From the NCBI RefSeq assembly GCF_024138715.1, contig NZ_CP092074.1:434001-498000 (forward strand): a stretch of DNA of 64,000 bases, written 5' to 3'. The notes beneath the pieces were generated by a model. That model did not search any database and was not told the DNA's origin. It saw nothing but the letters and a program-made list of their open reading frames with translations. How positions within the stretch are numbered: the first letter of the stretch is position 1; the number at the start of each line of letters is the position of its first letter. The translations under genes were made by a program, and so were the position numbers. The stretch is from Emticicia sp. 21SJ11W-3 (lineage in GTDB: Bacteria; Bacteroidota; Bacteroidia; Cytophagales; Spirosomataceae). Positions 1-64,000 of this stretch are shown piece after piece.

Positions 1-677
1 CAACAGCAGTTTTAATTGCCACCGGAGAAGAGATTATACCTGTTACTGAAACCCCGTTACCACACCAGATACGTACCTCTAACAGTTATGCTTTACAGGC
101 TTGCCTTAAAAGCTGGGGCGTACATGCCGACATCGTTTTATTGCCTGACAACCAGGAAACTATAGAGCAGAAGATTAAGGAGTTTCTGGATACTTACGAT
201 GTGCTGGTTCTGAGTGGAGGGGTATCGGCCGGTAAATTTGATTTTGTACCTGCTGCTTTAGAAAACCAGGGGGTGCATAAACTTTTTCATAAAGTGGGGC
301 AAAGGCCGGGCAAGCCATTCTGGTTTGGCGTGAAAGACACAAAGGTGGTTTTTGCTTTACCGGGTAATCCGGTTTCTACTTTTATGTGTTTGCACCGGTA
401 TTTTAAACCCTGGCTTGATGTGTCGCAGGGGATGACGCTTAAGCCCGAGCTGGCAGAGCTGTCGGTAGATTTTGAAGTAAATTTTCCACTCACTTTTTTT
501 ATGCAGGTGCGCATGATACAAGAACCCGGCGGCATTGTAAAAGCAATACCAGTAGCAGGAAATGGCTCCGGCGACCTCACCAGTCTGATAGAAGCAGACG
601 CGTTTATGGAGCTGCCTATGGGCAAAGGAGTTTTCAGAAAAGGCGAACTTTACCCAGTCTGGCGATACAGGCAATAA
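1..677 (+). CDS. moeA: Molybdopterin molybdenumtransferase MoeA, 3' part
   Basis: This gene enters from the left edge; the reading frame is open from base 3, so the 5' part lies outside the window. MoeA inserts molybdate into adenylylated molybdopterin to make molybdenum cofactor in the cytoplasm. The visible part starts with the MoCF-type strand ending in TGEEI, then shows LSGGVSAGKFD (the family usually has SGGVSxGxxD), a PGKP motif and LPGNPVS, the conserved central-domain signatures. A short beta-rich domain IV follows up to the TAA at 675-677. The TTG at 141 is only an internal codon, not the start. MoeA is preferred over MogA/MoaB or CinA because of the PGKP and LPGNPVS pair followed by a domain IV tail. 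Confidence 0.9.
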   Translation, partial: TAVLIATGEEIIPVTETPLPHQIRTSNSYALQACLKSWGVHADIVLLPDNQETIEQKIKEFLDTYDVLVLSGGVSAGKFDFVPAALENQGVHKLFHKVGQRPGKPFWFGVKDTKVVFALPGNPVSTFMCLHRYFKPWLDVSQGMTLKPELAELSVDFEVNFPLTFFMQVRMIQEPGGIVKAIPVAGNGSGDLTSLIEADAFMELPMGKGVFRKGELYPVWRYRQ

Positions 678-916
678 AATTCGTTATTGGGTACCATCAT
701 AAAAAAACCGTTTACTCAAATTAGAAGTTGTTACCACGCAAATACAAAACTTTTTGACCGGCTGATAAGTTTAGTGTTTGTCGGCGCAGGCTGGCAGCTT
801 ACTGCTTAAAAACCGGAAGGATTACATTTACCTGAAATCTTTAATTGCTATAAACGGGCTTCAGCCTTTCTTTTTTTAGCATTTTTCAATAATTTTGAAC
901 AAAAATCTGTGGGAAA

Positions 917-1315
917 GTGAAAAATCTAAGAGAAACCATAACCAGAGTGCCTGTTGTACCGCCAAAGGCCAATCGTGAAGAACGCAAAGAACAGTTGCAG
1001 GAATCCATAGATAAATATTTAGGTGCCATTGAAACCCAGATAGGAGACCTTAAAAAAGTAGGTAAAAATGCTTTGGTTATCGGTGGAATCATTGTGGCCG
1101 TATATGCAGTTACCGAGCTACTTTTACCTGCCGGGAAAAAGACTATCGAAGACCCCGAGCCACTGCCTGAGCCGGAACCTGAAAAAGCCGGCGATTCTAT
1201 GTTATGGGCTGCCATGAAAGGTGCTGCCACCTCTATTCTGTTAGCTGTTGCAAAAGAAAAATTACTGGAATTGATAGATCACCTCACAACTAAAGATGCC
1301 GAAGCAACTTCTTGA
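917..1315 (+). CDS. Small acidic-linker membrane protein of unknown function
   Basis: This 132-residue protein begins at a GTG. It has a charged, probably helical N-terminus (residues 18-50), one clear hydrophobic segment (about 54-72), a Pro/Glu-rich linker around residues 79-92 made of alternating PEP units, and a weaker amphipathic or hydrophobic stretch near 97-118. It could be anchored in the inner membrane with its soluble parts on one side. I recognise no family. Its stop lies 20 bases inside the next gene (start 1296), so it is probably co-translated with the GGGP-synthase-like gene and folK. A holin-like or envelope-stress role could be imagined, but nothing in the sequence proves it. 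The GTG start is chosen because no upstream ATG is in frame. Confidence 0.6.
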   Translation: MKNLRETITRVPVVPPKANREERKEQLQESIDKYLGAIETQIGDLKKVGKNALVIGGIIVAVYAVTELLLPAGKKTIEDPEPLPEPEPEKAGDSMLWAAMKGAATSILLAVAKEKLLELIDHLTTKDAEATS

Positions 1316-2054
1316 TAAAATATTAAATCTTAATCACCTCAAAAAAAAGGCTTTAGCTGTTTTGCTTGATCCTGACAAGGTGGAGATTGCTACATTTAAT
1401 CAATTTTTATACAGCTGCGTAGAAAACCGGGTTGATTTCTTTTTTGTGGGCGGTAGCCTCATTACGAATCAGATGATGGCTGAAATGATTGCCGTCATCC
1501 GCCAGCAAACCAATATTCCTGTTGTAATATTCCCTGGCAATAGCCTGCATATTGAGCCATCTGCCGATGGCATTCTGTTACTTTCGTTGATTTCAGGTCG
1601 CAACCCGGACTACCTGATTGGCCAGCATGTGATTTCGGCCCCCTTACTGAAACACAGTGGGCTTGAAATACTGCCAACCGGCTATATACTGGTAGACAGC
1701 GGCCGGCAAACAACGGTTTCTTATATCAGCAATACAACGCCCATTCCGCACGACAAAGCAGATATTGCCGCCTGTACAGCCATAGCCGGAGAAATGCTTG
1801 GCCTGCGCCTTATTTATCTTGACGGTGGCAGCGGGGCCATTAATCCGGTATCTGCTAAAATGATTCGCATGGTAAGAGAAAACATTGCTGCGCCACTTAT
1901 TGTGGGCGGTGGTATTAACTCTGCCCAAAAAGCCCATGATGCCTTAGAAGCCGGTGCTGACATCATCGTAATAGGCAATGCATTTGAGAAAAACCCTGCC
2001 TTATTGCCCGAAATAGCAGAAGTGGTTCTATCTTTCAATTTAATAACCGCTTAG
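1296..2054 (+). CDS. Geranylgeranylglyceryl phosphate synthase family protein (PcrB/GGGPS)
   Basis: This 252-residue TIM-barrel prenyltransferase of the PcrB/GGGPS family joins a polyprenyl diphosphate to sn-glycerol-1-phosphate to give an ether lipid precursor. Visible motifs follow the barrel in order: AVLLDPDK (residues 19-26), FVGGSLIT, VIFPGNS, LLLSLISGRNP, a PTGYILVDSG strand, YLDGGSGA, and the phosphate-binding VGGGI and IGNAF motifs near the C-terminus. In Bacteroidota this enzyme is of the large group-II type and makes the archaeal-style lipid precursor GGGP or a similar product; the length here fits. It overlaps the upstream membrane-protein gene by 20 bases and shares its last base with the GTG of folK, so the three are almost certainly one transcript. 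The chain length of the prenyl donor cannot be read by eye. Confidence 0.9.
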   Translation: MPKQLLDKILNLNHLKKKALAVLLDPDKVEIATFNQFLYSCVENRVDFFFVGGSLITNQMMAEMIAVIRQQTNIPVVIFPGNSLHIEPSADGILLLSLISGRNPDYLIGQHVISAPLLKHSGLEILPTGYILVDSGRQTTVSYISNTTPIPHDKADIAACTAIAGEMLGLRLIYLDGGSGAINPVSAKMIRMVRENIAAPLIVGGGINSAQKAHDALEAGADIIVIGNAFEKNPALLPEIAEVVLSFNLITA

Positions 2055-2542
2055 TGAAAATCAATCAGGTTTATCTGGGGCTTGGGTCAAATCTTGGTAA
2101 CAGACAAGAGAATCTTAATATGGCCCGTATGCAAATTTCCCAAAACGTAGGTTCTATTATTGCGCAGTCTGCCATTTATGAAACAGCTGCCTGGGGGCTA
2201 AAAGAGCAGAACGATTTTCTGAATCAGGTAATTTGTGTTTCCACAACGTTACCACCTCATGAGGTACTGGCAGCCGTTTTAGCTGTTGAGCTGGCGATGG
2301 GAAGAAAGAGAGACCTTAAATGGGGGGCAAGGTTAATTGATATTGATGTGCTGTATTACAACAACGAAATTATACAACTGCCTGAGCTGGTTGTGCCGCA
2401 TCCGTTTATTCAGGAACGACGATTTGTGCTGGCTCCTCTGACCGAAATTGCCGGAGCTCTACTGCATCCTCAACTTCAGCTAAGTAATGCACAATTGTTA
2501 GAGATATGTGCAGATACCAGCGAGGTCAGGAAAAAACAATAG
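2054..2542 (+). CDS. folK: 2-amino-4-hydroxy-6-hydroxymethyldihydropteridine pyrophosphokinase (HPPK)
   Basis: FolK transfers pyrophosphate from ATP to 6-hydroxymethyl-7,8-dihydropterin in folate biosynthesis. The 162-residue length is normal. The N-terminal LGLGSNLGNR, the YETAAWG strand, NDFLNQV, the GRKRDLKWGARLIDIDVLYY catalytic stretch (metal-binding DIDVL) and VPHPFIQERRFVLAPL are all textbook HPPK signatures. It starts at a GTG whose G is the last base of the upstream TAG stop (TAGTG), indicating translational coupling with the GGGP-synthase-like gene. Its own TAG overlaps the left arm of a bidirectional terminator shared with the convergent TolC gene. Confidence 0.95.
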   Translation: MKINQVYLGLGSNLGNRQENLNMARMQISQNVGSIIAQSAIYETAAWGLKEQNDFLNQVICVSTTLPPHEVLAAVLAVELAMGRKRDLKWGARLIDIDVLYYNNEIIQLPELVVPHPFIQERRFVLAPLTEIAGALLHPQLQLSNAQLLEICADTSEVRKKQ

Positions 2543-2570
2543 CCGCAACAAGCCGTTGCAGCTATGTTTC
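2531..2570. terminator. Bidirectional intrinsic terminator between folK and TolC gene
   Basis: Ten-base arms at 2540-2549 and 2555-2564 pair around a 5-nt loop, with a single G.U wobble in the minus-strand RNA. The minus-strand product is followed by TTGTTTTTT and the plus-strand product by a T-rich run, so it can end both convergent transcripts. Confidence 0.7.
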
Positions 2571-2588
2571 TTATTATTTATTCCTTTA

Positions 2589-3917
2589 CTAATTAATTCT
2601 CCATTCTCCGTCTTTATAGAAGTCCAGAATTTTTTGTTGTAGCAGTACTTCATATTTCGCCTGAACCAGGTTGCTTCTGGCACGGTCATAATTTACTTTA
2701 GCCAGTACGTATTCTACCGAATTTACAGTTCCGGCGCTGATTCTGCTTTCGGCAGCTTTTACATTCTGCTCGTTAATGGCTACCTGCTCAGTAGCTACCT
2801 TGTATCTTTCAGAGGCCGCATCAAAAGACTGGAACGATTGCTCAATAGCCTGGCGCAATTGAAGTTTGGCCGTATTTAAATTGTTTTCTGTCAGTTGTTG
2901 TTGCACTCTGGCGGCTGCTACCCTTGGTCTGTTTTGCAAACCACCAAAAATAGGCACACTCAGGTTTAATGACAACGAACCATTACGCGTACCGTTTATC
3001 TGCTTTATATATGTTTCGGCTTTATTGGATGTAGAATAAAAAGCGCCATAATTGGCCGATAGCGTTAAGCTTGGTATTACGTTGGCCTTTGTCGCTTTTA
3101 TGAGATTGTTGAAGCTTTTCAATTGTAATTCGGCCCTTTTTACTGACGGGAAACTGTTAATCGATTGCTCGTATAATTGATTAACAAAGTTATCATCTGT
3201 TTTGTAAATGTTTACCTCATCATTAATAGGCTCAAATCTTACATTGTTTGAGGGGGTCTGGTTCATCAGCTGAAACAAAGCCAGCCTGTTGGTTTTTAAT
3301 GTGTTGCGCGTGGTTACAAGGGCAAATTCATCATTAGCCAGCTGAGATTTTATCTGGAAATATTCTGTTTGGCCCAATACTCCGGCATCAACAAGCTTGG
3401 TTATACGCTCAAGCTGGGCTTTAGATGTTTCTACCTGCTGCAGCGCTACTTCAAGCAGCTCCTGCGACGCCAGCACCTGCAAATATGCCTGCATCAAATT
3501 AATAGTAATCATATTACGGCTGGCCTCAATACCTTTCTGGCCGGCCTCTTTCAGCAATATGTTCTGTTGTATCTGATTCTTTATCTGAAATCCGTTAAAC
3601 AAAGCTATTGAGGCGTCAATCCCAAAGCCATTGGTGCTGTATAGCTCTTCAATGTAGGCGTTTGTAAAACGGTCAATACTTCTACCCAGGCGCACGTCCT
3701 GGCCTATGCCAAAACCTATTCTTGGATACGCCAGTGACCTCACCCGTTGTAGTTCTACATTGGCTGCTTCAGCTTGTATCTGGCTTTCGCGATAAGTAAG
3801 GTTATTCTTTATGGCTATGTCCAGGCATTCTTTCAGGGTTAGCCGGGTTTGTGCACTAACACCCGAGAGGCACATCGAAAACGAAAAAAGCAGTACGTAT
3901 TTGCGTAAATTGTTCAT
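2589..3917 (-). CDS. TolC family outer membrane efflux protein
   Basis: This 442-residue protein has a signal peptide (residues 1-22, ending VSAQ), then the typical start of an OEP domain (LTLKECLDIAIKNN). Two homologous halves of long heptad-rich helices follow, with the second half carrying NLSVPIFGG (the usual outer membrane strand motif) near residue 315. It should form a trimeric outer membrane channel for an ABC or RND exporter. The ABC ATPase gene ends 39 bases upstream in the same direction, so the two are likely partners. No membrane-fusion protein or permease is found next to them. The length is normal for Bacteroidota TolC proteins. Confidence 0.9.
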   Translation of the reverse strand: MNNLRKYVLLFSFSMCLSGVSAQTRLTLKECLDIAIKNNLTYRESQIQAEAANVELQRVRSLAYPRIGFGIGQDVRLGRSIDRFTNAYIEELYSTNGFGIDASIALFNGFQIKNQIQQNILLKEAGQKGIEASRNMITINLMQAYLQVLASQELLEVALQQVETSKAQLERITKLVDAGVLGQTEYFQIKSQLANDEFALVTTRNTLKTNRLALFQLMNQTPSNNVRFEPINDEVNIYKTDDNFVNQLYEQSINSFPSVKRAELQLKSFNNLIKATKANVIPSLTLSANYGAFYSTSNKAETYIKQINGTRNGSLSLNLSVPIFGGLQNRPRVAAARVQQQLTENNLNTAKLQLRQAIEQSFQSFDAASERYKVATEQVAINEQNVKAAESRISAGTVNSVEYVLAKVNYDRARSNLVQAKYEVLLQQKILDFYKDGEWRIN

Positions 3918-3956
3918 TGTATTTTTTCTATCACTAATTTCAAAACAAGGGTTGTG

Positions 3957-4619
3957 TTAATCAATCCAGCCGTCTTTAAGCCTGATAACTCTATTACCAT
4001 AGGTAGCGTTTTCTTCTGAGTGAGTTACCTGTACTATGGTTACGCCGTCTTTTTCGTTCAGTTCTTTAAACAGCTCCATAATTTGTTTGGCTTGTTCAGA
4101 ATGCAGGTTTCCGGTAGGTTCATCGGCAAAAATTATCTTGGGTTCGGCCACAATGGCTCTTGCAATACCTACCAACTGTTGTTGTCCGCCTGATAACTGT
4201 GTCGGGAAAAGGTCTTTTTTAGCAACCATATTAAAGCGGTCTAATACGTCGGCTACTCTGCTTTTACGTTCCGAGCCAGACTGCCCTTTGTATAAAAGCG
4301 GGGTTTCTATATTTTCATAAACCGTAAGTTCGTCAATGAGATGATACGCCTGAAACACAAACCCAATGCTGGTACGGTGTAATTCGGTACGTTTTTTTTC
4401 TGAAAGTTTCTGTACCGGCATATCCTCAAACAAATACTCGCCTTCTGATGCTTCTTCAAGCAAACCCAGAATATGCAGCAAGGTTGACTTTCCAGAACCT
4501 GAAGGCCCCATGATAGATACAAATTCGCCCGGATTGATGGTCAGGTTAATATTTCTCAGCACATAAGTTTTTCCGAAACCCGCAGGGTAATATTTAGATA
4601 TGTTTTTTAATTGAATCAT
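3957..4619 (-). CDS. ABC transporter ATP-binding protein, MacB/LolD type
   Basis: This 220-residue nucleotide-binding subunit is complete. Walker A GPSGSGKS is at residues 38-45, the Q-loop glutamine at 90, signature LSGGQQQ at 142-148, Walker B IIFADE at 162-167 and the H-loop histidine at 200. Length and motif spacing match the MacB/LolD/FtsE class that powers mechanotransmission-type lipoprotein or macrolide exporters. It lies directly upstream of the TolC gene on the same strand. The FtsX-like permease and periplasmic adaptor that such an ATPase needs are not in this neighbourhood, so they may be encoded elsewhere, or the ATPase may serve a distant permease. Confidence 0.93.
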   Translation of the reverse strand: MIQLKNISKYYPAGFGKTYVLRNINLTINPGEFVSIMGPSGSGKSTLLHILGLLEEASEGEYLFEDMPVQKLSEKKRTELHRTSIGFVFQAYHLIDELTVYENIETPLLYKGQSGSERKSRVADVLDRFNMVAKKDLFPTQLSGGQQQLVGIARAIVAEPKIIFADEPTGNLHSEQAKQIMELFKELNEKDGVTIVQVTHSEENATYGNRVIRLKDGWID

Positions 4620-4759
4620 TTTTGATTGAATTGATTAGTTCTGGTTGTTAAGATACTGTATCCTGGCCGATTTTCAGGTTTCACACTCCTACAACTGTTT
4701 GCCAAAGTTTATGCCATTAAATTTAAATGTCTTATAATAAGCTATTTAAGATGTTTTTG

Positions 4760-4786
4760 TAAAATAAAAATGTCCGAAAACGGACA
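4760..4786 (-). terminator. Intrinsic terminator of the pentapeptide-repeat gene
   Basis: A perfect 6-bp stem with AAAA/TTTT loop (TGTCCG...CGGACA, 4771-4786) is followed on the minus strand by TTTTTATTTT. It lies 49 bases past the stop of the gene ending at 4835. Confidence 0.7.
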
Positions 4787-4834
4787 GGATTTGTACGCCT
4801 TCGGACAAGGGGTTGGGTTCTTTGATTACTCAGG

Positions 4835-5605
4835 TCAGTTGATATATTTCTTCCCGTTTGAGTACTTCATATCAATACCCGAGCGGAACCTGGTGTTATC
4901 AAAATTACCAGAGTCTTTAAATTCGGCATATTTAAAATCGGCATTGTTATTAAAGGTTGAACCTTTAAATGTAACGCGTTCGTTAAAATTGGCATATTTG
5001 AAGTCGGCATAGTTTCTGAAGTCTGCGCTAAAAAAATCGGCATCATACTTAAAGTCAGAATACTTGAAGTTGGCGTATTCGCCGAATCTGCAATTAGCAA
5101 AGTTTGATTCTTTCTTAAAGCCTGCATATTTAAAATTGGCTTCTTTCTGAAACTTGGTTCCGGCAAAAGAGGCTTTGTCGGCAAAATCAGAATATTTAAA
5201 CTCGCTTTTTGCTTCAAAAGTACAGTTTTCTATGGTTACACTCCGTTCAAAGTCTGTTGTAGAGGTGGCACCTTCCCCAATGCTCCATGAGGTGTTGCCC
5301 CATTTACCACCTTTTTCATTTTCAGAGTTTTTGTAAGCAATGAAATCGTTTTTAAAAACGCAGTTTCTGAAAGTTATGGGTACTTCAACATAGCTTTTAT
5401 ACTCTTCGTATCCTTTGCTTTTTTTGATTCTCTTTTTGTTTGATAGCTCTGTCAGATCCAGGTTACCGGTTATGGTTACACCTTCATAATTAACAGCTTT
5501 GCCCTGGTCTATGGCTTCGAAAATTGTTTTGGCCGAAACCTCTTTTTGTGCAATGGCAGAGCCGCCAATTCCGGCACATAAAAGAAAGATGAATAGTTTT
5601 TTCAT
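4835..5605 (-). CDS. Exported pentapeptide-repeat-like beta-helix protein
   Basis: This 256-residue protein starts with a signal peptide (about residues 1-19, ending AIAQ). From about residue 110 to the end it consists of tandem A(D/N)F-x-x five-residue units such as ADFKYANF, NFKYAGF and SFAGTKF, the pattern of a quadrilateral beta-helix. The phenylalanine at the centre of each unit is the stacked residue. The N-terminal part has two similar but less regular coils. It is probably periplasmic or surface-attached. The gene follows the DUF4097-like gene with a 49-base gap on the same strand, so the two solenoid proteins are likely co-expressed. No catalytic residues can be recognised; the function is unknown. 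Confidence 0.75.
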   Translation of the reverse strand: MKKLFIFLLCAGIGGSAIAQKEVSAKTIFEAIDQGKAVNYEGVTITGNLDLTELSNKKRIKKSKGYEEYKSYVEVPITFRNCVFKNDFIAYKNSENEKGGKWGNTSWSIGEGATSTTDFERSVTIENCTFEAKSEFKYSDFADKASFAGTKFQKEANFKYAGFKKESNFANCRFGEYANFKYSDFKYDADFFSADFRNYADFKYANFNERVTFKGSTFNNNADFKYAEFKDSGNFDNTRFRSGIDMKYSNGKKYIN

Positions 5606-5654
5606 GTTTTATCGGTATTTAGTAATAAATTTTATGATTTAATTCCGGATTTGC

Positions 5655-6695
5655 TTAATCATTAATACTGATGCTGCCAGAATTGGCATCCATTGTTACG
5701 GGTATTCCGCCACCGTTAACCGAACCTCTTACACGGTCTTTTTCGATACGACCATTGAAGTTTCTTATTTCTGGGATACGCACGCGGTTAGCATCCAAAT
5801 CAAGGTTCATGCCTTTATCCAGCGGCATTCTTACCGTAATACTTCCTGCACTGGTTGATAACGACAAGTATTTACCTAATGATTTGATGTCGGCATGTAT
5901 ACCGCCACCACTGGTAGATGCTTTTACACTGGCAGTAATGTCTTCAAGATGTATAGAGCCACCTGAAGTTGAAGTAATGAACTCTCCACCGATTTCCTCT
6001 GCTCTGATACCCCCACCACTGGTAGAAGCTTTTACCATGCCGTTCAGCCTTTTTAGGCGAAGACCCCCGCCAGACGTAACAAGTCTGATATCGCCTTTGC
6101 AATTAGTAGCGTCAATGCCACCACCACTGGTGCTTACGTCAATGTTATCGCGGCTGTCGGTAATATCAATACCACCGCCTGATGTTCTGCCTTTAATATT
6201 ACCACCCAGATTATATAGTTTCAGGCCACCACCGCTGGTAGAAAAACTCAGGTTGCCGGTAAGGTCTTTAAGGGTTATACCACCACCACTGGTTTGCAGG
6301 TCTGTTGAGATTTTTTCAGGCGAGTAAATTTTGAATGAAATATTCAACGATTTTTTCCAGTTGTTCCAGCCACTATCATTTTTTCTTCTGGCTACGCAGT
6401 AAATGGTGCTGCCTTCTTTTTTTACACTTAGTTCGTATTCTCTTAGTCTTTCCTCAATTTCAGATTTACTTAACGAGCTCCCGTTCCAGTTATTAGGTTT
6501 TACGTATATTTCAACACGGGCTTCGCTGCCTTCCTGGCCGATAACGGTAATACTACCGCCGGAGGTTTGAACATTAACATTCTGAATTTCGGCCGAGCGA
6601 TACGTTTTTACAAAATATGGTGATTCTTTGTCCTGAGCATACGAAATGCTGATAGCAGATAATGCTGTTACAAACAATAAGCGTAGTTTTTTCAT
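5655..6695 (-). CDS. DUF4097-type beta-solenoid exported protein
   Basis: This 346-residue protein has an N-terminal signal peptide (residues 1-20, ending SYAQ) and about ten copies of a TSGGG(I/L) turn spaced 18-20 residues apart, one per solenoid coil, between residues 45 and 300. That periodic T-S-G-G-G-I/L pattern is typical of DUF4097 (putative adhesin-like) proteins, which occur widely in Bacteroidota, often with anti-sigma or membrane-stress genes; no such partner is seen here. The C-terminus ends with a GGGIPVTMDANSGSISIND cap. Repetition at DNA level is strong (a recurring CCACCACTGGT on the plus strand). It is probably co-transcribed with the pentapeptide-repeat gene downstream. Function is unknown. 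Confidence 0.75.
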   Translation of the reverse strand: MKKLRLLFVTALSAISISYAQDKESPYFVKTYRSAEIQNVNVQTSGGSITVIGQEGSEARVEIYVKPNNWNGSSLSKSEIEERLREYELSVKKEGSTIYCVARRKNDSGWNNWKKSLNISFKIYSPEKISTDLQTSGGGITLKDLTGNLSFSTSGGGLKLYNLGGNIKGRTSGGGIDITDSRDNIDVSTSGGGIDATNCKGDIRLVTSGGGLRLKRLNGMVKASTSGGGIRAEEIGGEFITSTSGGSIHLEDITASVKASTSGGGIHADIKSLGKYLSLSTSAGSITVRMPLDKGMNLDLDANRVRIPEIRNFNGRIEKDRVRGSVNGGGIPVTMDANSGSISIND

Positions 6696-6830
6696 AATTA
6701 TGTATAGTTAGAAAATGATAATTTGATACAGTTTACCTTAAGATGCAGAAAAATAAAGGCAAGTTGCGTAAATAAGACAATTTTTTTTTTGATGGTTCAT
6801 TTACGGGGTCACTTCTGGCTTTGGTTTAAA

Positions 6831-6872
6831 AACAAACGGGCAGAATCACACCTGCGATTCTGCCCGTTTGTT
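6831..6872 (-). terminator. Strong hairpin downstream of the OmpA lipoprotein gene
   Basis: Perfect 17-bp inverted arms (6831-6847 and 6856-6872) surround an 8-nt loop, 17 bases after the stop of the gene ending at 6889. The following minus-strand sequence begins TTTAAACC, so the U tract is short, but the stem is very stable. Confidence 0.7.
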
Positions 6873-6888
6873 AGGTGTCTTCTACCTG

Positions 6889-7794
6889 TTATTTGGTTGA
6901 ACCCAGCAGCTCATAGAACTGGTTCAATTTTGGCATCAGAATAATTCTGGTTCTGCGGTTGGTAGAGCGCCCTTCTGCCGTATCATTGCTTGTCAGCATA
7001 TTGTATTCGCCACGGCCGGCTGCAATCAGTTTATTAGGGTCTACCTTAAACTGGCCTTGTAGTGTTCTTACTACAGAAGTGGCCCTTTTTACGCTCAGAT
7101 CCCAGTTGTCAGTAATACAATCATTTTTAATAGAAACGTTATCTGTGTAGCCCTCAACCATTACTTCAAGTTCTGGTCTTGACTGCACTATCTGTGCAAT
7201 TTTACCCAGCACTACGTTTGCTCTTGGGGTAATTTTATAGCTTCCGCTGTTAAACAACATTTTGTCAGAGATGTTAATCATCACCACTGTTTTATCAACC
7301 TTTACTTCAATGTCTTTATCTTCAATACCGTCTTTCAGCACGCTGGTCAGGTTAACGGCTAAGGCCAGATTAATTGAGTCGGTTTTGGTTCTAGCAGCGT
7401 GAAGCCGGTTGATGTACAGGTCTTTTTGTTGCATTTGCGACAGCGTGTTGTCAATGTTAGCATTCGCGGCCTTTGATAACACCGTCAGGTCGCCCACTTG
7501 TTCCAATTGTCTGTCGCGCAGTTTTTTCAGGTCTTCCAGTTGGTCTTTCATGTAGCTAAGCTGTTGGTCGCGCTGCTGAATAGCGCTTTGCGAAGCCATA
7601 TTCTGGTTTTCGGCATTTCTTGTAGCGGCGGCCAGGCGGTCTTTATAGTCTTGCACTTCGTCGCCACATTTTACCAGATTAGACTGCGAGCGATCATATT
7701 CATTTTGCAGGGCAACATATTTCTTTTTTGTTACGCACGAAGCCAGCGAAGTGGCTGCAAAAAGGATAATCAGGGGTTTTACTAAAACTTTCAT
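6889..7794 (-). CDS. OmpA/MotB-domain lipoprotein
   Basis: This 301-residue protein has a lipoprotein signal (residues 1-19, lipobox LASC). A long coiled coil runs from about residues 28-130 with many Q/N/L heptads. A C-terminal OmpA-like peptidoglycan-binding domain (about 165-290) includes LMFNSGSYKITP, VEGYTDN, DLSVKRATSVVR and GRGEYN...NRRTRI. It should sit in the outer membrane with the OmpA domain reaching peptidoglycan. It stands alone, with its own strong hairpin behind it. The arrangement lipobox, coiled coil, OmpA is common in Bacteroidota envelope-tethering proteins. Confidence 0.88.
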   Translation of the reverse strand: MKVLVKPLIILFAATSLASCVTKKKYVALQNEYDRSQSNLVKCGDEVQDYKDRLAAATRNAENQNMASQSAIQQRDQQLSYMKDQLEDLKKLRDRQLEQVGDLTVLSKAANANIDNTLSQMQQKDLYINRLHAARTKTDSINLALAVNLTSVLKDGIEDKDIEVKVDKTVVMINISDKMLFNSGSYKITPRANVVLGKIAQIVQSRPELEVMVEGYTDNVSIKNDCITDNWDLSVKRATSVVRTLQGQFKVDPNKLIAAGRGEYNMLTSNDTAEGRSTNRRTRIILMPKLNQFYELLGSTK

Positions 7795-8153
7795 GAGATT
7801 GCGTGTTTTAATATTACATATTTACGGCAGGAAGGATTTAGATATGTGATGTTGTGCTTCCGATGCCTTGATTGGATAGAAGTGCAAAAAAGTATGCCAA
7901 CAGATGTATAAACGTGTCATGATTGACCATTAAAAACAATGCAGAATACACGAAAATGAGGTTTTAAAAGGTAGAAGAGCTCCATATACTTATTCCTTAA
8001 AATGGAGAAGCAGTAAGCTGCGTAGGGGAAAAAAATACTCAAAAATGGAGAGAGGCTATTATACTGAACGCGCATGGTTCAACATAATAGCCTCCTGCAT
8101 ATAATCAATAGACTTGCAAAATAAGCGGATATTAACTTTTTAAAAGAAACCCC
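7795..8153. other. Intergenic region with one stem-loop
   Basis: 359 bases separate the OmpA lipoprotein gene from the T9SS protein gene. I see no convincing ORF or RNA gene. The only structure is the hairpin at 8052-8094. The bases nearest 7795 must hold the OmpA promoter, but no clear TAnnTTTG box is visible. Confidence 0.5.
8052..8094 (-). terminator. Stem-loop downstream of the T9SS protein gene
   Basis: Eleven-base perfect arms (8052-8062 and 8084-8094) enclose a second 5-bp stem (8064-8068 with 8077-8081). It lies about 60 bases after the stop at 8154. The T run on the minus strand comes 10 or more bases later, so termination is plausible rather than certain. Confidence 0.45.
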
Positions 8154-10736
8154 TCATCTACTCACATTCACCTTCTTCACCACAGCATTTCCGTTTTCTT
8201 GTTCCAAAACAATCAAATAGGTGCCAGTAGAAAAGCCGGTAAAATCAATGGTATGCGTATCCTGCTTAACAGTAGACTTACCAACCAATCGCCCTGCTGC
8301 ATCTATCAGTTTATAGGTAAACAGCCTGGCAGATTTCAGATAGACCTTATCAGCAGTCGGGTTGGGGTATAGTTGTATGTAAGGAGTATGTTCTTCATTG
8401 GCCAATAACACAGGTTGAAAAACAGCCGAGATAGGGCTCTCACACCCTTTATCAAACACCTTCACCTGATAACTGCCCAATTGAGTGAATTGGATTTTAG
8501 GGGTGGTTTGAGACAACTCACTGCCATTAAAATACCACTTGTTCCCACTTGACGCACTGGATACCAAACTATCATTCGATTGTTTAATACTAGGCTGCGG
8601 AATAACTACTTCGGTAATGGTTATGGCATTGGCCGACATCGCCGAGCAACCTTTGGTGTTGGTGACTTTTAGTTTGTATATGCCTGCGGAGGTGGGGGTA
8701 TAAGCTTCTTTGGTTGCCTCTGCAATGCCAGTATTATTTTTAAACCACAAATAGCTGTTTTCTTTGGCCGCAGTAGTTAAACTGACGGCTGCACCGGTAC
8801 AAATCTGGGTACCGGAAGGCGATAATATGGTGGGCGCCAGCGGCTTGGCATTTTTTCTGATTTCAAACAAATCTGTTGATGCCGAACATCCGGCATTATC
8901 AAAAACTTGTAGTATATATTTGTTTTCCTGGGTTACTACCAGCTTTGGTTCATTTGAAAAAGTATTGTCGGCAGAGGCCCAGATATAGCTGAATGGGGCA
9001 ATACCCCCGGTAATGACAGGCTCCAGCACGGTTGAATCTTGTTCGCAAAACTCTTTACTGCCTGTTATTGCCGTTATTTGCAGGTTAGATGTACTCACTA
9101 CGGTTATGGTAAACTTTAAACTGGGCGCACTCTGGCAGGTCTCATTATTGATGGTTTGCTGGCATACGGCACTATAACTGGTAGTGGCAGTTGGGGCAAC
9201 CCAAAGCGTATCACCCGTATCACCGGTAGACCAAACCACCTTGCCTTCGCAGCCCAGCGCTCTTAATGAGGTCTGCGTGCCCTGGCAAATGATTCTTTTA
9301 TCAGTTGTTACAAAAGGCGACGTTTCATTTACTATTTTCAGTGTTACCGATCTCGATAAGGCTTCGCAATTACCTTGCGGCACCTCCAGTCGGTAATTGC
9401 CATTAATAGAAGTGGTATAGGCACTGTCTGTGGCCGATGTTAAGGCAAAGTTGCCTCTGTACCACTGAATTGAAATATCTGTGAGAAGCGCCATGTGCTT
9501 AAACGAAACTTTGCCAAACGAAGCGCCAAGGTCTATGCTGCCGTTTTGGCAAAAAGTGGCGCTATTGCCTGTAATATCAAAAGACATTTTGCAGGGCGAA
9601 GCCGGAGCTGCGAGTTTGAAAACGAGAAAATTTGGAGAAGTATTGAACGTTGTGGCATTTTTTACTGCATTTACATACAAGCCAAAGTCTGATGCCTCAT
9701 GAATATCCTGAATGATATAGTGATTACGGTTGAAGTTTTTTGTCCAGAGGGTCTCATTGTTATAATTGAGCTTGAAAATGGCGTTATCTCTGACAACGAA
9801 AATCTTATCATCGCCCGAAACAGCAATTTTGCCGGAAGTATAATCAACGTTTTTCCATTGAAGCACACCTGATGAATTATACTTATACAGCCCTGTATTG
9901 GTGCTGAAAACACAGCCGTTATCAGATGTCCTCTCAAAATCGCTAATGGTTTCACCGGTTAAGGACTTTGTCCAGGTTGCATTGCCATTAGAAGAATTAA
10001 CCAGAACCACATAGCTGATATTTGTGGTGTTATTACGGGCTAAAACATAGAAAGATGCATCGGCAGAGGGCATAATCTGATAGCTGCCAAAGATACCGGT
10101 ATTTGACCAGGCCAGTGAGCCATTGGCGTTATATTTACGAACACCGTTTGAATAGGCCACAATCAACCCATCATCAGCATTGGTTTTCAGATCAGATATG
10201 TTTGAAATATCTGTTAATTCAATGGTCCATTCTTCACTGCCGTCACTTTTTATCCTCTTTATTTCAGTTACAGTCGTGTTGCTGACAAATCGGTTGGTTA
10301 ATAAATAGAATCCGTTTGACTGTGTTGGTGTGGCATTATGCACCTGGTAGCTGACATTTTTTTGCCAACTTAAATTGAGGTTATCATCATATTTTCTCAG
10401 GACCCTGTCCATCAGCAAAAATACAAGAACGCCACCATCCTGCGATGCACATTGAGTCATTACCGGAGCATTTGAAGAACCCCCTTCTGCGCTGATATAC
10501 TGGTCTTTTACAAATCCATCAGCATTAAACTTGCTGATACTTGCTGAGCCGCTGTTTGAATTCTGGTATTTGATTAGTGCAAATAAATGGCCAGACCCCT
10601 TGAAAGGTGAGATGCTGCCCCCTCTTGTACCTCCACGATAAGGTTCGGCCCATTCAACTGCCGGGGGTTGTTCCTGACTAAAACCGCAAAAGAAAGTCAG
10701 TAATAGCAAAAGCGTAGCGAGTAAATTCTTTTTCAT
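8154..10736 (-). CDS. Large secreted protein with T9SS C-terminal sorting domain
   Basis: The likely start is the ATG at 10736, giving 860 residues with a clean signal peptide (KKNLLATLLLLLTFFCGFSQ); an upstream ATG at 10829 would spoil it. Residues about 25-370 form a propeller-like repeat region (KYNANGSLAW, KYNSSGVLQW, GDDKIFVV units). Several Ig/PKD-like domains follow with paired cysteines (for example near CQGTQTSL and CEQDSTVLEP). A final sorting domain has LYPNPTADKVYL, a central YKLIDAAGRLV and ends GTYLIVLEQ...KKVNVSR. The PNP motif and this end are typical of type A T9SS cargo, exported through the outer membrane and anchored or released. It is a single gene. Probably a surface adhesin or matrix protein; no enzyme domain is seen. 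Confidence 0.85.
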   Translation of the reverse strand: MKKNLLATLLLLLTFFCGFSQEQPPAVEWAEPYRGGTRGGSISPFKGSGHLFALIKYQNSNSGSASISKFNADGFVKDQYISAEGGSSNAPVMTQCASQDGGVLVFLLMDRVLRKYDDNLNLSWQKNVSYQVHNATPTQSNGFYLLTNRFVSNTTVTEIKRIKSDGSEEWTIELTDISNISDLKTNADDGLIVAYSNGVRKYNANGSLAWSNTGIFGSYQIMPSADASFYVLARNNTTNISYVVLVNSSNGNATWTKSLTGETISDFERTSDNGCVFSTNTGLYKYNSSGVLQWKNVDYTSGKIAVSGDDKIFVVRDNAIFKLNYNNETLWTKNFNRNHYIIQDIHEASDFGLYVNAVKNATTFNTSPNFLVFKLAAPASPCKMSFDITGNSATFCQNGSIDLGASFGKVSFKHMALLTDISIQWYRGNFALTSATDSAYTTSINGNYRLEVPQGNCEALSRSVTLKIVNETSPFVTTDKRIICQGTQTSLRALGCEGKVVWSTGDTGDTLWVAPTATTSYSAVCQQTINNETCQSAPSLKFTITVVSTSNLQITAITGSKEFCEQDSTVLEPVITGGIAPFSYIWASADNTFSNEPKLVVTQENKYILQVFDNAGCSASTDLFEIRKNAKPLAPTILSPSGTQICTGAAVSLTTAAKENSYLWFKNNTGIAEATKEAYTPTSAGIYKLKVTNTKGCSAMSANAITITEVVIPQPSIKQSNDSLVSSASSGNKWYFNGSELSQTTPKIQFTQLGSYQVKVFDKGCESPISAVFQPVLLANEEHTPYIQLYPNPTADKVYLKSARLFTYKLIDAAGRLVGKSTVKQDTHTIDFTGFSTGTYLIVLEQENGNAVVKKVNVSR

Positions 10737-10902
10737 TTTTGAGACGTCGATGGATTCCGAAAAGTAATAGGATTTTGTTTGCAAAACAACATTTTGCCTG
10801 AAACCAAAAGGATAAATTAATGCCAGCAATAATTAAAAAAATATCTGGTATATTGTATGGCAGAAATCAGACTTCACCATTTAGAGATTAGACATTTAAT
10901 CC

Positions 10903-11556
10903 ATGACGGTATCAGTAAAACAATTAATTGACAGAGCAGACTACCAGGGTTTAAAAAGCGCGCTTTCTGCCAATCCGCAATTGGCAAACGAGGGCTTGCC
11001 TTACGACGAGCTGAATACAACCAGGGCACATCCGCTACACCGGATTTGCGATGGCGTTTTCATTGGCAAATATTTAGACCAGGAGGGTGTGGAAATGGCC
11101 AGACTTTTTCTGGAATATGGCGCTGATGTAAACGGAGGAGAATTAATAGAGAAAAAGGATAGCCCATTGATAGCCGCATCCAGCCTGCATGCCGATAAAA
11201 TAGCTTTGCTTTATATTGAAAACGATGCGGTAATAAACCATGCAGGTACTCATGGCGGTACGGCCTTACATTGGGCAGCCTGGTGCGGCCGGCCTTTAGT
11301 GGTAGAAAGGCTGATTCAAGCACAGGCAGAAATAAACAGGAGATGTATTGATTTTCAGTCGACACCGCTTTTCTGGGCTGTTCATGGCTTGTATAGTGGT
11401 AACAAGCAAAATATGGATAGTTACCTACGGTGTGTAAGCCTTTTACTTGAAGCCGGAGCAGACAAGTATATTCCCAACAGTGGCGGAAAAACAGTTTTTG
11501 ATTTGGTTGACGAAGAGGATAAAGCCTTGAGAGAATTGCTGAGTTTATTCATTTAA
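10903..11556 (+). CDS. Ankyrin-repeat protein
   Basis: This 217-residue cytoplasmic protein has no signal peptide and about five ankyrin repeats. Clear units include ARLFLEYGADVNGG, SPLIAASSLHADKIALLYIENDAVINHAG, GGTALHWAAWCGRPLVVERL (near residues 118-137) and CVSLLLEAGADKYIPNSGGKTVFDL. The ALHWAA and LLLEAGAD motifs are consensus-like. Such proteins act as binding scaffolds; the partner is unknown. It is a single gene on the plus strand convergent with the alcohol dehydrogenase gene, with which it shares a terminator hairpin starting at its stop codon. Confidence 0.85.
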   Translation: MTVSVKQLIDRADYQGLKSALSANPQLANEGLPYDELNTTRAHPLHRICDGVFIGKYLDQEGVEMARLFLEYGADVNGGELIEKKDSPLIAASSLHADKIALLYIENDAVINHAGTHGGTALHWAAWCGRPLVVERLIQAQAEINRRCIDFQSTPLFWAVHGLYSGNKQNMDSYLRCVSLLLEAGADKYIPNSGGKTVFDLVDEEDKALRELLSLFI

Positions 11557-11598
11557 AAAGCCTTTCAGCAGTAGATGTGTAACTGCTGAAAGGCTTTT
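11556..11598. terminator. Bidirectional terminator between ankyrin and alcohol dehydrogenase genes
   Basis: Perfect 17-bp arms at 11556-11572 and 11582-11598 flank a 9-nt loop; the arms start with AAAAGCC and end GGCTTTT, so each strand gives a stem followed by U residues. Confidence 0.85.
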
Positions 11599-11623
11599 GT
11601 TTTCGCTTAATTGACTTAGAATT

Positions 11624-12718
11624 TTAGTTCTTCAAAGAAGCCATATCAATTACAAACCGATACTTCACATCGCCTTTCAGCAAGCGCTCGTAAGCTTCAT
11701 TAATCTCATCCATTTTAATCATCTCAATATCGGCAACAATGTTATGTTGGCCACAGAAATCAAGCATTTCCTGGGTTTCGGCAATACCGCCAATCATTGA
11801 GCCGGCAAAGTTTCTACGGGCAGGTATCAGGCTGAATGCAGCCACAGGCAGCGGACGCTCAGGCGCACCTACCAAAGCCAGAGACCCGTCTACCTTCAAT
11901 AAACCCAGGTATTGGTTAATATCGTGTTCGGCAGAAACAGCATCCAAAACAAAGTGTAGCTTGCTTCTGTATTTGGCCATCTGCGCTTTGTCTTTCGACA
12001 ACACCACGTCATCGGCGCCCAGGCGTTTGGCATCTTCAATCTTAGATGTTGAGGTAGTAAAAACAATTACTTCTGCACCCATTGCTTTAGCCAGTTTTAC
12101 GGCCATGTGGCCCAGCCCGCCAATACCCACCACGCCTACTTTCTTGCCCGGCCCGACGTTCCAGTGTCTGAGTGGAGAATACGTGGTTATACCCGCGCAT
12201 AATAGCGGAGCAGTAGCGGCCAGGTCAAGGTTTTCAGGCACATGCAACACAAAAGATTCATCAACTACTATGCTTTCAGAATATCCACCAAAGGTGTGTG
12301 TGCCTAAATGTACATCAGGTGCGTTATAGGTGCCTGTATTTCCCTGTTCGCAGTATTGCTCCAACCCTTCCTTGCAATATTCGCAATCTCTGCAACTATC
12401 AACCATACAACCTACGGCAGCGTGGTCGCCCACTTTAAATTTGGTAACATGATTACCGACACTGACAACCTTTCCTACTATTTCATGCCCCGGAACGCAT
12501 GGATAAACCGTGCCGGGCCATTCGCTTCTGGCTGTGTGCAGGTCTGAATGACAAACGCCACAATATAATATTTCAATCTCAACGTCGTGCGGTTTAGGCG
12601 TTCTGCGTTTAATTTGTAGTTGGTCTAATCGTGCATCTGCGGCTAGCGTACCAAATGCTTTTACTTCTTTTGACGGAACAACTGTTGCGCCATCGGTTAC
12701 TGATTTTACGGATTCCAT
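11624..12718 (-). CDS. Zinc-dependent NAD(P) alcohol dehydrogenase (MDR family)
   Basis: The ATG at 12718 gives 364 residues; the frame is open further upstream to 12790, but the extension is unconvincing. The protein resembles YahK/cinnamyl-alcohol-dehydrogenase-type medium-chain dehydrogenases. It shows the catalytic zinc site CGVCHSDLH and GHEIVG, the four structural zinc cysteines in CRDCEYCKEGLEQYC, the Rossmann motif GIGGLGHMAVKLAKA and the substrate-domain tail. It should oxidise or reduce aldehydes and primary alcohols with NADP(H) in the cytoplasm. It is transcribed alone. The true physiological substrate cannot be told from sequence. Confidence 0.92.
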   Translation of the reverse strand: MESVKSVTDGATVVPSKEVKAFGTLAADARLDQLQIKRRTPKPHDVEIEILYCGVCHSDLHTARSEWPGTVYPCVPGHEIVGKVVSVGNHVTKFKVGDHAAVGCMVDSCRDCEYCKEGLEQYCEQGNTGTYNAPDVHLGTHTFGGYSESIVVDESFVLHVPENLDLAATAPLLCAGITTYSPLRHWNVGPGKKVGVVGIGGLGHMAVKLAKAMGAEVIVFTTSTSKIEDAKRLGADDVVLSKDKAQMAKYRSKLHFVLDAVSAEHDINQYLGLLKVDGSLALVGAPERPLPVAAFSLIPARRNFAGSMIGGIAETQEMLDFCGQHNIVADIEMIKMDEINEAYERLLKGDVKYRFVIDMASLKN

Positions 12719-12952
12719 GGATAAGTTTTTTATAGATGTATAAGTAAAGTATTCGTGCAGTATTCGCCCATTAGCTATAAAAACGGCCAATGTGCTATTG
12801 GAAATTTTACACGAAGTGTGTCTGGCACATTTTGCCTGCCTGATTAGAAAAAAGGAAAAGCAAAGTGCGGCATGGCCGGATTCCCTAATCGGGCAGCTGT
12901 CAGTTTAAACAACCATAGAGGGTCTGTTGTTTGGCCGAAAGGATTAAAATGT

Positions 12953-14329
12953 TTATTTCATATTATTCCCGAACAAACTGTTCCAGATTACATCATAAAC
13001 ATCGGTTGCAGCTATCTCTTCGGTTATTTTTTGATTACTTACCAGTACCGGATAAAACTCTTTTCCTATATCGAGCGTGCCGTGTGAGCCCTTGACAAGA
13101 CTGGCATCAAGCGGTATAACATCCATTCTGTATCTGAAGCCTGTTAGTTTACGAAGCAACTTGTAAGCGGCTCTTAATTTAATGAAAGGATTAGCCGGAT
13201 TCATAAACATCTCAACGGGGTCATAGCCCGGTTTGTTATGAATATCAACGCTGCGGGCAAAATCAGGGGCCAGTTTATCATCAAACCAGTAATAGTAGGT
13301 AAACCAGCTGTCGGCCTTGGCCATTAACACAAAATCACCGGCTCTTTTATGATTGATGTGGTATTTTTGTTTCTCCGCTTCATCCATTATCAGGGCAATG
13401 CCATCAATTTTAGATAGAATTTCTTTTACCCGTTCTTTCTGGCTTTCGTCATTAACGTACACGTGAGCAATCTGGTGGTCGGAAGCCGCAAAAGCTTTTG
13501 ACGCGCCGCAGTCCAGCAGTTCCAGCCCGCTTTCTACCCGTACAGAAAGTAATCCATGCTCGCGCAAGATTCTGTTGATGTGTATAGGATGGCTCACATT
13601 GTTGATACCGTACTCAGAAAGCAATATAACGTTAGCATTGCGTTGCTCATAGTAATTGACCAGCTCTTCTACGAGGCTATCAATTTCATGTAAATCTTTA
13701 GAGATTTTACCGAAATCAACACCGAATTTTTGCAGGCAATAATCTAAATGAGGCAGATAAATCAGCGTTAGCGTAGGGTCTTCGGTTCTGTCAACCTCCA
13801 ATGAGGCATCGGCAATCCATTTAGAACAATCAATGCTTGTATTAGGCCCCCAGAACTTAAACAATGGGAAGGTACCCAACTTGGCCTGTAGTTTATCTCT
13901 TAAGTCGGCAGGATAGGTGTAACAATCGGGTACTTTTACACCATCTGAATGATATTGCGGGCGAGGCGTAGCTGAAAAATCGGCTGATGAGTACATATTG
14001 TACCACCAGAACATCTTTGAAACCGTAAAGGCCGGATTTTTTCTTCTGGCAGCTTCCCATATTTTTTCAGACTGAACCAGTTTGTTAGATTGTTTCCAGA
14101 ACTTCATCTCACACGCATCGTGGTCATACCAGCCATTCCCTACAATACCGTGCACATCCGGGTTTTTACCGGTTATATAGCAGCTTTGCGCTGTGGTAGT
14201 AACCGCAGGGAAAGCCGGCTTAATATGCGTAAGCGTATTTTTTGCAATGAATTTCTGTAAAAACGGTGTGTGTTCACCAACGACACTGGTACTAAGGCCA
14301 ACTATATCAATAACTACAGTTTTTTGCAT
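12953..14329 (-). CDS. eboF: EboF: alkaline-phosphatase-superfamily nucleotide pyrophosphatase/phosphodiesterase-like protein
   Basis: This 458-residue protein is the last gene of the ebo cluster. It begins with VVIDIVGLS (metal-binding D8) and carries FPAVTTTAQ, where T44 aligns with the catalytic threonine of nucleotide pyrophosphatases/phosphodiesterases. LPHLDY, LLSEYGIN..HPIH and GSHGTLD supply the remaining metal-binding Asp and His residues. No signal peptide is visible, so it is probably cytoplasmic, unlike many NPP enzymes. It lies 22 bases after eboE in a tight minus-strand operon. Known ebo clusters end with such an AP-superfamily member; the substrate is not established. No intrinsic terminator of quality is seen after its stop. 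Confidence 0.85.
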   Translation of the reverse strand: MQKTVVIDIVGLSTSVVGEHTPFLQKFIAKNTLTHIKPAFPAVTTTAQSCYITGKNPDVHGIVGNGWYDHDACEMKFWKQSNKLVQSEKIWEAARRKNPAFTVSKMFWWYNMYSSADFSATPRPQYHSDGVKVPDCYTYPADLRDKLQAKLGTFPLFKFWGPNTSIDCSKWIADASLEVDRTEDPTLTLIYLPHLDYCLQKFGVDFGKISKDLHEIDSLVEELVNYYEQRNANVILLSEYGINNVSHPIHINRILREHGLLSVRVESGLELLDCGASKAFAASDHQIAHVYVNDESQKERVKEILSKIDGIALIMDEAEKQKYHINHKRAGDFVLMAKADSWFTYYYWFDDKLAPDFARSVDIHNKPGYDPVEMFMNPANPFIKLRAAYKLLRKLTGFRYRMDVIPLDASLVKGSHGTLDIGKEFYPVLVSNQKITEEIAATDVYDVIWNSLFGNNMK

Positions 14330-14351
14330 TTTAGTAGAATTTTAGAGCCTC

Positions 14352-15545
14352 TTATAATATTCCTTTTACCCAATTTAATTCCCTGATGATTGACTCGTTA
14401 AGCGGAGCCTGAAATTCCTTCGGCAAAACGCCCCAGGTGTAGGTCTCTACCTCGAGGTGGCTGGTAAATGGCTTTGCCTTATGCACACCAATGGTATTGA
14501 CAATATCAGATTGCGTAGAACCCAGCAAACCATACTGTTCTAAAAACAAAGGCACATGAAAATGTATGCGCCATGAGCTGATGCTGTTATCAAAGCCTGC
14601 AATGGCCTCACTTAAGTCGGGGTATTTTAAAAAGCTGCCGTCATGTCTTTGAGCAACAACCTGATGCAGATAAACGGGTTCGTTATACTGAGCAATTACG
14701 TCCAGTTTTTCCTGCGCTTGATCAGCGAAATCAACTTTCAGAGCCGAGCTTATTTGTATTTTTCCCACTTTTAGTTGCTCAGCCTCCATTTTTGCAATTA
14801 CATCCTTTGGCGCCTCAAAACCAACCGCAAAATGGCAAACATCATAGCAAAGCTGAATATGCGTTTTAATGGCCTCAATGGCTTGCCCGGGCAAAAAACC
14901 TTTGGCACCCAATTGCTCAATTCCGATCGGTAACAGATAGTTATTATACCAGCTAATGAACTCTTCAGAGTTTTCCAGAATCCCGTCGGGTTCCGGTTCA
15001 ATATCCAGATGAAGCGTTTTTCCGGTGCTTGCTTTTAATGCTATCAGCTCCTCAACTACCAAAATCATGTTTTTGGTAGCTTTAATGGTTGCTTCCTTTA
15101 GTGCAGCTTCGTTTAACCACCAGAACCGATAGGAGAGTGGTGAGGTAGATATACCGCCCTCTTCTAATGTGTCCGGCAATAATCGGGCAAGCAGATTAAA
15201 TAACCTTATGGTATAGTCCAGCCTTTCCTGTGTTGTCCAATCGGGTGCATGCACTTGGTCTTTTACTACTGTATGATGAAAGTTTCCGAACGGGAAACCG
15301 TTCATAGTAAAAACATAACAATTCTGTGCGGTCAACCAGTTTTGAAAGGTCTCAAAATTTTGTTCTGCTGATAAATCAATACTGGCCTGATTGGCTAGTC
15401 TTAAGCCTATACCCATAGGCGCATCGGGGCAAACCCCTGCCTTGATTTCGGGAATACTGCTTTGCAGAACCGCAAAATGTTCTTTCCAGTCTTCGCCAGG
15501 ATGAATATTGCTACAATAACTCAGGTGTCCGTATGGTGTTTTCAT
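14352..15545 (-). CDS. eboE: EboE: xylose-isomerase-like TIM-barrel metabolite-traffic protein
   Basis: This 397-residue protein is of the AP-endonuclease-2/xylose-isomerase-like TIM-barrel class. It starts YGHLSYCSNIHPGEDW, with a histidine and Cys in the first strand. Later come LHLDIEPEPDGILE (probable metal-binding Glu), QLCYDVCHFAVGFE (Asp, His) and IHFHVPLF near the C-terminus, as expected for metal ligands at the barrel mouth. It starts one base after the eboD stop, showing tight coupling. The family is named for the ebo cluster and is suggested to process or traffic a metabolite; no reaction is established. Confidence 0.88.
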   Translation of the reverse strand: MKTPYGHLSYCSNIHPGEDWKEHFAVLQSSIPEIKAGVCPDAPMGIGLRLANQASIDLSAEQNFETFQNWLTAQNCYVFTMNGFPFGNFHHTVVKDQVHAPDWTTQERLDYTIRLFNLLARLLPDTLEEGGISTSPLSYRFWWLNEAALKEATIKATKNMILVVEELIALKASTGKTLHLDIEPEPDGILENSEEFISWYNNYLLPIGIEQLGAKGFLPGQAIEAIKTHIQLCYDVCHFAVGFEAPKDVIAKMEAEQLKVGKIQISSALKVDFADQAQEKLDVIAQYNEPVYLHQVVAQRHDGSFLKYPDLSEAIAGFDNSISSWRIHFHVPLFLEQYGLLGSTQSDIVNTIGVHKAKPFTSHLEVETYTWGVLPKEFQAPLNESIIRELNWVKGIL

Positions 15546-15546
15546 T

Positions 15547-16695
15547 TTAATCGAGGGTTAATTTCAGGCGGTCAACGGCCAATTTCACTAAATCAAAATC
15601 CACCTCATGAATTTCTTTGCCCTTACCAAGCTTTTCTAATATGGTTATGGTCAGCCTTCCGCCCAGGTGTTCTCTGAATTCATTCAGCCCCTCCCATAAA
15701 TTCAGCTTGTCATTCGCTGCAAGCGAGTCGTGGTATAAGGTAAATCCAAGCGTCTTTAAAAGTCTGATAATGCGGTTGGCATCTTCTTCTGTTATCAGCC
15801 CAGACAACTGCGAATAAACAGAATCAAGCGCAATGCCAATAGCCACGGCTTCTCCGTGTCTTATTTCAAAATTACTCAGATATTCTAATTTATGCGCTGC
15901 CCAGTGCCCAAAATCTAAAGGCCTTGCCGAACCCATTTCGAATGGGTCACCACTTGAAATATGATTGGTATGCAGGGCAGCCGAACGAAAAATCTGTTCA
16001 TTCATCACATTCATCTCGCGGTTTGCCATTGCTTGTGCATGGGTCTCCAGCCACTCAAAAAAGGGCAGGTCTTTAATTAAAGCCACCTTCACGGCTTCAG
16101 ATATACCCGAACGCCAGTCGCGGTCTGAAAGAGAGGTTAAGAAGTTGGAATCATTAAATACCGCCACAGGAGGCGCAAAAGTACCGAGGAAATTCTTTTT
16201 GCCAAGAAAGTTGACACCGTTTTTAACACCCACGCCTGAATCGTTTTGCGATAGCACGGTGGTAGGTATCCGGATATGCTTTACGCCACGGTGTGCAATG
16301 CAGGAGGCGTAGCCTACCATGTCAAGAAATGCGCCACCGCCAATGGCTGCCACAAAAGAATGCCGGTCTATACCGTATTGATTGATAGCCAGCAGCACTT
16401 TGTCGAGATACTGGCTGTCGTTTTTAACTAATTCTCCGCCCGGTAAAACCAGTATTTCGTCTGCCAGGTCAATCTGGGTTTGGCCTTGAAAATACTGTTT
16501 GATTGATTCAGGCAAATACTGATGTTTTTCAGCAACACCGGCATCTATTAAAAACAATATTTTTTTCTGAAAACCGGGTTCGCCGAAGTTTGTAAGGAAA
16601 TTGATAAACGCTTTGTTTTCAGAAGAAAAAAGGTTTTGTGTGAAAATAATATTAAAAGAAAAAGGCACCTGAAAGGCCTGTTGAATTACATTCAT
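15547..16695 (-). CDS. eboD: EboD: 3-dehydroquinate-synthase-like sugar-phosphate cyclase
   Basis: The start is taken at the ATG at 16695 (382 residues); an upstream open frame to 16830 would overlap eboC and adds no family sequence. The protein is a member of the sugar-phosphate cyclase (AroB-like) superfamily. It shows VAAIGGGAFLDMVGYAS (NAD-binding), IPTTVLSQNDSGVGVKNGVN (the AroB-like D-S-x-V-G-x-K region) and a zinc-type HGEAVAIGI. True AroB carries KTGVN and longer domains, so this is the ebo-type paralogue, not the shikimate enzyme. It probably acts on a carbohydrate phosphate in the pathway served by the cluster. It is spaced 46 bases from eboC and one base from eboE. Confidence 0.88.
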   Translation of the reverse strand: MNVIQQAFQVPFSFNIIFTQNLFSSENKAFINFLTNFGEPGFQKKILFLIDAGVAEKHQYLPESIKQYFQGQTQIDLADEILVLPGGELVKNDSQYLDKVLLAINQYGIDRHSFVAAIGGGAFLDMVGYASCIAHRGVKHIRIPTTVLSQNDSGVGVKNGVNFLGKKNFLGTFAPPVAVFNDSNFLTSLSDRDWRSGISEAVKVALIKDLPFFEWLETHAQAMANREMNVMNEQIFRSAALHTNHISSGDPFEMGSARPLDFGHWAAHKLEYLSNFEIRHGEAVAIGIALDSVYSQLSGLITEEDANRIIRLLKTLGFTLYHDSLAANDKLNLWEGLNEFREHLGGRLTITILEKLGKGKEIHEVDFDLVKLAVDRLKLTLD

Positions 16696-16741
16696 TGGTA
16701 GATAAAATAAATAAAATCTAATAAAAAGGTAGCTGCCGGGG

Positions 16742-17623
16742 TTATGTAACTGCAAAAAACCTGGCCAGCCATATTGAAACAGGTAACAGGCAAAGCACTG
16801 CCAGCGCCAGCAAAATATTGCCCGAAACACTTACCCACGCTGCGTTCATGACTATTAACGACAGAACCCCTGCTTTTACTGCCTTGCCAATGTTGGGGCC
16901 AATCGGGTTTGCTATGGCTGCCAGCAATGGTTTGAATATCAGATAAATATGTAAAACCACAAATGCTGCTGCTACCGGAAGATTGTTTAATTGATACGAA
17001 AAATACAATTGGGCTGTACTTACCATAATATAAAGAAACGCAGCAAAGTATAAGGTGTTTTTATTACCACCATGCACTTCGCCCCGGCTAATCATTGTAA
17101 TTGCAGCAATGTAGCAAACCGGCAAAAGGCCGATAAACCACCACTGCTCAATAGAGCGCTCAATGATACTCATGCCCAGTATCAGATTACCGCCGCGGCA
17201 TAAACCCATATTTATAGGGCCGAAAAAGGAATGATGTTTGCCATATTTGTTATAAACCAGGGCACAAGCTGCAACTAAAGCCGCTATTATTGCACTAAGC
17301 GGGCTATTGAACCACGCCGCCAATACTCCGGAAATCAGCAGAAAGGAGCCATATATAACGGCATTGGTCTTGCTTATCTTTCCACTTGGAATCACTCTTT
17401 CAGGGCGTTCAATGCGGTCAAGTTCCAGGTCAAAAATATCGTTAAACACAATGCCGCCACCATAAAGACCCATAGTGGCCAGGCACAAAAACAAAACACC
17501 CGTGATATTTACGTCTTCATACGAAAAAGAAAATACAGCAATAGCAACCCCGGCCAGTATATCTGATACTGCCGTAATTACATTGGCGGGGCGGGTTATT
17601 TGTATGTAAGATTTAATATTCAA
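16742..17623 (-). CDS. eboC: EboC: UbiA family prenyltransferase-like membrane protein
   Basis: This 293-residue protein has eight or nine predicted membrane helices. The first aspartate-rich motif is NDIFDLELD at residues 61-69 (NDxxDxxxD, diphosphate and Mg binding), followed by RPERVIPSGKIS, as in UbiA enzymes. The second motif region (MGLCRGGNLILGM) lacks the usual second aspartate cluster, as far as I can see. UbiA enzymes attach prenyl chains to aromatic or glycerol acceptors in the membrane, so it is the likely lipid-linking step of the ebo pathway. It ends 46 bases before eboD and starts 15 bases after eboB. Confidence 0.9.
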   Translation of the reverse strand: MNIKSYIQITRPANVITAVSDILAGVAIAVFSFSYEDVNITGVLFLCLATMGLYGGGIVFNDIFDLELDRIERPERVIPSGKISKTNAVIYGSFLLISGVLAAWFNSPLSAIIAALVAACALVYNKYGKHHSFFGPINMGLCRGGNLILGMSIIERSIEQWWFIGLLPVCYIAAITMISRGEVHGGNKNTLYFAAFLYIMVSTAQLYFSYQLNNLPVAAAFVVLHIYLIFKPLLAAIANPIGPNIGKAVKAGVLSLIVMNAAWVSVSGNILLALAVLCLLPVSIWLARFFAVT

Positions 17624-17638
17624 GATACAAGCGGTTGT

Positions 17639-18658
17639 TTAAGAGATAAAAATTGAATTTTTATCAACCCTCGGAATCTGGCCACCTCTCAGAATGGTGT
17701 TCCCGTTAAATTTCAGGCTCTGGTCAATTACTACCGGGTTTTCAAAATCTGCCACATTTATCTGGCCGCTTTGCGCAAAAGCGTCAATGGCGTTCTGATA
17801 AGTAACCAGACGGATATCTTCGTCTGATATCCCTTTAATTTTCATCAGGGCGGCTGTTTTTGGTACAGCCAGAGGGTCGCTGATACCCCAATCGGCGGCC
17901 GAATTAATCATTATTCGTTCAGAACCGTATTTTTTTACAATTTCTACCATGCGTTCGTTACCCATTTTGGTAAACGGATAAATAGTAAACGCAGCCCAGA
18001 AACCTTGCTCCAGCACACTTTCAACAGTTTCTTCGTTGTTATGGTCAATTATTACCATGCCGGGGTCAATGCCATGCTCCAGGGCAATAGACATACTCAG
18101 TTCGGTTCCTTTTTTCTTGTCGCGGTGAGGCGTATGTACCTGAACGGGTAAGTTAGCTTCTTTAGCCAGTTCCAGTTGAAGCCTGTAGTATTTTTCTTCG
18201 GCGGGTGTCTGGTCGTCAAAACCAATTTCGCCCACACCTACAACACCTTCTTTGTAAACAAACAGAGGTAATACTTCCATTACCTGCTCTGCCAGTGCTT
18301 CGTTATTGGCCTCGCGTGAGTTCAGCCCGATGGTGCAATAATGTTTGATGCCAAACTGCGAAGAGCGGAATCTTTCCCAACCAACCAGGCTGCTGAAATA
18401 ATCTTTGAACGAGTCTACACCTGTGCGGGGTTGTCCGAGCCAGAAAGCCGGCTCAATGATGGCAACCACTCCGGCATCTATCAGCGCAGTGTAATCATCG
18501 GTAGTTCTTGAGGTCATGTGAATATGAGGGTCAAAGAACTTCATTCCTTTGATGTAATCGGTATAATTGGCCTGAATCTCTTTTGAAGTTTTTAGCTCTT
18601 CGGCGCTTCCTTCAAAATGTGACGGATTCTGCGATATTTCTGAATGTTTCTGGCACAT
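17639..18658 (-). CDS. eboB: EboB: TatD-like metal-dependent hydrolase
   Basis: This protein of the TatD/amidohydrolase type carries FFDPHIHMTSRT (metal-binding H-x-H), GVGEIGFDD (Glu), QVHTPHRDKKKG (His), IIDHNNEE (His) and SAADWGISDP (Asp) in the expected order for a two-metal hydrolase barrel. The frame starts at an ATG at 18658, 7 bases after the eboA stop, giving 339 residues. An internal ATG at 18544 directly precedes the conserved FFDPHIH and would give the length more usual for the family, so the first 38 residues are uncertain. It is the second gene of the ebo operon. The reaction is unknown. Confidence 0.85.
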   Translation of the reverse strand: MCQKHSEISQNPSHFEGSAEELKTSKEIQANYTDYIKGMKFFDPHIHMTSRTTDDYTALIDAGVVAIIEPAFWLGQPRTGVDSFKDYFSSLVGWERFRSSQFGIKHYCTIGLNSREANNEALAEQVMEVLPLFVYKEGVVGVGEIGFDDQTPAEEKYYRLQLELAKEANLPVQVHTPHRDKKKGTELSMSIALEHGIDPGMVIIDHNNEETVESVLEQGFWAAFTIYPFTKMGNERMVEIVKKYGSERIMINSAADWGISDPLAVPKTAALMKIKGISDEDIRLVTYQNAIDAFAQSGQINVADFENPVVIDQSLKFNGNTILRGGQIPRVDKNSIFIS

Positions 18659-18665
18659 AACTTAC

Positions 18666-19508
18666 TTAATAATTTAAAATACTTCTTTGGTGGTCTTCTA
18701 CCATTTGCCAGCTAAGGATTCCGTTCTGCCATTGCTCATGCAAGGCTGTTTGTTTCGTTAGCAGGTCTTTAGCGGCAGGCAAATCAGACTGGCCACATAC
18801 AATTGCTGCCGCAATGGTGTCAGCGGCTGTTCCTGTTGTAAACAAATGCTCAATATCTTTCAGAATCGCCTCGTTCATAAATCTGGTTACCAGACGCCAG
18901 GCCTGCGACGGAATAGTTCTGCCTGCAGCCCAACGCTCATGCGCCAGATAAGATATTGAATCGGCCAGTTCCTGATTGGCTCTTTCATCAAGCCCGTCTA
19001 TATTATGAATGGGCTTATCATTAAAAATGCATTTTAAGACTAATTGATTCCAGGCCGGTTCAGAAAAATGAATTTTAGGGAACGGGTTTCCGAATGCAAT
19101 AGCATCAAAAACAGGCCCGATGTTTGACCTGACGGCGTTTGTGGCTCTTAAAAGCCAATAATCGGGGAATGCCAAGAATGGGAGAGCCGCAATTAAAGCG
19201 CTGGCTTCATTGTTTTCTGCAGTATCAAAAAGGATATCCAGTGTTTTTGTGTAAGTTTCCTTATCAGTGCTATCCAGACTAGCCAGTAAATAGACTCTTA
19301 CCAGTTTATCCAGTGTCCAGTTATCGAAAGAAACACCATTGATGGTATCGGCTGCAAGTACAGGGCTTTTGCTGATAAACCTTGGTACGGCCACAAATGC
19401 TACCTGTAATGATTGTAAACTACCATTACTTTTAGACTCAATCCAACTAAGCTCTTTAGCAGATGCCTGAATTTTAATTTTTTCAAGCAACAATGCAGAA
19501 TAATTCAT
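18666..19508 (-). CDS. eboA: EboA domain protein
   Basis: This 280-residue helical protein is the first gene of the minus-strand ebo operon. The ATG at 19508 is preferred; a GTG four codons upstream at 19520 is also in frame. It has no signal peptide and is predicted alpha-helical, with recognisable EboA-type stretches: LDKLVRVYLLASL, LIAALPFLAFPDYWLLRATNAVRSNI and LAHERWAAGRTIP. No catalytic motif is known for the family. Its position upstream of eboB to eboF, with 7 bases to eboB, is the main support. A possible TAGATTTG box lies 30 bases upstream of the ATG. Confidence 0.8.
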   Translation of the reverse strand: MNYSALLLEKIKIQASAKELSWIESKSNGSLQSLQVAFVAVPRFISKSPVLAADTINGVSFDNWTLDKLVRVYLLASLDSTDKETYTKTLDILFDTAENNEASALIAALPFLAFPDYWLLRATNAVRSNIGPVFDAIAFGNPFPKIHFSEPAWNQLVLKCIFNDKPIHNIDGLDERANQELADSISYLAHERWAAGRTIPSQAWRLVTRFMNEAILKDIEHLFTTGTAADTIAAAIVCGQSDLPAAKDLLTKQTALHEQWQNGILSWQMVEDHQRSILNY

Positions 19509-19537
19509 AAGGTTAGGCACTTTGTATTAATTAGAAG

Positions 19538-19545
19538 CAAATCTA
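19538..19545 (-). promoter_or_regulatory. Candidate -7 box of the ebo operon promoter
   Basis: TAGATTTG on the minus strand matches the Bacteroidota TAnnTTTG element and lies 30 bases before the eboA ATG. A TTG at suitable distance upstream is not evident, so confidence is modest. Confidence 0.35.
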
Positions 19546-19640
19546 AAGAAGAATTCTGAGCTTATTAAAGTATTTATACCAAAAATGATATTAAAATAGA
19601 CAAAAGGGGCAATTTTGTGCAAATGGTTAAGCCCCCAAAA

Positions 19641-19672
19641 CAAAAAGTACTTAACATGATTGCTAAGTACTT
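19641..19672 (-). terminator. Terminator of the tRNA-Lys transcript
   Basis: On the minus strand AAGTACTTA and TAAGTACTT (9-bp stem, 10-nt loop, 19645-19672) are followed by TTTGTTTTG. It begins 10 bases after the 3' end of the tRNA. Confidence 0.75.
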
Positions 19673-19682
19673 GATTATCAGG

Positions 19683-19755
19683 TGACCCCGGAGAGGCTCG
19701 AACTCTCGACCCACTGATTAAGAGTCAGTTGCTCTACCAACTGAGCTACGGAGTC
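19683..19755 (-). tRNA. tRNA-Lys (anticodon CTT)
   Basis: The 73-nt sequence folds as a full cloverleaf on the minus strand. The acceptor is GACTCCG with CGGGGTC (one G.U pair). The D arm is GCTC...GAGC, the anticodon stem ACTGA/TCAGT with loop CTCTTAA (anticodon CTT), and the T arm GAGAG-TTCGAGC-CTCTC. The discriminator base is A and CCA is not fully encoded (the next bases are CCT). It reads AAG lysine codons. The broken second copy lies immediately upstream. Confidence 0.95.
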
Positions 19756-19780
19756 ATTATACTACTTTTAATTATTTTCT

Positions 19781-19864
19781 GAACTCTCGACCCACTGATT
19801 AAGAGCGAGCGACGTTCGCCGGGTGACGTTCACTCAGTTGCTCTACCAACTGAGCTACGGAGTC
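19781..19864 (-). pseudogene. Truncated tRNA-Lys copy interrupted by a 28-nt palindromic insertion
   Basis: Bases 19834-19864 and 19781-19805 repeat the tRNA-Lys gene from its 5' end to the middle of the T arm without visible mismatch. The 3' acceptor strand and half the T stem are missing. A 28-nt block (19806-19833) sits between the 5' anticodon-stem strand and the anticodon loop. The block holds two similar imperfect palindromes, GTGAACGTCAC and GCGAACGTCGC on the minus strand. It cannot fold into a mature tRNA. It is transcribed, if at all, upstream of the intact gene. Confidence 0.85.
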
Positions 19865-19979
19865 TCATACGCTGCAAATTTAATTTTTTTTGGCCTGTTG
19901 CTGCTATATTATTTAAAATTATTTTCAGTGCCTGCAATTGGTATTTAAAACTAATAATTACTTCTGTTAACGCGGGTTA

Positions 19980-20603
19980 ATGAAAGAGAATACATCATTT
20001 TCTATATATTTGTGTATCCCTTTAACCCATTCTGACCTCGCTATGATTACGTCGCTTTCAGACTTGGCTCACCGAAATGCTTCGGGCCGGAATATTATTA
20101 TATTCTTTGTGCTGCAAATGGCCATTTCAGGCGTGGTTTTGCCTTACCTGCAAACCAGGTTTGACCCACAGGGCGTATTAGGTGTGCTAGATTTGAAATT
20201 TGGATTTACGCCTGATGAAGCCTATCAACTGTTGTCGGCCTATGGCGAAGAGGGCAGAAAACTCTATTTTGTGATTGAAGCCTGTATAGATATCATTTAC
20301 CCTGTTTTTTATAGCATTACCAATTTGTTGTTGTTGAGTTTTGTATTCAAAAGAGGTTTTCAGGCTGATAGTTTTATGCTGAAACTTAACGTTTTTCCGT
20401 TGCTGGTTTTCGTTAGCGATATGTTAGAAAATGCTGGTAATATTGCTATGCTGATGGCGTATCCGGAAAGAATAAACGCTGCTGCCAGTCTGGCTTCAAC
20501 GGCAGGAATGTTTAAATGGACTACCTTTGGTATCAGTATAGCTTTGTTTTTAACAGGCTTGGTGGCCTGGGCTTCAGCAGTTGCCAAAAGGAAAAAAAAC
20601 TGA
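19980..20603 (+). CDS. Hypothetical four-helix membrane protein
   Basis: This protein has 207 residues if the ATG at 19980 is used; an internal ATG at 20043 (MITSLSDL) is as likely. Four hydrophobic segments are visible in the 207-residue numbering: about 40-56, 98-122, 135-153 and 180-200. The loops contain charged residues, including YGEEGRKLYFVIEACIDIIYP before the second helix and DMLENAGN in the third. I do not recognise the family; proteins of this outline with a YxxxE/D pattern in the helices occur as uncharacterised inner membrane proteins in Bacteroidota. It stands before the aldo/keto reductase gene with a 48-base gap. Confidence 0.65.
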   Translation: MKENTSFSIYLCIPLTHSDLAMITSLSDLAHRNASGRNIIIFFVLQMAISGVVLPYLQTRFDPQGVLGVLDLKFGFTPDEAYQLLSAYGEEGRKLYFVIEACIDIIYPVFYSITNLLLLSFVFKRGFQADSFMLKLNVFPLLVFVSDMLENAGNIAMLMAYPERINAAASLASTAGMFKWTTFGISIALFLTGLVAWASAVAKRKKN

Positions 20604-20651
20604 TGGGAGCGTTAATTTAAAATTTATTTTTAATCATATTAAATATCAATT

Positions 20652-21623
20652 ATGGAGTACAGGAGATTTGGACGTACTGGCTGGAATGTCAGCGAAATAG
20701 GTTATGGTATGTGGGGCCTTGCGGGATGGACCGGCTCTGACCAGGACGAAGTAGGGCAGTCGCTTGACCGGTCGGTTGAACTAGGCTGTAACTTTTTTGA
20801 TACTGCCTGGGGATATGCCGAGGGTAAAAGTGAGCAAATACTAGGAAGGGTATTGAAAAAATATGCAGACAGGCGATTGTATGCCGCCACTAAAATTCCA
20901 CCAAAGAATTTTACATGGCCGTCAAAATCACATTTCCTGTTGGAAGATTGTTTCCCGGCCAGCCATATCATTGAGTATACCGAAAAAAGCCTGAGTAACC
21001 TGGATGTTGAATGCATAGACCTGCAGCAATTCCATGTCTGGGAAGACGCCTGGGCAGGTAAAGATGAATGGAAAGAGGCAGTTGCCAAGTTGAAACAGGA
21101 AGGCAAAGTGAAACACTTTGGCGTAAGTGTGAACCGCTGGGAGCCCGCCAATGTGTTGGAAACCCTGAAAACCGGGCTGATAGATTCGGTACAGGTAATA
21201 TACAATATTTTCGACCAGAATCCGGAAGATGAATTGTTTCCGCTTTGTCGCGAACTGGATATTGCCGTGATTGCCCGTGTACCTTTTGATGAAGGCACCC
21301 TTACCGGTTTGCTAACCAAAGACACGGTGTTTCCGGCTGATGACTGGCGGTCTACCTATTTTGTGCCTGAAAACCTGATTCCGAGTGTAGAACATGCCGA
21401 TGCCCTGAAACCATTGGTGCCAGAAGGTATGACGATGCCTGAAATGGCGCTTCGTTTTATATTAGGTAACGATGATGTACATACTATAATACCGGGCATG
21501 AGAAAGATTCGCCACGTAGATGCCAATATCGGTACCAGTGATGGCAAAAAACTAGACGAAAACCTTCGTTTGAAACTCAAAAGCCACAGATGGGACAGAA
21601 CCCCGACTGAGTGGTCGCAATAG
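20652..21623 (+). CDS. Aldo/keto reductase
   Basis: This 323-residue NADPH-dependent oxidoreductase has a TIM barrel. MEYRRFGRTGWNVSEIGYGMWGL opens the barrel; NFFDTAWGYAEGKSEQILG contains the catalytic Asp and Tyr; KIPP follows for the Lys; and IDLQQFHVWED holds the His of the tetrad. The SVNRWEPANV strand and IIPGMRKIRHVDANIG C-terminal cofactor-binding motif complete it. It should reduce small aldehydes or ketones in the cytoplasm. The single gene is followed by a good terminator. Confidence 0.93.
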   Translation: MEYRRFGRTGWNVSEIGYGMWGLAGWTGSDQDEVGQSLDRSVELGCNFFDTAWGYAEGKSEQILGRVLKKYADRRLYAATKIPPKNFTWPSKSHFLLEDCFPASHIIEYTEKSLSNLDVECIDLQQFHVWEDAWAGKDEWKEAVAKLKQEGKVKHFGVSVNRWEPANVLETLKTGLIDSVQVIYNIFDQNPEDELFPLCRELDIAVIARVPFDEGTLTGLLTKDTVFPADDWRSTYFVPENLIPSVEHADALKPLVPEGMTMPEMALRFILGNDDVHTIIPGMRKIRHVDANIGTSDGKKLDENLRLKLKSHRWDRTPTEWSQ

Positions 21624-21633
21624 TTTTAAAAGT

Positions 21634-21671
21634 GAGAAAGGAACAGGACATCCAAGTCCTTTCTCCTTTTT
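21634..21671 (+). terminator. Intrinsic terminator after the aldo/keto reductase gene
   Basis: GAGAAAGGA (21634-21642) pairs with TCCTTTCTC (21657-21665), followed by CTTTTTT. Confidence 0.8.
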
Positions 21672-21689
21672 TCATTCACCATAACATTC

Positions 21690-22460
21690 ATGTCAGAAAC
21701 CACAGTTTTGGCCTGCATAGCTGCTTTTTTTGCAGGTTTTATTGATTCTATTGTAGGCGGGGGCGGCTTAGTGCAGGTCCCTGCTTTGTTTATATTGTTT
21801 CCCGGTTATTCGGTTCCGCAGGTTATTGGTACCAATCGTTTTGCTTCTTTTATGGGTACAGCCGTGGCCGGGTATCAATATGCCAAAAAGGTGAAGATTC
21901 CGTGGAAAACCGTCATCTATGCCGGGTTAGGGGCGGCCGTAATGTCTTATTCAGGGGCGTTAATATCCAGCCTCATGAGTGCGCGCATCTTAAAGCCAAC
22001 CATATTAGTGCTGATGAGTGTGATAGCCCTTTATACCTACCGGAAGAAGAATCTGGGGCATGAAGAAAAACTCCGTTTCAGCCTGGCGGTGGTTCCGCTA
22101 TATGGCTTACTGATAGGCATGGCTATTGGTTTTTACAATGGTTTTGTGGGGCCGGGTACCGGCAGCCTGTTGGTATTTGGCTTCGTGAGCATGATTGGTT
22201 ACAGTTTTTTGTCGGCCTCTGCCATTTCAAAAGTCATAAATGTAATAGCCGATGTAGCCTCTCTCATTTTCTTTGTCAGCAAAGGCTTTGTGGTTTTTCA
22301 GATTGCCTTTCCGATGATGTTGTGTAATATGGCAGGCGCTTATGTAGGTAGCAGGATAGCTATCCTGCGCGGCAACTCTTTTGTGCGGGTAATATTTCTG
22401 GTTGTGGTGTTTGGCCTCATTCTCCGGTTCGGGTATGACGTATGGCAGCTTTATAAATAA
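21690..22460 (+). CDS. TSUP/TauE-SafE family membrane transporter
   Basis: This 256-residue protein has about eight membrane helices and two DUF81-like halves. The first half has FAGFIDSIVGGGGLVQVPALF and the second has GFYNGFVGPGTGSLLVFGF, the paired glycine-rich G(F/Y)xxGxxGxG(G/T) signatures of the TSUP family, which moves sulfite, sulfonates or organic acids. Its last 84 bases form the start of the 614-bp direct repeat created by the IS1634-like insertion, so a copy of the 3' end lies at 24594-24677. The gene itself is intact. Confidence 0.9.
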   Translation: MSETTVLACIAAFFAGFIDSIVGGGGLVQVPALFILFPGYSVPQVIGTNRFASFMGTAVAGYQYAKKVKIPWKTVIYAGLGAAVMSYSGALISSLMSARILKPTILVLMSVIALYTYRKKNLGHEEKLRFSLAVVPLYGLLIGMAIGFYNGFVGPGTGSLLVFGFVSMIGYSFLSASAISKVINVIADVASLIFFVSKGFVVFQIAFPMMLCNMAGAYVGSRIAILRGNSFVRVIFLVVVFGLILRFGYDVWQLYK

Positions 22461-22990
22461 AACAAGCCCTTCGCTGGTGGACTGTTAACGAAATATTAGA
22501 CGAAATTAGTAATAAATTTTAGAATGATGAGCTCGGTATTGTATCGGGCTCATTCCATTTAGATTGAGTTTAATTCTATCATTGTTATAGTAATTGATAT
22601 GCTGCTTAATTTCTTTTTTTAAGTCATCATTTTATACATATTTATTCAGGTAAAATAGTTCTGACTTAAGTATGCCGAAGAAGTTTTCAATAATTGCATT
22701 ATATAAACAATTACCTTTTCTGGACATACTTTGCGTGACTCCACTTTTCTCTAAGACATGCCTTTATTGCTTCATTTGATAGTGCCAACCTTGGTCAGAA
22801 TGTAATAATAAAGTTGTTTGTCTGTCTGCTTTTTTCAAGGCCTTCTCAAGCATAGTTATCACACATTTAAAGTCAGCACGCTCGGAGAGTTCATAGCTGA
22901 TGATTTCCTGATTGAACAAGTCTATCACAGGTGAAAGATAGAGTTTTCTGCCAGCCACATTAAATTCAGTTATATCGGTTGCCCATTTTT
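22377..22990 (+). repeat. Left copy of 614-bp direct repeat flanking IS1634-like element 1
   Basis: This segment runs from inside the TSUP gene to inside the IS3 orfB remnant. It reappears at 24594-24828 plus 26218-26596 (235 + 379 = 614 bases after removing the IS256 insertion and its target copy). I count about 21 mismatches and no net length change. It ends exactly where the IS1634-like element begins. Confidence 0.9.
22478..22990 (-). pseudogene. IS3-family 3' end with decayed orfB fragment
   Basis: This is the duplicated left piece of the IS3 element. On the minus strand it encodes the C-terminal part of the rve-type transposase (LYLSPVIDLFNQEIISYELSERADFK) up to SDQGWHYQMKQ. There a TAC to TAA change, compared with the other copy, makes a stop; later codons are also changed. 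The remaining bases hold the IS end, with a TTAGAC box near its tip. It carries most of the differences between the two copies, as expected for a functionless fragment. Confidence 0.85.
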
Positions 22991-24593
22991 CCTGACTTGT
23001 TCAAATTAGGTCAGCAAGTTAATTTTTCTTAGGATTTCCATGATTACTGGGTTTAGATTTGCCTTTATTTTTATTTCTTTTCCTGTAATCTTGTTTTTTA
23101 GCCTTGCCGTTGTTATCCTTTTACATTCATGGATACATTTGCGGATGGATTTGTTTGTTTGAAGTTCTATGTGCTTGGATATAACCAGTGCTGTAAAGCA
23201 AATTAACAGATGTAGCTTGATAGGTTCTTCTTTGTAGTGAAATATGGGTCTTGTCTGTAAATCGCTTTTAGCTATTCGGAAAGCCTGTTCTATTCTGAAC
23301 AATTCGTGATAACGTTCTATGATGGTATCATTGCTGAGAAGGCTTTCTTCTATATTGGTATAATAGCCTTTGATTCCCAGAATCTTTTGTGTTTTATCAA
23401 TTAGTTTCTGGTTGAGTGCTATAATTTCTTCTTTCGTGGTGGTGAACTTTAGCTTTTTGTTTTTGGAGGGGTTTTCGATGATGTATTTAGCATTTTCTAT
23501 TTGCTTTTCCATTTCATACTTATCCTTACGATACCTGACTGTGGAGTAGCTGCAAACCAAATATCCTTTGTCTGTTTTGATGCGGATGCTTTTGCCATCT
23601 TCACGCAAAATACTTTTGTCTATTGCCTCTATCAACTCATGGGAAAGATTACCTAATCTGGCTCCTACAATGTAGCTGATGTCATTTTCTCTTAGCGCCT
23701 CAATGTTTTCGGTACTAATCATTGCCGCATCAGCCACTACTGTAAAGTTTTTTACCTTATTTTTAAGGATGAAACTTTTTACAACGGGAATGATGGTATG
23801 CCCCTCGAAAGTATTGCCAGCAAAGACTTCGTAAGCTATCGGAAATCCCTCTTTACTGACCATTAGTGCCACTAAAATTTGTGGTTGTTGGAATTTATTA
23901 TCTTTAGAAAATCCATTCTTACGCAATTCATCTTCTTCAAAAGTCTCAAAGTACAAGGTAGTGACATCATAAAACAATAAGTCATAATTAAAGGCATAAT
24001 GCTTCCTGGCAAATGCGAGAGCAATGCCCTCGGCTTTCGACTTTAGTTTAAGCCACTCAGGAGCAGTCTTATAATAATTTTGTCTGCGATGTTTGATACC
24101 AAAATATTCCTCCAGAAGCGCAATAGAACGAAGTTTAGAGGCCGGTTCCATTATCCGCATAATGACCAAATCCAGAAGCAGAGTATTGTTTAGCTTGTCA
24201 AAACCGATGGCAAGGATAATTTTGGATAGTACATCATAAAGAAAAGTATAATGAACCCCGATAAATTCGGTTTGTCTGATATAAAATACATTGCCTGCTT
24301 GCTGGTCTTCAAAGAGAAAAAGTTGTTTAGAGATTTTTTCAATAAAATCATTAGCAAGAACAAGTAGGTCAGATTTCTCCTGCTCGTTACGAGCAGTGCC
24401 GATGTGGCGAACAATGACTCGCTTCCTGTTTTCAATCTTATAAACCTGGATAGAAACCGAACTTTCTGAATATTTTATTTGCCTGATTTTATACATTTTG
24501 ACCCATTAGGTCAGCAAATTACAAAATTAATAGAGTTAATATACTCTATTTCAGCAACTTATGATTTTAAATTTAAGAGGTGGACAAGTCGGG
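22991..24593 (-). mobile_element. IS1634-like (IS4-related) insertion sequence 1
   Basis: The 1603-bp element carries one transposase. Its termini are imperfect inverted repeats, CCTGACTTGTTC on the left and CCCGACTTGTCC on the right (10 of 12). Boundaries are set by where the 614-bp direct repeats stop. A 13-bp direct repeat (ATTAGGTCAGCAA) brackets the transposase gene at 23005-23017 and 24505-24517. Inserted into orfB of the IS3 element. Confidence 0.85.
23006..24496 (-). CDS. IS1634-type DDE transposase
   Basis: This 496-residue transposase of the IS1634 branch of the IS4 group appears intact. It starts MYKIRQIKYSESSVSIQVY, a usual IS1634 beginning (short beta domain), and has LFYDVTTLYFE (first catalytic Asp), VVADAAMIS (second Asp) and YHELFRIEQAFRIAKSDL, the Y-R-E-K signature that contains the catalytic Glu. 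A hydrophobic HLLICFTALVISKHIE helix follows. The stop codon overlaps the left subterminal direct repeat. About one third of positions look similar to the second IS1634-like transposase at 47383-48903, so the two are different elements of one family. Confidence 0.9.
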   Translation of the reverse strand: MYKIRQIKYSESSVSIQVYKIENRKRVIVRHIGTARNEQEKSDLLVLANDFIEKISKQLFLFEDQQAGNVFYIRQTEFIGVHYTFLYDVLSKIILAIGFDKLNNTLLLDLVIMRIMEPASKLRSIALLEEYFGIKHRRQNYYKTAPEWLKLKSKAEGIALAFARKHYAFNYDLLFYDVTTLYFETFEEDELRKNGFSKDNKFQQPQILVALMVSKEGFPIAYEVFAGNTFEGHTIIPVVKSFILKNKVKNFTVVADAAMISTENIEALRENDISYIVGARLGNLSHELIEAIDKSILREDGKSIRIKTDKGYLVCSYSTVRYRKDKYEMEKQIENAKYIIENPSKNKKLKFTTTKEEIIALNQKLIDKTQKILGIKGYYTNIEESLLSNDTIIERYHELFRIEQAFRIAKSDLQTRPIFHYKEEPIKLHLLICFTALVISKHIELQTNKSIRKCIHECKRITTARLKNKITGKEIKIKANLNPVIMEILRKINLLT

Positions 24594-24828
24594 TCTTTTG
24601 TGCGGGTAATATTTCTGGTTGTGGTGTTTGGCCTCATTCTCCGTTTCGGGTATGACGTATGGCAGCTTTATAAATAAAACAAGCCCTTCGCTGGTGGACT
24701 GCTAACGAAATATTAGACGAAATTAGTAATAAATTTTAGAATGATGAGCTCGGTATTGTATCGGGCTCATTCCATTTAGATTGAGTTTAATTCTTTCATT
24801 GTTATAGTAATGGATATACTGCTTAATT

Positions 24829-26209
24829 GAGACTGTAAATTAAACTGTGTCAAGGTAAAATTTAGCTAAAATGTTAATTTTACTTTAAACACAGTTTTTT
24901 TATGGAAGAGAAGAAAGAATTTGATTTCGAAGAGTTCAAAAAGCAAGCAATTGCTGGAATGTATGCTGGTAAGCCTTTTAGTGGAGAGAAAGGCATTTTT
25001 GCGCCATTAATGAAACATTTTTTGGAAGCTGCTTTGTCTGGTGAGTTAGAAAATCATCTGGCAGAATCAAAAGCAAAAGGAGTATCTAATCGTAAAAATG
25101 GAAAGACACAAAAGCAGGTAAAGAGCTTATCAGGAGAATTTGAACTGGAGAGTGGCAGAGATCGTTCTGGGACTTTTGAGCCTATGATTTTACCTAAGAG
25201 ACAGGTAATAATCACAGAAGAACTCGAAGCTAAAGTTATAGGATTATACGGTTTAGGCATGTCTACCAGAGATATATCTTCTCATATCAAGGAGCTATAT
25301 CAAATGGAAATATCAGCTACCCAGTTATCTACTATCACAGATAAGGTAATCCCTGCCATGCAAGAATGGCGTAGCAGACCCTTAGAGAGCATCTATCCCA
25401 TTGTTTTTATGGATTGCATACATTATAAAGTTAAGGAAGATGGGAGAGTGGTTTCGCGAGCTATATACAACATCTTAGGAGTAGATTTAGAGGGGAAAAA
25501 AGATTTAATAGGTATGTATGTAGCTGAAACCGAAGGCTCTAAGTTCTGGCTTTCGGTGTTGACAGATTTAAAGAGAAGAGGTGTAGAGGACATTCTAATT
25601 GCTTGTATTGATGGACTAAAAGGTTTTCCTGATGCTATTGCTACTGTATATCCCCAGACCCAAGTACAACTCTGCATTGTCCACCAAATACGGAATAGTT
25701 TAAAATACGTTCCTGAAAAGGATAAAAAGGCTTTTATAGCTGACCTTAAACTTGTGTATACTGCTCTAAACAAAGAAGAGGGTTTTAGACAATTAGAGGC
25801 TTTAGAAGCTAAATGGGGCAAGAAATACATCATTGCTGTTCAATCCTGGTTTACTAACTGGGAAAACCTATCAAGCTTCTATGAGTATGCAGAAGACATT
25901 AGAAGATTGATTTATACGACAAACCCTATTGAGGGTTTTCATAGGCAAGTCAGAAAAGTCACTAAAACTAAAGGCTCATTTACATCAGATACAGCACTTT
26001 TGAAACTGATTTATCTGGTCGTACAAAGAATCTCCCAAAAGTGGACGGGGTCGCCCAGACTATGCCTGTCCGAAATTGGAGTGTCACCTTATCGCAGTTA
26101 TACATTATTTTTGGAGATAGAATGAAATTCCATAATTTTGAAAAAACTCACTTGAAGCCAACTCCAAGTGAGTAGTAAAAATCCTTGACACAGTTCAGTT
26201 TACGCTCCC
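24829..26209 (+). mobile_element. IS256-family insertion sequence
   Basis: The element is 1381 bp with 27-bp inverted ends (22 of 27 match; both carry AACTGTGTCAAGG inward). It is flanked by an 8-bp target duplication, GCTTAATT, at 24821-24828 and 26210-26217. Target length and transposase agree with IS256. Confidence 0.92.
24902..26125 (+). CDS. IS256-family transposase with frameshifted C-terminus
   Basis: This 407-residue mutator-type transposase is otherwise normal. It shows GMYAGKPFSGEKG, the RQVIITEELEAKVIGLYGLGMSTRDI DNA-binding part, VFMDCIHYKV (first Asp), IACIDGLKGFPDAI (second Asp), QLCIVHQIRNSL, and IYTTNPIEGFHRQVRK (catalytic Glu). After QKWT the frame is wrong: 14 extra bases (26047-26060, GGGGTCGCCCAGAC) separate it from a downstream frame that reads MPVRNWS...QLYIIFGDR, the usual IS256 end, with its stop at 26173-26175. 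The last residues are therefore replaced by an unrelated tail. Catalytic residues are intact, but activity is doubtful. Confidence 0.88.
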   Translation: MEEKKEFDFEEFKKQAIAGMYAGKPFSGEKGIFAPLMKHFLEAALSGELENHLAESKAKGVSNRKNGKTQKQVKSLSGEFELESGRDRSGTFEPMILPKRQVIITEELEAKVIGLYGLGMSTRDISSHIKELYQMEISATQLSTITDKVIPAMQEWRSRPLESIYPIVFMDCIHYKVKEDGRVVSRAIYNILGVDLEGKKDLIGMYVAETEGSKFWLSVLTDLKRRGVEDILIACIDGLKGFPDAIATVYPQTQVQLCIVHQIRNSLKYVPEKDKKAFIADLKLVYTALNKEEGFRQLEALEAKWGKKYIIAVQSWFTNWENLSSFYEYAEDIRRLIYTTNPIEGFHRQVRKVTKTKGSFTSDTALLKLIYLVVQRISQKWTGSPRLCLSEIGVSPYRSYTLFLEIE

Positions 26210-26243
26210 GCTTAATTTCTTTTTTTAAGTCATCAATTGATTG

Positions 26244-26952
26244 TTATTTATTCAGGTAAAATAGTTCTGACTTAAGTATGCCGAAGTAGTTTTCAATAAT
26301 TGTATTATCTAAACAATTACCTTTTCTGGACATACTTTGCGTGACTCCACTTTTCTCAAAGACATACCTGTATTGCTTCATTTGATAGTGCCAACCTTGG
26401 TCAGAATATAATAATAATGGTGTTTGTCTGTCTGATTTTTTCAAGGCCTTCTCAAGCATAGTTATCACACATTTAAAGTCAGCACGCTTGGAGAGTTCAT
26501 AGCTGATGATTTCCTGATTGAACAAGTCTATCACAGGTGAAAGATAGAGTTTTCTGCCAGCCACATTAAATTCAGTTATATCGGTTGCCCATTTTTGATT
26601 AGGCTGATTTGCCTTAAATACTCTGTTCAAAACATTAGGGGCAATTTTGCCTTGTTCTCCTTTATAGGATTTATATTTCTTCACTCTGATTATACTCTTT
26701 AAACCCAGAAATTGCATTAATCGTAAAACAGTTTTATAATTAATTACTATTCCTTTTTTTTCGAAGTAATAGTGTAATACGTCTGTATCCCAACGTTCCC
26801 TTGTGCTTATGATAAATACTTTGAATCAATGCTTTAGTGTCTGCATATTTATCTGTAAGCCGGGTTTTCTTTGAATAATAGTAAAAACTGCTTCTGGCCA
26901 TGTTCATACAATTTAGCAATACGTCTAAATCATATCTATGCCTTAACTCCAT
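26244..26952 (-). pseudogene. IS3-family orfB (rve transposase) broken by a frameshift
   Basis: The N-terminal part (26740-26952) has MELRHRYDLDVLLNCMNMARSSFYYY and runs to ITLLLRKK. The second part (26244-26717) is in another frame and has WATDITEF (first Asp), SDQGWHYQ (second Asp), RKGNCLDNTIIENYFGILKSE (Glu), the complete DDE core. The break is at a run of eight A on the minus strand (complement near 26754-26761); seven A would restore RKKGIVINYKTV. This can be a mutation or slippage-prone site. The orfB ATG overlaps the orfA stop as TAATG. Confidence 0.8.
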
Positions 26953-27473
26953 TATGGCTTGTGCTTGTTATTGTTTTGAGTTAAGGCTTGTAGCTTTTTT
27001 AGTAGTTCATTCTCCGCTTTTAAACGTTCATTTTCCAACAGCAGCTTTTGATAGTCTGTTAAAGGGGCAGAAGACTTTATAGGTTTTCTTTTGATAGGAT
27101 GCTTCATCTTTTTAGGACGTCCTTTAGGTTGAGGTAATAAACCCGACAACCCTTTTGATTCATACTCTCGCCGCCAGCGTATAATCACTGGCTCAGTAGG
27201 TATATTGAATCTAACACAGGCTGAACGCAAAGATAAACACTCTCTATTGATAGTTTCTGACACTTTAAGCTTAAAAGATACTTCATAGGATTGTTTATTC
27301 CTCTGGTGAAGACCCAATTCGCCATATTGCTCATAGAACATTATCCATAACCTTAAATTTGATGGATCAAATCCTTTGTCAGCAGCCACTGAAATAATGG
27401 AACGATGTTCTTTTAAAACGGCTTCTACACAATGAAGCCTGAATTCGTAATCATACTTGTTCCTTTTATACAT
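26952..27473 (-). CDS. IS3-family orfA (helix-turn-helix protein)
   Basis: This 173-residue protein has two tandem helix-turn-helix units. The first is FRLHCVEAVLKEHRSIISVAADKGFDPSNLRLWIMFYEQYG and the second is SFKLKVSETINRECLSLRSACVRFNIP...IIRWRREYESKGL. A basic linker with GRPKKMK follows, then a leucine-zipper C-terminus (YQKLLLENERLKAENELLKKL). This is the usual layout of the IS150 subgroup OrfA that binds the IS ends. Unlike many IS3 members, orfB starts by itself at an overlapping ATG. Confidence 0.88.
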   Translation of the reverse strand: MYKRNKYDYEFRLHCVEAVLKEHRSIISVAADKGFDPSNLRLWIMFYEQYGELGLHQRNKQSYEVSFKLKVSETINRECLSLRSACVRFNIPTEPVIIRWRREYESKGLSGLLPQPKGRPKKMKHPIKRKPIKSSAPLTDYQKLLLENERLKAENELLKKLQALTQNNNKHKP

Positions 27474-27478
27474 AAAAA

Positions 27479-27512
27479 TGCCCCCAAGAAGTGTCTAACT
27501 TTTTGGGGGCAT
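27479..27512 (-). terminator. Hairpin at IS3 right end acting as likely accC terminator
   Basis: On the minus strand, TGCCCCCAA and TTGGGGGCA (9-bp perfect stem) are followed by TTTTTATG, 24 bases past the accC stop. The loop holds the IS-end TTAGAC box, so the hairpin seems part of the IS terminus. Confidence 0.65.
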
Positions 27513-27534
27513 TGTATACGGGAAGGCTTTCTTT

Positions 27535-28878
27535 TTATAAATCGCTGAAATCGAAGGTTTCAAGAAATTTGGTGGTAAAATGACCAGATTTAAACTGCTC
27601 ATCGTCCATCAGTTTTATATGGAACGGAATAGTGGTTTTTATACCTTCAATTACAAACTCCTGTAATGCACGTTTCATTCTTGTAACAACTTCTTCTCTT
27701 GACTGCCCCGTTACAATCAACTTGGCAATCATTGAATCGTAGTTGGGCGGAATGGTATAGCCCGCATACACGTGGCTGTCAACCCTTACCCCATGCCCAC
27801 CTGGCAGGTGCAGATTGGTTATTTTACCCGGCGATGGACGGAAACCGTTGCCCGGGTCTTCGGCATTGATACGGCATTCCATGGCATACAATTTAGGGAA
27901 GTAATTTTTGCCCGAAATAGGTACACCGGCAGCTACCTTTATTTGTTCTTTAATTAAGTCAAAATCTGTTACTTCCTCTGTAATAGGGTGCTCAACCTGA
28001 ATACGGGTGTTCATTTCCATGAAATAGAATTTGCCGTATTTATCAACCAGAAATTCAATAGTACCTACGCCTTCGTAGCCAATGGCAGATGCACCTTTAA
28101 TGGCCGCTTCTCCCATTTTCTCACGCAGCTCCTGTGTAACAACCGGCGACGGCGTTTCTTCAACCAATTTCTGGTGACGGCGCTGAATAGAACAGTCACG
28201 TTCTGAAAGGTGGCATACCTTGCCGTATTGGTCGCCCACTACCTGAATCTCAATGTGGCGGGGTTCTTCTACAAATTTCTCCAGATATAAACCGTCGTTA
28301 CCGAAAGCGGCGCCTGATTCCATCTTGGCATCATCCCAGGCTTTTTCAAATTCGCTTTCTTCTTTAATGATACGCATACCACGGCCACCACCTCCGGCAG
28401 TTGCCTTAATGATAACCGGATAACCGATTTCTTTGGCCAGTCTTTTTCCTTCTTCTACCGACTCTAACAGACCCTCTGAACCCGGAATTACCGGTACGCC
28501 AGAGTTTTTCATGGTTGCTTTGGCCGTAGCTTTGTCGCCCATGTAGTTAATTTGCTCGGCAGTAGCGCCAATAAACTTAATGCCATATTCGGCGCATATT
28601 CTTGAAAACTCGGCGTTTTCAGATAAGAAACCGTAACCCGGATGGATGGCATCGGCATTGGTGATTTCGGCGGCTGATATGATATTAGGAATATTGAGGT
28701 AAGATTGCTTGCTGATAGCAGGCCCTATACAAACTGCCTCATCGGCAAAGCGTACGTGCAGACTGTCGCGGTCGGCAGTTGAGTAAACAGCCACCGTTTT
28801 TATGCCCATCTCCCGGCAGGTTCTGATGATTCGCAGGGCTATTTCGCCACGGTTGGCTATAAGTATTTTCTTGAACAT
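27535..28878 (-). CDS. accC: Acetyl-CoA carboxylase biotin carboxylase subunit
   Basis: This 447-residue ATP-grasp enzyme carboxylates biotin on AccB, the first half-reaction of malonyl-CoA synthesis. [26 protein letters not shown] is the hallmark start. [13 protein letters not shown] is the glycine-rich ATP loop, [21 protein letters not shown] and [25 protein letters not shown] follow, including the catalytic Arg and Lys region. The length matches stand-alone bacterial AccC. It follows accB with a gap of 92 bases on the same strand. An IS3 element end is only 24 bases beyond its stop. Confidence 0.98.
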
Positions 28879-28970
28879 ATAGTGTCAATTAGGAATTGTA
28901 TGCTATTTAGGCTATTAAATCTATAAACAGTTTTTATAAAAAAATGTTAGAATGCCTTTTGCTGAGAAAA

Positions 28971-29447
28971 TCACGCAGGCTCAACCAGGAACAAAGGTTG
29001 GTCGAACTCAACAGGGGTAGCGTTCTCAACCAATATTTTTACAATTTTTCCTGATACTTCAGATTCAATCTCGTTAAACAACTTCATTGCTTCAATAATA
29101 CAAACTACTTTTCCGTTAGAAACCTCGTCGCCTACCTCAACAAACGATGCCTTGTCTGGGCCCGCTGAGCGATAGAACGTTCCGAGCATAGGAGATTTAA
29201 TCGTAATCAGATTGCTGGCAGGCGCGGCTGGTTGAGCCACTGGTGCAGCCGGTTGAGCGGCCACAGCAGCAGGAGCAGGGGCTGCAGCAACAGGAGCCTG
29301 AGCAACAGGTGCCGGTTGAGCAGCTACAGGCGCTACATTTGAGTAACGTTTAATAGCCAGTTTCAACTCTGATGTTTCAATATTTACTTCATCTAATCCT
29401 GATTGAGCAATAAAATCAATCAGTTTTTGAATGTCCTTTGTTTCCAT
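28971..29447 (-). CDS. accB: Biotin carboxyl carrier protein of acetyl-CoA carboxylase
   Basis: This 158-residue protein carries the biotin used by AccC. The N-terminal part ([20 protein letters not shown]) is followed by an Ala/Pro-rich hinge (about residues 37-78) rich in PVAQPA units. The biotinyl domain has [13 protein letters not shown] and the EAMKL motif, with K122 as the biotinylated lysine. It is the usual upstream partner of accC. It is preceded by a 306-base non-coding region, so it probably has its own promoter. Confidence 0.97.
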
Positions 29448-29753
29448 GAAGGGTAAAGATTTGTCGTTTTTTAATTGAGTATAGTTTGTTTGGTTCCAGA
29501 AGTATTCTTAAACCGGTTTCTTTCCAGAGCGCTGTTCCTGTACTTTCAGGAAAGCAGACTTTTGTTTTTCAATCTCTTCAGGGTATGAAGGCGGAAAGGC
29601 AGCGGTTATTCTTCTGCAAAAGTAAACATAAAGACGACACCCACAAAGAAACTTGGAACGCCCGGGCTGGATTTAAGAATTAAAAGCACTTAAAATCAGT
29701 TTCATGTCACTCCGTATTTCTATAAAATGCGATGTCGTCTTTTATAAAATGGC
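29448..29753. other. Intergenic region between efp and accB
   Basis: 306 bases without a convincing gene. ORFs here have no family features. Its end near 29448 must contain the accB/accC promoter on the minus strand, but I cannot fix the box. Confidence 0.45.
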
Positions 29754-30323
29754 TTATTTCTCTTTTACGCGTGAGTCGTATTCGTAAGTAGTAGTATTGA
29801 CACGAATCAACTCATCGTTCTCAATAAAAAGAGGAACTTTTATAGTAGCACCGGTTTCAACAGTGGCCGGTTTCGACGGGCTGTTGGCGGTATCGCCTCT
29901 TACGCCTGGTTCGGTGTAGGTTACTCGTAGTTCAACATAGGTTGGTAGCTCTACGCTCAGAATAGTTTCTGTTTCTGCATGCACCAGAATGTCAACCTGC
30001 TGGCCTTCTTTCATCAGGTCGGCCTGTGGCACCAGTTTTTCTTCTATATTTATCTGTTCAAAAGTTTCAACTTCCATGAAATTGAATCCTGTTTCGTCTT
30101 TATATAGAAACTGGTATTGTCTTTTTTCTACCCGTGCAGTTGTAATGTTTACACCTGAAGTAAAAGTATTGTCAATTACCCTTCCAGTACGAAGGTTTCT
30201 GAGTTTAGTTCTAACAAAAGCTGGTCCTTTGCCGGGCTTTACGTGTTGGAACTCCACAATGGTGTAGAGGTCGTTATTCCACTCCATACAAAGGCCATTT
30301 CTGAAATCTGCTGTTGTTGCCAT
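29754..30323 (-). CDS. efp: Translation elongation factor P
   Basis: EF-P relieves ribosome stalling at polyproline. The 189-residue length and the three beta-barrel domains are normal. The first domain has the tip loop HVKPGKGPAF with K32 in the place of the modified lysine (K34 in E. coli); domain II has the LYKDETGFNFMEVETFEQ strand; domain III has PTYVELRVTYTEPGVRGDTA and GATIKVPLFIENDELIRVNT. It stands downstream of fabH and an outer membrane protein gene on the minus strand, a common Bacteroidota arrangement. Confidence 0.98.
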   Translation of the reverse strand: MATTADFRNGLCMEWNNDLYTIVEFQHVKPGKGPAFVRTKLRNLRTGRVIDNTFTSGVNITTARVEKRQYQFLYKDETGFNFMEVETFEQINIEEKLVPQADLMKEGQQVDILVHAETETILSVELPTYVELRVTYTEPGVRGDTANSPSKPATVETGATIKVPLFIENDELIRVNTTTYEYDSRVKEK

Positions 30324-30356
30324 TACTGTTCAGTAAGCTTAATTATCAAATAGTTA

Positions 30357-31025
30357 TTATCGTTCAAAATTAAAAACCACACTTATAAAGGGCAGAAGGG
30401 GGCTTTCATAACCAAACCGCCCGAACGGAACATCTTTCCGGTTTCTTCTGTATCGGGCATCATACTGGCTGAAAATCATGCTGAGGCCAACTTTGATGGT
30501 CAGTTCTTCCTGCGGCCTGAAACCAATATAAATTTCGTTATTGGTGGTTCCTCTTTGCCCCAGGCCCAAATTGTACCGGGTAGGTTTGGCGTTGAGGGTG
30601 TCTAACACTAAACCCGATTTGTTGTAAACAGTCAGGGAATCTTTTCTTTTTCCGAACGCCAGCCCCACGATGTCGAAGTTAGCGCCTATCACTATTTTCG
30701 AAGTTCTGAACTCCAGCATTAGGGGTACATTAAGCGCATTGGCATTGGCTCTGGGGTAAGGAGTAAAACTCACCCGTGTATTGCTGGACTCCAGCCCTTT
30801 AAAGGCATTGCCAGCTGTAAAAAAAGAGGTAAGTCTGAAACCCGTACCAACTGCAAAAGCATATTTACCACCTAAAACCAACGATTGCCCATACATTATT
30901 GATGGAACATAAGTGCTCTTCTCAAAGCCGTAGGTTACACTAAAATTTTCAATCACTCTTATCCGTTGTGCAAACGAGCCTCTGAAACCCAGAAGTAATA
31001 AAGTCAGTATCAGTATTTTCTTCAT
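30357..31025 (-). CDS. Outer membrane beta-barrel protein, unknown function
   Basis: This 222-residue protein has a signal peptide (residues 1-19, ending SFAQ) followed by alternating hydrophobic strands typical of a small 8-stranded barrel: VTYGFEKSTYVPSIM, LVLGGKYAFAVGTGFRLTSFF, LNVPLMLEFRTSKIVIGANFDIVGLAFG and ELTIKVGLSMIFSQY. It ends in PFISVVFNFER with aromatic residues near the end, as outer membrane proteins do. It lies 42 bases after fabH and 33 bases before efp on the same strand, inside the lipid-synthesis/translation gene set. No substrate can be deduced. Confidence 0.7.
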   Translation of the reverse strand: MKKILILTLLLLGFRGSFAQRIRVIENFSVTYGFEKSTYVPSIMYGQSLVLGGKYAFAVGTGFRLTSFFTAGNAFKGLESSNTRVSFTPYPRANANALNVPLMLEFRTSKIVIGANFDIVGLAFGKRKDSLTVYNKSGLVLDTLNAKPTRYNLGLGQRGTTNNEIYIGFRPQEELTIKVGLSMIFSQYDARYRRNRKDVPFGRFGYESPLLPFISVVFNFER

Positions 31026-31067
31026 GGTATGCCGTTGTAGAGAAAAATCCTCAGTTGTTTGGTTTAC

Positions 31068-32054
31068 TCAGTATGCCCACTTAATATAAGCCGAGCCCCA
31101 TGTGAAGCCTCCGCCAAATGCTGCCAGAATCAGGTTATCTCCTTTTTTGATATGTTTTTCGTAGTCGAAAAGACAAAGCGGGATAGTTCCGGCAGTAGTA
31201 TTACCATAGTTCTGTATATTGAGCATTACCTTTTCATCGCCTATACCCATGCGGCGGGCAGTGGCATCAATAATGCGCTTATTGGCCTGATGCGGCACCA
31301 GCCAGGCAATGTCGTCGCCGGTTAGGTGGTTGCGTTCCATTATTTCAGCAGAGATGTCGGCCATGTTGGTTACGGCAAATTTAAATACCGACGGGCCTTC
31401 CTGATGAATGTAATGTAATCTTTGGTCTACTGTATCATGGCTGGCCGGGAACCTGCTTCCGCCACCCTTCATAATCAGATGATTCTCGCCTGTTCCGTCA
31501 GAGCGTAACAGAAAATCCATCAATCCGTATTCTTCGGTGGTAGGCTCAAGCAAAACAGCACCTGCACCGTCACCAAACAGTACGCAAGTAGTGCGGTCGG
31601 TGTAGTCAACAATGGCAGACATCTTGTCGGCGCCAATTACAATTACTTTTTTGTATTTTCCAGACTCAATAAACTGTGAGCCAATTGATAATGCGTAAAG
31701 GAAACCTGAACAAGCCGCCAGAATATCAAAGCTGGCAATGGTTGGAATTCCACATTGGGTACATACCAGATTGGCTGTTGACGGGAACATGTAGTCGGGG
31801 GTTACCGTTGCACATATTACCAGTTCTACTTCTTCAGGCTTAGTGTTGGTTTTTTTAAGAAGACCTTTCACGGCTTCAGAAGCCATGTGAGAGGTGGCAA
31901 GACCGTCTCCTCTTTGAATATGACGTTGTTTGATACCTGTCCGGGTAGTAATCCACTCGTCACTGGTTTCCACAATCTTAGATAAATCCTCGTTTGTCAA
32001 AATATCTTCTGGCACGTAGCCATGAACACCCGTGATAGCTGCTCTAAGTTTCAT
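31068..32054 (-). CDS. fabH: 3-oxoacyl-ACP synthase III (beta-ketoacyl-ACP synthase III)
   Basis: FabH condenses acetyl-CoA (or a branched acyl-CoA) with malonyl-ACP to start fatty acid synthesis. At 328 residues it has the catalytic triad Cys115 ([11 protein letters not shown]), His255 ([11 protein letters not shown]) and Asn285 (NYGNTTAG). The N-terminal [14 protein letters not shown] is the CoA-binding signature. It follows plsX in the fatty acid/phospholipid gene set. Confidence 0.97.
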
Positions 32055-32158
32055 TGTACAATTTTTTCCAAGCCCATTCAGAAGAAAACGATAAGGATAC
32101 TTTTCTTTTTCGGGATTAGTTTTTCAGTGGGAAAAGTGTCTGTATAAATATGATGCAG

Positions 32159-32190
32159 ATAAACCCCGCAGGTTGTCTGCCGGGGTTTAT
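32159..32190 (-). terminator. Hairpin overlapping the plsX stop
   Basis: ATAAACCCC-GCAG pairs with CTGC-CGGGGTTTAT around a short loop, with one bulged base. It starts at the plsX stop codon. No long U run follows on the minus strand, so it may only attenuate transcription into fabH. Confidence 0.45.
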
Positions 32191-33131
32191 CAGTATTCGT
32201 ATGCTTCTATGATATGGTCTGTTACTTTTGATTCAATCTGGCGTTTGGCCAGCAGAATCATGTTTTTGATAGCCTCGGGGCTTGAGATACCATGTGCCAC
32301 AATTACGTTACCCCTGATACCTATAATGGGGCTACCACCACCCACTTCATAATTCATGCGGTCAATGAGCGGGTCTTTAATACCTCTTTCGGCGGCGTAG
32401 TCATAAAACGACTCGCCCATTTTAAAAATCACATTGCCTGTAAAACCCTCGGTAACAATTACGTCAGCCTTGCCTTCTAATAGATCACGGCCTTCGATGT
32501 TTCCGATAAAATTAACTTTTTTGTTGATTTTTAAGAGCTGATAAGCCGCCTGAACAACGGTAGAACCTTTTTGTTCTTCTTCACCTATATTCAGTAAGGC
32601 TACTTTGGGGCGTTCAATACCGAAAGAGAATCGGGCATATAAAGAGCCAAGTTCTGCAAACTCGGCAAGTACTTCCGGCTTGCAGTCGGCATTGGCGCCT
32701 ATGTCTAGCATAAGGCTGTAGCCGCCGTTTTTAAGCGGAAAAAAACCAGCGATAGGAGGGCGCTGAATATTGCCTACCGTTTTAAGGGTAAACAAAGAGC
32801 CCACCATCATAGCACCTGTGTTACCGGCGCTACAAAAGGCATCTACCTGCTTTTCTTTTAAAAGTTTAAACCCAACTCCAATGCTGGAATTGGGTTTCTG
32901 AGAAAATGCCCTGGTGGGATGCTCACTCATTTCGATAATGTCATCGGCATTAACCATTTCAATAGCATGTGCAGGATACTTTAATGTTCTTAAAATATCT
33001 AGCATTATGCTTTGTTTTCCTACCAATACAATTTTAGTACCTTCAGGTAAATGATTAGCGGCAATTACGGCACCTTCGACAATGGCTTTGGGGGCGTAAT
33101 CTCCTCCCATAGCATCAACGGCAATTTTCAT
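32190..33131 (-). CDS. plsX: Phosphate acyltransferase PlsX
   Basis: PlsX makes acyl-phosphate from acyl-ACP for phospholipid synthesis. The 313 residues start MKIAVDAMGGDYAPKAIVEGAV, the signature. SAGNTGAMM and LDIGANADCKPE are active-site segments. GFTGNVIFKMGE and SPIIGIRGNVIVAHGISSPEAIKNM complete the fold. Between rpmF (upstream) and fabH (downstream), this is the standard cluster. Confidence 0.97.
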   Translation of the reverse strand: MKIAVDAMGGDYAPKAIVEGAVIAANHLPEGTKIVLVGKQSIMLDILRTLKYPAHAIEMVNADDIIEMSEHPTRAFSQKPNSSIGVGFKLLKEKQVDAFCSAGNTGAMMVGSLFTLKTVGNIQRPPIAGFFPLKNGGYSLMLDIGANADCKPEVLAEFAELGSLYARFSFGIERPKVALLNIGEEEQKGSTVVQAAYQLLKINKKVNFIGNIEGRDLLEGKADVIVTEGFTGNVIFKMGESFYDYAAERGIKDPLIDRMNYEVGGGSPIIGIRGNVIVAHGISSPEAIKNMILLAKRQIESKVTDHIIEAYEY

Positions 33132-33228
33132 AAAGGAATTTCTTTAGTGAATAAATAGTAACCTTTTCCTGAATTTCACCCGGAAGCCACCTTCCTAAAG
33201 AACAGAATCAGGTGTTATTACGAAAGTA

Positions 33229-33420
33229 TTACGCTTTTTCGTAGCTTTCAACCACTAATTTACCTTTATAATACAAATTTCCTTCAAATACGTGTGCACG
33301 GTGGCGCAGGTGAATTTCACCTGTAGTTGCATCAACTGACAATGCTTTGGTCGACAAAGCGTCATGAGTTCTACGTTTATCTCTTCTGGTTGTCGAATGT
33401 CTTCGTTTTGGATGTGCCAT
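33229..33420 (-). CDS. rpmF: 50S ribosomal protein L32
   Basis: At 63 residues it has the L32 start MAHPKRRHSTTRRDKRRTHDAL and the central HLRHRAHVFEGNLYYKGKLV. Where many bacteria have a zinc-binding Cys cluster this has none, the C-minus form. It is downstream of the YceD-like gene, as in most bacteria. Confidence 0.97.
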   Translation of the reverse strand: MAHPKRRHSTTRRDKRRTHDALSTKALSVDATTGEIHLRHRAHVFEGNLYYKGKLVVESYEKA

Positions 33421-33489
33421 TGTTCAATTTAATTTAATTAACAGGCTTTTTTGAAGCAGCTATTAATATTTTTGTACTTTATAATTGTC

Positions 33490-34059
33490 TTAATTTTGTC
33501 CGTCTTTGGTGTTTTTTAATGCTAACAACGCTTTCCAGCGTGGGTCAATGTCTTCCTCTGTTTTTACTTCTTCCTCAGCGATTTCACCTGTTGAATAGAT
33601 AAATCTATCGTCATCATCTTCTTCATCTCTGAACCGCGGGTGTAGCTTTTTCATAGGAAGCGAAACCGCAATAAAGTCATAAATATGCTGTGCAAGGTTG
33701 ACGGTGGCGGTATTCATCGGAATCATCTCCAGCTCGTCGGTTATTTCTTCGTGCCTGTCTCCAAACTTAAAGATATACTTTTCTTCTAATTGCACAGGTT
33801 CATCAAATAGCTCAAGGCTTCTGTCGCAGACAAGCTCAATCTGTCCTTCTATTTTAAAAAACAGCTGAATCATGGTTGAGTTTTTATCAAGCAGAACATG
33901 GGCTTTAAAGTGCCCTGATTGTATAATATCCTGCTCAAAAAACTCAAAAAATTCATCGGCTCCCTCAAATTCGTAATTATAACGTTTATTTTCGAGACCC
34001 TGAATGTGAATGTCATATTTTGATAATACCTTGCTCACGTTTTCACAGAAAGGTTGCAA
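33490..34059 (-). CDS. YceD/DUF177 family protein
   Basis: This 189-residue protein is the usual partner of rpmF and is linked to 23S rRNA accumulation or processing in other organisms. The central region has IEGQIELVCDRSLELFDEPVQLEEKYIFKFG, the DUF177 motif in which a CxxC pair is reduced to CDRS (second Cys replaced by Ser). An acidic tail (DEEDDDD near residue 144) follows. The start is at an ATG-class codon at 34059; the first 12 residues are less certain. It is divergent from the PAP2 gene by 41 bases. Confidence 0.88.
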   Translation of the reverse strand: MQPFCENVSKVLSKYDIHIQGLENKRYNYEFEGADEFFEFFEQDIIQSGHFKAHVLLDKNSTMIQLFFKIEGQIELVCDRSLELFDEPVQLEEKYIFKFGDRHEEITDELEMIPMNTATVNLAQHIYDFIAVSLPMKKLHPRFRDEEDDDDRFIYSTGEIAEEEVKTEEDIDPRWKALLALKNTKDGQN

Positions 34060-34100
34060 ATTTACTGCTAATTTTGGAATTAAGAAAGTTTTTATACAAA

Positions 34101-34748
34101 ATGCTTAAAATTCTTAGAAATCACCGTTGGTTTTTTATCATATTTTTCATCTGGCTGGTAATTCTGGCAAGTTTACAGATTGTCTGGTCGCCTGCCGAAT
34201 TGATGTTTTTTGTAAACCGGCATAACAGCCCGCTGCTTGACACCCTGTTTGGTTACATCACCCTGTTGGGCGAAGACGGCTTCTGGCTTATACCGCTGGC
34301 TGTTTATCTGTATCAGTGGTTAATGAGAAAAGAAAATGTAAAAAACCAGGCAATAATGCTCATAATTATTTGGATTACCAAGGGCCTGGTATCAGTTATT
34401 ATGAAAAATGCGTTTAATCTGCCCAGGCCGATGGAGGTTTATGAGCATAGCGGCCGGGTTATACATGTAGTTGAAGGCCTGGAAATACACCATTGGCAGA
34501 GTTTTCCGTCGGGCCATACTTTTACGGCTTTTGCCTTTGCCTGTTATTTTATACTGGTAGCCAGAAACAACTTCTGGGGCTTTTTGTGGTTGGGCCTGGC
34601 AATGCTGGTAGGATATTCGAGGGTCTATTTGTTTCAGCATTTCCCGAGAGATGTTTTTGCAGGCAGTGTTCTGGGTGTTGCCGTGCCAGTTGGGCTTGTG
34701 CTCTTGTTTGATAAAATGAAATGGCCGGCCAGCAAAGCCAATGGCTGA
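34101..34748 (+). CDS. PAP2 family phosphatase
   Basis: The ATG at 34101 gives 215 residues; the open frame begins upstream at 34020 inside the YceD gene. Six membrane helices are visible. The three PAP2 active-site motifs are KNAFNLPRP, SFPSGHT and YSRVYLFQHFPRDVFAGS (K-x6-RP, PSGH, SR-x5-H-x3-D). Enzymes of this kind dephosphorylate undecaprenyl diphosphate, phosphatidate or lipid A. Its stop is only 6 bases from the convergent rsgA stop with no visible terminator. Confidence 0.92.
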   Translation: MLKILRNHRWFFIIFFIWLVILASLQIVWSPAELMFFVNRHNSPLLDTLFGYITLLGEDGFWLIPLAVYLYQWLMRKENVKNQAIMLIIIWITKGLVSVIMKNAFNLPRPMEVYEHSGRVIHVVEGLEIHHWQSFPSGHTFTAFAFACYFILVARNNFWGFLWLGLAMLVGYSRVYLFQHFPRDVFAGSVLGVAVPVGLVLLFDKMKWPASKANG

Positions 34749-34754
34749 CACCTG

Positions 34755-35687
34755 TTATTTTCTGTTATCTTCACCCAGCACCATGCTCAGGTAGCTGTTA
34801 TAGCGGCTTTCGGCAATGGTGCCTTCAATAACTGCATCCTTCACGGCGCACTTGGGTTCGTCAATGTGCAGGCAGTTATGAAAGCGGCATTTGCCCAGCT
34901 TTTCTCGCATTTCAGGAAAGTAATGGCTTATTTCTTCTTTCTCCATATCTGCCAGGCCTAGTTCTTTGATGCCGGGCGAGTCAATAATAAAGGTGTCCGG
35001 GCTAATCTCAAACATTTCGGCAAATGTAGTGGTGTGTACCCCTTTATTGGCAAAGGTTGATATTTCTGAAGTACGCAAATCTAAATCGGGGGCAATGGCG
35101 TTAATTAAGGTGGACTTCCCGACACCCGAATGCCCGGATAACAAAGATACTTTGCCATTCAGTAAATTGCGGAAGGTGTCAACGCCAATATTATTGGTGG
35201 CCGAGGTAAACACACATTGGTAGCCGAGGCTTTCGTATAGATTGGCCAGTTCTTCCTGGTAAGCAATGGCTTCATCAACCAGAATGTCCAGCTTATTAAA
35301 TACCAGAATGGTAGGAATACGGAACGATTCGGCAGTAACCAGAAAGCGGTCAATAAAGCCCAGTGATGTTCGTGGAAAAGTCAGCGTGGCAATCAGTATA
35401 GCCTGATCAAGATTGGTGGCAATCAGATGGCCATGAGCCGTTTTATGCACCGACTGCCTGATAATATAGTTTTCGCGGGCGAGTATGTCGTATATAATAC
35501 CGGTGTTTTCAGTTTCGCTTTCCAGGTCAAAAGCCACTTTGTCGCCGACTGCAATAGGGTTGGTTACTTTTAAATCCTTGATTTTAAACTTCCCCTTTAG
35601 ACGACATTGCAAAATATTGCCCTGCTCGGTACGTACCTCGTACCAAGAGCCAGTAGAACGCATCACTAAACCTATATTCCGGCTCAA
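34755..35687 (-). CDS. rsgA: Ribosome small-subunit GTPase RsgA
   Basis: RsgA is a circularly permuted GTPase in 30S maturation. An OB domain opens the protein (STGSWYEVRTEQGNILQCRLKGKFK), followed by G4 FNKLD and then G1 GHSGVGKSTLIN, G2 GVHTTTFAEM and G3 DSPGIKELG. The C-terminal zinc domain has CRFHNCLH...PKCAVKDAV. 310 residues start at a TTG at 35687; an internal ATG at 35663 is the alternative, but it would trim the first strand. Confidence 0.96.
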   Translation of the reverse strand: MSRNIGLVMRSTGSWYEVRTEQGNILQCRLKGKFKIKDLKVTNPIAVGDKVAFDLESETENTGIIYDILARENYIIRQSVHKTAHGHLIATNLDQAILIATLTFPRTSLGFIDRFLVTAESFRIPTILVFNKLDILVDEAIAYQEELANLYESLGYQCVFTSATNNIGVDTFRNLLNGKVSLLSGHSGVGKSTLINAIAPDLDLRTSEISTFANKGVHTTTFAEMFEISPDTFIIDSPGIKELGLADMEKEEISHYFPEMREKLGKCRFHNCLHIDEPKCAVKDAVIEGTIAESRYNSYLSMVLGEDNRK

Positions 35688-36011
35688 TATTTTTTTTCGT
35701 TTAAAGTCTGAAAATGATAATTTACTCTAATCAAAACTTAAATTAATCTTAAAAAGTGCCAGTCATCTTATTTTTAAAGCAAAGGTACTGAACCATTTAT
35801 GCCCTAAATGACCGGTAAACCTATAAAATTTACAATTGTTGGCCCAAGGGTGCCGGTACTGTTCAAAAGCCTGAAAGGCCGCTGTGGCAGCTGCATAGCA
35901 GCCTTTAAATAAATTTTTAAGATTTTTTTAAGTATCGGGCAACGTTTTGTGCAATTTTTTCGTTTATAGGTTATAGAACATCTAATATTTACTAATTATC
36001 TGGTACCACCA
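35688..36011. other. Intergenic region upstream of the 37-residue peptide gene
   Basis: No gene is visible in the 324 bases. A 12-bp stem with one mismatch (arms 35874-35885 and 35895-35906, left arm starting AAAGGC and right arm ending GCCTTT) is the only obvious structure, followed by AAATAAATTTTTAAG. The rsgA promoter must lie near 35690. Confidence 0.4.
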
Positions 36012-36125
36012 ATGAAAAAGGGAGTTTTATTCGGATTAGCCGCTGTAGCCGTAGGAGTTGTAGTTTATTCTTTAGCCAAGAAAACCAAACCAACATTACC
36101 GTATTACAGACCCAATGTAAGATAA
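36012..36125 (+). CDS. Putative 37-residue single-span membrane peptide
   Basis: ATG at 36012 opens a 37-codon frame ending TAA at 36123-36125. It begins MKKGVLFGLAAVAVGVVVYS, a basic N-terminus followed by a hydrophobic, Gly/Ala/Val-rich helix (about residues 4-21). A basic, Pro/Tyr-rich tail AKKTKPTLPYYRPNVR follows. Such YtxH-like or small stress membrane peptides are common. A hairpin with T-rich tail lies 43 bases downstream. The composition is much more protein-like than random sequence, but there is no homology evidence. Confidence 0.5.
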   Translation: MKKGVLFGLAAVAVGVVVYSLAKKTKPTLPYYRPNVR

Positions 36126-36167
36126 TTTTGTGCATGCCCGTTAGCCAAAACCATTTTACAGTTTCTC

Positions 36168-36218
36168 AAGATTCTTAGTGATTGTCCGGCCTCAGAACCG
36201 GGTACTGCTGAGAATCTT
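36168..36218 (+). terminator. Possible terminator after the 37-residue peptide gene
   Basis: AAGATTCTTAG (36168-36178) pairs with CTGAGAATCTT (36208-36218) with one G.U, followed by TTCATTT. The 29-nt loop is long, so it is only a candidate. Confidence 0.35.
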
Positions 36219-36245
36219 TTCATTTCTGGTCAGGCAGTACCCATT

Positions 36246-37226
36246 TTATGCATGGTGTTTCAGATACTCGTTTTGCAGTTTCTGTTTTTCAATAGGCATA
36301 ACACCTACGTACTCACAAACCAGACCGCCGCCCAGGTTTGATAACTCGGCAATTGTTCGGGGCGGCAGGTTTAAGCCCAGGCAAATAGCGGCAATACTTA
36401 CAACGGTATCGCCAGCCCCTGAAACGTCAGTGATGCTCCTGCGATGCGCCGGTAAATGGTGTATTTCGTTTTCAAAATCAATGAAAACGCCCCTTTCAGA
36501 GAGTGTCAGAAAAATACCATTTACCCCCAGTGCATTTTTGGCTTCGGCTACTACTGCTTTCACTTCATCCAGGTTATCGGCATCAAAATCTATCTTCAGG
36601 CCTTCTTTCAGTTCTTTCAGGTTGGGTTTAAACAAGTCGGCACCTTTATAGTACTTAAAGTTTCGTTTTTTAGGGTCTACAATGGTGGGTACTTTATGTT
36701 GTCTGGCAAACGCCACTATTTCCTGAATGCTCTGTTCGTCAAGCACGCCTTTGTCATAATCTTCAAATATTACAACCTGGCAGGTAGGTATCAGCGATTT
36801 GGCTTTTTCAATCAGCTGGCTGCGTTCTTCGGCGTTAATAACGGAGTCCATCTCTGAATCGATCCTGACCACATGCTGCGAGCCCGCCAGAATCCTTTGT
36901 TTAATAGTGGTTATCCGGTTGCTGCTCTGGATGATTCCATCCGTAGGCAACTGGTTTGAAGCCAGCAGCTCTATTAATTCTTTGGCTTCGGCATCTTTAC
37001 CAACCACCGAGCATAAGACAGGGGTAGCGCCCAGAGACTTGATGTTCATGGCCACGTTTCCGGCTCCTCCGAGCCTTATTTCCTTTTGCTTTACGGTTAC
37101 TACGGGTATGGGCGCTTCGGGCGAAATTCTGTCAACTTTTCCGAAAATATAAGAATCAATCATTACGTCGCCAATAATCAGGACGCGAAGATTATTAAAA
37201 GAATCAAAAATCTGATTTACATTCAT
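36246..37226 (-). CDS. PfkB-family heptose 7-phosphate kinase (RfaE1/HldE N-terminal domain type)
   Basis: This 326-residue ribokinase-fold enzyme shows LIIGDVMIDSYIFGKVDRISPEAPIPVV, the RfaE/HldE N-terminal signature. RLGGAGNVAMN, FEDYDKGVL, DPKKRNF..Y and the catalytic DVSGAGDTVVS (Asp base, anion hole) follow. It phosphorylates D-glycero-D-manno-heptose-7-phosphate in LPS core precursor synthesis. It lacks the HldE nucleotidyltransferase domain, so it is the split form; no nucleotidyltransferase gene is adjacent. Confidence 0.88.
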   Translation of the reverse strand: MNVNQIFDSFNNLRVLIIGDVMIDSYIFGKVDRISPEAPIPVVTVKQKEIRLGGAGNVAMNIKSLGATPVLCSVVGKDAEAKELIELLASNQLPTDGIIQSSNRITTIKQRILAGSQHVVRIDSEMDSVINAEERSQLIEKAKSLIPTCQVVIFEDYDKGVLDEQSIQEIVAFARQHKVPTIVDPKKRNFKYYKGADLFKPNLKELKEGLKIDFDADNLDEVKAVVAEAKNALGVNGIFLTLSERGVFIDFENEIHHLPAHRRSITDVSGAGDTVVSIAAICLGLNLPPRTIAELSNLGGGLVCEYVGVMPIEKQKLQNEYLKHHA

Positions 37227-37445
37227 TCAAAAAAGTATTTGTTGTGTTCTAATGCCTCGTTTACAATGCAGGTCGCTTTTTTGGAGTTACAAAACTAAGG
37301 AATTTAACAGGATTTTTAAAAAAATCATACATTTTGGGCAATAGATTGCGTTATTTGTAAGTGAAAATTGCAGGCTTTTGATTAAGCGGTATTTATCTGC
37401 CCCTTGCAAAAGCGCACATTTATAATACCCACTACAAACAACATT

Positions 37446-39068
37446 ATGCGTTCTTTAGCCTTTTTACTTGCTGTTTCTTCTTTTTTTGCCGTCAAAGCAC
37501 AAACACTTGAACAACTGGGAACAGCTATCAATTCTGAGTATAACGAGTTAAGTCCGGTCATATCGCCTGATGATAAAACACTGTATTTTGTGCGGGTGAG
37601 CCACCCATCTAATACGTTCGGAACCAAAGGCAGCAACGATGTATGGTATTCTGAAAAACGAGACGATGGCAACTGGACGATGGCGCGCCGTATGCCCAAT
37701 TCTATTAATAAAGACCAATACAACAGCTTGTTCAGTATTACACCCGACGGTAACAAGATTCTGATTTCAGGCGTGTATCATAACGGGCGAAGAGATAATG
37801 CAGTGGGGATATCGATGTGCAAAAGAACCAAAACCGGCTGGTCGGAACCCGAAGAGGTGGTTATTCCGAAGCTGGCCGATGTATGTAAAGGACAATATCT
37901 GGCAGCCTGTTTGTCAAACGACGGAAAAACACTGATACTGGCTTTTAGCGAAAAGAAGAATTCGCAGGAAGATAACCTCTACGTGTCTTTTCTTTCAAGA
38001 GACGGCAAGTGGTCTAAACCTGAAAGCCTTGGGGGAGACATCAACACAAGCAGCACAGAAACTACGCCTTTTCTGGCTTCAGACAATTATACGCTATACT
38101 TTGCCACCGATCGTAAAGATGGCTATGGCGGAACCGACATTTGGGTGTCGAAACGATTGGACAGAAGCTGGAAGCGCTGGTCGAAGCCGGTAAATATGGG
38201 TAATAAAATAAACTCTGATGCCAACGAGTATTCATTTTCAGTAGGGGCATCGGGCGAATATGCCTATGTGAGTACCAAGAAAAACTCTTTGGGCAAAGGC
38301 GACATAGTGAGGTTTAAGCTGAGAGAAGAAAAGAAAGAAGCACCTGTAATGGCCTCGGCATTGCAAACGTCACGGTCTGAAGAACAAAAGAACCTGGACA
38401 ATGGCGGAACACCGATTGACGCCAAAAGCCTGGCTCCTTCGCCTGTGGTGGTTATCAGTGGCAGGGTGGTTGATAACAGAACAGGCAAACCAGTGCCTGA
38501 CGCTAAAATTGTTTATCAGGCATTACCTGATGGAGAAGACGGAGAAGCCTTTACTAATCCGGTTACCGGCGAATATAAAATTGTATTGCCTTACGGCGCC
38601 AAATATAGCTACAGGGCCGAAGCCAAAGATTTTATCAGTATCGAGAAAGGAATTGACCTGACGCAAATCAGGGAATACAAGGAGTTAAAAAACGAGACAC
38701 TTCGTATTGCTGCCATTGAAGTGGGTATTGATATTCCGCTCAATAATATCTTCTTTGAATACGCGAAGGCTAATTTACGCCCTGATTCGTATCCTGAGCT
38801 GGACAGAATGGTAGAAACGCTTCAAAGGAACCCGAATCTGGTGATTGAGATTCAGGGGCATACCGATAACGTGGGGTCGAACGAGAGTAACCTCAAGTTA
38901 TCGCAGGATAGGGCAGAGGCCGTAAGGAAATATCTGGTTTCAAAGAAAATCAATCCTGAAAGAGTAAGCAGCATTGGCTACGGTGAAACACGCCCGATTG
39001 CCCCCAATGATACCGATGAGGGGAAAGCTTTAAACCGCAGGGTGCAAATGGCTATTGTGCGGAAGTAA
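37446..39068 (+). CDS. PD40/carboxypeptidase-regulatory-like/OmpA outer membrane protein
   Basis: The ATG at 37446 gives 540 residues with a signal peptide (MRSLAFLLAVSSFFAVKAQ); an upstream frame start at 37404 is not needed. Residues about 25-280 contain PD40 (WD40-like) blades: SPVISPDDKTLYFVR, FSITPDGNKILISG, ACLSNDGKTLILAF, PFLASDNYTLYFATDRKDGYGGTDIWVS. A carboxypeptidase-regulatory-like beta sandwich (VISGRVVDNRTGKPVPDAKI, about 345-430) follows. The C-terminal OmpA domain has IQGHTDNVGS and NRRVQMAIV. This arrangement is frequent in Bacteroidota, including T9SS accessory PorE-like proteins; no further assignment is possible. Confidence 0.88.
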   Translation: MRSLAFLLAVSSFFAVKAQTLEQLGTAINSEYNELSPVISPDDKTLYFVRVSHPSNTFGTKGSNDVWYSEKRDDGNWTMARRMPNSINKDQYNSLFSITPDGNKILISGVYHNGRRDNAVGISMCKRTKTGWSEPEEVVIPKLADVCKGQYLAACLSNDGKTLILAFSEKKNSQEDNLYVSFLSRDGKWSKPESLGGDINTSSTETTPFLASDNYTLYFATDRKDGYGGTDIWVSKRLDRSWKRWSKPVNMGNKINSDANEYSFSVGASGEYAYVSTKKNSLGKGDIVRFKLREEKKEAPVMASALQTSRSEEQKNLDNGGTPIDAKSLAPSPVVVISGRVVDNRTGKPVPDAKIVYQALPDGEDGEAFTNPVTGEYKIVLPYGAKYSYRAEAKDFISIEKGIDLTQIREYKELKNETLRIAAIEVGIDIPLNNIFFEYAKANLRPDSYPELDRMVETLQRNPNLVIEIQGHTDNVGSNESNLKLSQDRAEAVRKYLVSKKINPERVSSIGYGETRPIAPNDTDEGKALNRRVQMAIVRK

Positions 39069-39216
39069 ATTTTTCTGAACTTTGATTTAACAGATTTAAT
39101 GATTACCCAGACTTTTGAATGACTGAGTATCAATTTGATTAAATTTATAAAATCGAATAGTAGTCAATTCTAAACCGGAATCAAAAAAATCAGACTAATC
39201 AGCGTTCAAGACCTAA

Positions 39217-40056
39217 CTACAATATCACGGTTCTGTTGCCATAAATAAAAACCCTGTCGTTAAACACCAGTTTCAGTGCCTGGGTTAGTACCGATTTCTC
39301 TACTTCCTTGCCGTCGCGTGCCATGTCCTGGTAAGTATAGCGATGGTTTACTTCTTTGATGTTCTGGGCAATGATGGGTCCCTCGTCCAGATTATTGTTC
39401 ACAAAGTGGGCCGTAGCGCCAATAATTTTTACACCGCGTTCGTAGGCCTGGCGGTATGGGTTAGCGCCTATAAAGGCAGGTAAAAACGAATGATGGATGT
39501 TAACAATCTTATTGGGGTAATGCGAAACAAACTCAGGCGATAAAATACGCATATATTTGGCCAGCACCACAAATTCGGGTTTGTAGATTTCCAGCGTTCT
39601 TAAAAGCGCCTCTTCGTGTTCTTCACGGGTTTTATGCTCGTGGCTTACAAAATGAAACGGAATACCAAATTTGCTGGCCAGAGGTTGCAGAAGATTATAA
39701 TTGCTTACCACTGCTATAATGTTGGCATCAAGCTCATCGAAATTATAACGTATCAGTAAGTCAGACAGGCAATGGTGTTCTTTGGTACAAAGCACCACTA
39801 TGTCTTTTTTCTTCTTCGGAATTATCCTCAGGTTAATGGCATTCGAAAGAATGTTGTCTCTCAGGTCTTTCAGTACTTTTTCCGGGTTCAGTTCATCAGG
39901 CGCTTCAAATTCAGTGCGCATAAAAAACTGCCTGTCAGGGCTTACGTATTCGTCCTGGGCAAGAATATTGCACTCGTTTTTATATAAGACACTGGTTACA
40001 TGAAAAATAAGCCCTTTGGCATCGGGGCCGTCCATTAAGAGAATATGTTTTACCAT
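39217..40056 (-). CDS. purU: Formyltetrahydrofolate deformylase
   Basis: PurU hydrolyses 10-formyl-THF to formate and THF. The 279 residues have an N-terminal ACT domain (MDGPDAKGLIFHVTSVLYKNECNI), and a formyltransferase domain with FHFVSHEHKTREEHE, VLAKYMRILSPEFV, the active-site NIHHSFLPAFIGANPYRQAYERGVKIIGATAHFV and LDEGPIIAQ. It is followed on the minus strand by no close gene. It starts 49 bases after the ruvX stop and may be in the mazG-ruvX-purU transcript. Confidence 0.95.
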   Translation of the reverse strand: MVKHILLMDGPDAKGLIFHVTSVLYKNECNILAQDEYVSPDRQFFMRTEFEAPDELNPEKVLKDLRDNILSNAINLRIIPKKKKDIVVLCTKEHHCLSDLLIRYNFDELDANIIAVVSNYNLLQPLASKFGIPFHFVSHEHKTREEHEEALLRTLEIYKPEFVVLAKYMRILSPEFVSHYPNKIVNIHHSFLPAFIGANPYRQAYERGVKIIGATAHFVNNNLDEGPIIAQNIKEVNHRYTYQDMARDGKEVEKSVLTQALKLVFNDRVFIYGNRTVIL

Positions 40057-40104
40057 TACTTTACTTTTGCTGTAAACTGATCATTAATAAACGGGCACGT
40101 ATAT

Positions 40105-40512
40105 TTATATGCCCATAAAACTCTGCAATATAATCACGGCACTTATTTTATCCACATTGCCTTTTACTTGTCTGTCCTTTTTTTTCATACCACCGGCAAT
40201 CATGGTTTGCACGGCCATTTTAGACGTGAAACGCTCATCAACCAGATGCACGGGCATAGCCGGAAACTGAATTTTTAACTCTTCAACCAATTTATTTACA
40301 TAAAAGGTGCCGTGGGTATCGTTACCGTCCAGATTTTTGGGCATACCCACCACAAATGCTTCCACTTCTTCTGCAGCGGTGTATTTTTTCAGATAATCAA
40401 TCAGTGTGCCGCTGGGTACTGTTTCCAGCGCCGAGGCAATAATCTTCAGCGGGTCCGTAACGGCCAGGCCTGTGCGTTTGGCGCCGTAATCGATGGCGAG
40501 TATTCTTGGCAA
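40105..40512 (-). CDS. ruvX: Putative pre-16S rRNA nuclease RuvX/YqgF
   Basis: This 135-residue RNase H-like protein starts RILAIDYGAKRTGLAVTDP (catalytic Asp in the first strand), and has VEAFVVGMPKNLDG and HLVDERFTSKMA with the expected acidic residue. YqgF finishes the 5' end of 16S rRNA. It lies 21 bases after mazG on the same strand, suggesting an operon. Confidence 0.95.
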   Translation of the reverse strand: MPRILAIDYGAKRTGLAVTDPLKIIASALETVPSGTLIDYLKKYTAAEEVEAFVVGMPKNLDGNDTHGTFYVNKLVEELKIQFPAMPVHLVDERFTSKMAVQTMIAGGMKKKDRQVKGNVDKISAVIILQSFMGI

Positions 40513-40533
40513 TGGATTCTGTTTTTAAATTAA

Positions 40534-41349
40534 CTACAATTTTTTGGCTTCTTCCCAGAACACGTCCATTTCGGCCAGTGTCATGTCTTTCAGTTGTTTG
40601 CTGGCGTCTTTGGCTTTTTGTTCAAGGTACTGAAAACGCTTGATGAACTTCTTATTAGTACGTTCCAACGCCGTTTCCGGATTCAGGTTGATGAACCGCG
40701 CATAATTTACGAGCGAAAACAACAAATCGCCAAACTCACCCTCGGCCTTTTCGGCATCAATTACCTCCTGCTTTTCGGCATTAAACAATTCCTTAAATTC
40801 CTGCATTTCTTCTTCAACCTTAGCCCACACCTGGCTTTTTTCTTCCCAGTCAAAGCCCACACCTCTTGCTTTTTCCTGTATCCGCATGGCTTTCACCAAT
40901 GCCGGCAATGATTGCGGAACTCCGGACAGTACAGATTTATTGCCTTCTTTTAGCTTTAGTTGCTCCCAGTTCTGTTTTACCTGCTCTTCGTTTTCAACTT
41001 TCACATCGCCATAAATATGCGGGTGGCGGGCTATGAGTTTATCGCAGATGCCATTCAGTACATCAGCTATGTCAAAATCTCCGGTTTCAGAGCCAATTCT
41101 GGCGTAAAACACCAGGTGAAGCATGATGTCGCCCAGCTCTTTTTTTACCTCCGTAAGATCCTTCTCCAGAATGGCGTCTGACAGCTCATAAGTTTCTTCA
41201 ATCGTCAGATGACGCAGGGTGTCCATCGTCTGTTTTTTATCCCAGGGGCATTGCTCGCGCAGTTCATCCATGATGGTCAGCAGGCGGTCAAAGGCCATGA
41301 GTTTTTCCATACGCTCCTGAGGAAATACTAAAGGAAGTTTATTACTCAT
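40534..41349 (-). CDS. mazG: Nucleoside triphosphate pyrophosphohydrolase MazG
   Basis: MazG hydrolyses house-cleaning NTPs to NMP. The 271 residues contain two MazG domains. The first (residues about 20-130) has CPWDKKQTMDTLRHLTIEETYELSDAI and ELGDIMLHLVFYARIG with the EExxE/ExxD metal sites. The second (about 165-240) has EFGDLLFSLVNYARFINLNPETALERTNKKFIKRF. Length is normal for the bacterial tandem form. Confidence 0.96.
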   Translation of the reverse strand: MSNKLPLVFPQERMEKLMAFDRLLTIMDELREQCPWDKKQTMDTLRHLTIEETYELSDAILEKDLTEVKKELGDIMLHLVFYARIGSETGDFDIADVLNGICDKLIARHPHIYGDVKVENEEQVKQNWEQLKLKEGNKSVLSGVPQSLPALVKAMRIQEKARGVGFDWEEKSQVWAKVEEEMQEFKELFNAEKQEVIDAEKAEGEFGDLLFSLVNYARFINLNPETALERTNKKFIKRFQYLEQKAKDASKQLKDMTLAEMDVFWEEAKKL

Positions 41350-41451
41350 ATCTCAATTGTTCGAAATTTCTGTAAAGGTCGGTAATAAAAAACAAAAATG
41401 CCACCTGAATTAAACAGAGGGCATAATCAAACGTTGTAATTTGGCTTTCAA

Positions 41452-42111
41452 TTAAGACTTCCATTTAATGGCGCAGCCGATAGGTTTAGTTGTTGTGGTT
41501 ACAACGGGTTTGCCCAGCAGCAGATTGTTTACGGCATCGCTTACGTAGTGCCTGGTTACCAGGGCGGGTTCTTGCGAGTTGTCGTCAATGGCACCGATGT
41601 ACTGAACAACCAGGTGGCCGTTTTCTTTTTTCAATACAAAAGCCTGCGGGGTGCGGGTGGCACCAAAGAGCCTGGTTACAGCCTGTGTGTTATCGTTCAG
41701 GTACGGATACGTATAACCTCTTTCTCTTGCTCTTGCCTGCATATTGGCAAATGAGTCTTCTTCATAGGCTTCAGGGTCGTTAGGGTTAATGGCTATAACG
41801 GGGAAGCCCTGTGCCGCATACTTTCTGTCGATGCTGTTGATACGGTCTTCGTAAGACTTAGAGAATGGGCAATGATTAGAAACAAAAATGATGACAAAGC
41901 CTTTGGCCGACTCAAAATCTTTCAGCGAAACCATTTTACCGTCAATGTTTTTCAGTCTGAAATCAGCCACCTTATCGCCAATACCATAACCGGAGGCTGC
42001 TTTATGTGGTTGGCTGGCCGATTCATGCGCACCGGCCACCGTCTGTATGTTGCTTAATAACAGGTACAGCCCGGTAAGCAGAGTCAGCATCAATCCCGGT
42101 ATCGTTTTCAT
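41452..42111 (-). CDS. Exported thioredoxin-like redoxin (AhpC/TSA family)
   Basis: This 219-residue protein has a signal peptide or membrane anchor at residues 1-25. A thioredoxin fold has DFRLKNIDGKMVSLKDF, FVIIFVSNHCPFSKSYEDRI with Cys81 as probable peroxidatic or redox residue, and PVIAINPNDPEAYEEDS, GATRTPQAFVLKKE. The NHCPFS form is seen in a widespread family of single-Cys redoxins. It may reduce peroxide or protein disulfides in the periplasm. Confidence 0.85.
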   Translation of the reverse strand: MKTIPGLMLTLLTGLYLLLSNIQTVAGAHESASQPHKAASGYGIGDKVADFRLKNIDGKMVSLKDFESAKGFVIIFVSNHCPFSKSYEDRINSIDRKYAAQGFPVIAINPNDPEAYEEDSFANMQARARERGYTYPYLNDNTQAVTRLFGATRTPQAFVLKKENGHLVVQYIGAIDDNSQEPALVTRHYVSDAVNNLLLGKPVVTTTTKPIGCAIKWKS

Positions 42112-42249
42112 ACAATCTGATTCAATAAGTTAGCGTAATTTTTATTGGGCAAACAAATATAGAAAGATTTGGCCGATAAAACACTTTGTTTATAAAATCG
42201 GAATTTTAACGATTATTAGATGCTAAGATTCATGTACCGCATCGGGGTA

Positions 42250-42777
42250 TTAAATATTGCTAAAACCTGCTTTAATGGCTTTATGATGATGCCCTATGTG
42301 GTAGTGCATAAAGTAATAAATTTCACGAATAGTGAGCAGCTTTAAAACCGGATGTTTTATGCAAAGCTCGTCGAGTTCGGTTTCAGTGAAGGTATCCAGG
42401 AAATGTACCAGTGCCTCATGGTGTTTAATAAAGCTGCTCATTAAAACGGCTTTTGAAGGGTTTGCTGGTAGCTCAGGTATAAATGCGCCACGGGCTTTGA
42501 GCCCTGTACCAAGAATGGCCAGATAGCTGGACACTACTTCATCATAACTCATTTGTGGGCGGTCAATTTTACCAAACTGCTCAACCAGCACAGATTGCGG
42601 CAGGGCTAAACCCACATTCAGGGTTTTGGCAGACTGTGTAAGATGCAGTATGTTTTCAGCAATAGACCATTTATCGCCAATGGGTGCAAAGAATTTTTTT
42701 TCGTCAACAGATGCTAATGCCTGTGAAATGGTATTGAAACTAGTGGTAATTGCTTCTTTTAAAGTAGGTTTTGTCAT
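42250..42777 (-). CDS. DinB-like four-helix metal-binding protein
   Basis: This 175-residue cytoplasmic protein is of the DinB/YfiT class. KWSIAENILHLTQSA contains the first conserved His and FIKHHEALVHFLDT follows; YYFMHYHIGHHHKAIK near the C-terminus gives the other His ligands. Such proteins include thiol transferases (bacillithiol, mycothiol) and proteins of unknown role. It is transcribed alone, next to a TetR gene on the same strand, which may or may not control it. Confidence 0.82.
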   Translation of the reverse strand: MTKPTLKEAITTSFNTISQALASVDEKKFFAPIGDKWSIAENILHLTQSAKTLNVGLALPQSVLVEQFGKIDRPQMSYDEVVSSYLAILGTGLKARGAFIPELPANPSKAVLMSSFIKHHEALVHFLDTFTETELDELCIKHPVLKLLTIREIYYFMHYHIGHHHKAIKAGFSNI

Positions 42778-42881
42778 GATTAGTAGATTTGAAATTGCAG
42801 GATGAAATCATGGGGGCCCAAAGCAGGCGCCCCCTGACCTGTTACCTGTTAACGCACTATTAAAATCTTTGTCTTTAAACA

Positions 42882-43439
42882 TTACTTCAGTTTTTCCATT
42901 GTCCGCAGAAAAGCATCATGCAAGAACTCCTTGCTGCCATATAGTTTAGCGAACATTGCGGCTCCTTCAAACTCCATAATGGTTTGCTGTGCCATTCTGA
43001 ATGCGGTATCAGGGTCTTTTCCGCTCATAAAAATATTTTGCAGGGCGTTGGTCCAATCATTCATGATAAGCTTTAATATATCATGAAACCCGGGTATAAC
43101 GCCAACTGTCTCCAGTGTGGTGTTTCCTATCAGGCAGCCTCCTTCTTTTTCCAGCAGCAGCCTGCCCATTTTTTTTAGCAGTTTTTCCATGCGTTCTTCG
43201 GGGCTTACGGCAGCATCATACGCAATCGGGAATACTTTTTCCTTCAGGTAAACATGAATCCATACCAGTAAATCTTTCATCAGCATTTCTTTGCCGGAAA
43301 AATAATGATACAAGCTACCTTTAAGCAAGCCACAATTATTGGCAATGTCTTGCATGGATGTATTGTGATACCCTTTTAAACGGAAAACATCTGACGACTT
43401 AAGCAGTATTTCTTCTTTGGTAACTTTCTGAACAGGCAT
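42882..43439 (-). CDS. TetR/AcrR family transcriptional regulator
   Basis: This 185-residue regulator has the N-terminal helix-turn-helix: SSDVFRLKGYHNTSMQDIANNCGLLKGSLYHYFSGKEMLMKDLL. The ligand domain has GCLIGNTTLETVG, similar to TetR_C_11-like/AcuR-type domains with a possible Cys. The palindrome 51-75 bases upstream of its start is a likely operator for self-control. The DinB-like gene follows it and the metallophosphoesterase gene is divergent. Confidence 0.9.
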   Translation of the reverse strand: MPVQKVTKEEILLKSSDVFRLKGYHNTSMQDIANNCGLLKGSLYHYFSGKEMLMKDLLVWIHVYLKEKVFPIAYDAAVSPEERMEKLLKKMGRLLLEKEGGCLIGNTTLETVGVIPGFHDILKLIMNDWTNALQNIFMSGKDPDTAFRMAQQTIMEFEGAAMFAKLYGSKEFLHDAFLRTMEKLK

Positions 43440-43490
43440 ATTTTAAAAGCGCGTAATAGGCAGCCAAACAAATGTAAATATATTTTTTTA

Positions 43491-43514
43491 TTTACCAAAC
43501 GGTTGGTAGGTAAA
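43491..43514. promoter_or_regulatory. Candidate TetR operator
   Basis: TACCAA-ACGG-TTGGTA is an inverted repeat (6-bp arms) nested within outer TTTACC/GGTAAA halves, in the short gap between the TetR gene and the divergent phosphoesterase gene. The shape fits TetR-family operators with ACCnnnCGGTnnGGT-like cores. That the adjacent regulator binds it is inference. Confidence 0.55.
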
Positions 43515-43664
43515 ATTTGATATTTTTTTGCTACTGTCTTCCATTATTATGGTAAATAAGCCTTTCATCATATAAATGCATTAAAAATCAGCCTGTTGAA
43601 ACCAACTTTTCTGTAAAACCGTTTCTTGTTCGTTGGTTTTACAAACACTTTCAAGATATATTAT

Positions 43665-44942
43665 ATGAATAAAATTGCAGGACAAGTCATCATGGCTGTC
43701 GTTTTTGTGTTGATTGACCTCTACGTATGGCAGGCTGTCAGGTTATTGATGCGGTCAACAAGTGAAATGACCCAGAAGGTAATCGGAATCGGATATTGGG
43801 GTCTAACCATCTTTTCAATTGTAGGGTTGTTTGTGGTTTTTAACTATACGCCGGCTACTGCACCCGTAAGGGCAAGTTTCCGCACTTTTCTGATGGCCGG
43901 TATCTTCATTTTTTATATTTCTAAGATATTCTCGGTGCTGGTATTGTTTATTGATGATATCATCCGCTTTTTTAAGTGGATTGTCTCGTTTTTTCAAAGT
44001 TCATCTCCACAACCGGCCACTGTTACGCAGAACCTGGAACCTGTGGCAACGGGTATCAGCCGTTCAGATTTTCTGGCCAAGTCGGCCTTGGCTCTGGGTG
44101 GTTTGCACATGGGAGGTATGACCTGGGGGATTCTTTCAGGTGCGCATGACTATCATGTAAGAAAAGTAACTCTTAACCTGAAAAACCTGCCAAAGCAGTT
44201 TGACGGTATGCGGATAGCGCAGTTGTCTGACATTCACTCTGGCAGTTTCTTTAATAAAACGGCAGTAAAAGGCGGGGTGGAGATGCTGATTAAAGAAAAG
44301 CCGGATATGTTTTTTTTCACCGGCGACCTGGTGAATAATATTGCGCCGGAGGTAAAAGATTATATTGAGATTTTTTCAAAAATAAAGGCACCACTCGGAA
44401 CATTCTCTACTCTGGGTAACCATGATTACGGTGATTATACACAATGGGTTTCGGCAGAGAAAAAACGCCAGAACCTGAATGACCTGATTGGGGCCCATAA
44501 AACTATGGGCTGGGATATTTTGCTTGACGAACACAGAGAAGTGAAGGTTGATGGTGAAAAACTGGCTGTTCTGGGTATTCAGAACTGGGGCGCGGGTGGT
44601 TTCTCTAAGTATGGTAATCTTGAAAAGGCGCACGCCGGTACGCAGGAGTATCCGGTGAAATTATTGTTATCGCATGACCCAAGCCATTGGAGAGGCCAGG
44701 TGCTACCTCAATATAAAGATATAGACGTGGCCTTTGCCGGACACACACATGGTATGCAATATGGGGTAGAATTGGGTAGTTTCAAGTGGTCGCCGGTGCA
44801 GTTGCGCTACAAAGAATGGGCAGGTTTGTATGAGGAGAACGACCAGAAGCTGTATGTGAACCGTGGTTTTGGTTACATCGGTTATCCGGGGCGTGTGGGT
44901 ATTTATCCGGAAATTACTATTTTCGAATTGAAATCAGCATAA
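43665..44942 (+). CDS. Membrane-anchored metallophosphoesterase
   Basis: The ATG at 43665 gives 425 residues; the frame extends to 43626. Four membrane helices (residues about 5-125) precede a calcineurin-like catalytic domain. The domain has QLSDIHSGSF (metal ligands), FFTGDLVNN, TLGNHDYGDY, LLLSHDPSHW and FAGHTHGMQ. YkuE-like or UDP-diacylglucosamine hydrolase-like enzymes have this form, acting on phosphodiesters or lipid intermediates. A TAT-like segment follows at residues about 150-165 (LAKSALALGGLHMG). Likely periplasm-facing. The gene is divergent from TetR. Confidence 0.88.
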   Translation: MNKIAGQVIMAVVFVLIDLYVWQAVRLLMRSTSEMTQKVIGIGYWGLTIFSIVGLFVVFNYTPATAPVRASFRTFLMAGIFIFYISKIFSVLVLFIDDIIRFFKWIVSFFQSSSPQPATVTQNLEPVATGISRSDFLAKSALALGGLHMGGMTWGILSGAHDYHVRKVTLNLKNLPKQFDGMRIAQLSDIHSGSFFNKTAVKGGVEMLIKEKPDMFFFTGDLVNNIAPEVKDYIEIFSKIKAPLGTFSTLGNHDYGDYTQWVSAEKKRQNLNDLIGAHKTMGWDILLDEHREVKVDGEKLAVLGIQNWGAGGFSKYGNLEKAHAGTQEYPVKLLLSHDPSHWRGQVLPQYKDIDVAFAGHTHGMQYGVELGSFKWSPVQLRYKEWAGLYEENDQKLYVNRGFGYIGYPGRVGIYPEITIFELKSA

Positions 44943-44947
44943 ATTAA

Positions 44948-44979
44948 AAGGGCGGATATCTAATCAGATATTCGCCCTT
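44948..44979. terminator. Bidirectional terminator between convergent genes
   Basis: AAGGGCGGATATCT (44948-44961) pairs with AGATATTCGCCCTT (44966-44979) with one G.U, followed by CGTTTT on the plus strand. It separates the phosphoesterase gene from the glycosyltransferase gene. Confidence 0.85.
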
Positions 44980-44998
44980 CGTTTTAATACCGGATGGG

Positions 44999-45739
44999 TT
45001 ATACCAGTAAGTCCCACTTATAGAGGCCGGCTCTGGTTAACAAATATCGAAGAGATACCCACAAAACACCCAGGCCATATTTAGAGCTTCTTACAAAATT
45101 GATAGAAGAGGCTTCTTCAAAATACTTGGTAGGGCAGGTAACCTCAGCTATTTCAAAATCTTTCCAGAATATCTGCGCAATCATTTCATTGTCGAAAATA
45201 AAATCATCGTCGCATTTTCTGAAAGGTACAGTTTCAAGCACTTGCCTTGAGAACGCCCGGTAACCGGTATGGTATTCAGATAGTTTCTGGTTAATCAGCA
45301 GATTCTGTGTAAAGGTAAGAAATCTATTAGCAATGTATTTATAGAGGGGCATGCCGCCTTTCAATGCGCCCTTGCCCAGTATTCTTGAGCCGAAAACAAC
45401 CGGATAGAGTTCTTCTCCGATGATACTTACCATGGCTCTTATTAACTTGGGGGTATATTGGTAGTCGGGGTGAACCATCACCACAATGTCAGCCCCTATT
45501 TCAAGGGCTTTGGTGTAGCAGGTTTTCTGGTTTCCGCCGTAGCCTTTGTTTATGTCATGGCGTATTACGTGGTTGATGCCTAGTTTTCTTGCAACCTCAG
45601 ACGTATCATCGGGGCTGTAGTCGTCTACTAAAATTACTTCATCGACAATATCGAAGGGAATTTCCCGGTACGTACGTTCAAGTGTTTGAGAGGCCCGGTA
45701 AGCGGGCATAACCACCACTACTTTTTTATTATTATACAT
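44999..45739 (-). CDS. Glycosyltransferase family 2
   Basis: The ATG at 45739 gives 246 residues; the open frame extends to 45787. GT-A fold features: VVVVMPAYRASQTLERTYREI, DEVILVDDYSPDDTSEVA (nucleotide-binding DD), IRHDINKGYGGNQKTCY and IVVMVHPDYQYTPKLI (DxD-like HPD), FGSRILGKGA and YHTGYRAFSRQVLETVPF. It resembles dolichyl/polyprenyl-phosphate-sugar synthases, which lack TM helices here. The acceptor is probably a polyprenyl phosphate or a polysaccharide. Alone on the minus strand. Confidence 0.88.
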   Translation of the reverse strand: MYNNKKVVVVMPAYRASQTLERTYREIPFDIVDEVILVDDYSPDDTSEVARKLGINHVIRHDINKGYGGNQKTCYTKALEIGADIVVMVHPDYQYTPKLIRAMVSIIGEELYPVVFGSRILGKGALKGGMPLYKYIANRFLTFTQNLLINQKLSEYHTGYRAFSRQVLETVPFRKCDDDFIFDNEMIAQIFWKDFEIAEVTCPTKYFEEASSINFVRSSKYGLGVLWVSLRYLLTRAGLYKWDLLV

Positions 45740-45941
45740 ATTAATTATTCGAGTTTTCGGTGCAAATTTGCATCCGATTTCCGGCAAATAGCCGTATTAT
45801 TACATTTTGGTGCAAAATAGGGCATGATTCTTTTGATTTCCAAGAATAAATTAGTGAAGCACCTATTAAATACAGGCAATAAGAATGCCAGAAACTATTG
45901 AATAACACACGGAAGTAGATTTCGTTTTACACATTTATACT

Positions 45942-47006
45942 ATGACATTATCTAGTGAGACAATATTCTTTATTGGCTTTGCCATTTTTGTAGCATTTGT
46001 GATGGCTCTTGATTTGGGGGCTTTCAGCAAATCTAAAAGCCATGTTGTGAGTTTTAAAGAGGCAGGTATCTGGAGCGCCGTTTGGGTGTCGCTGGCCATA
46101 GCCTTTTTCTTTTTTCTTCGCCAGTACGGGTATTTGATTCATGATATCAGTGATGAGAGCCATTTGCAGCATGTAAAGTCGCTTTATTACGATTCTTTAC
46201 AGCTACCGCCAAATTTTGATGCCGCCCTGCGTACTTTCCAGAATAGCATGGCTATTGATTACCTGACGGGTTATCTGACAGAGTATTCGCTTTCGGTTGA
46301 TAATATCTTTGTGTTTATACTGATTTTCAATTCGTTTGGGGTTGATAAAAAGTTTTATAAAAAGGTTTTGGTATGGGGTATTCTTGGCTCTATTGTTTTG
46401 CGTTTTATTTTCATTTTTATCGGGGCAGCGCTTATTCAGGAGTTTGAGTGGATTTTGTTTATTTTCGGCGCTTTTCTGATTTACACTGGTATAAATATTC
46501 TACGTAACAAGGAAGAAGATGAACAAATAGACCCGGCGCATCACCCTATTGTGAAGTTTGCTTCCAAATATTTTAACGTGTATAAGCGTAATGTAATTGA
46601 CCATTTTCTGGTGTATCACCGCCGTTATAAAAAGTGGTATATTACGCCTTTATTTCTGGTGATGCTGGTTATTGCAGGTACCGACGTGGTTTTTGCTGTT
46701 GACTCTATTCCTGCTATTTTCTCGATAACGAAAGACCCGTACATTGTATTCTTTTCCAATGTGTTTGCTATTATGGGGCTCCGCTCTATGTTTTTCTTCC
46801 TGGCTAGTATTATGGGCCTTTTCCGGTTCTTAAAATTTGGTCTGGGTATACTACTTACATTCATTGGCGTGAAGATGCTGTTGCACCACCAACTGTCTGC
46901 CGTAGGATTCACCAACGTGCATTCTTTGTTGGTAATTGTGGGTATTCTGGTGGTGAGTATTGGGGCCAGTGTGGTGTTTCCGGAGAAGAAAAGTAGCGCG
47001 GAGTGA
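45942..47006 (+). CDS. TerC/Alx family membrane protein
   Basis: This 354-residue protein has eight or nine membrane helices. The first part is typical of Alx/TerC (LDLGAFSKSKSHVVSFKEAGIWSAVWVSLA). A longer loop follows with FLTGYLTEYSLSVDNIFVFILIF, the acidic, metal-linked motif. DVVFAVDSIPAIFSITKDPYIVFFSNVFAIMGLRSMFF is the family signature. Alx homologues export manganese. The stop codon sits inside REP palindrome 1 (GCG GAG TGA), giving the terminal residues AE. Confidence 0.9.
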   Translation: MTLSSETIFFIGFAIFVAFVMALDLGAFSKSKSHVVSFKEAGIWSAVWVSLAIAFFFFLRQYGYLIHDISDESHLQHVKSLYYDSLQLPPNFDAALRTFQNSMAIDYLTGYLTEYSLSVDNIFVFILIFNSFGVDKKFYKKVLVWGILGSIVLRFIFIFIGAALIQEFEWILFIFGAFLIYTGINILRNKEEDEQIDPAHHPIVKFASKYFNVYKRNVIDHFLVYHRRYKKWYITPLFLVMLVIAGTDVVFAVDSIPAIFSITKDPYIVFFSNVFAIMGLRSMFFFLASIMGLFRFLKFGLGILLTFIGVKMLLHHQLSAVGFTNVHSLLVIVGILVVSIGASVVFPEKKSSAE

Positions 47007-47015
47007 TACTCCGCG
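46997..47015 (+). repeat. REP-type palindrome 1 (overlaps terC stop)
   Basis: CGCGGAGT-GAT-ACTCCGCG, perfect 8-bp arms. The last sense codon and stop of the TerC gene (GAG TGA) are in the left arm and loop. Confidence 0.9.
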
Positions 47016-47024
47016 TGAATGTTG

Positions 47025-47043
47025 CTCGGAGTGATACTCCGGG
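47025..47043 (+). repeat. REP-type palindrome 2
   Basis: CTCGGAGT-GAT-ACTCCGGG, 8-bp arms with one G.T wobble; 9 bases after palindrome 1 and in the same orientation (GAT loop). Confidence 0.85.
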
Positions 47044-47053
47044 ATTTCCGCTC

Positions 47054-47070
47054 TGAGGTGTTCTGCCTCA
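47054..47070 (+). repeat. Degenerate third palindrome upstream of RAYT
   Basis: TGAGG-TGTTCTG-CCTCA, a 5-bp stem 10 bases after palindrome 2 and 9 bases before the RAYT start codon. It may be a diverged REP unit. Confidence 0.4.
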
Positions 47071-47079
47071 AAGTTTGCT

Positions 47080-47364
47080 GTGATAATGAAAACCCATTAT
47101 AGAAGAAATTTACCTCATATTCTTCCTCCTGACGAAAGGTTGTTTATAACTTTCCGTCTGGCTAATTCTATGCCAAAAGAAATAATTAAGAAACTAATGG
47201 CCGAGAGAGAACTTGCAGAAGCACAGGTTAGAAAAATAGTTGCTGATGAAACAATAAGGAAAGTTGAACTATATAAAATTCAGAAGCGATACTTTGCCAG
47301 GTTCGACAGCTATCTGCATCAAAGCCTGAATGGGGTAACATGGCTTGGGGTTGAATCTATAGCA
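47080..47364 (+). pseudogene. RAYT transposase, 5' part (interrupted)
   Basis: First 95 codons of a REP-associated tyrosine transposase (Y1/HUH type): THYRRNLPHILPPDERLFITFRLANSMP is the usual start of the subfamily in Bacteroidota and cyanobacteria. The frame runs into the IS1634-like element and stops at 47415 after a foreign tail. Joining codon 95 to base 49164 restores a 216-residue protein in frame. Upstream REP palindromes belong to the same unit. Its last 133 bases are duplicated at 49031-49163. Confidence 0.9.
47232..47364 (+). repeat. Left copy of 133-bp direct repeat flanking IS1634-like element 2
   Basis: Identical, base for base, to 49031-49163 by my reading. It is internal RAYT coding sequence and ends at the IS left tip. 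Confidence 0.95.
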
Positions 47365-49030
47365 CCTGTTTTCCTCGCTGGGTCACCCAAAATTGATATG
47401 AAACAAATTAAGTAACTTTTCCTGTTCAGGTTTAGAGATATAAATTCTGCTATGAATCGTTTGCGAGAGTTGCGTTTTGAATGATACCTGATAAATTGTT
47501 TTTGTTATTTCTAAAGCTTGCTCAACACTCCATTCTGATTGTTTCTGTTTTAATTGTCTTTCCAGCTCTTTGAAAACCTTATAGGCACAAAATGCTATAC
47601 AGATGTGTGCTTCTATCCGGTGTTGGATACGATGGTATATCGGCCTTATTCTTAAATCTGTCTTAGATATTCTAAAGGCTCTTTCAATCTGCCATAAATA
47701 CCCATAGTTCTCTATTACTTCATCTTTAGAGAGTTTTGTATTGGTCATATATCCTTTGAGTCCATCCCACAGGGAATCTGCTGAATATTTTTCTTTGTCT
47801 ATTGAGATTTGAATACTTCCTTCCAGTTTCAGGTATTTGTTATAACCTCTGTTGTTGATACTGGTTTTGGTTAGTTTACCTGATTTTATCTGCTTTTCCA
47901 GCTTGTCTAATCCCCGCTTGCGGTTGTGGGCATCTTTTTTTGACCTTGCGTCAGAATAACTGACTAAAAGTTTTACGTTTGCGCTTTTTTCAATAAACGC
48001 GCTCTCACCATTTTGGAGTCCAAGTGCTAATATCCTGTTTTTAATGGTCGGACTTTCGGTTTTAATCCTGGCTCCTAAAATATATTCATACCCCTTTTGC
48101 TGAAGTAGCTCCATATTGTTTGTTGAAAGCAGCCCTGCATCGGCTACCACAACCAGTTTATCTAATTTGTATTTTTCTTTAAATCTATCCAGAACAGGAA
48201 GTAAGGTATGCCCTTCAAACTTATTGCCTTCAAAAACTTCGTATGCTAATGGGTACCCACCCACACTTATGAGTAACCCTAAAATTATTTGCGGATGTTG
48301 ATGCTTACCCTCTTTGGAAAAACCGGTAACTCTTAACTCATCGCCTTGTTCGGATTCAAAATACAAGGTCGTTACATCATAAAAAACAATATTTATCTGT
48401 CCATGCAGTACTTTGAGCGTATGGGCATAACTAATTTCTTGTATCTTGTTCTTTTGCTTGTGGTGCAACTTATCAAGATACCGATAAATCCGCTCTACGT
48501 CAACCATCTCATTCTTGTATCTGTATAGGTATTCTGTGGTCTTTAGTTTGCTTACAGGGTAAACCAGACGGGTAATAACCAGTTCACGGAACAGTGCATC
48601 TTTGATGACTCCAAACCCGATATCATCGAAAATCTTACCCACAATAAGTTCAGGGCCAACCAGATGAAAAGATTGTAAGGCTTGAAAATATTCAGCTACC
48701 AGAGCCGTCTCATTTTCAAAACTTAAAAATTGTTGGCCACCATATTGTAACACAAATTGTTTCCCTTCTTCAAATAGCTTTTCCACTGCTTGGCTATCAG
48801 AAGAACTGCCAATGGTTTTAACCAAAACAGATTTACCATCACGTTTTTCGATTACCTGAATGCTAATAACTCCGCTTCTATTTTTCTTCTTTCGGACAAA
48901 CATCGCCTATAAAGATACGCTGGGTCACCCAAATAAAAAATACAACTAATCATAAATGTTTGCTAGTCAGTTAATTAAAAATATTTCCTGCAAAAATCCA
49001 AGCACTTTTTGAAAAACCGAGGAAAACAGG
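47365..49030 (-). mobile_element. IS1634-like insertion sequence 2
   Basis: The 1666-bp element has perfect 13-bp inverted tips (CCTGTTTTCCTCG). Flanked by the 133-bp direct repeat. A 16-bp direct repeat, CGCTGGGTCACCCAAA, stands at 47376-47391 and 48918-48933, immediately outside the transposase gene. Confidence 0.92.
47383..48903 (-). CDS. IS1634-type DDE transposase (second element)
   Basis: This 506-residue transposase begins MFVRKKKNRSGVISIQV, and has IVFYDVTTLYFESEQGDEL (first Asp), VVVADAGLLSTNN (second Asp) and YGYLWQIERAFRISKTDLRIRPIYH (Y-R-E-K signature with Glu). It appears intact and could be active. It shares family and layout with the element-1 transposase but is clearly diverged from it. 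The gene ends 18 bases from the IS tip. Confidence 0.92.
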   Translation of the reverse strand: MFVRKKKNRSGVISIQVIEKRDGKSVLVKTIGSSSDSQAVEKLFEEGKQFVLQYGGQQFLSFENETALVAEYFQALQSFHLVGPELIVGKIFDDIGFGVIKDALFRELVITRLVYPVSKLKTTEYLYRYKNEMVDVERIYRYLDKLHHKQKNKIQEISYAHTLKVLHGQINIVFYDVTTLYFESEQGDELRVTGFSKEGKHQHPQIILGLLISVGGYPLAYEVFEGNKFEGHTLLPVLDRFKEKYKLDKLVVVADAGLLSTNNMELLQQKGYEYILGARIKTESPTIKNRILALGLQNGESAFIEKSANVKLLVSYSDARSKKDAHNRKRGLDKLEKQIKSGKLTKTSINNRGYNKYLKLEGSIQISIDKEKYSADSLWDGLKGYMTNTKLSKDEVIENYGYLWQIERAFRISKTDLRIRPIYHRIQHRIEAHICIAFCAYKVFKELERQLKQKQSEWSVEQALEITKTIYQVSFKTQLSQTIHSRIYISKPEQEKLLNLFHINFG

Positions 49031-49163
49031 AAAAATAGTTGCTGATGAAACAATAAGGAAAGTTGAACTATATAAAATTCAGAAGCGATACTTTGCCAGG
49101 TTCGACAGCTATCTGCATCAAAGCCTGAATGGGGTAACATGGCTTGGGGTTGAATCTATAGCA
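49031..49163 (+). repeat. Right copy of 133-bp direct repeat
   Basis: Identical to 47232-47364. Starts directly at the right IS tip. Confidence 0.95.
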
Positions 49164-49529
49164 GAAATATTAGCGGAAGCACTACATTTCAGAAATACCA
49201 AATATTATCAGTTACATGCCTTTTGCATAATGCCCAACCATGTGCATGTGTTGCTGACTGCCACAATTCATCAGGAAGGATTTTTCAGGGTTCTGCAATC
49301 ACTGAAAAGCCATACGGCACGCAAATCAAACGAATTACTGGATTTGACCGGCAATGCTTTCTGGGCACCAGAAAGTTATGACCACGTAGTGCGCAACGAT
49401 GAAGAGTTTGTTCGCGTTGTGGACTATATTGTTCAGAATCCGGTTAAGGCAGGGCTGGTCAATAACTGGCAGGCATGGAAGTTTAACTATTTGTCAGATG
49501 CTGTTAAGGGCTGGTACTTGCAGCCCTGA
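49031..49529 (+). pseudogene. RAYT transposase, 3' part (after IS insertion)
   Basis: This piece has the catalytic half. MPNHVHVLL contains the HUH motif (His121 and His123 of the rejoined protein) and NAFWAPESYDHVVRND contains the probable nucleophile Tyr167. VDYIVQNPVKAGLV is the usual C-terminal motif. It has no start with a promoter unless the ATG at 49230 is used, which would omit the HUH strand's N-terminal support. Palindromes 3 and 4 follow its stop. Confidence 0.88.
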
Positions 49530-49537
49530 GTATAACT

Positions 49538-49556
49538 CTCGGAGTGGCACTCCGAG
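49538..49556 (+). repeat. REP-type palindrome 3
   Basis: CTCGGAGT-GGC-ACTCCGAG, perfect arms, 8 bases after the RAYT stop. Confidence 0.88.
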
Positions 49557-49565
49557 GAACTGTTC

Positions 49566-49584
49566 CGCGGAGTATCACTCCGCG
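49566..49584 (-). repeat. REP-type palindrome 4 (overlaps helicase stop)
   Basis: CGCGGAGT-ATC-ACTCCGCG; the loop is the complement of palindromes 1 and 2, so it is in inverted orientation. On the minus strand it reads GCG GAG TGA and gives the helicase its last residues AE and stop. Confidence 0.9.
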
Positions 49585-52500
49585 TTACGGCTCCAGATTC
49601 TTTCAAATTTCCACCCTTTAGCCCGCAAACTTATAGGCAAGTAAGCATGCGCCTCTTTAGGCGAAATGCTTTCGAAATACAAATCATCGTCTGTCAGAAT
49701 CAACGATTCATATCTGCCAGCGTCTTTTACAGTAACATCAGCAAAGGGCAGCTCCAGGTAAAATCCGGAGTTCTCCTGAACCAGCTGGTGCTTCAACAAC
49801 CAACGCGTGTTCAGCTTTTCGGTAGAAAAAGGCTCAGGCGAGTATTTACCCTCCGATACCTCCAATGCGTATTCCAGATATTTCTTCAATAGTTTCGGGC
49901 CGTTGTTGGTTGCCTGCTCTACCTGCAACTGATGAGGCAGAATACTACTTACAATATATACCTGTTCTCTGGCGCGGGTAATCGCCACATTCAGTCGGTT
50001 TTCTCCTCCCTGCTGGTTCAGGCTACCAAAGTTCATCAATAGCTTACCTTTCAGATTAGGGGCATATCCTACCGAGAAAATCACAATATCATACTCATCG
50101 CCCTGAATATTCTCAATATTTTTAATTACACCCCAGTCTTCACCCAGTTCGGGGGTAATGGTCTGGTAAATCAAATCAGCCTGTTTGAAGTTGAAAGTAA
50201 CCACACCAATAGTTTTGGTTGGTAGTTTTTTCTTGAGGTCAGTTACAATTTCAAGCACCCTTTGGGCTTCAATCGGATTAGTGTTATTTTCCCAGAAACC
50301 ATCCAGTTTAATAAAGCTGATGGCAGGTTTATTCTTACTTATCTCGGAATAATGAGGCAATAGTTGAAGCGAGTTCTTGTAAAAATGCTGATTCGAGAAG
50401 TCAATCAGATCTAAAGACTGGCTTCGGTAATGGCCTTTGAGCCAGGCCTGAGGCAGATACTGTGCGGCCAGGTCTAGCAGAGAGTCAATTTCTAGTGCAG
50501 GTTCGTCTTCGGCGTCTTCATCGTACCTTACCTGATACAGGTCGGTTGGCTGCAATTGCTTGGAGTCGCCGGCAATTACCACCTGCTTACCCCTGTAAAT
50601 AGCCGGGATACCGTTTTCAGCAAAGCATTGAGAGGCCTCATCAAAAATTACGAGGTCAAATAAAGAGTCCTCCGGATTTTGAGCCGACAACGGAAAAATA
50701 GCAGACACCGATTCCGGCGAAGCCATCCAGCAGGGTATGAGTTTGAATATTTCTTCTGAATGATTCTCCAGTAATTTCCGTACCGACCATAACTTGCGTT
50801 TTTTGGTGGTCTGGTGTTGTAACTCCCGGTAGGTAACTACATTTTGAAGACGATTAACCTCAAGGTCCTGATATGTCTGCTCTCGCAGTTTCAGCAGCAG
50901 TATTTCCTGGCTCAGTTCCTGTTTTTTCAAGACACTTTCCTGTAACTCTGCTTCCAGTTGTTCCACCTTAAGCGAGCTAACCCCGCGGAGAATCGGATAA
51001 AGATTCTCAATGTGGTTTCTCCAGGCCAGGCGTAAAGCGTTCTGAAAAACAGCTCCTAACTCAGCAATATCAACCTGTTGGCTTTTGTAATTCAATAATC
51101 GTTGCACAATTTCCAGTTCAGCAGCCAGAAAAGACTCTTTCAGTTCATCGGCCTCTACCATCAAATCAAAGTGCTGTTTCAGGTAACCCAGTCGCCCCTT
51201 CTTTAGGTCGGGCACATCTACCAGTTTTTCTATCTGCGGTACAGAAAGATGCTCATTCCATTGTGCAAAATGCCGCTTGGTGTCGGCAATTAATTGTTCC
51301 AGCGCATTAAAAGTTCGTAAAAATATAGTCTTCGGATTCTGGAATATATGCGTTGTCTGTCTCAGAATAGCTTCTTCCTGCTGGTATTGGGCATAGGCCT
51401 TATTAGCCAGAATGAAATTCTGAAGATATGCCGAAAGGGTATCCCAACTGTCTTTTTCATCAATCAGAATTTCTTTTTTGCTAAGTTTTTCCTTTATATC
51501 CTCAAAGGTAATACGCTGATGAATCTTCTTTCTCAGGTTGCTTAGTCCTTCTTCACTGACAGGCAGCCGGTTATTAGCCAAAAGCGCTTCTATGTCTTTT
51601 TTATCTTTTGAAAACAGTTTCCAGATAAACCAGTTTAAAGCCGACTGGCTGGCAGCATAAGCTTTTTCTATCTGCGCTTTTCTGAAATTTAAATCGCGGG
51701 CCGGAATACTCGGCTCAATGCCATCGTTGATAAACAGTTTTTCAAGCGACTGGTAGATTTTTTCTATGTCAAACAGCCGGTTACTTGTAAATTTACCCTG
51801 CTGAATGATAGACCTGAAAATTTCTTCAACCTCTTTGTTTTCAAAGTTCTGAATAAATCTCTTGAGCATTTGCTCATCAAAATTATTCAGTTCAATAACT
51901 GAAAACAGTTGCCCGTGTTTTTGTTGAAAATCTATGATGTCTTCAATCGTTTCTGATATTCTGGGCAGTTCAATGAAATTTTTATTCCGGAACGAGTTCC
52001 TTAATTGCCAGAAGTCGTAACCTGCTGATGCCTGAAGTTTAGCCTCGTATTTCAAAAAGCGGTTCAGGCGTCCTTCAAAGTCGGCCAGCTCATCAAACCT
52101 GAAAGAGCGGTAAAGGTCTTGTATCTCAATGGCAGGCTTGTTAATATTGCTGCTCAGATAAAGTTCTTTTACCGACACCCCACATATTGACTCATCAAAA
52201 AGTGCGTCTTTCAGTTCCTGCAATTCTTCTGAAATCTTATCTATCCGCCTGCTGATTTGCGTAAAGTTGCGTTCCAGGAAAATGGCATCCAACCCTTTGT
52301 TCTTTTTCTGAAACTCTTCAACACGCGCTATTTGTCCGGCTATTTTATCAAAAAGTGTTTTCCTGTCGTTTTTAAAATCATGAATCAACGCTACGAAATC
52401 TGTCATCAGTATTTTTTGTAGCCGCTGGTACACGGTGTCGAGGGCCACACGTTTCTGGCATACAACCAGCACTTTTTTACCGCGGGCTGTAAAATCGGCA

Positions 52501-53480
52501 ATCAGGTTGGCAATGAGCTGAGACTTGCCAGTGCCCGGAGGCCCCTGCACTACAACAGAGCCACCTTCTTTTACCTGTTTAATGGCCTCTTCCTGAGAGG
52601 CATCAATGGCAAAGGGTAAAAAGGCTGTTTCTTCCTTATACGGGGCCTGCGGGGCAGGTATAGAAGCATGCTCAAAAAATTCTTCAAAGGTATCAAGCTC
52701 ATAATGCCCCTCTTCGGCGTTTTTTATCAGCTCTTCGTAATCAGGCACAAGGTAAGACCCCGCCTGCGGAAAAATACCCAACACCGCCTGAGGCTGTAGT
52801 TTCAGCTCGCCATTTCTTTCTGATTTATCGAGGTCGGCACGGTTTAACTTTTCAAAATCAATTAGCTGATTAGTGAACAGTTCCTGATTAAAATTAACCT
52901 CAACCGGGCTGTCTTTCAGCATTTCATATAATTGGGTACGAAACGCCAGGCTATCTTTATCAAAATCCTCAAACGATTTCTCCAGCCATTCGTCGGGTAG
53001 CTTTATCTGGTTAAAATGCGAATACGCCAACAGGAAACTCCTGTTCAGGCTTACGGGTTCATCGCGCTGTTCAAGCATCCACTTTTTGCCGTTGTTTTTT
53101 AGCGTAACCGGAAAAAACAATAGCGGGCACCTGACAACGGTGCCATCTGAAAGTTTACCTTTTACAAACGGATACCCAATGTATAAATCTTTAGCACCCC
53201 GTTCTTCTTCAATGAAGGCCTCCGTTCGTGCCAGCTTGCGAAGCCGTTGGCTGGCTTCATTTACTTTATCGAAGCGGCTGTCGTGTACATCGCACAAAGG
53301 TATCTGCGTTTTTTGTGCAATTAATTGATGGATGTAGTCGAACGACGGCTTGCTGTCAAGAAAATTCAGGATATGTAAATCAATGAACTGTTCCTGAGGT
53401 AAACTTAACAATAATAATGACCGATTACGGGACGTAAGATTAGTCAGTCTGCGGAGGTATGTCTTTAGTAATTTCTGCAC
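49575..53480 (-). CDS. Large SF1 (DNA2/Upf1-like) helicase with nuclease-like C-terminus
   Basis: This 1301-residue protein starts at a GTG. A DUF4011-like N-terminal domain (NLTSRNRSLLLLSLP, IGYPFVKGKL..) precedes the helicase. Walker A GPPGTGKS is at residues 313-320, followed by VLVVCQKRVALDTVYQRL (motif Ia). A long coiled-coil and helical insertion (about 370-900) splits the motor. Walker B LVIFDEASQC, GDSKQLQP (III), QGDEYDIVIFSVGYAP and NVAITRAREQVYIVSS (V/VI) close it. The tail (LPISLRAKGWKFERIWS) looks like the small Vsr-like/DUF559-type nuclease end of this helicase class. Possible roles are DNA repair or defence. It stands alone and its stop lies in REP palindrome 4. Confidence 0.85.
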   Translation of the reverse strand: MQKLLKTYLRRLTNLTSRNRSLLLLSLPQEQFIDLHILNFLDSKPSFDYIHQLIAQKTQIPLCDVHDSRFDKVNEASQRLRKLARTEAFIEEERGAKDLYIGYPFVKGKLSDGTVVRCPLLFFPVTLKNNGKKWMLEQRDEPVSLNRSFLLAYSHFNQIKLPDEWLEKSFEDFDKDSLAFRTQLYEMLKDSPVEVNFNQELFTNQLIDFEKLNRADLDKSERNGELKLQPQAVLGIFPQAGSYLVPDYEELIKNAEEGHYELDTFEEFFEHASIPAPQAPYKEETAFLPFAIDASQEEAIKQVKEGGSVVVQGPPGTGKSQLIANLIADFTARGKKVLVVCQKRVALDTVYQRLQKILMTDFVALIHDFKNDRKTLFDKIAGQIARVEEFQKKNKGLDAIFLERNFTQISRRIDKISEELQELKDALFDESICGVSVKELYLSSNINKPAIEIQDLYRSFRFDELADFEGRLNRFLKYEAKLQASAGYDFWQLRNSFRNKNFIELPRISETIEDIIDFQQKHGQLFSVIELNNFDEQMLKRFIQNFENKEVEEIFRSIIQQGKFTSNRLFDIEKIYQSLEKLFINDGIEPSIPARDLNFRKAQIEKAYAASQSALNWFIWKLFSKDKKDIEALLANNRLPVSEEGLSNLRKKIHQRITFEDIKEKLSKKEILIDEKDSWDTLSAYLQNFILANKAYAQYQQEEAILRQTTHIFQNPKTIFLRTFNALEQLIADTKRHFAQWNEHLSVPQIEKLVDVPDLKKGRLGYLKQHFDLMVEADELKESFLAAELEIVQRLLNYKSQQVDIAELGAVFQNALRLAWRNHIENLYPILRGVSSLKVEQLEAELQESVLKKQELSQEILLLKLREQTYQDLEVNRLQNVVTYRELQHQTTKKRKLWSVRKLLENHSEEIFKLIPCWMASPESVSAIFPLSAQNPEDSLFDLVIFDEASQCFAENGIPAIYRGKQVVIAGDSKQLQPTDLYQVRYDEDAEDEPALEIDSLLDLAAQYLPQAWLKGHYRSQSLDLIDFSNQHFYKNSLQLLPHYSEISKNKPAISFIKLDGFWENNTNPIEAQRVLEIVTDLKKKLPTKTIGVVTFNFKQADLIYQTITPELGEDWGVIKNIENIQGDEYDIVIFSVGYAPNLKGKLLMNFGSLNQQGGENRLNVAITRAREQVYIVSSILPHQLQVEQATNNGPKLLKKYLEYALEVSEGKYSPEPFSTEKLNTRWLLKHQLVQENSGFYLELPFADVTVKDAGRYESLILTDDDLYFESISPKEAHAYLPISLRAKGWKFERIWSRNAE

Positions 53481-53713
53481 GGTTCTTTCCTTTCAAAGCT
53501 CAAATATGTTAGTTTTTATGGCTGTTAATTAAACAAAGTTAACCATTCATCAACGTTCAACAAGTGTCAACATTTTTTGGCTGGTACAAATTATTTAATC
53601 ATGTTATGTCGTTAATGTTAAAATTAACTCGGCAATTTAAGCGAAAGTTAAATACTTATGCTTATTTTGGGGCCTCTTTATTTGTAAATATTTACTTTAT
53701 ACTTCTCAAAATT

Positions 53714-56566
53714 ATGTTAAAAAACTACCGGCGCTTCCCAATCAGGCATTTGGCTATTACTTTGCTTGTGGGTATTTTCCTGCTGGGTGGAGACGCATTC
53801 GCTCAGAAAAAAGGAAAGAGAAAGAAAAAAGGTGAAGTTGCAGCTGCGACCGAAAAACCGGTGATTCCGGACCCCGTAAAAGTTACATCGGTGGAAGGTA
53901 TCACAGAGTATGTTCTTGGAAATGGCATGCGGGTACTGATGTTCCCGGATCCATCTAAGCAAACCGTTACCGTTAATATTACCTATCTGGTGGGGTCTCG
54001 CCATGAAGGCTATGGCGAAACCGGTATGGCGCACTTGCTTGAACACATGGTGTTTAAGGGCTCAACTAAACATACCAATATTCCGCAGGAACTGACCGAC
54101 CACGGCGCCCGCCCTAATGGTACCACCTGGCTTGACCGCACCAACTATTTCGAGACCTTCTCGGCCACTGAAGAAAACCTGAAGTGGGCGCTGGACCTGG
54201 AGTCAGACAGAATGGTTAACTCGTTCATCAAAAAAGAAGATCTTGAAAAAGAGTTTTCTGTTGTAAGAAATGAGTTTGAAATGGGAGAGAACGACCCGGA
54301 AAGCGTATTAAGCGAAAGAGTTATAGCAACGGCCTATCTGTGGCATAATTATGGTAATTCAACCATCGGGTCTCGTGAGGATATTGAGCGAGTGCCTATT
54401 GAAAACCTGCAGGCTTTTTATAGAAAATATTATCAGCCGGATAATGCCGTACTATTGGTTGCCGGAAAAATAGATGAGGCTAAAACCCTTAAAATGGTAA
54501 ACGAATATTTTGGTGTTATACCACGCCCTACCCGTGTGCTGCAGCCTACTTATACAGTTGAACCCGTACAGGATGGCGAGCGTTCGGTTACTTTGCGCCG
54601 TGTAGGCGATGTGCAGGCTATTGGCGTCGCATACCATATTTGTGGCAACGCGCATCCTGACTACCCCGCACTAGACGTGCTACAGGGTATACTGACCAGC
54701 GAACCAGCCGGTAAAATCTATAAGGCATTGGTTGAAAGCAAAAAAGCATCAGGTCAGTATTCGTATTCTTTCACTAATAAAGACCCTACATTCTTGTATT
54801 TCGGCGCTTCTGTACTGAAAGACAAAGATCTGGAAGACGCCAAAAAAACAATGCTGGCAACGTTGGATGCCGTACCGACCATGAGCATCACGAAAGAAGA
54901 TGTTGACCGTGCGAAGAACGAAATCCTGAAATCGCTTGAATTGACCTTGCGCAACACCGAAAGAGCAGGCTTGCAAATGAGTGAGTATATAGGTGCAGGT
55001 GACTGGAGACTTGCCTTTATCTACCGTGATGCCGTTGAAAAAGTAAAACCGGAAGATGTAGCAAGAGTAGCTAAGTTCTACTTTAAGCCATCAAACCGTA
55101 CCATTGGCTTGTTTATACCTGAAGAAAACCCTGACAGGGTACGTGTGCCGGAAGCACCGAACGTTGATGAGCTTGTGAAAAACTATAAAGGCCGCGCAGT
55201 GGTAGCCCAAGGAGAAGCTTTTGATCCGTCGCCGGCTAATATTGAAAGCCGCACAAAGCGCGGTCAGGAGCCTAACGGTCTTGAGTATGCGCTTTTGCAG
55301 AAATCAACCCGCGGAAATACGGTAAGAGCAAATATTGTTTTAAGAATGGGCGACGAGCAAAGCCTGCAAAACAAACAGACTATTGCTTCTTTTACGGCCT
55401 CAATGCTCAATAAAGGCACCAAAACCATGAGCCGCCAGCAAATTAAAGATACCCTTGATAAGCTGAAAGCGCAGGTGTTTATTGGTGGTGGTGGTAACAG
55501 TGTATCGGTAAACATTGAGTCTAACAAAGAAAATCTTCCTAAGGCGCTTGCCATTGTAAACGATATATTGAAAAACCCGGTATTTGATGCCAACGAGTTT
55601 GACAAACTGAAACAGGAAAACATTGCACAGATAGAGGCGCAGAAGAGCGACCCTCAGGGTCTGGCATTTGTGGCATTTCAGCGTACCATGAACCCTTATC
55701 CGAAGAGCGATGTGCGCTATGTAGGAACCCTGGACGAGCAACTGGAGAATGTAAAAAATGTAAAACTGGAAGACCTGAAGAAATTCTACAGTGATTTCTA
55801 CGGTGCCTCAGCAGCTACCGTTTCTGTGGTAGGTGATTTCGATGAGCCAGCCATTAAAAACTTTATCAGCAACTCATTGGGTACCTGGAAAAGCCCTACG
55901 CCGTTTAAGCGCATTCAGGCTGTTTATCAAGACATTGCTCCTACAAATAACGCCATCAAAACCCCTGATAAAGCCAATGCACTATTTCTTGCAGGCTTGA
56001 ACTTGCCGTTACAGGATACCGATGTTGATTACCCGGCGCTTTTGCTGGGCAATTATATGCTAGGTGGTGGCTTCCTGAGCTCTCGTCTGGCTGTAAGAAT
56101 CCGCCAGAAAGAAGGTATCAGTTATGGTGTGGGTTCTCAGTTGTCTGGTGCGCCGTTCGACAAATCAGGCAATTTTATGACTTACGCCATTTATGCGCCA
56201 GAAAACGCCGAAAAACTTGAAAAGGCCTTTTATGAAGAAATGAATAAAGTAGTTACAGAAGGTTTTACTGAAGAAGAGCTGAAGGCCGCCAAAGCAGGCT
56301 GGTTGCAAAGCCGTAATGTGTCTCGTGCACAAGACAACGAGCTGTCGAGCCGTTTGAACAGCTATCTTTATTACGACAGAACCCTTGCTTTTGATGCCGA
56401 TTTTGAGAAAAAAGTTGAGGCTTTAACAGCAGAACAGATAAATGCAGCTATGAAGAAATTCATTGATCCTAAGAAAATCACGATTGTGAAAGCAGGTGAT
56501 TTTGATAAAAAGGCAGCTAATGGTACACCTGCACCTGCTCAGGGGGTGTCTGGTAGTAAAAACTAA
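53714..56566 (+). CDS. M16 family zinc metallopeptidase (pitrilysin-like)
   Basis: The ATG at 53714 gives 950 residues with a signal peptide (RHLAITLLVGIFLLGGDAFAQ); an upstream open frame to 53564 is unlikely. Two M16 halves are present. The first has the inverted zinc motif HLLEH (His107, Glu110, His111) in GMAHLLEHMVFKGST, and VVRNEFEMGENDPESV with the third ligand Glu. The second half (from about residue 515) has GGGGNSVSVNIESN, LGGGFLSSRLAVRIRQKEGISYGVG (the R/Y substrate-binding motif) but no zinc site. It degrades peptides in the periplasm. The basic, Ala-rich stretch KKGKRKKKGEVAAATEKP after the signal is unusual. Alone on the plus strand. Confidence 0.92.
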   Translation: MLKNYRRFPIRHLAITLLVGIFLLGGDAFAQKKGKRKKKGEVAAATEKPVIPDPVKVTSVEGITEYVLGNGMRVLMFPDPSKQTVTVNITYLVGSRHEGYGETGMAHLLEHMVFKGSTKHTNIPQELTDHGARPNGTTWLDRTNYFETFSATEENLKWALDLESDRMVNSFIKKEDLEKEFSVVRNEFEMGENDPESVLSERVIATAYLWHNYGNSTIGSREDIERVPIENLQAFYRKYYQPDNAVLLVAGKIDEAKTLKMVNEYFGVIPRPTRVLQPTYTVEPVQDGERSVTLRRVGDVQAIGVAYHICGNAHPDYPALDVLQGILTSEPAGKIYKALVESKKASGQYSYSFTNKDPTFLYFGASVLKDKDLEDAKKTMLATLDAVPTMSITKEDVDRAKNEILKSLELTLRNTERAGLQMSEYIGAGDWRLAFIYRDAVEKVKPEDVARVAKFYFKPSNRTIGLFIPEENPDRVRVPEAPNVDELVKNYKGRAVVAQGEAFDPSPANIESRTKRGQEPNGLEYALLQKSTRGNTVRANIVLRMGDEQSLQNKQTIASFTASMLNKGTKTMSRQQIKDTLDKLKAQVFIGGGGNSVSVNIESNKENLPKALAIVNDILKNPVFDANEFDKLKQENIAQIEAQKSDPQGLAFVAFQRTMNPYPKSDVRYVGTLDEQLENVKNVKLEDLKKFYSDFYGASAATVSVVGDFDEPAIKNFISNSLGTWKSPTPFKRIQAVYQDIAPTNNAIKTPDKANALFLAGLNLPLQDTDVDYPALLLGNYMLGGGFLSSRLAVRIRQKEGISYGVGSQLSGAPFDKSGNFMTYAIYAPENAEKLEKAFYEEMNKVVTEGFTEEELKAAKAGWLQSRNVSRAQDNELSSRLNSYLYYDRTLAFDADFEKKVEALTAEQINAAMKKFIDPKKITIVKAGDFDKKAANGTPAPAQGVSGSKN

Positions 56567-56622
56567 TATTTATGAGGCGACCTTACGGTTTGCTTAATTA
56601 AAAATCTGAATCAACGGAGGCT

Positions 56623-57258
56623 CTATTGCAGGGTCTCCGTTTGTTTTTGCAACTCCCGGTATTCTGCCAGCCCCTTCTCTGTAAGGTAGGGTACAATGAG
56701 TGTAAATGCAATATTCAGATACGTAAGCAGTTTGTCTTCTTCTTTGCCTTCATACAAAATCTCGGCGCTTACCAGCCAGAAATCACCAATGATAAAAAGC
56801 TGGTTGAAAAAGTTTTCATATTGCCCTGCTATCATTTCAGGTTTCAAGAATCCGGCCTGTATGCCGGCGTCTATCCCCGCCTTAAAAAAAACTCTTCTAT
56901 TATTGATTAAATCGCGGTGCTTCTGTTTCAGGTTGGGGATTCTCCTAATAAGGCTGATGAAATCCTGCATCAGAAATTTATACTTATACAGTTTCTCAAA
57001 TACAAAAGCAGCAAGTTTGTACAGGGTTTGCAGGTTGACGGCATCCAGTGAGGCAGGCTCATTGATAACGGCATTCAGTTCATTAATCAATTGCTCATAC
57101 AGTTTTTCAGCAATGGTATCGGTATTCGGGAAATGATAGCACAGATTACCGTGGCTCATACCCAGTTCTTTTGCTATGTGCCTCACCGTTATGGCGTCTA
57201 TGCCCTGTTCATTGAATAACTGAAGTGATGTATGGAGAATGCGTTCTTTGGTGGTCAT
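56623..57258 (-). CDS. TetR/AcrR family transcriptional regulator
   Basis: The ATG at 57258 gives 211 residues; a TTG at 57267 is also in frame. The HTH is KERILHTSLQLFNEQGIDAITVRHIAKELGMSHGNLCYHFPNTDTI. The rest is a helical ligand domain with LYKYKFLMQDFISLIRRIPNLKQKHRDL, as in TetR_C-type regulators common in Bacteroidota. No palindromic operator is evident in front of it. Target genes are unknown. Confidence 0.88.
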   Translation of the reverse strand: MTTKERILHTSLQLFNEQGIDAITVRHIAKELGMSHGNLCYHFPNTDTIAEKLYEQLINELNAVINEPASLDAVNLQTLYKLAAFVFEKLYKYKFLMQDFISLIRRIPNLKQKHRDLINNRRVFFKAGIDAGIQAGFLKPEMIAGQYENFFNQLFIIGDFWLVSAEILYEGKEEDKLLTYLNIAFTLIVPYLTEKGLAEYRELQKQTETLQ

Positions 57259-57366
57259 GAAAAGCAATTTTTCACGAAGTTACAAAATCCTTTCAGCTTT
57301 AGTGCGTTTGTGCTAATTCAGCAGGATGTTTAGAATATTTAAAGAAATAAGCCAAAGCCCTGAACC

Positions 57367-57415
57367 AGATACAACTCCATCGGGCTGAATGCTTTAGCCC
57401 GATGGAGTTGTATCT
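57367..57415. terminator. Perfect 20-bp inverted repeat, likely terminator
   Basis: Arms 57367-57386 and 57396-57415 (each beginning AGATACAACT or its complement) match perfectly around the 9-nt loop GAATGCTTT. It lies 3 bases beyond the stop of the sugar dehydrogenase gene. Confidence 0.75.
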
Positions 57416-57418
57416 AAT

Positions 57419-58660
57419 TTATTTCTTGAAAATTCTGTAAAGCCGGCCTTCATCGGTAATGGCATATAAGGCTCCGTCAGTGCCTTGTGCAATATCGCGG
57501 AAACGTTGTTTTTCTGATTCCAGCAATCGTTCTTCGCCCGTTACCTTGTTGTTTTCTATAACCAGCCTGGCAATGTGTGTGGCACTCAGGCAAGCCAGAA
57601 ACAAATTATTTTTCCATTCTGGCATGGCATCGCCGCTATAGAAAGTCATACCACTGGCCGACACGACGGGGTCCCAGTAGTAAACCGGTTGCTCCAGCCC
57701 TTCTTTTTGCTGAATAGCGCCTCCTATTTTATTGCCGTTATATTCTATACCATAAGTAATAACGGGCCAACCGTAATTTTTGCCGGGTTTTATGAGGTTT
57801 ACCTCGTCTCCACCCTTAGGCCCAAATTCATTTTCCCATAATTCTCCTGTTTGCGGGTGCAAAGCAAGGCCCTGTACGTTTCGGTGGCCATAGCTGTATA
57901 TCTCAGGTTTGTTGTTGGCATCTGAGGCAAAAGGGTTGCCGCTTACGGGTTTTCCGTCTTTGGTTATATATAATATCTTACCCAAAGCCGAGTTCAATTG
58001 TTGCGCCTGCGGGCGGGTTTCAAGGTCAGAGCGCTCTCCGGTACTCACAAAAAGGTTGCCGGTTTTATCAAAAAGAATGCGGCCGCCATAGTGCTTGTCG
58101 CCGTCATAAGCGGGGGTGGCTCTGTAAATTGTGGTAGCACCTTCAATTCTTTTTTCATCAGCCGACAACTTGCCTTTTCCAACGGCGGTCAGATTACCCC
58201 TCGTTTGTGGCTCTGAAAAAACCCAGTACACCATCCGGTTGCTGGTAAAGGCAGGGTCAATCGATATACCCAATAAACCACCTTGACCGTCAGCATCTAC
58301 TTTGGGCAGCCCTGTAATGGGCTCGCTTAGTGTACCTGAACTGCTGGCTAAACGCAAGGTCCCTTCTTTTTCTGTAATTAACAATCTGCCGTCGGGCAAA
58401 ACCGCAAGTCCCCAGGGTTTTTTCAGGTCGTTTGTAAGTACTTTACCTTCGTATGCCGTCTGTGTTTTTACGGCGGCAACGCGTGTCTGGCCTGCAAAAG
58501 CCGGTTTGTAGTTTGTATTGGGGTCTTTGGTTTCAACTGAGGCCGCAGTTGAGATACTGTCGCCATTGGCAGTAGTTTCAGGCGCTTCGGTAGAATTGTT
58601 CTTGCATGAAGATAGACCCATCAGGCCAACCACCATCAATGTCAGAATTTCGTTTTTCAT
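57419..58660 (-). CDS. PQQ-dependent aldose sugar dehydrogenase-like lipoprotein
   Basis: The ATG at 58660 gives 413 residues with a lipoprotein signal (MVVGLMGLSSC). The six-blade YliI/soluble GDH propeller has LKKPWGLAVLPDGRLLITEKEG (active-site His missing in this strand), GLPKVDADGQGGLLGISIDPAF, KHYGGRILFDKTGNLFVSTGERSD, SYGHRNVQGLALHP (SGHRNP-like region) and WENEFGPKGGDEVN, GKNYGWPVITYG, all family signatures. It oxidises aldose sugars using PQQ with calcium, on the outer membrane surface or periplasm. No PQQ synthesis genes are in the window. An OmpA or electron-acceptor partner is not adjacent. Confidence 0.9.
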   Translation of the reverse strand: MKNEILTLMVVGLMGLSSCKNNSTEAPETTANGDSISTAASVETKDPNTNYKPAFAGQTRVAAVKTQTAYEGKVLTNDLKKPWGLAVLPDGRLLITEKEGTLRLASSSGTLSEPITGLPKVDADGQGGLLGISIDPAFTSNRMVYWVFSEPQTRGNLTAVGKGKLSADEKRIEGATTIYRATPAYDGDKHYGGRILFDKTGNLFVSTGERSDLETRPQAQQLNSALGKILYITKDGKPVSGNPFASDANNKPEIYSYGHRNVQGLALHPQTGELWENEFGPKGGDEVNLIKPGKNYGWPVITYGIEYNGNKIGGAIQQKEGLEQPVYYWDPVVSASGMTFYSGDAMPEWKNNLFLACLSATHIARLVIENNKVTGEERLLESEKQRFRDIAQGTDGALYAITDEGRLYRIFKK

Positions 58661-58867
58661 TGTTGTGCTTTGTTTTTGTGTGATAAATCTGATAATTGTC
58701 AAAAACTTATGCCAGTGAAAAGATGACCTGCTGTTTTTAACTTACAATTATAAAGCAGAACCGCTGATCAATTGTAGTGTTTTAAAGCACTAGTTAAAGA
58801 GTATCGGAAAATTAAAGTGCCGTTTTAACTACTTTTATGATGTTTTCAAAAAATTTCCTTTAGTGAA

Positions 58868-58899
58868 TTGATACCGCAATTAAATATTTAGTACATTTG
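58868..58899 (+). promoter_or_regulatory. Bacteroidota-type promoter of the 114-residue protein gene
   Basis: TTG (58868-58870), 21-base spacer, TACATTTG (58892-58899), 24 bases before the ATG at 58924. This matches the TTG-N19-21-TAnnTTTG consensus for the main sigma factor of Bacteroidota. Confidence 0.7.
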
Positions 58900-58923
58900 T
58901 TCTAAATTTTAAATTCTGCTCCC

Positions 58924-59268
58924 ATGACAGCAAATACACATAAATCAAATCTGGTTTTAGTTCGTAATATTTTCATAGCCATAGGCACCGGTGCGTTAAT
59001 AGCCTACACTAATTTTCATGTTGAAACAGGTTATTATGCCATGAGCGCCATTGCGTTGTCTAGCTTTCTGATTGGTTTTCTGGAACCCCGCCGTGGTTGG
59101 ATTCTGGCACTGGTTCAAGCAACCGTAGTAATCAGTTTTTATTACCTCAAACCCATCAAACCTGTTAGTGAAGACCTGGCCATGTTTGCCTCTTATGTGG
59201 CAGTGGTGATGTCGCTGGTGTTTAGTTTTGTTGCAGGTGGTTTAGGGCGTCTTTTTCAGAAGAAATAG
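58924..59268 (+). CDS. Small membrane protein of unknown function
   Basis: This 114-residue protein has three to four hydrophobic helices (about 12-28, 38-52, 58-73 and 86-107) linked by short loops. The second loop is EPRRGW and the C-terminus ends in basic FQKK. No family is recognised. It has its own good promoter (TTG-N21-TACATTTG) and terminator (59292-59317), so it is a mono-cistronic gene. The sequence is consistent with a real protein. Confidence 0.7.
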   Translation: MTANTHKSNLVLVRNIFIAIGTGALIAYTNFHVETGYYAMSAIALSSFLIGFLEPRRGWILALVQATVVISFYYLKPIKPVSEDLAMFASYVAVVMSLVFSFVAGGLGRLFQKK

Positions 59269-59291
59269 AATCTGTATTTCTTTTGGTATTG

Positions 59292-59317
59292 AAAGGGCTT
59301 CTGATAGCCCTTTTTTT
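59292..59317 (+). terminator. Intrinsic terminator after the 114-residue protein gene
   Basis: AAAGGGCT-TCTGAT-AGCCCTTT followed by TTTTT; perfect stem and U run. Confidence 0.9.
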
Positions 59318-59486
59318 GTGCCTGTTAGTATATATTGATTGACAGGATTAAAATGGCAAACTGGCAATTTGTTTATTATATACTGGTAAAATGTCTCCAG
59401 TATGGTTTTTTACGCGCCCCGTAGCTGTTACCATCTGTTTTTTTGTTAAATTACCAATCAGAGTCATATCTTCAAAATTCTATTCT

Positions 59487-62400
59487 ATGCGCTATTTATC
59501 CATTATTCTTGTATGGCTGCTTTTTGCATGTGAGCAAAAACCTCAAAAAGCTCTTTCGCCTGAACATCAGAAAGCGCTGGCTTCCCTTACTGTCATGGAC
59601 GGTTTTAAGGTAGAAATGGTAGCTGCTGAGCCACTGATAGCAGACCCCGTAGCCATGGAAATAGACGAAGACGGCAATATGTATGTGGTTGAAATGCACG
59701 GCTACCCGCTTGATCTGAGTAATTCGGGCAAGGTAAAGCTGCTGAAAGATACAGACAATGACGGGCTGCCTGACACCAGCATTGTTTTTGCAGATAAACT
59801 AAAACTGCCCACAGGAATTATGCGCTGGAAGAAAGGCATTCTGGTTACTGATACGCCGGATATCATTTATCTTGAAGATTCCAATAACGATGGGAAGGCC
59901 GATATCCGCAAAGTGGTATTGACAGGCTTTGCGTTATCTAACCCGCAGCATAATCTGAACACACCCCGCTTTGAGCTTGATAACTGGATTTACCTGGGGC
60001 ATGAAGCCATCGTTACGCCTTTTGTCTATAAAAAGGAATTTGGCGATGAAGGGAAGGATATTTATTTTGCTGATAAGCCTGATGGGCAGCATCTGGGTAA
60101 AAACGCCAACGGACGTGCAGTAAGGTTTAATTTAGATAGCTACCAGGTAGAGGAGTTGTCGGGTGAGACGCAGTTCGGGCATACCGTAGACGCCTGGGGG
60201 CACAGGTTATATACCAGTAATGCCGACCACCTGTTTCATGAAGTGCTGGCTGCACCCTACATGAAAAACAATCCTGATTTGTTGCTTCCTACTGCAACGC
60301 ATGATATCTCTGACCACGGCAATGCAGCAGAAATATACCCCATCACAGAAAACCCGAATCACCAGTTGCTAACTGATGTAGGGGTTATTACCTCTTCATG
60401 CGGTGTTACCTGGTATCTGGGCGGCGCTTTCGGAGATAAATTTAAAGATGTTACGTTTGTAGGTGAACCGGTTCATAACATGGTGCATGCCGACGTTATC
60501 AAGCAGGCAGGAGCCAGTTTTATTGCCAGCCGCCTGAATGAAAAATCGGAGTTTCTGGCCTCAAAAGATGCCTGGTTCAGGCCGGTAAATTTCTATATCG
60601 GGCCAGATGGTGCCTTATACGTAATTGACTATTACCGCCAGATTATTGAGCATCCGGAGTGGATGTCTGACGAAATTAATAAATCAGGCGCCTTATATAA
60701 TGGTACAGACAAAGGCCGTATTTACAGAATTGTACCTGAAAACGGATTGCCAATGGATTGGCTGGGTAAGCTGAATTTATCGAAGAAATCAGATGCTGAG
60801 CTGGTAAAATTGCTTGAGAACGACAACATCTGGTACCGGCGCACTGCGCAACGTTTGCTACTACACCGCCAGGCGAAAGGCATAGCAGGTAACCTGAGAG
60901 AAATTATAGGCAAAAGCGCATTGCCCGAAGCCAAAGTACATGCACTTTGGTTGTTGGATGGGCTGAAAACTGTAGACGTTCAGGACATTATCCAGACTTT
61001 CCGCGATGGTGAAGCAGGCGTGCGTGAGAATGGTATCAGAGTGGCTGAAAATTACATGAGCCGGAATCCGGCAGGGGCGAACACTGAAAAACTAAAGAAG
61101 GAATTGATTGCCTTGCAGAACGATGGCAACAATAAAGTGAGGTTTCAGCTATTGAATACACTGGGTTTTGTAAAAACGCCTGCTTCAGAGCAAGCCCGGC
61201 TTGCCATTCTGAAACGCGATTTTCATGATAAATGGGTCGGGGTGGCTTGTATCGCATCTTTTGCGGGTAAAGAAAACCAGGTTTTTGACTTTGCAGTAAA
61301 AGAACTGGCTGCTGAGAAATCAAATGAAACAGCCGAGTTTTTCTCTAATCTGGGGGCAACCATTGCCAATAGTGGTAATAAAGAGGTATTTACGGCAGTG
61401 TTTGCCAGGGTAAGCACCAGTAATGGCAATAGCGATGCCGATTGGTGGAAAGCCGCAACCCTTAGCGGTATATCTAAATTATGGCACTATAAGGGCATAA
61501 CGGTGCCTTTGGCAGATGCACAGAAAGAACAGTTACTGACTGCTTTTTCTGCTCAAAGTACAGCAGAATACAGAAAAGCCTGCCTCGATTTGCTGGAAGC
61601 AACAGGTTTGCCCAGGTCAGCAGAGGTAACTGCTAAAATAAAAGAGGCCGGAGTAATATTGAGCGATAAAAAACAGGATGAAAAACTGCGAGCCGATGCC
61701 GTTGAGCTATTGTCTATTGCCAACGCAAGCGCTTACAAAAATGAGTTTCTGCAATTACTTAACCGCAAAGAGCCTGAACTGGTGCAGGTAACTGTTCTGA
61801 ATACCCTGAGCAAAATAGGAGATAAGTCTACTTTTGATTTTCTGCTCAAAGAATTCAAGACGTTCTCGGCGCCTATTCAGCAAAAAGTGGTTGAATTACT
61901 GATGGCTAAGCCTGAACGGATTCCGTTATTGCTTTCAGCTTTAGAAACCAAGAGAATCGACAAGGCTGCCATAGGCTGGCGGCAGATGGTTGATCTGATG
62001 AATTATGAAGAAACCAATATACGTGCCTTTGCCCGTAAGGTACTTGCTGTAAATGAAGACCGGAAAGCGGTATTACAGAACTACCTGAAGGCGTTGGATA
62101 CAAAAGGCGACAAAACCAACGGCAAACTGGTTTTTGAAAAAAACTGCGCTACGTGCCATCAGATTGAAGGCGTAAACGGTGTAAACTTCGGGCCGAACCT
62201 TTCTACCTTGAGAAGCCGTAATGCTACTTCAATCATTACAGAAATTATCAACCCGAATAACTCCATTGCCGATAAGTATGATTTCTGGACACTGACCTTC
62301 AAGAATAATAATACCATGGCCGGCCTGATATTGCAGGAAAACGCTAATGTGCTAACCCTGCGGGAAGTAGGCGGCAAAGAAAGTGTGATTCAGAAAAAAG

Positions 62401-62510
62401 ATATAGCCAAAATGGTGAAGTCAGAAACTTCTATAATGCCTAACGGCCTGGAGAATGCTATCAGCATTAAAGAAATGGCAGATTTGATAGCCTTTATTCA
62501 AAACAAATAA
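59487..62510 (+). CDS. PVC-type propeller/HEAT/cytochrome-c lipoprotein
   Basis: The ATG at 59487 gives 1007 residues with a lipoprotein signal (MRYLSIILVWLLFAC). The first half (about 50-410) is a sugar-dehydrogenase-like propeller of the 'membrane-bound dehydrogenase' type: EIDEDGNMYVVEMHGYP, DTDNDGLPDTS, ISDHGNAAEIYPITENPNHQ, FYIGPDGALYVIDYYRQIIEHP. The middle (about 430-860) holds HEAT-like helical repeats. The C-terminus has one cytochrome-c domain with CATCH (Cys887, Cys890, His891) and later MPNGLEN giving the Met ligand. It is probably tethered to the outer membrane, passing electrons from sugar or alcohol oxidation. Calcium-type DxDxDG loops are present. Confidence 0.85.
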   Translation: MRYLSIILVWLLFACEQKPQKALSPEHQKALASLTVMDGFKVEMVAAEPLIADPVAMEIDEDGNMYVVEMHGYPLDLSNSGKVKLLKDTDNDGLPDTSIVFADKLKLPTGIMRWKKGILVTDTPDIIYLEDSNNDGKADIRKVVLTGFALSNPQHNLNTPRFELDNWIYLGHEAIVTPFVYKKEFGDEGKDIYFADKPDGQHLGKNANGRAVRFNLDSYQVEELSGETQFGHTVDAWGHRLYTSNADHLFHEVLAAPYMKNNPDLLLPTATHDISDHGNAAEIYPITENPNHQLLTDVGVITSSCGVTWYLGGAFGDKFKDVTFVGEPVHNMVHADVIKQAGASFIASRLNEKSEFLASKDAWFRPVNFYIGPDGALYVIDYYRQIIEHPEWMSDEINKSGALYNGTDKGRIYRIVPENGLPMDWLGKLNLSKKSDAELVKLLENDNIWYRRTAQRLLLHRQAKGIAGNLREIIGKSALPEAKVHALWLLDGLKTVDVQDIIQTFRDGEAGVRENGIRVAENYMSRNPAGANTEKLKKELIALQNDGNNKVRFQLLNTLGFVKTPASEQARLAILKRDFHDKWVGVACIASFAGKENQVFDFAVKELAAEKSNETAEFFSNLGATIANSGNKEVFTAVFARVSTSNGNSDADWWKAATLSGISKLWHYKGITVPLADAQKEQLLTAFSAQSTAEYRKACLDLLEATGLPRSAEVTAKIKEAGVILSDKKQDEKLRADAVELLSIANASAYKNEFLQLLNRKEPELVQVTVLNTLSKIGDKSTFDFLLKEFKTFSAPIQQKVVELLMAKPERIPLLLSALETKRIDKAAIGWRQMVDLMNYEETNIRAFARKVLAVNEDRKAVLQNYLKALDTKGDKTNGKLVFEKNCATCHQIEGVNGVNFGPNLSTLRSRNATSIITEIINPNNSIADKYDFWTLTFKNNNTMAGLILQENANVLTLREVGGKESVIQKKDIAKMVKSETSIMPNGLENAISIKEMADLIAFIQNK

Positions 62511-62534
62511 GAGAGGCTTCAACCTCTCTTATTT
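62505..62534. terminator. Bidirectional terminator after cytochrome lipoprotein gene
   Basis: AAATAAGAGAGG-CTTCAA-CCTCTCTTATTT, 12-bp perfect stem, overlapping the TAA stop at 62508-62510; ends A- or T-rich on both strands. Confidence 0.85.
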
Positions 62535-62555
62535 GATCTTCCCAGAATAATTTTC

Positions 62556-63359
62556 TCAGGCATAAGGGTTACTTACATGGGTATTTTTACCTGTGCCTTT
62601 CTGATGAAAATGCCTTACGGTATCTACGGCGCTTTCTTTCAGCAGGGTTGTATCGTTGGCGGCGGTTACAAATCTGAAACCCATTTCAGACATCCGCACG
62701 GCTACTTCCGGTGACGGACACTGAATGCCCGCTACCAGATTATTTTTTGCGCAGGCATTTAGCACTTTTTCAAAGGCTTTCAGCAGCTCTGCATCATCAA
62801 AGTCGCCCTGTTTGGGGCGTCTCATGGCAATGCTCAAATCCCAGGGGCCTATATACAGCCCTGTCATGGTTGGTGTTTTGGCAATGTCTTCCACGTTTTT
62901 CAAACCTTCGGCCGTTTCAATCATGCTCATAGTTACTATTTCCTCTGTCGATTGCTCAAAATAGCCGTCTCCACCGTACACACTAGCCCTCACCGGCCCA
63001 AAACTTCTGTAACCATTGGGTATGTACCTGCAGGCGCCTACAAAACTTTCAGATTCCTCGCGGGTGTTTATCATGGGGCATATTACGCCGTAAGCGCCCA
63101 TGTCGAGCATTTTCATGTGCGTAGCCGGGTCGTTCCATTGCACTCTCACCAGCGGAACCGTATCCGTGGTTGAAATAGCCTGAAGCATGGTCAGTATGGT
63201 CATGTGGTCGCTTGCCAACCCGTGCTGGGCATCAATAGTCATGGCATCAAAGCCTGAATGCGCTACTACTTCTGCTGTCCACGATGAAGGTATCGTTACC
63301 CAGGCATTAACAACGGTCTTGTCTTCTTTCCAGAGTTGTTTTAGTCGGTTAGGTCTCAT
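62556..63359 (-). CDS. HpcH/HpaI aldolase family protein
   Basis: This 267-residue class II pyruvate aldolase-like protein shows LKQLWKEDKTVVNAWVTIPS, DAMTIDAQHGLASD (His base), PLVRVQWNDPATHMKMLDMGAYGVICPMINTREE (metal Glu/Asp), SFGPVR and MIETAEGLKNVEDIAKTP, GLYIGPWDLSIAMR. It reversibly cleaves 2-keto-3-deoxy sugar acids or 4-hydroxy-2-oxo acids. Located before smpB on the minus strand with a 33-base gap on the same strand, so smpB is the first gene of the pair. Substrate cannot be named. Confidence 0.88.
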   Translation of the reverse strand: MRPNRLKQLWKEDKTVVNAWVTIPSSWTAEVVAHSGFDAMTIDAQHGLASDHMTILTMLQAISTTDTVPLVRVQWNDPATHMKMLDMGAYGVICPMINTREESESFVGACRYIPNGYRSFGPVRASVYGGDGYFEQSTEEIVTMSMIETAEGLKNVEDIAKTPTMTGLYIGPWDLSIAMRRPKQGDFDDAELLKAFEKVLNACAKNNLVAGIQCPSPEVAVRMSEMGFRFVTAANDTTLLKESAVDTVRHFHQKGTGKNTHVSNPYA

Positions 63360-63392
63360 AGGTTTTTGGGTGGTTTGAATGGTTCAGTAGAC

Positions 63393-63848
63393 TTATTCTT
63401 CCCGCATGCGTTCTCTCGATACATCTCTTTCTTTAATGGTATCGCGTTTGTCATACAACTTTTTACCTTTGGCCAGTGCAATTTCCAGTTTGGCCAGGCC
63501 ACCGTCGTTAATAAACAGGCGGGTGGGTATTATGGTTAATCCTTTGTCGGTCAGTTTATTATCTAAACGTTTCAGTTCTTTTCGCTTAAGCAGCAGCTTT
63601 CTGTCGCGTAGAGGTTCATGGTTATAATGCGTACCCTGGTCATATTTAGATATATTCAGGTTTTTCACAAACAATTCACCATTAATAAAAAAGCAATAAG
63701 CGTCTGTCATATTGAATTTATTCAGACGTATCGATTTTATCTCGGTGCCTGTCAGTACCATTCCTGCATCATATTTTTCCAGGAAAAAATACTCAAAGCC
63801 AGCCTTTTTATTAAATACATCAATCTTTTTTGCAATTTTCTCTTTCAT
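63393..63848 (-). CDS. smpB: SsrA-binding protein SmpB
   Basis: SmpB delivers tmRNA to stalled ribosomes. 151 residues with NKKAGFEYFFLEKYDAGMVLTGTEIKSIR, FMTDAYCFFINGELFVKNLNISKY, HEPLRDRKLLLKRKELKRL and the tail GKKLYDKRDTIKERD, in which the tail helix enters the decoding site. The start is the ATG at 63848. Confidence 0.97.
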   Translation of the reverse strand: MKEKIAKKIDVFNKKAGFEYFFLEKYDAGMVLTGTEIKSIRLNKFNMTDAYCFFINGELFVKNLNISKYDQGTHYNHEPLRDRKLLLKRKELKRLDNKLTDKGLTIIPTRLFINDGGLAKLEIALAKGKKLYDKRDTIKERDVSRERMREE

Positions 63849-63966
63849 AATACTACAATTGTCATAAGACGGGCTATCTGCCTTATGGTTGATTCCGTCA
63901 CCATTATCCAGAACAGGTAATGAGGTGCCGGATGTTTAATGTTTCATACAATTTTTAAGAATAAAA

Positions 63967-63997
63967 AATCCCTGTCTCAAAAATAGTGACAGGGATT
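63967..63997 (-). terminator. Terminator of a minus-strand gene to the right of the window
   Basis: AATCCCTGTC (63967-63976) pairs with GACAGGGATT (63988-63997); on the minus strand the stem is followed by TTTTTTAT. Confidence 0.75.
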
Positions 63998-64000
63998 CCG

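Follow-up and report, generated by a model that had tools for sequence, protein, structure and literature searches.

The intergenic locus between a TerC-family membrane protein gene and a DUF4011/SF1 helicase gene of Emticicia sp. 21SJ11W-3 is very probably a dying REPtron, with REPs on either side of a RAYT gene. The stop codons lent to both neighbouring genes would be a by-product of hairpin landing, and the REP at the helicase end would be the older part. The locus presents a RAYT already inactivated, next to sister species that retain just a palindrome at the site, and can inform on the loss of such transposases. The locus lies in a stretch of 64,000 nucleotides (the window), to which all coordinates refer unless otherwise indicated.

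The REP-RAYT Unit and Its Boundaries

The features of the locus were as follows.
45942-47006, plus strand: TerC-family membrane protein gene (Pfam TerC, 163.5 bits)
46993-47015, plus strand: left outer REP, foot GTAG (46993-46996) and hairpin CGCGGAGT-GAT-ACTCCGCG
47027-47041, plus strand: left inner palindrome CGGAGTGATACTCCG, without clear foot
47086-47364, plus strand: RAYT gene, 5' part (93 codons), left of the insertion sequence
47232-47364, plus strand: 133-bp direct repeat, left copy, target duplication from the insertion sequence
47365-49030, no strand assigned: insertion sequence of the IS1634 family, 1666 bp, with 13-bp terminal inverted repeats CCTGTTTTCCTCG/CGAGGAAAACAGG
47383-48903, minus strand: IS1634-family transposase, 506 aa (NF033559, 350 bits; cut-off 100)
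49031-49163, plus strand: 133-bp direct repeat, right copy, a perfect match to the left one
49031-49529, plus strand: RAYT gene (REP-associated tyrosine transposase), 3' part, with HUH motif (NHVH) and YIVQNP motif
49540-49554, plus strand: right inner palindrome CGGAGTGGCACTCCG, with a loop like that of Hymenobacter caeli, without clear foot
49566-49588, minus strand: right outer REP, foot GTAA (49588-49585) and hairpin CGCGGAGT-GAT-ACTCCGCG
49575-53480, minus strand: DUF4011/SF1 helicase gene, 1301 aa (Pfam AAA_11/AAA_12/DUF4011)

A preliminary description of this DNA had proposed a REP/RAYT unit with two palindromes on each side of the RAYT gene, the outer two in opposite orientation, and this arrangement was confirmed: all four CGGAGTnnnACTCCG palindromes are exact (46999-47013, 47027-47041, 49540-49554, and 49568-49582). 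When up to 2 mismatches were allowed, 5 palindromes were found in the window against 0.67 expected. The outer palindromes provide, as had been noticed, the terminal residues AE and the stop of both proteins (codons GCG GAG TGA). The TerC gene ends with AGT AGC GCG GAG TGA (SSAE*, the asterisk denoting the stop) within the left outer REP and the helicase gene with CGT AAC GCG GAG TGA (RNAE*) within the right one. Both stops (47004-47006 for TerC and 49577-49575 for the helicase) lie in the hairpin, with their first base closing the 5' stem arm and the rest extending into the GAT loop. The GTAR foot of each outer REP is on the gene side (GTAG left, GTAA right); a GT(A/G)G-like tetranucleotide is present at both outer hairpins and unclear at both inner ones. 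Lacking a clear GTAR foot on their inner member, the left and right pairs are imperfect REPINs. The outer hairpins were stable in isolation (z of -4.35 for the left and -4.21 for the right) and in a 76-nt context (-2.68 and -4.94, respectively).

The RAYT Gene and the Insertion Sequence

The RAYT gene is split by the insertion sequence with its perfect 133-bp repeat, which the preliminary description had not noticed. Removal of this element and one repeat copy leaves an open frame of 214 codons. The 3' part matched the NCBIfam model of REP-associated tyrosine transposases NF047646 with 84.8 bits (cut-off 80), in agreement with the proposed nature of the unit, and Y1_Tnp with 29.5 bits (cut-off 23). 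Of subclasses 2.4 and 2.7, considered as candidates, the protein by its motifs (NHVH, FWA, and YIVQNP) and length resembles the row for 2.7 in the table of Quentin 2018 (PMC6006769), which gives [ND]HVH, WQ, YI[LR][NQ]NP, and 213 aa.

The inserted element has the features of the IS1634 family, namely, a DDE transposase, 13-bp inverted repeats, and a direct repeat of 133 bp (5-6 bp are typical, and long ones occur in two reported members), and it was the sole full-length match found in the genome. Long target duplications of variable length, cited as 8-514 bp, have been described for IS1634/IS1549 ("IS4 family goes genomic" 2008, PMC2266710), and the transposase, the size, and the long repeat of our element fit that description; differently from it, the present genome also carries a 124-bp nonautonomous derivative with a 145-bp repeat. 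This insertion, probably a recent event, inactivated the RAYT.

The general layout agrees with REPtrons, or RAYT (TnpAREP) genes with GTAG REPs, as reported in Nunvar 2010 (PMC2817692), Di Nocera 2013 (PMC3733652), and Quentin 2018: a Y1/HUH transposase gene is flanked by opposite GTAR-footed hairpins, the repeats are dispersed in the genome, and REPs lie at, or supply, the stops of neighbouring genes (Di Nocera 2013). Compared with the systems as described there, the feet are GTAG and GTAA, a hairpin TGA ends both convergent neighbours, the RAYT is broken by an insertion sequence, and the copies are few (10). A Bacteroidota version with stop capture had been considered unusual, a view that the literature does not sustain, since both REP termini supplying stops to neighbouring ORFs (Di Nocera 2013) and Bacteroidetes RAYTs with REPs (Quentin 2018) are published.

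RAYT Relatives and Their Neighbouring Genes

Among the 80 matches listed, the RAYT of H. caeli was the nearest relative of the window RAYT (53-54% identity); it matches the solved TnpAREP structure 4er8 (E 3.4e-6). In a tree of 71 of the 80 loci (nine, whose matched stretch contained a stop or was shorter than 120 aa, were left out), the window RAYT grouped with that of H. caeli and two from Spirosoma, with a support of 94/92 that is slightly below the starred threshold of the tree tool, and did not group with other RAYTs of its own genus. Considering that the closest RAYT listed is only ~54% identical, the specificity between REP and RAYT would rest on the common stem and the position.

Hairpins with the same stem on both sides of the RAYT were present at 35 of these 80 loci. 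Again among the matches listed, 29 of 71 ends of neighbouring genes had their stop inside a footed hairpin, against 6.2% for stops shifted by 15-200 nt, a null that ignores kinship; the count by neighbour families (18 of 57) is the more cautious measure. The foot contained 24 of the 29 captured stops and the hairpin body the other 5. At three Hymenobacter loci (L132, L143, and L146) one neighbouring gene ends in SSADF*, which is the same hairpin reading as SSAE* here. Pfam recognised no domain in four of the 18 families with captured stops, and some such ORFs are perhaps spurious. Two of the 18 are doubtful: the L132/L135 type, without Pfam domain and with the look of a shadow frame, and L154, with an AT-rich hairpin.

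Copies of the Repeat Elsewhere

The palindrome recurs in the genome: the 5.18-Mb sequence contains 10 copies, whereas the control, the same pattern in reverse letter order, occurs 0 times. It had been allowed that the palindrome might be confined to this locus, which is not so, since 6 of the 10 copies are outside the unit, two of them within the ThiE and GH125 frames. H. caeli has 39 palindromes (control 0), all of which were examined: 38 are footed and 28 are in inverted pairs, the commonest form being GTARAA-CGGAGTGGYACTCCG-TT. A stop codon is touched by 3 of the 10 palindromes here and by only 2 of the 38 footed copies in H. caeli; therefore, the repeat has no strong preference for stops genome-wide, and stop overlap as a general rule was rejected.

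The reading of all ten copies as clear REPs was also discarded. The copy at genome position 4474902 encodes SEWYS within the GH125 frame. That at 3313322, which has a GTAG foot, encodes HVGRSDTPP within the ThiE frame. We take both to be conserved protein motifs, and these copies are perhaps coding coincidences. Several CGGAATnnnATTCCG matches in three genus genomes (G008, G002, and G000) lie inside long frames, look like chance, and were left out of the REP count (L100, L102, L103, L104, L106, L107, L112, and L114). The frame around L100 is TonB-receptor-like and that around L102 is of the FG-GAP/ASPIC type.

The TerC-Helicase Junction in Sister Species

Of 11 genus genomes, only one has the unit at this site; matches to the window RAYT longer than 50 residues did not surpass 44% identity in the ten others. 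The three closest genomes (G001, G002, and G008) have no RAYT at the site, and in each the helicase ends at this same codon, again within a palindrome (NTE*, ACG GAA TGA). Since these sisters capture the stop without a RAYT, helicase-stop capture is independent of the RAYT unit. At the TerC end the stop overlap belongs to this genome only among the genus genomes compared, and a preinsertion GTAG was found there in no relative. Stop capture is only partly due to the unit: at the helicase end the original claim is largely refuted, on the terms that it had set itself, by these RAYT-less relatives. The helicase-end REP predates the split of the four sister species, and the overlap there is older than the present form of the unit.

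The sister palindrome has feet at both ends in G001 and G002 (GTAAC at one and GTTAC at the opposite end) and a single good foot in G008, and its loops differ among the three. Collapse of an inverted REP pair, or of the entire unit, by central deletion would leave just such a single palindrome, double-footed as in two of the species. Double-foot REPs and REP singlets formed in this way from inverted pairs have been reported (Quentin 2018; Bertels and Rainey 2011, PMC3116915), and the hairpin of G001 and G002 resembles them; in contrast to those described, the sister palindrome overlaps the helicase stop, its loop varies, and G008 lacks one good foot.

A serious competitor of this loss, to which we give somewhat less than an even chance, is that a lone REP already stood at the helicase end and that the whole unit was inserted into it in this species. 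The restriction of the unit to one genome, with only distant RAYT matches in the others, is in its favour, but the GTAAC feet on both ends in G001 and G002 are those of a collapsed pair, and G008 has dispersed footed CGGAAT repeats. Around the three G008 transposase loci inspected (C2, C44, and C48, the weaker matches C11 and C12 being outside this set), however, the available flanking sequence did not contain the CGGAAT stem.

The palindromes could also be bidirectional transcription terminators common to two convergent genes and not REPs, their likeness to other repeats being secondary. The convergence of the TerC and helicase genes, the other palindromes, some with T-rich flanks, at the junction of several more distant genus members (G003, G004, G006, and G007 among them), and the terminator-like score of the left hairpin agree with this, but that score is for the minus strand, in the direction opposite to TerC; neither outer hairpin has a T-run on the gene-exit side, as an intrinsic terminator should, and six terminator-like sites in the stretch scanned against 2.4 expected is a weak excess. 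Moreover, the same stem with GTAR feet occurs elsewhere in the genome, around the RAYT, and 39 times in H. caeli, mostly paired, so that we regard terminators as very unlikely. Selection for translation control could instead have placed the stop inside the hairpin; E. coli REPs at 15 nt or less from the stop are cited as stalling ribosomes (PMC12306157). The stability of both hairpins, each with its stop inside, and the retention of the helicase stop in the sister palindromes despite their differing loops are compatible with it. However, relatives differ freely in their tails (KK*, KKQNA*, KKQTE*, KKEA*; RNF*, RNK*), and most copies of the repeat are clear of any stop, which makes such control improbable.

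Origin of the Captured Stops

In the dying REPtron that we favour, each outer REP consists of a GTAR foot, pointing outward, and a perfect hairpin. The RAYT, as an HUH/Y1 nuclease, may have bound the single-stranded hairpins and moved them, and is now dead through the IS1634-type insertion. A hairpin set 3' of a GTAR a few bases inside a gene end would displace the native stop, and the displaced frame would read into the hairpin and end at its TGA, giving SSAE* and RNAE*. Where GTAR is a G followed by a stop codon, the stop would be retained unchanged.

Whether GTAR was there beforehand can be tested directly on sequences by comparing gene ends with and without hairpin, as was done here for four genes. 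These four gene ends, which lie elsewhere, were chosen because foot and stop coincide; in each the hairpin is immediately 3' of a G-TAA stop, which also occurs in some hairpin-free orthologues: 5 of 10 for a Vut_1-family transporter, 1 of 7 for a response regulator, 4 of the 6 read for a 380-aa protein, and 1 of 2 for an S41 peptidase. The gene ended at the same codon in 24 of the 25 hairpin-free orthologues, and 14 of the 25 had a site other than GTAA. This common G-TAA stop before the hairpin at four gene ends is what is new here. Since some hairpin-free orthologues already have it, the sequences suggest that GTAR is the landing site and the stop codons a by-product. REP dissemination is described as poorly understood, and GTAG is treated as a guide within the element (PMC8266576). 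A literature search made mostly of listings, with few subscription journals and no supplements, yielded no description that we recognised of a pre-existing GTAR at empty sites.

We advance tentatively, judging it possible though on balance doubtful, that the RAYTs of this clade use GTAR as their landing site and not just as a guide borne by the element, with the hairpin placed directly 3' of an existing GTAR. Gene ends in G-TAA or G-TAG would then be harmless landing pads, because TAA and TAG are stop codons, a GTAR in another frame would lead to hairpin-encoded tails (SSAE*, SSADF*, and RNTE*), and the double-foot scars of the sisters would mark lost whole RAYT units. If GTAR does pre-exist, REP-supplied stops would be explained without selection.

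For the 380-aa protein there were ten full-length relatives and seven ends were compared, including that of the query itself, with L229-L231 left out; the frame of G002 extends beyond the common end, and G001 has a possibly decayed hairpin.

Palindromes and Stop Codons at the TerC-Helicase Junction

The REP-associated tyrosine transposase (RAYT) gene and its palindromes form a unit that lies between two convergent genes, and the RAYT gene is itself split by an inserted element, which the preliminary description had overlooked. The features in the window are the following.

45942-47006, plus strand: TerC gene, left neighbour of the RAYT unit
47365-49030: IS1634-family element, 1666 bp, with 13-bp terminal inverted repeats
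49575-53480, minus strand: DUF4011/SF1 helicase gene, convergent with TerC

Four exact CGGAGTnnnACTCCG palindromes were located between TerC and the helicase, two on either side of the RAYT gene. The outer ones extend to an 8-bp perfect stem with the loop GAT and carry a GTAR foot (a GTAG or GTAA tetranucleotide at the hairpin base) on the outward side, GTAG on the plus strand and GTAA on the minus strand; the four flanking palindromes with opposed outer members were found as described. TerC ends in AGT AGC GCG GAG TGA and the helicase in CGT AAC GCG GAG TGA; the end codons of both are therefore inside the outer palindromes, with both stop codons at the hairpin top, which agrees with the earlier claim that these palindromes supply the stops of TerC (plus) and the helicase (minus). 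In RNA folding the two outer hairpins gave z-scores of -4.35 and -4.21, and their 76-nt contexts -2.68 and -4.94.

The transposase of the inserted element belongs to the IS1634 family (NF033559, 350 bits; cut-off 100), and the element is bounded by a perfect 133-bp direct repeat made of RAYT sequence. Since the RAYT frame is open over 214 codons once the element and one repeat copy are removed, the insertion is probably recent. Direct repeats in this family are described in PMC2266710 as typically of 5-6 bp, although two members are reported there with long, variable repeats of 8-514 bp. A 124-bp non-autonomous derivative with the same ends is present at G000:C1:3912877-3912989 of this genome (locus L235, element at 1501-1624); the 145-bp direct repeat around it, which has 2 mismatches, is a second long target duplication. 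The segment at about 23783-23979 of the window (G000:C1:457783-457979) matches the central part of the 1666-bp element at 67% DNA identity and is one of five such places, which probably represent another, related multicopy IS family.

Dispersal of the Palindrome

The palindrome pattern was found 10 times in the genome, against 0 for the pattern read backwards; it is thus not restricted to the junction, where four copies lie. The other copies are the following.

2160711/2160738: pair directly 3′ of the TAA that ends a Vut_1-family transporter gene
2275552: GTAG foot, nine bases upstream of an AraC-family start
4869846: 33 nt 3′ of a stop
3313322-3313336 (G000:C1; L008:1501-1515): in the ThiE frame, spelling HVGRSDTPP
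4474902: inside the GH125 frame

The copies in the ThiE and GH125 frames may be coding coincidences; the former consists of GTAG and a perfect GGCGGAGT-GAT-ACTCCGCC in frame within the gene, and may be either a REP insertion or such a coincidence. The nearest RAYT to that of the window, among the best 80 of at least 504 relatives, is from Hymenobacter caeli (53-54% identity), whose genome contains the identical core 39 times against 0 in the control, 38 of the 39 with a GTAR foot and 28 in inverted pairs. The stem thus accompanies the RAYT across genera, and together with the dispersal this upholds the assignment as a REP/RAYT unit. Six further named genomes were searched: Larkinella rosea has two copies of the core, another has a single copy with a different loop, and none was found in the remaining four. 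The exact form with a 3-nt loop was absent among the matches listed for the other genus genomes. The sister genome G008 has 10 copies of the CGGAATnnnATTCCG form, some with GTAR feet and others within long frames. Beside a seemingly identical gene pair in G008 (L105) and in the sister G001 (L115) there is a footed CGGAAT-form palindrome with different loops, probably an old copy common to both.

A Bacteroidota version had been considered unusual. The list of taxa with GTAG repeats in PMC3733652 names Proteobacteria, Cyanobacteria, Chloroflexi, and PVC, and Bacteroidetes is absent from it; however, the 2018 survey (PMC6006769) assigns to Bacteroidetes RAYT subclasses that have REPs. The window unit is therefore a new, broken example of an already known type of system, and its relatives make an instructive set.

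The Junction in Other Genomes of the Genus

TerC and the helicase are adjacent in all 10 other genus genomes (the helicase match is split or partial in G005 and G004). The two matches are about 35-220 bp apart, which leaves no room for a RAYT. In the closest genomes, G001, G002, and G008 (90-94% identity in TerC), the helicase terminates in RNTE*, from CGT AAC ACG GAA TGA, within a palindrome which in G001 and G002 is flanked by GTAAC and, on its opposite side, by GTTAC; TerC ends KKQTE*, KKQNA*, or KK* with a TAA outside the palindrome. In the seven remoter species the helicase ends RNF*, RNK*, RNL*, or similar, and no CGGAAT palindrome was found at its stop. Given these sisters without the unit, the overlap at the helicase end predates the present form of the RAYT unit, and only the TerC overlap is peculiar to the window genome; the proposed capture by the unit would thus apply to TerC, but the helicase stop is already in a palindrome in the sisters. 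PMC6006769 and PMC3116915 explain palindromes that have a foot at each end by loss of the middle of an inverted REP pair, and the sisters' helicase-end palindrome fits this explanation.

The unit may have been lost in the sisters or gained in the window genome. The window RAYT is not close to any other of the genus (44% at most for matches longer than 50 residues), and neither CGGAAT nor CGGAGT palindromes were found in the stretches of flank searched around the G008 transposase loci C2, C44, and C48 (two further G008 loci are weaker matches).

Generality and Probable Origin of Stop Capture

Relatives of the RAYT were collected by a scan of genome contigs, and the best 80 of at least 504 were used. 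Hairpins of the same stem stand on both sides of the RAYT in 35 of the 80, and when six genus RAYTs are added the RAYT's own stop is within a footed hairpin in 28/86. Among neighbour gene ends facing a footed hairpin the stop was inside in 29/71, compared with 6.2% for control stops shifted by 15-200 nt, corresponding to 18 of 57 neighbour families; a Pfam domain was detected in the scanned members of 14 of the 18 (one, L154, depends on a doubtful hairpin) and in none of the other 4. The captured stop was the TAR of the foot in 24 of the 29 and in the hairpin body in 5. One neighbour in three Hymenobacter loci (L132, L143, L146) ends SSADF*, from AGT AGC GCG GAC TTT TAG, in which foot and stem are translated as in the SSAE* of the window TerC. 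Against generality, only 2 of the 38 footed copies of H. caeli touch a stop.

Four gene ends outside the window locus were compared with hairpin-free orthologues; being chosen because the TAA of the foot is the stop, they give no measure of frequency. In 24/25 orthologues the stop is at the same position, and G-TAA is already present in some: 5/10 for the Vut_1 transporter, 1/7 for the response regulator, 4/6 of those read for a 380-aa protein, and 1/2 for the S41 peptidase; in the remaining 14 the stop or the last base differs. If the element had brought its own GTAA, a change in gene length would be expected; most likely, judging from these ends, the hairpin was inserted just 3′ of a pre-existing GTAA. 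In TerC and the helicase the GTAR is not in register with the stop (AGT AGC, CGT AAC); the reading frame continues into the hairpin and ends at its TGA. IS200/IS605 elements make use of a tetranucleotide adjoining the hairpin, and for REPs the GTAG is argued in PMC8266576 to act as a guide; the GTAR may here be target, guide, or both.

Other RAYTs of the Genus

A second, open RAYT of 216 aa is located about 2.2 kb past the window end (G000:C1:500178-500828; L023:2179-2829), 43% identical to the window RAYT in the matched part, with a different palindrome family (CGCGAAC...GTTCGCG) upstream. In the sisters G002 and G008 (L024:2231-2869, L030:2267-2905) the hairpin GTATCACGATTTTTTAAATCGT of another RAYT lies within the final codons of the gene upstream, whose tail VYHDFLNR... 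reads as a REP-encoded C-terminus. The RAYTs of G006 and G005 (L026:2251-2922, L025:2265-2903, L038:2459-3247) have as their own stop the TAG/TAA of the downstream hairpin foot, and their stems differ among themselves (GACAGG, ACAATT).
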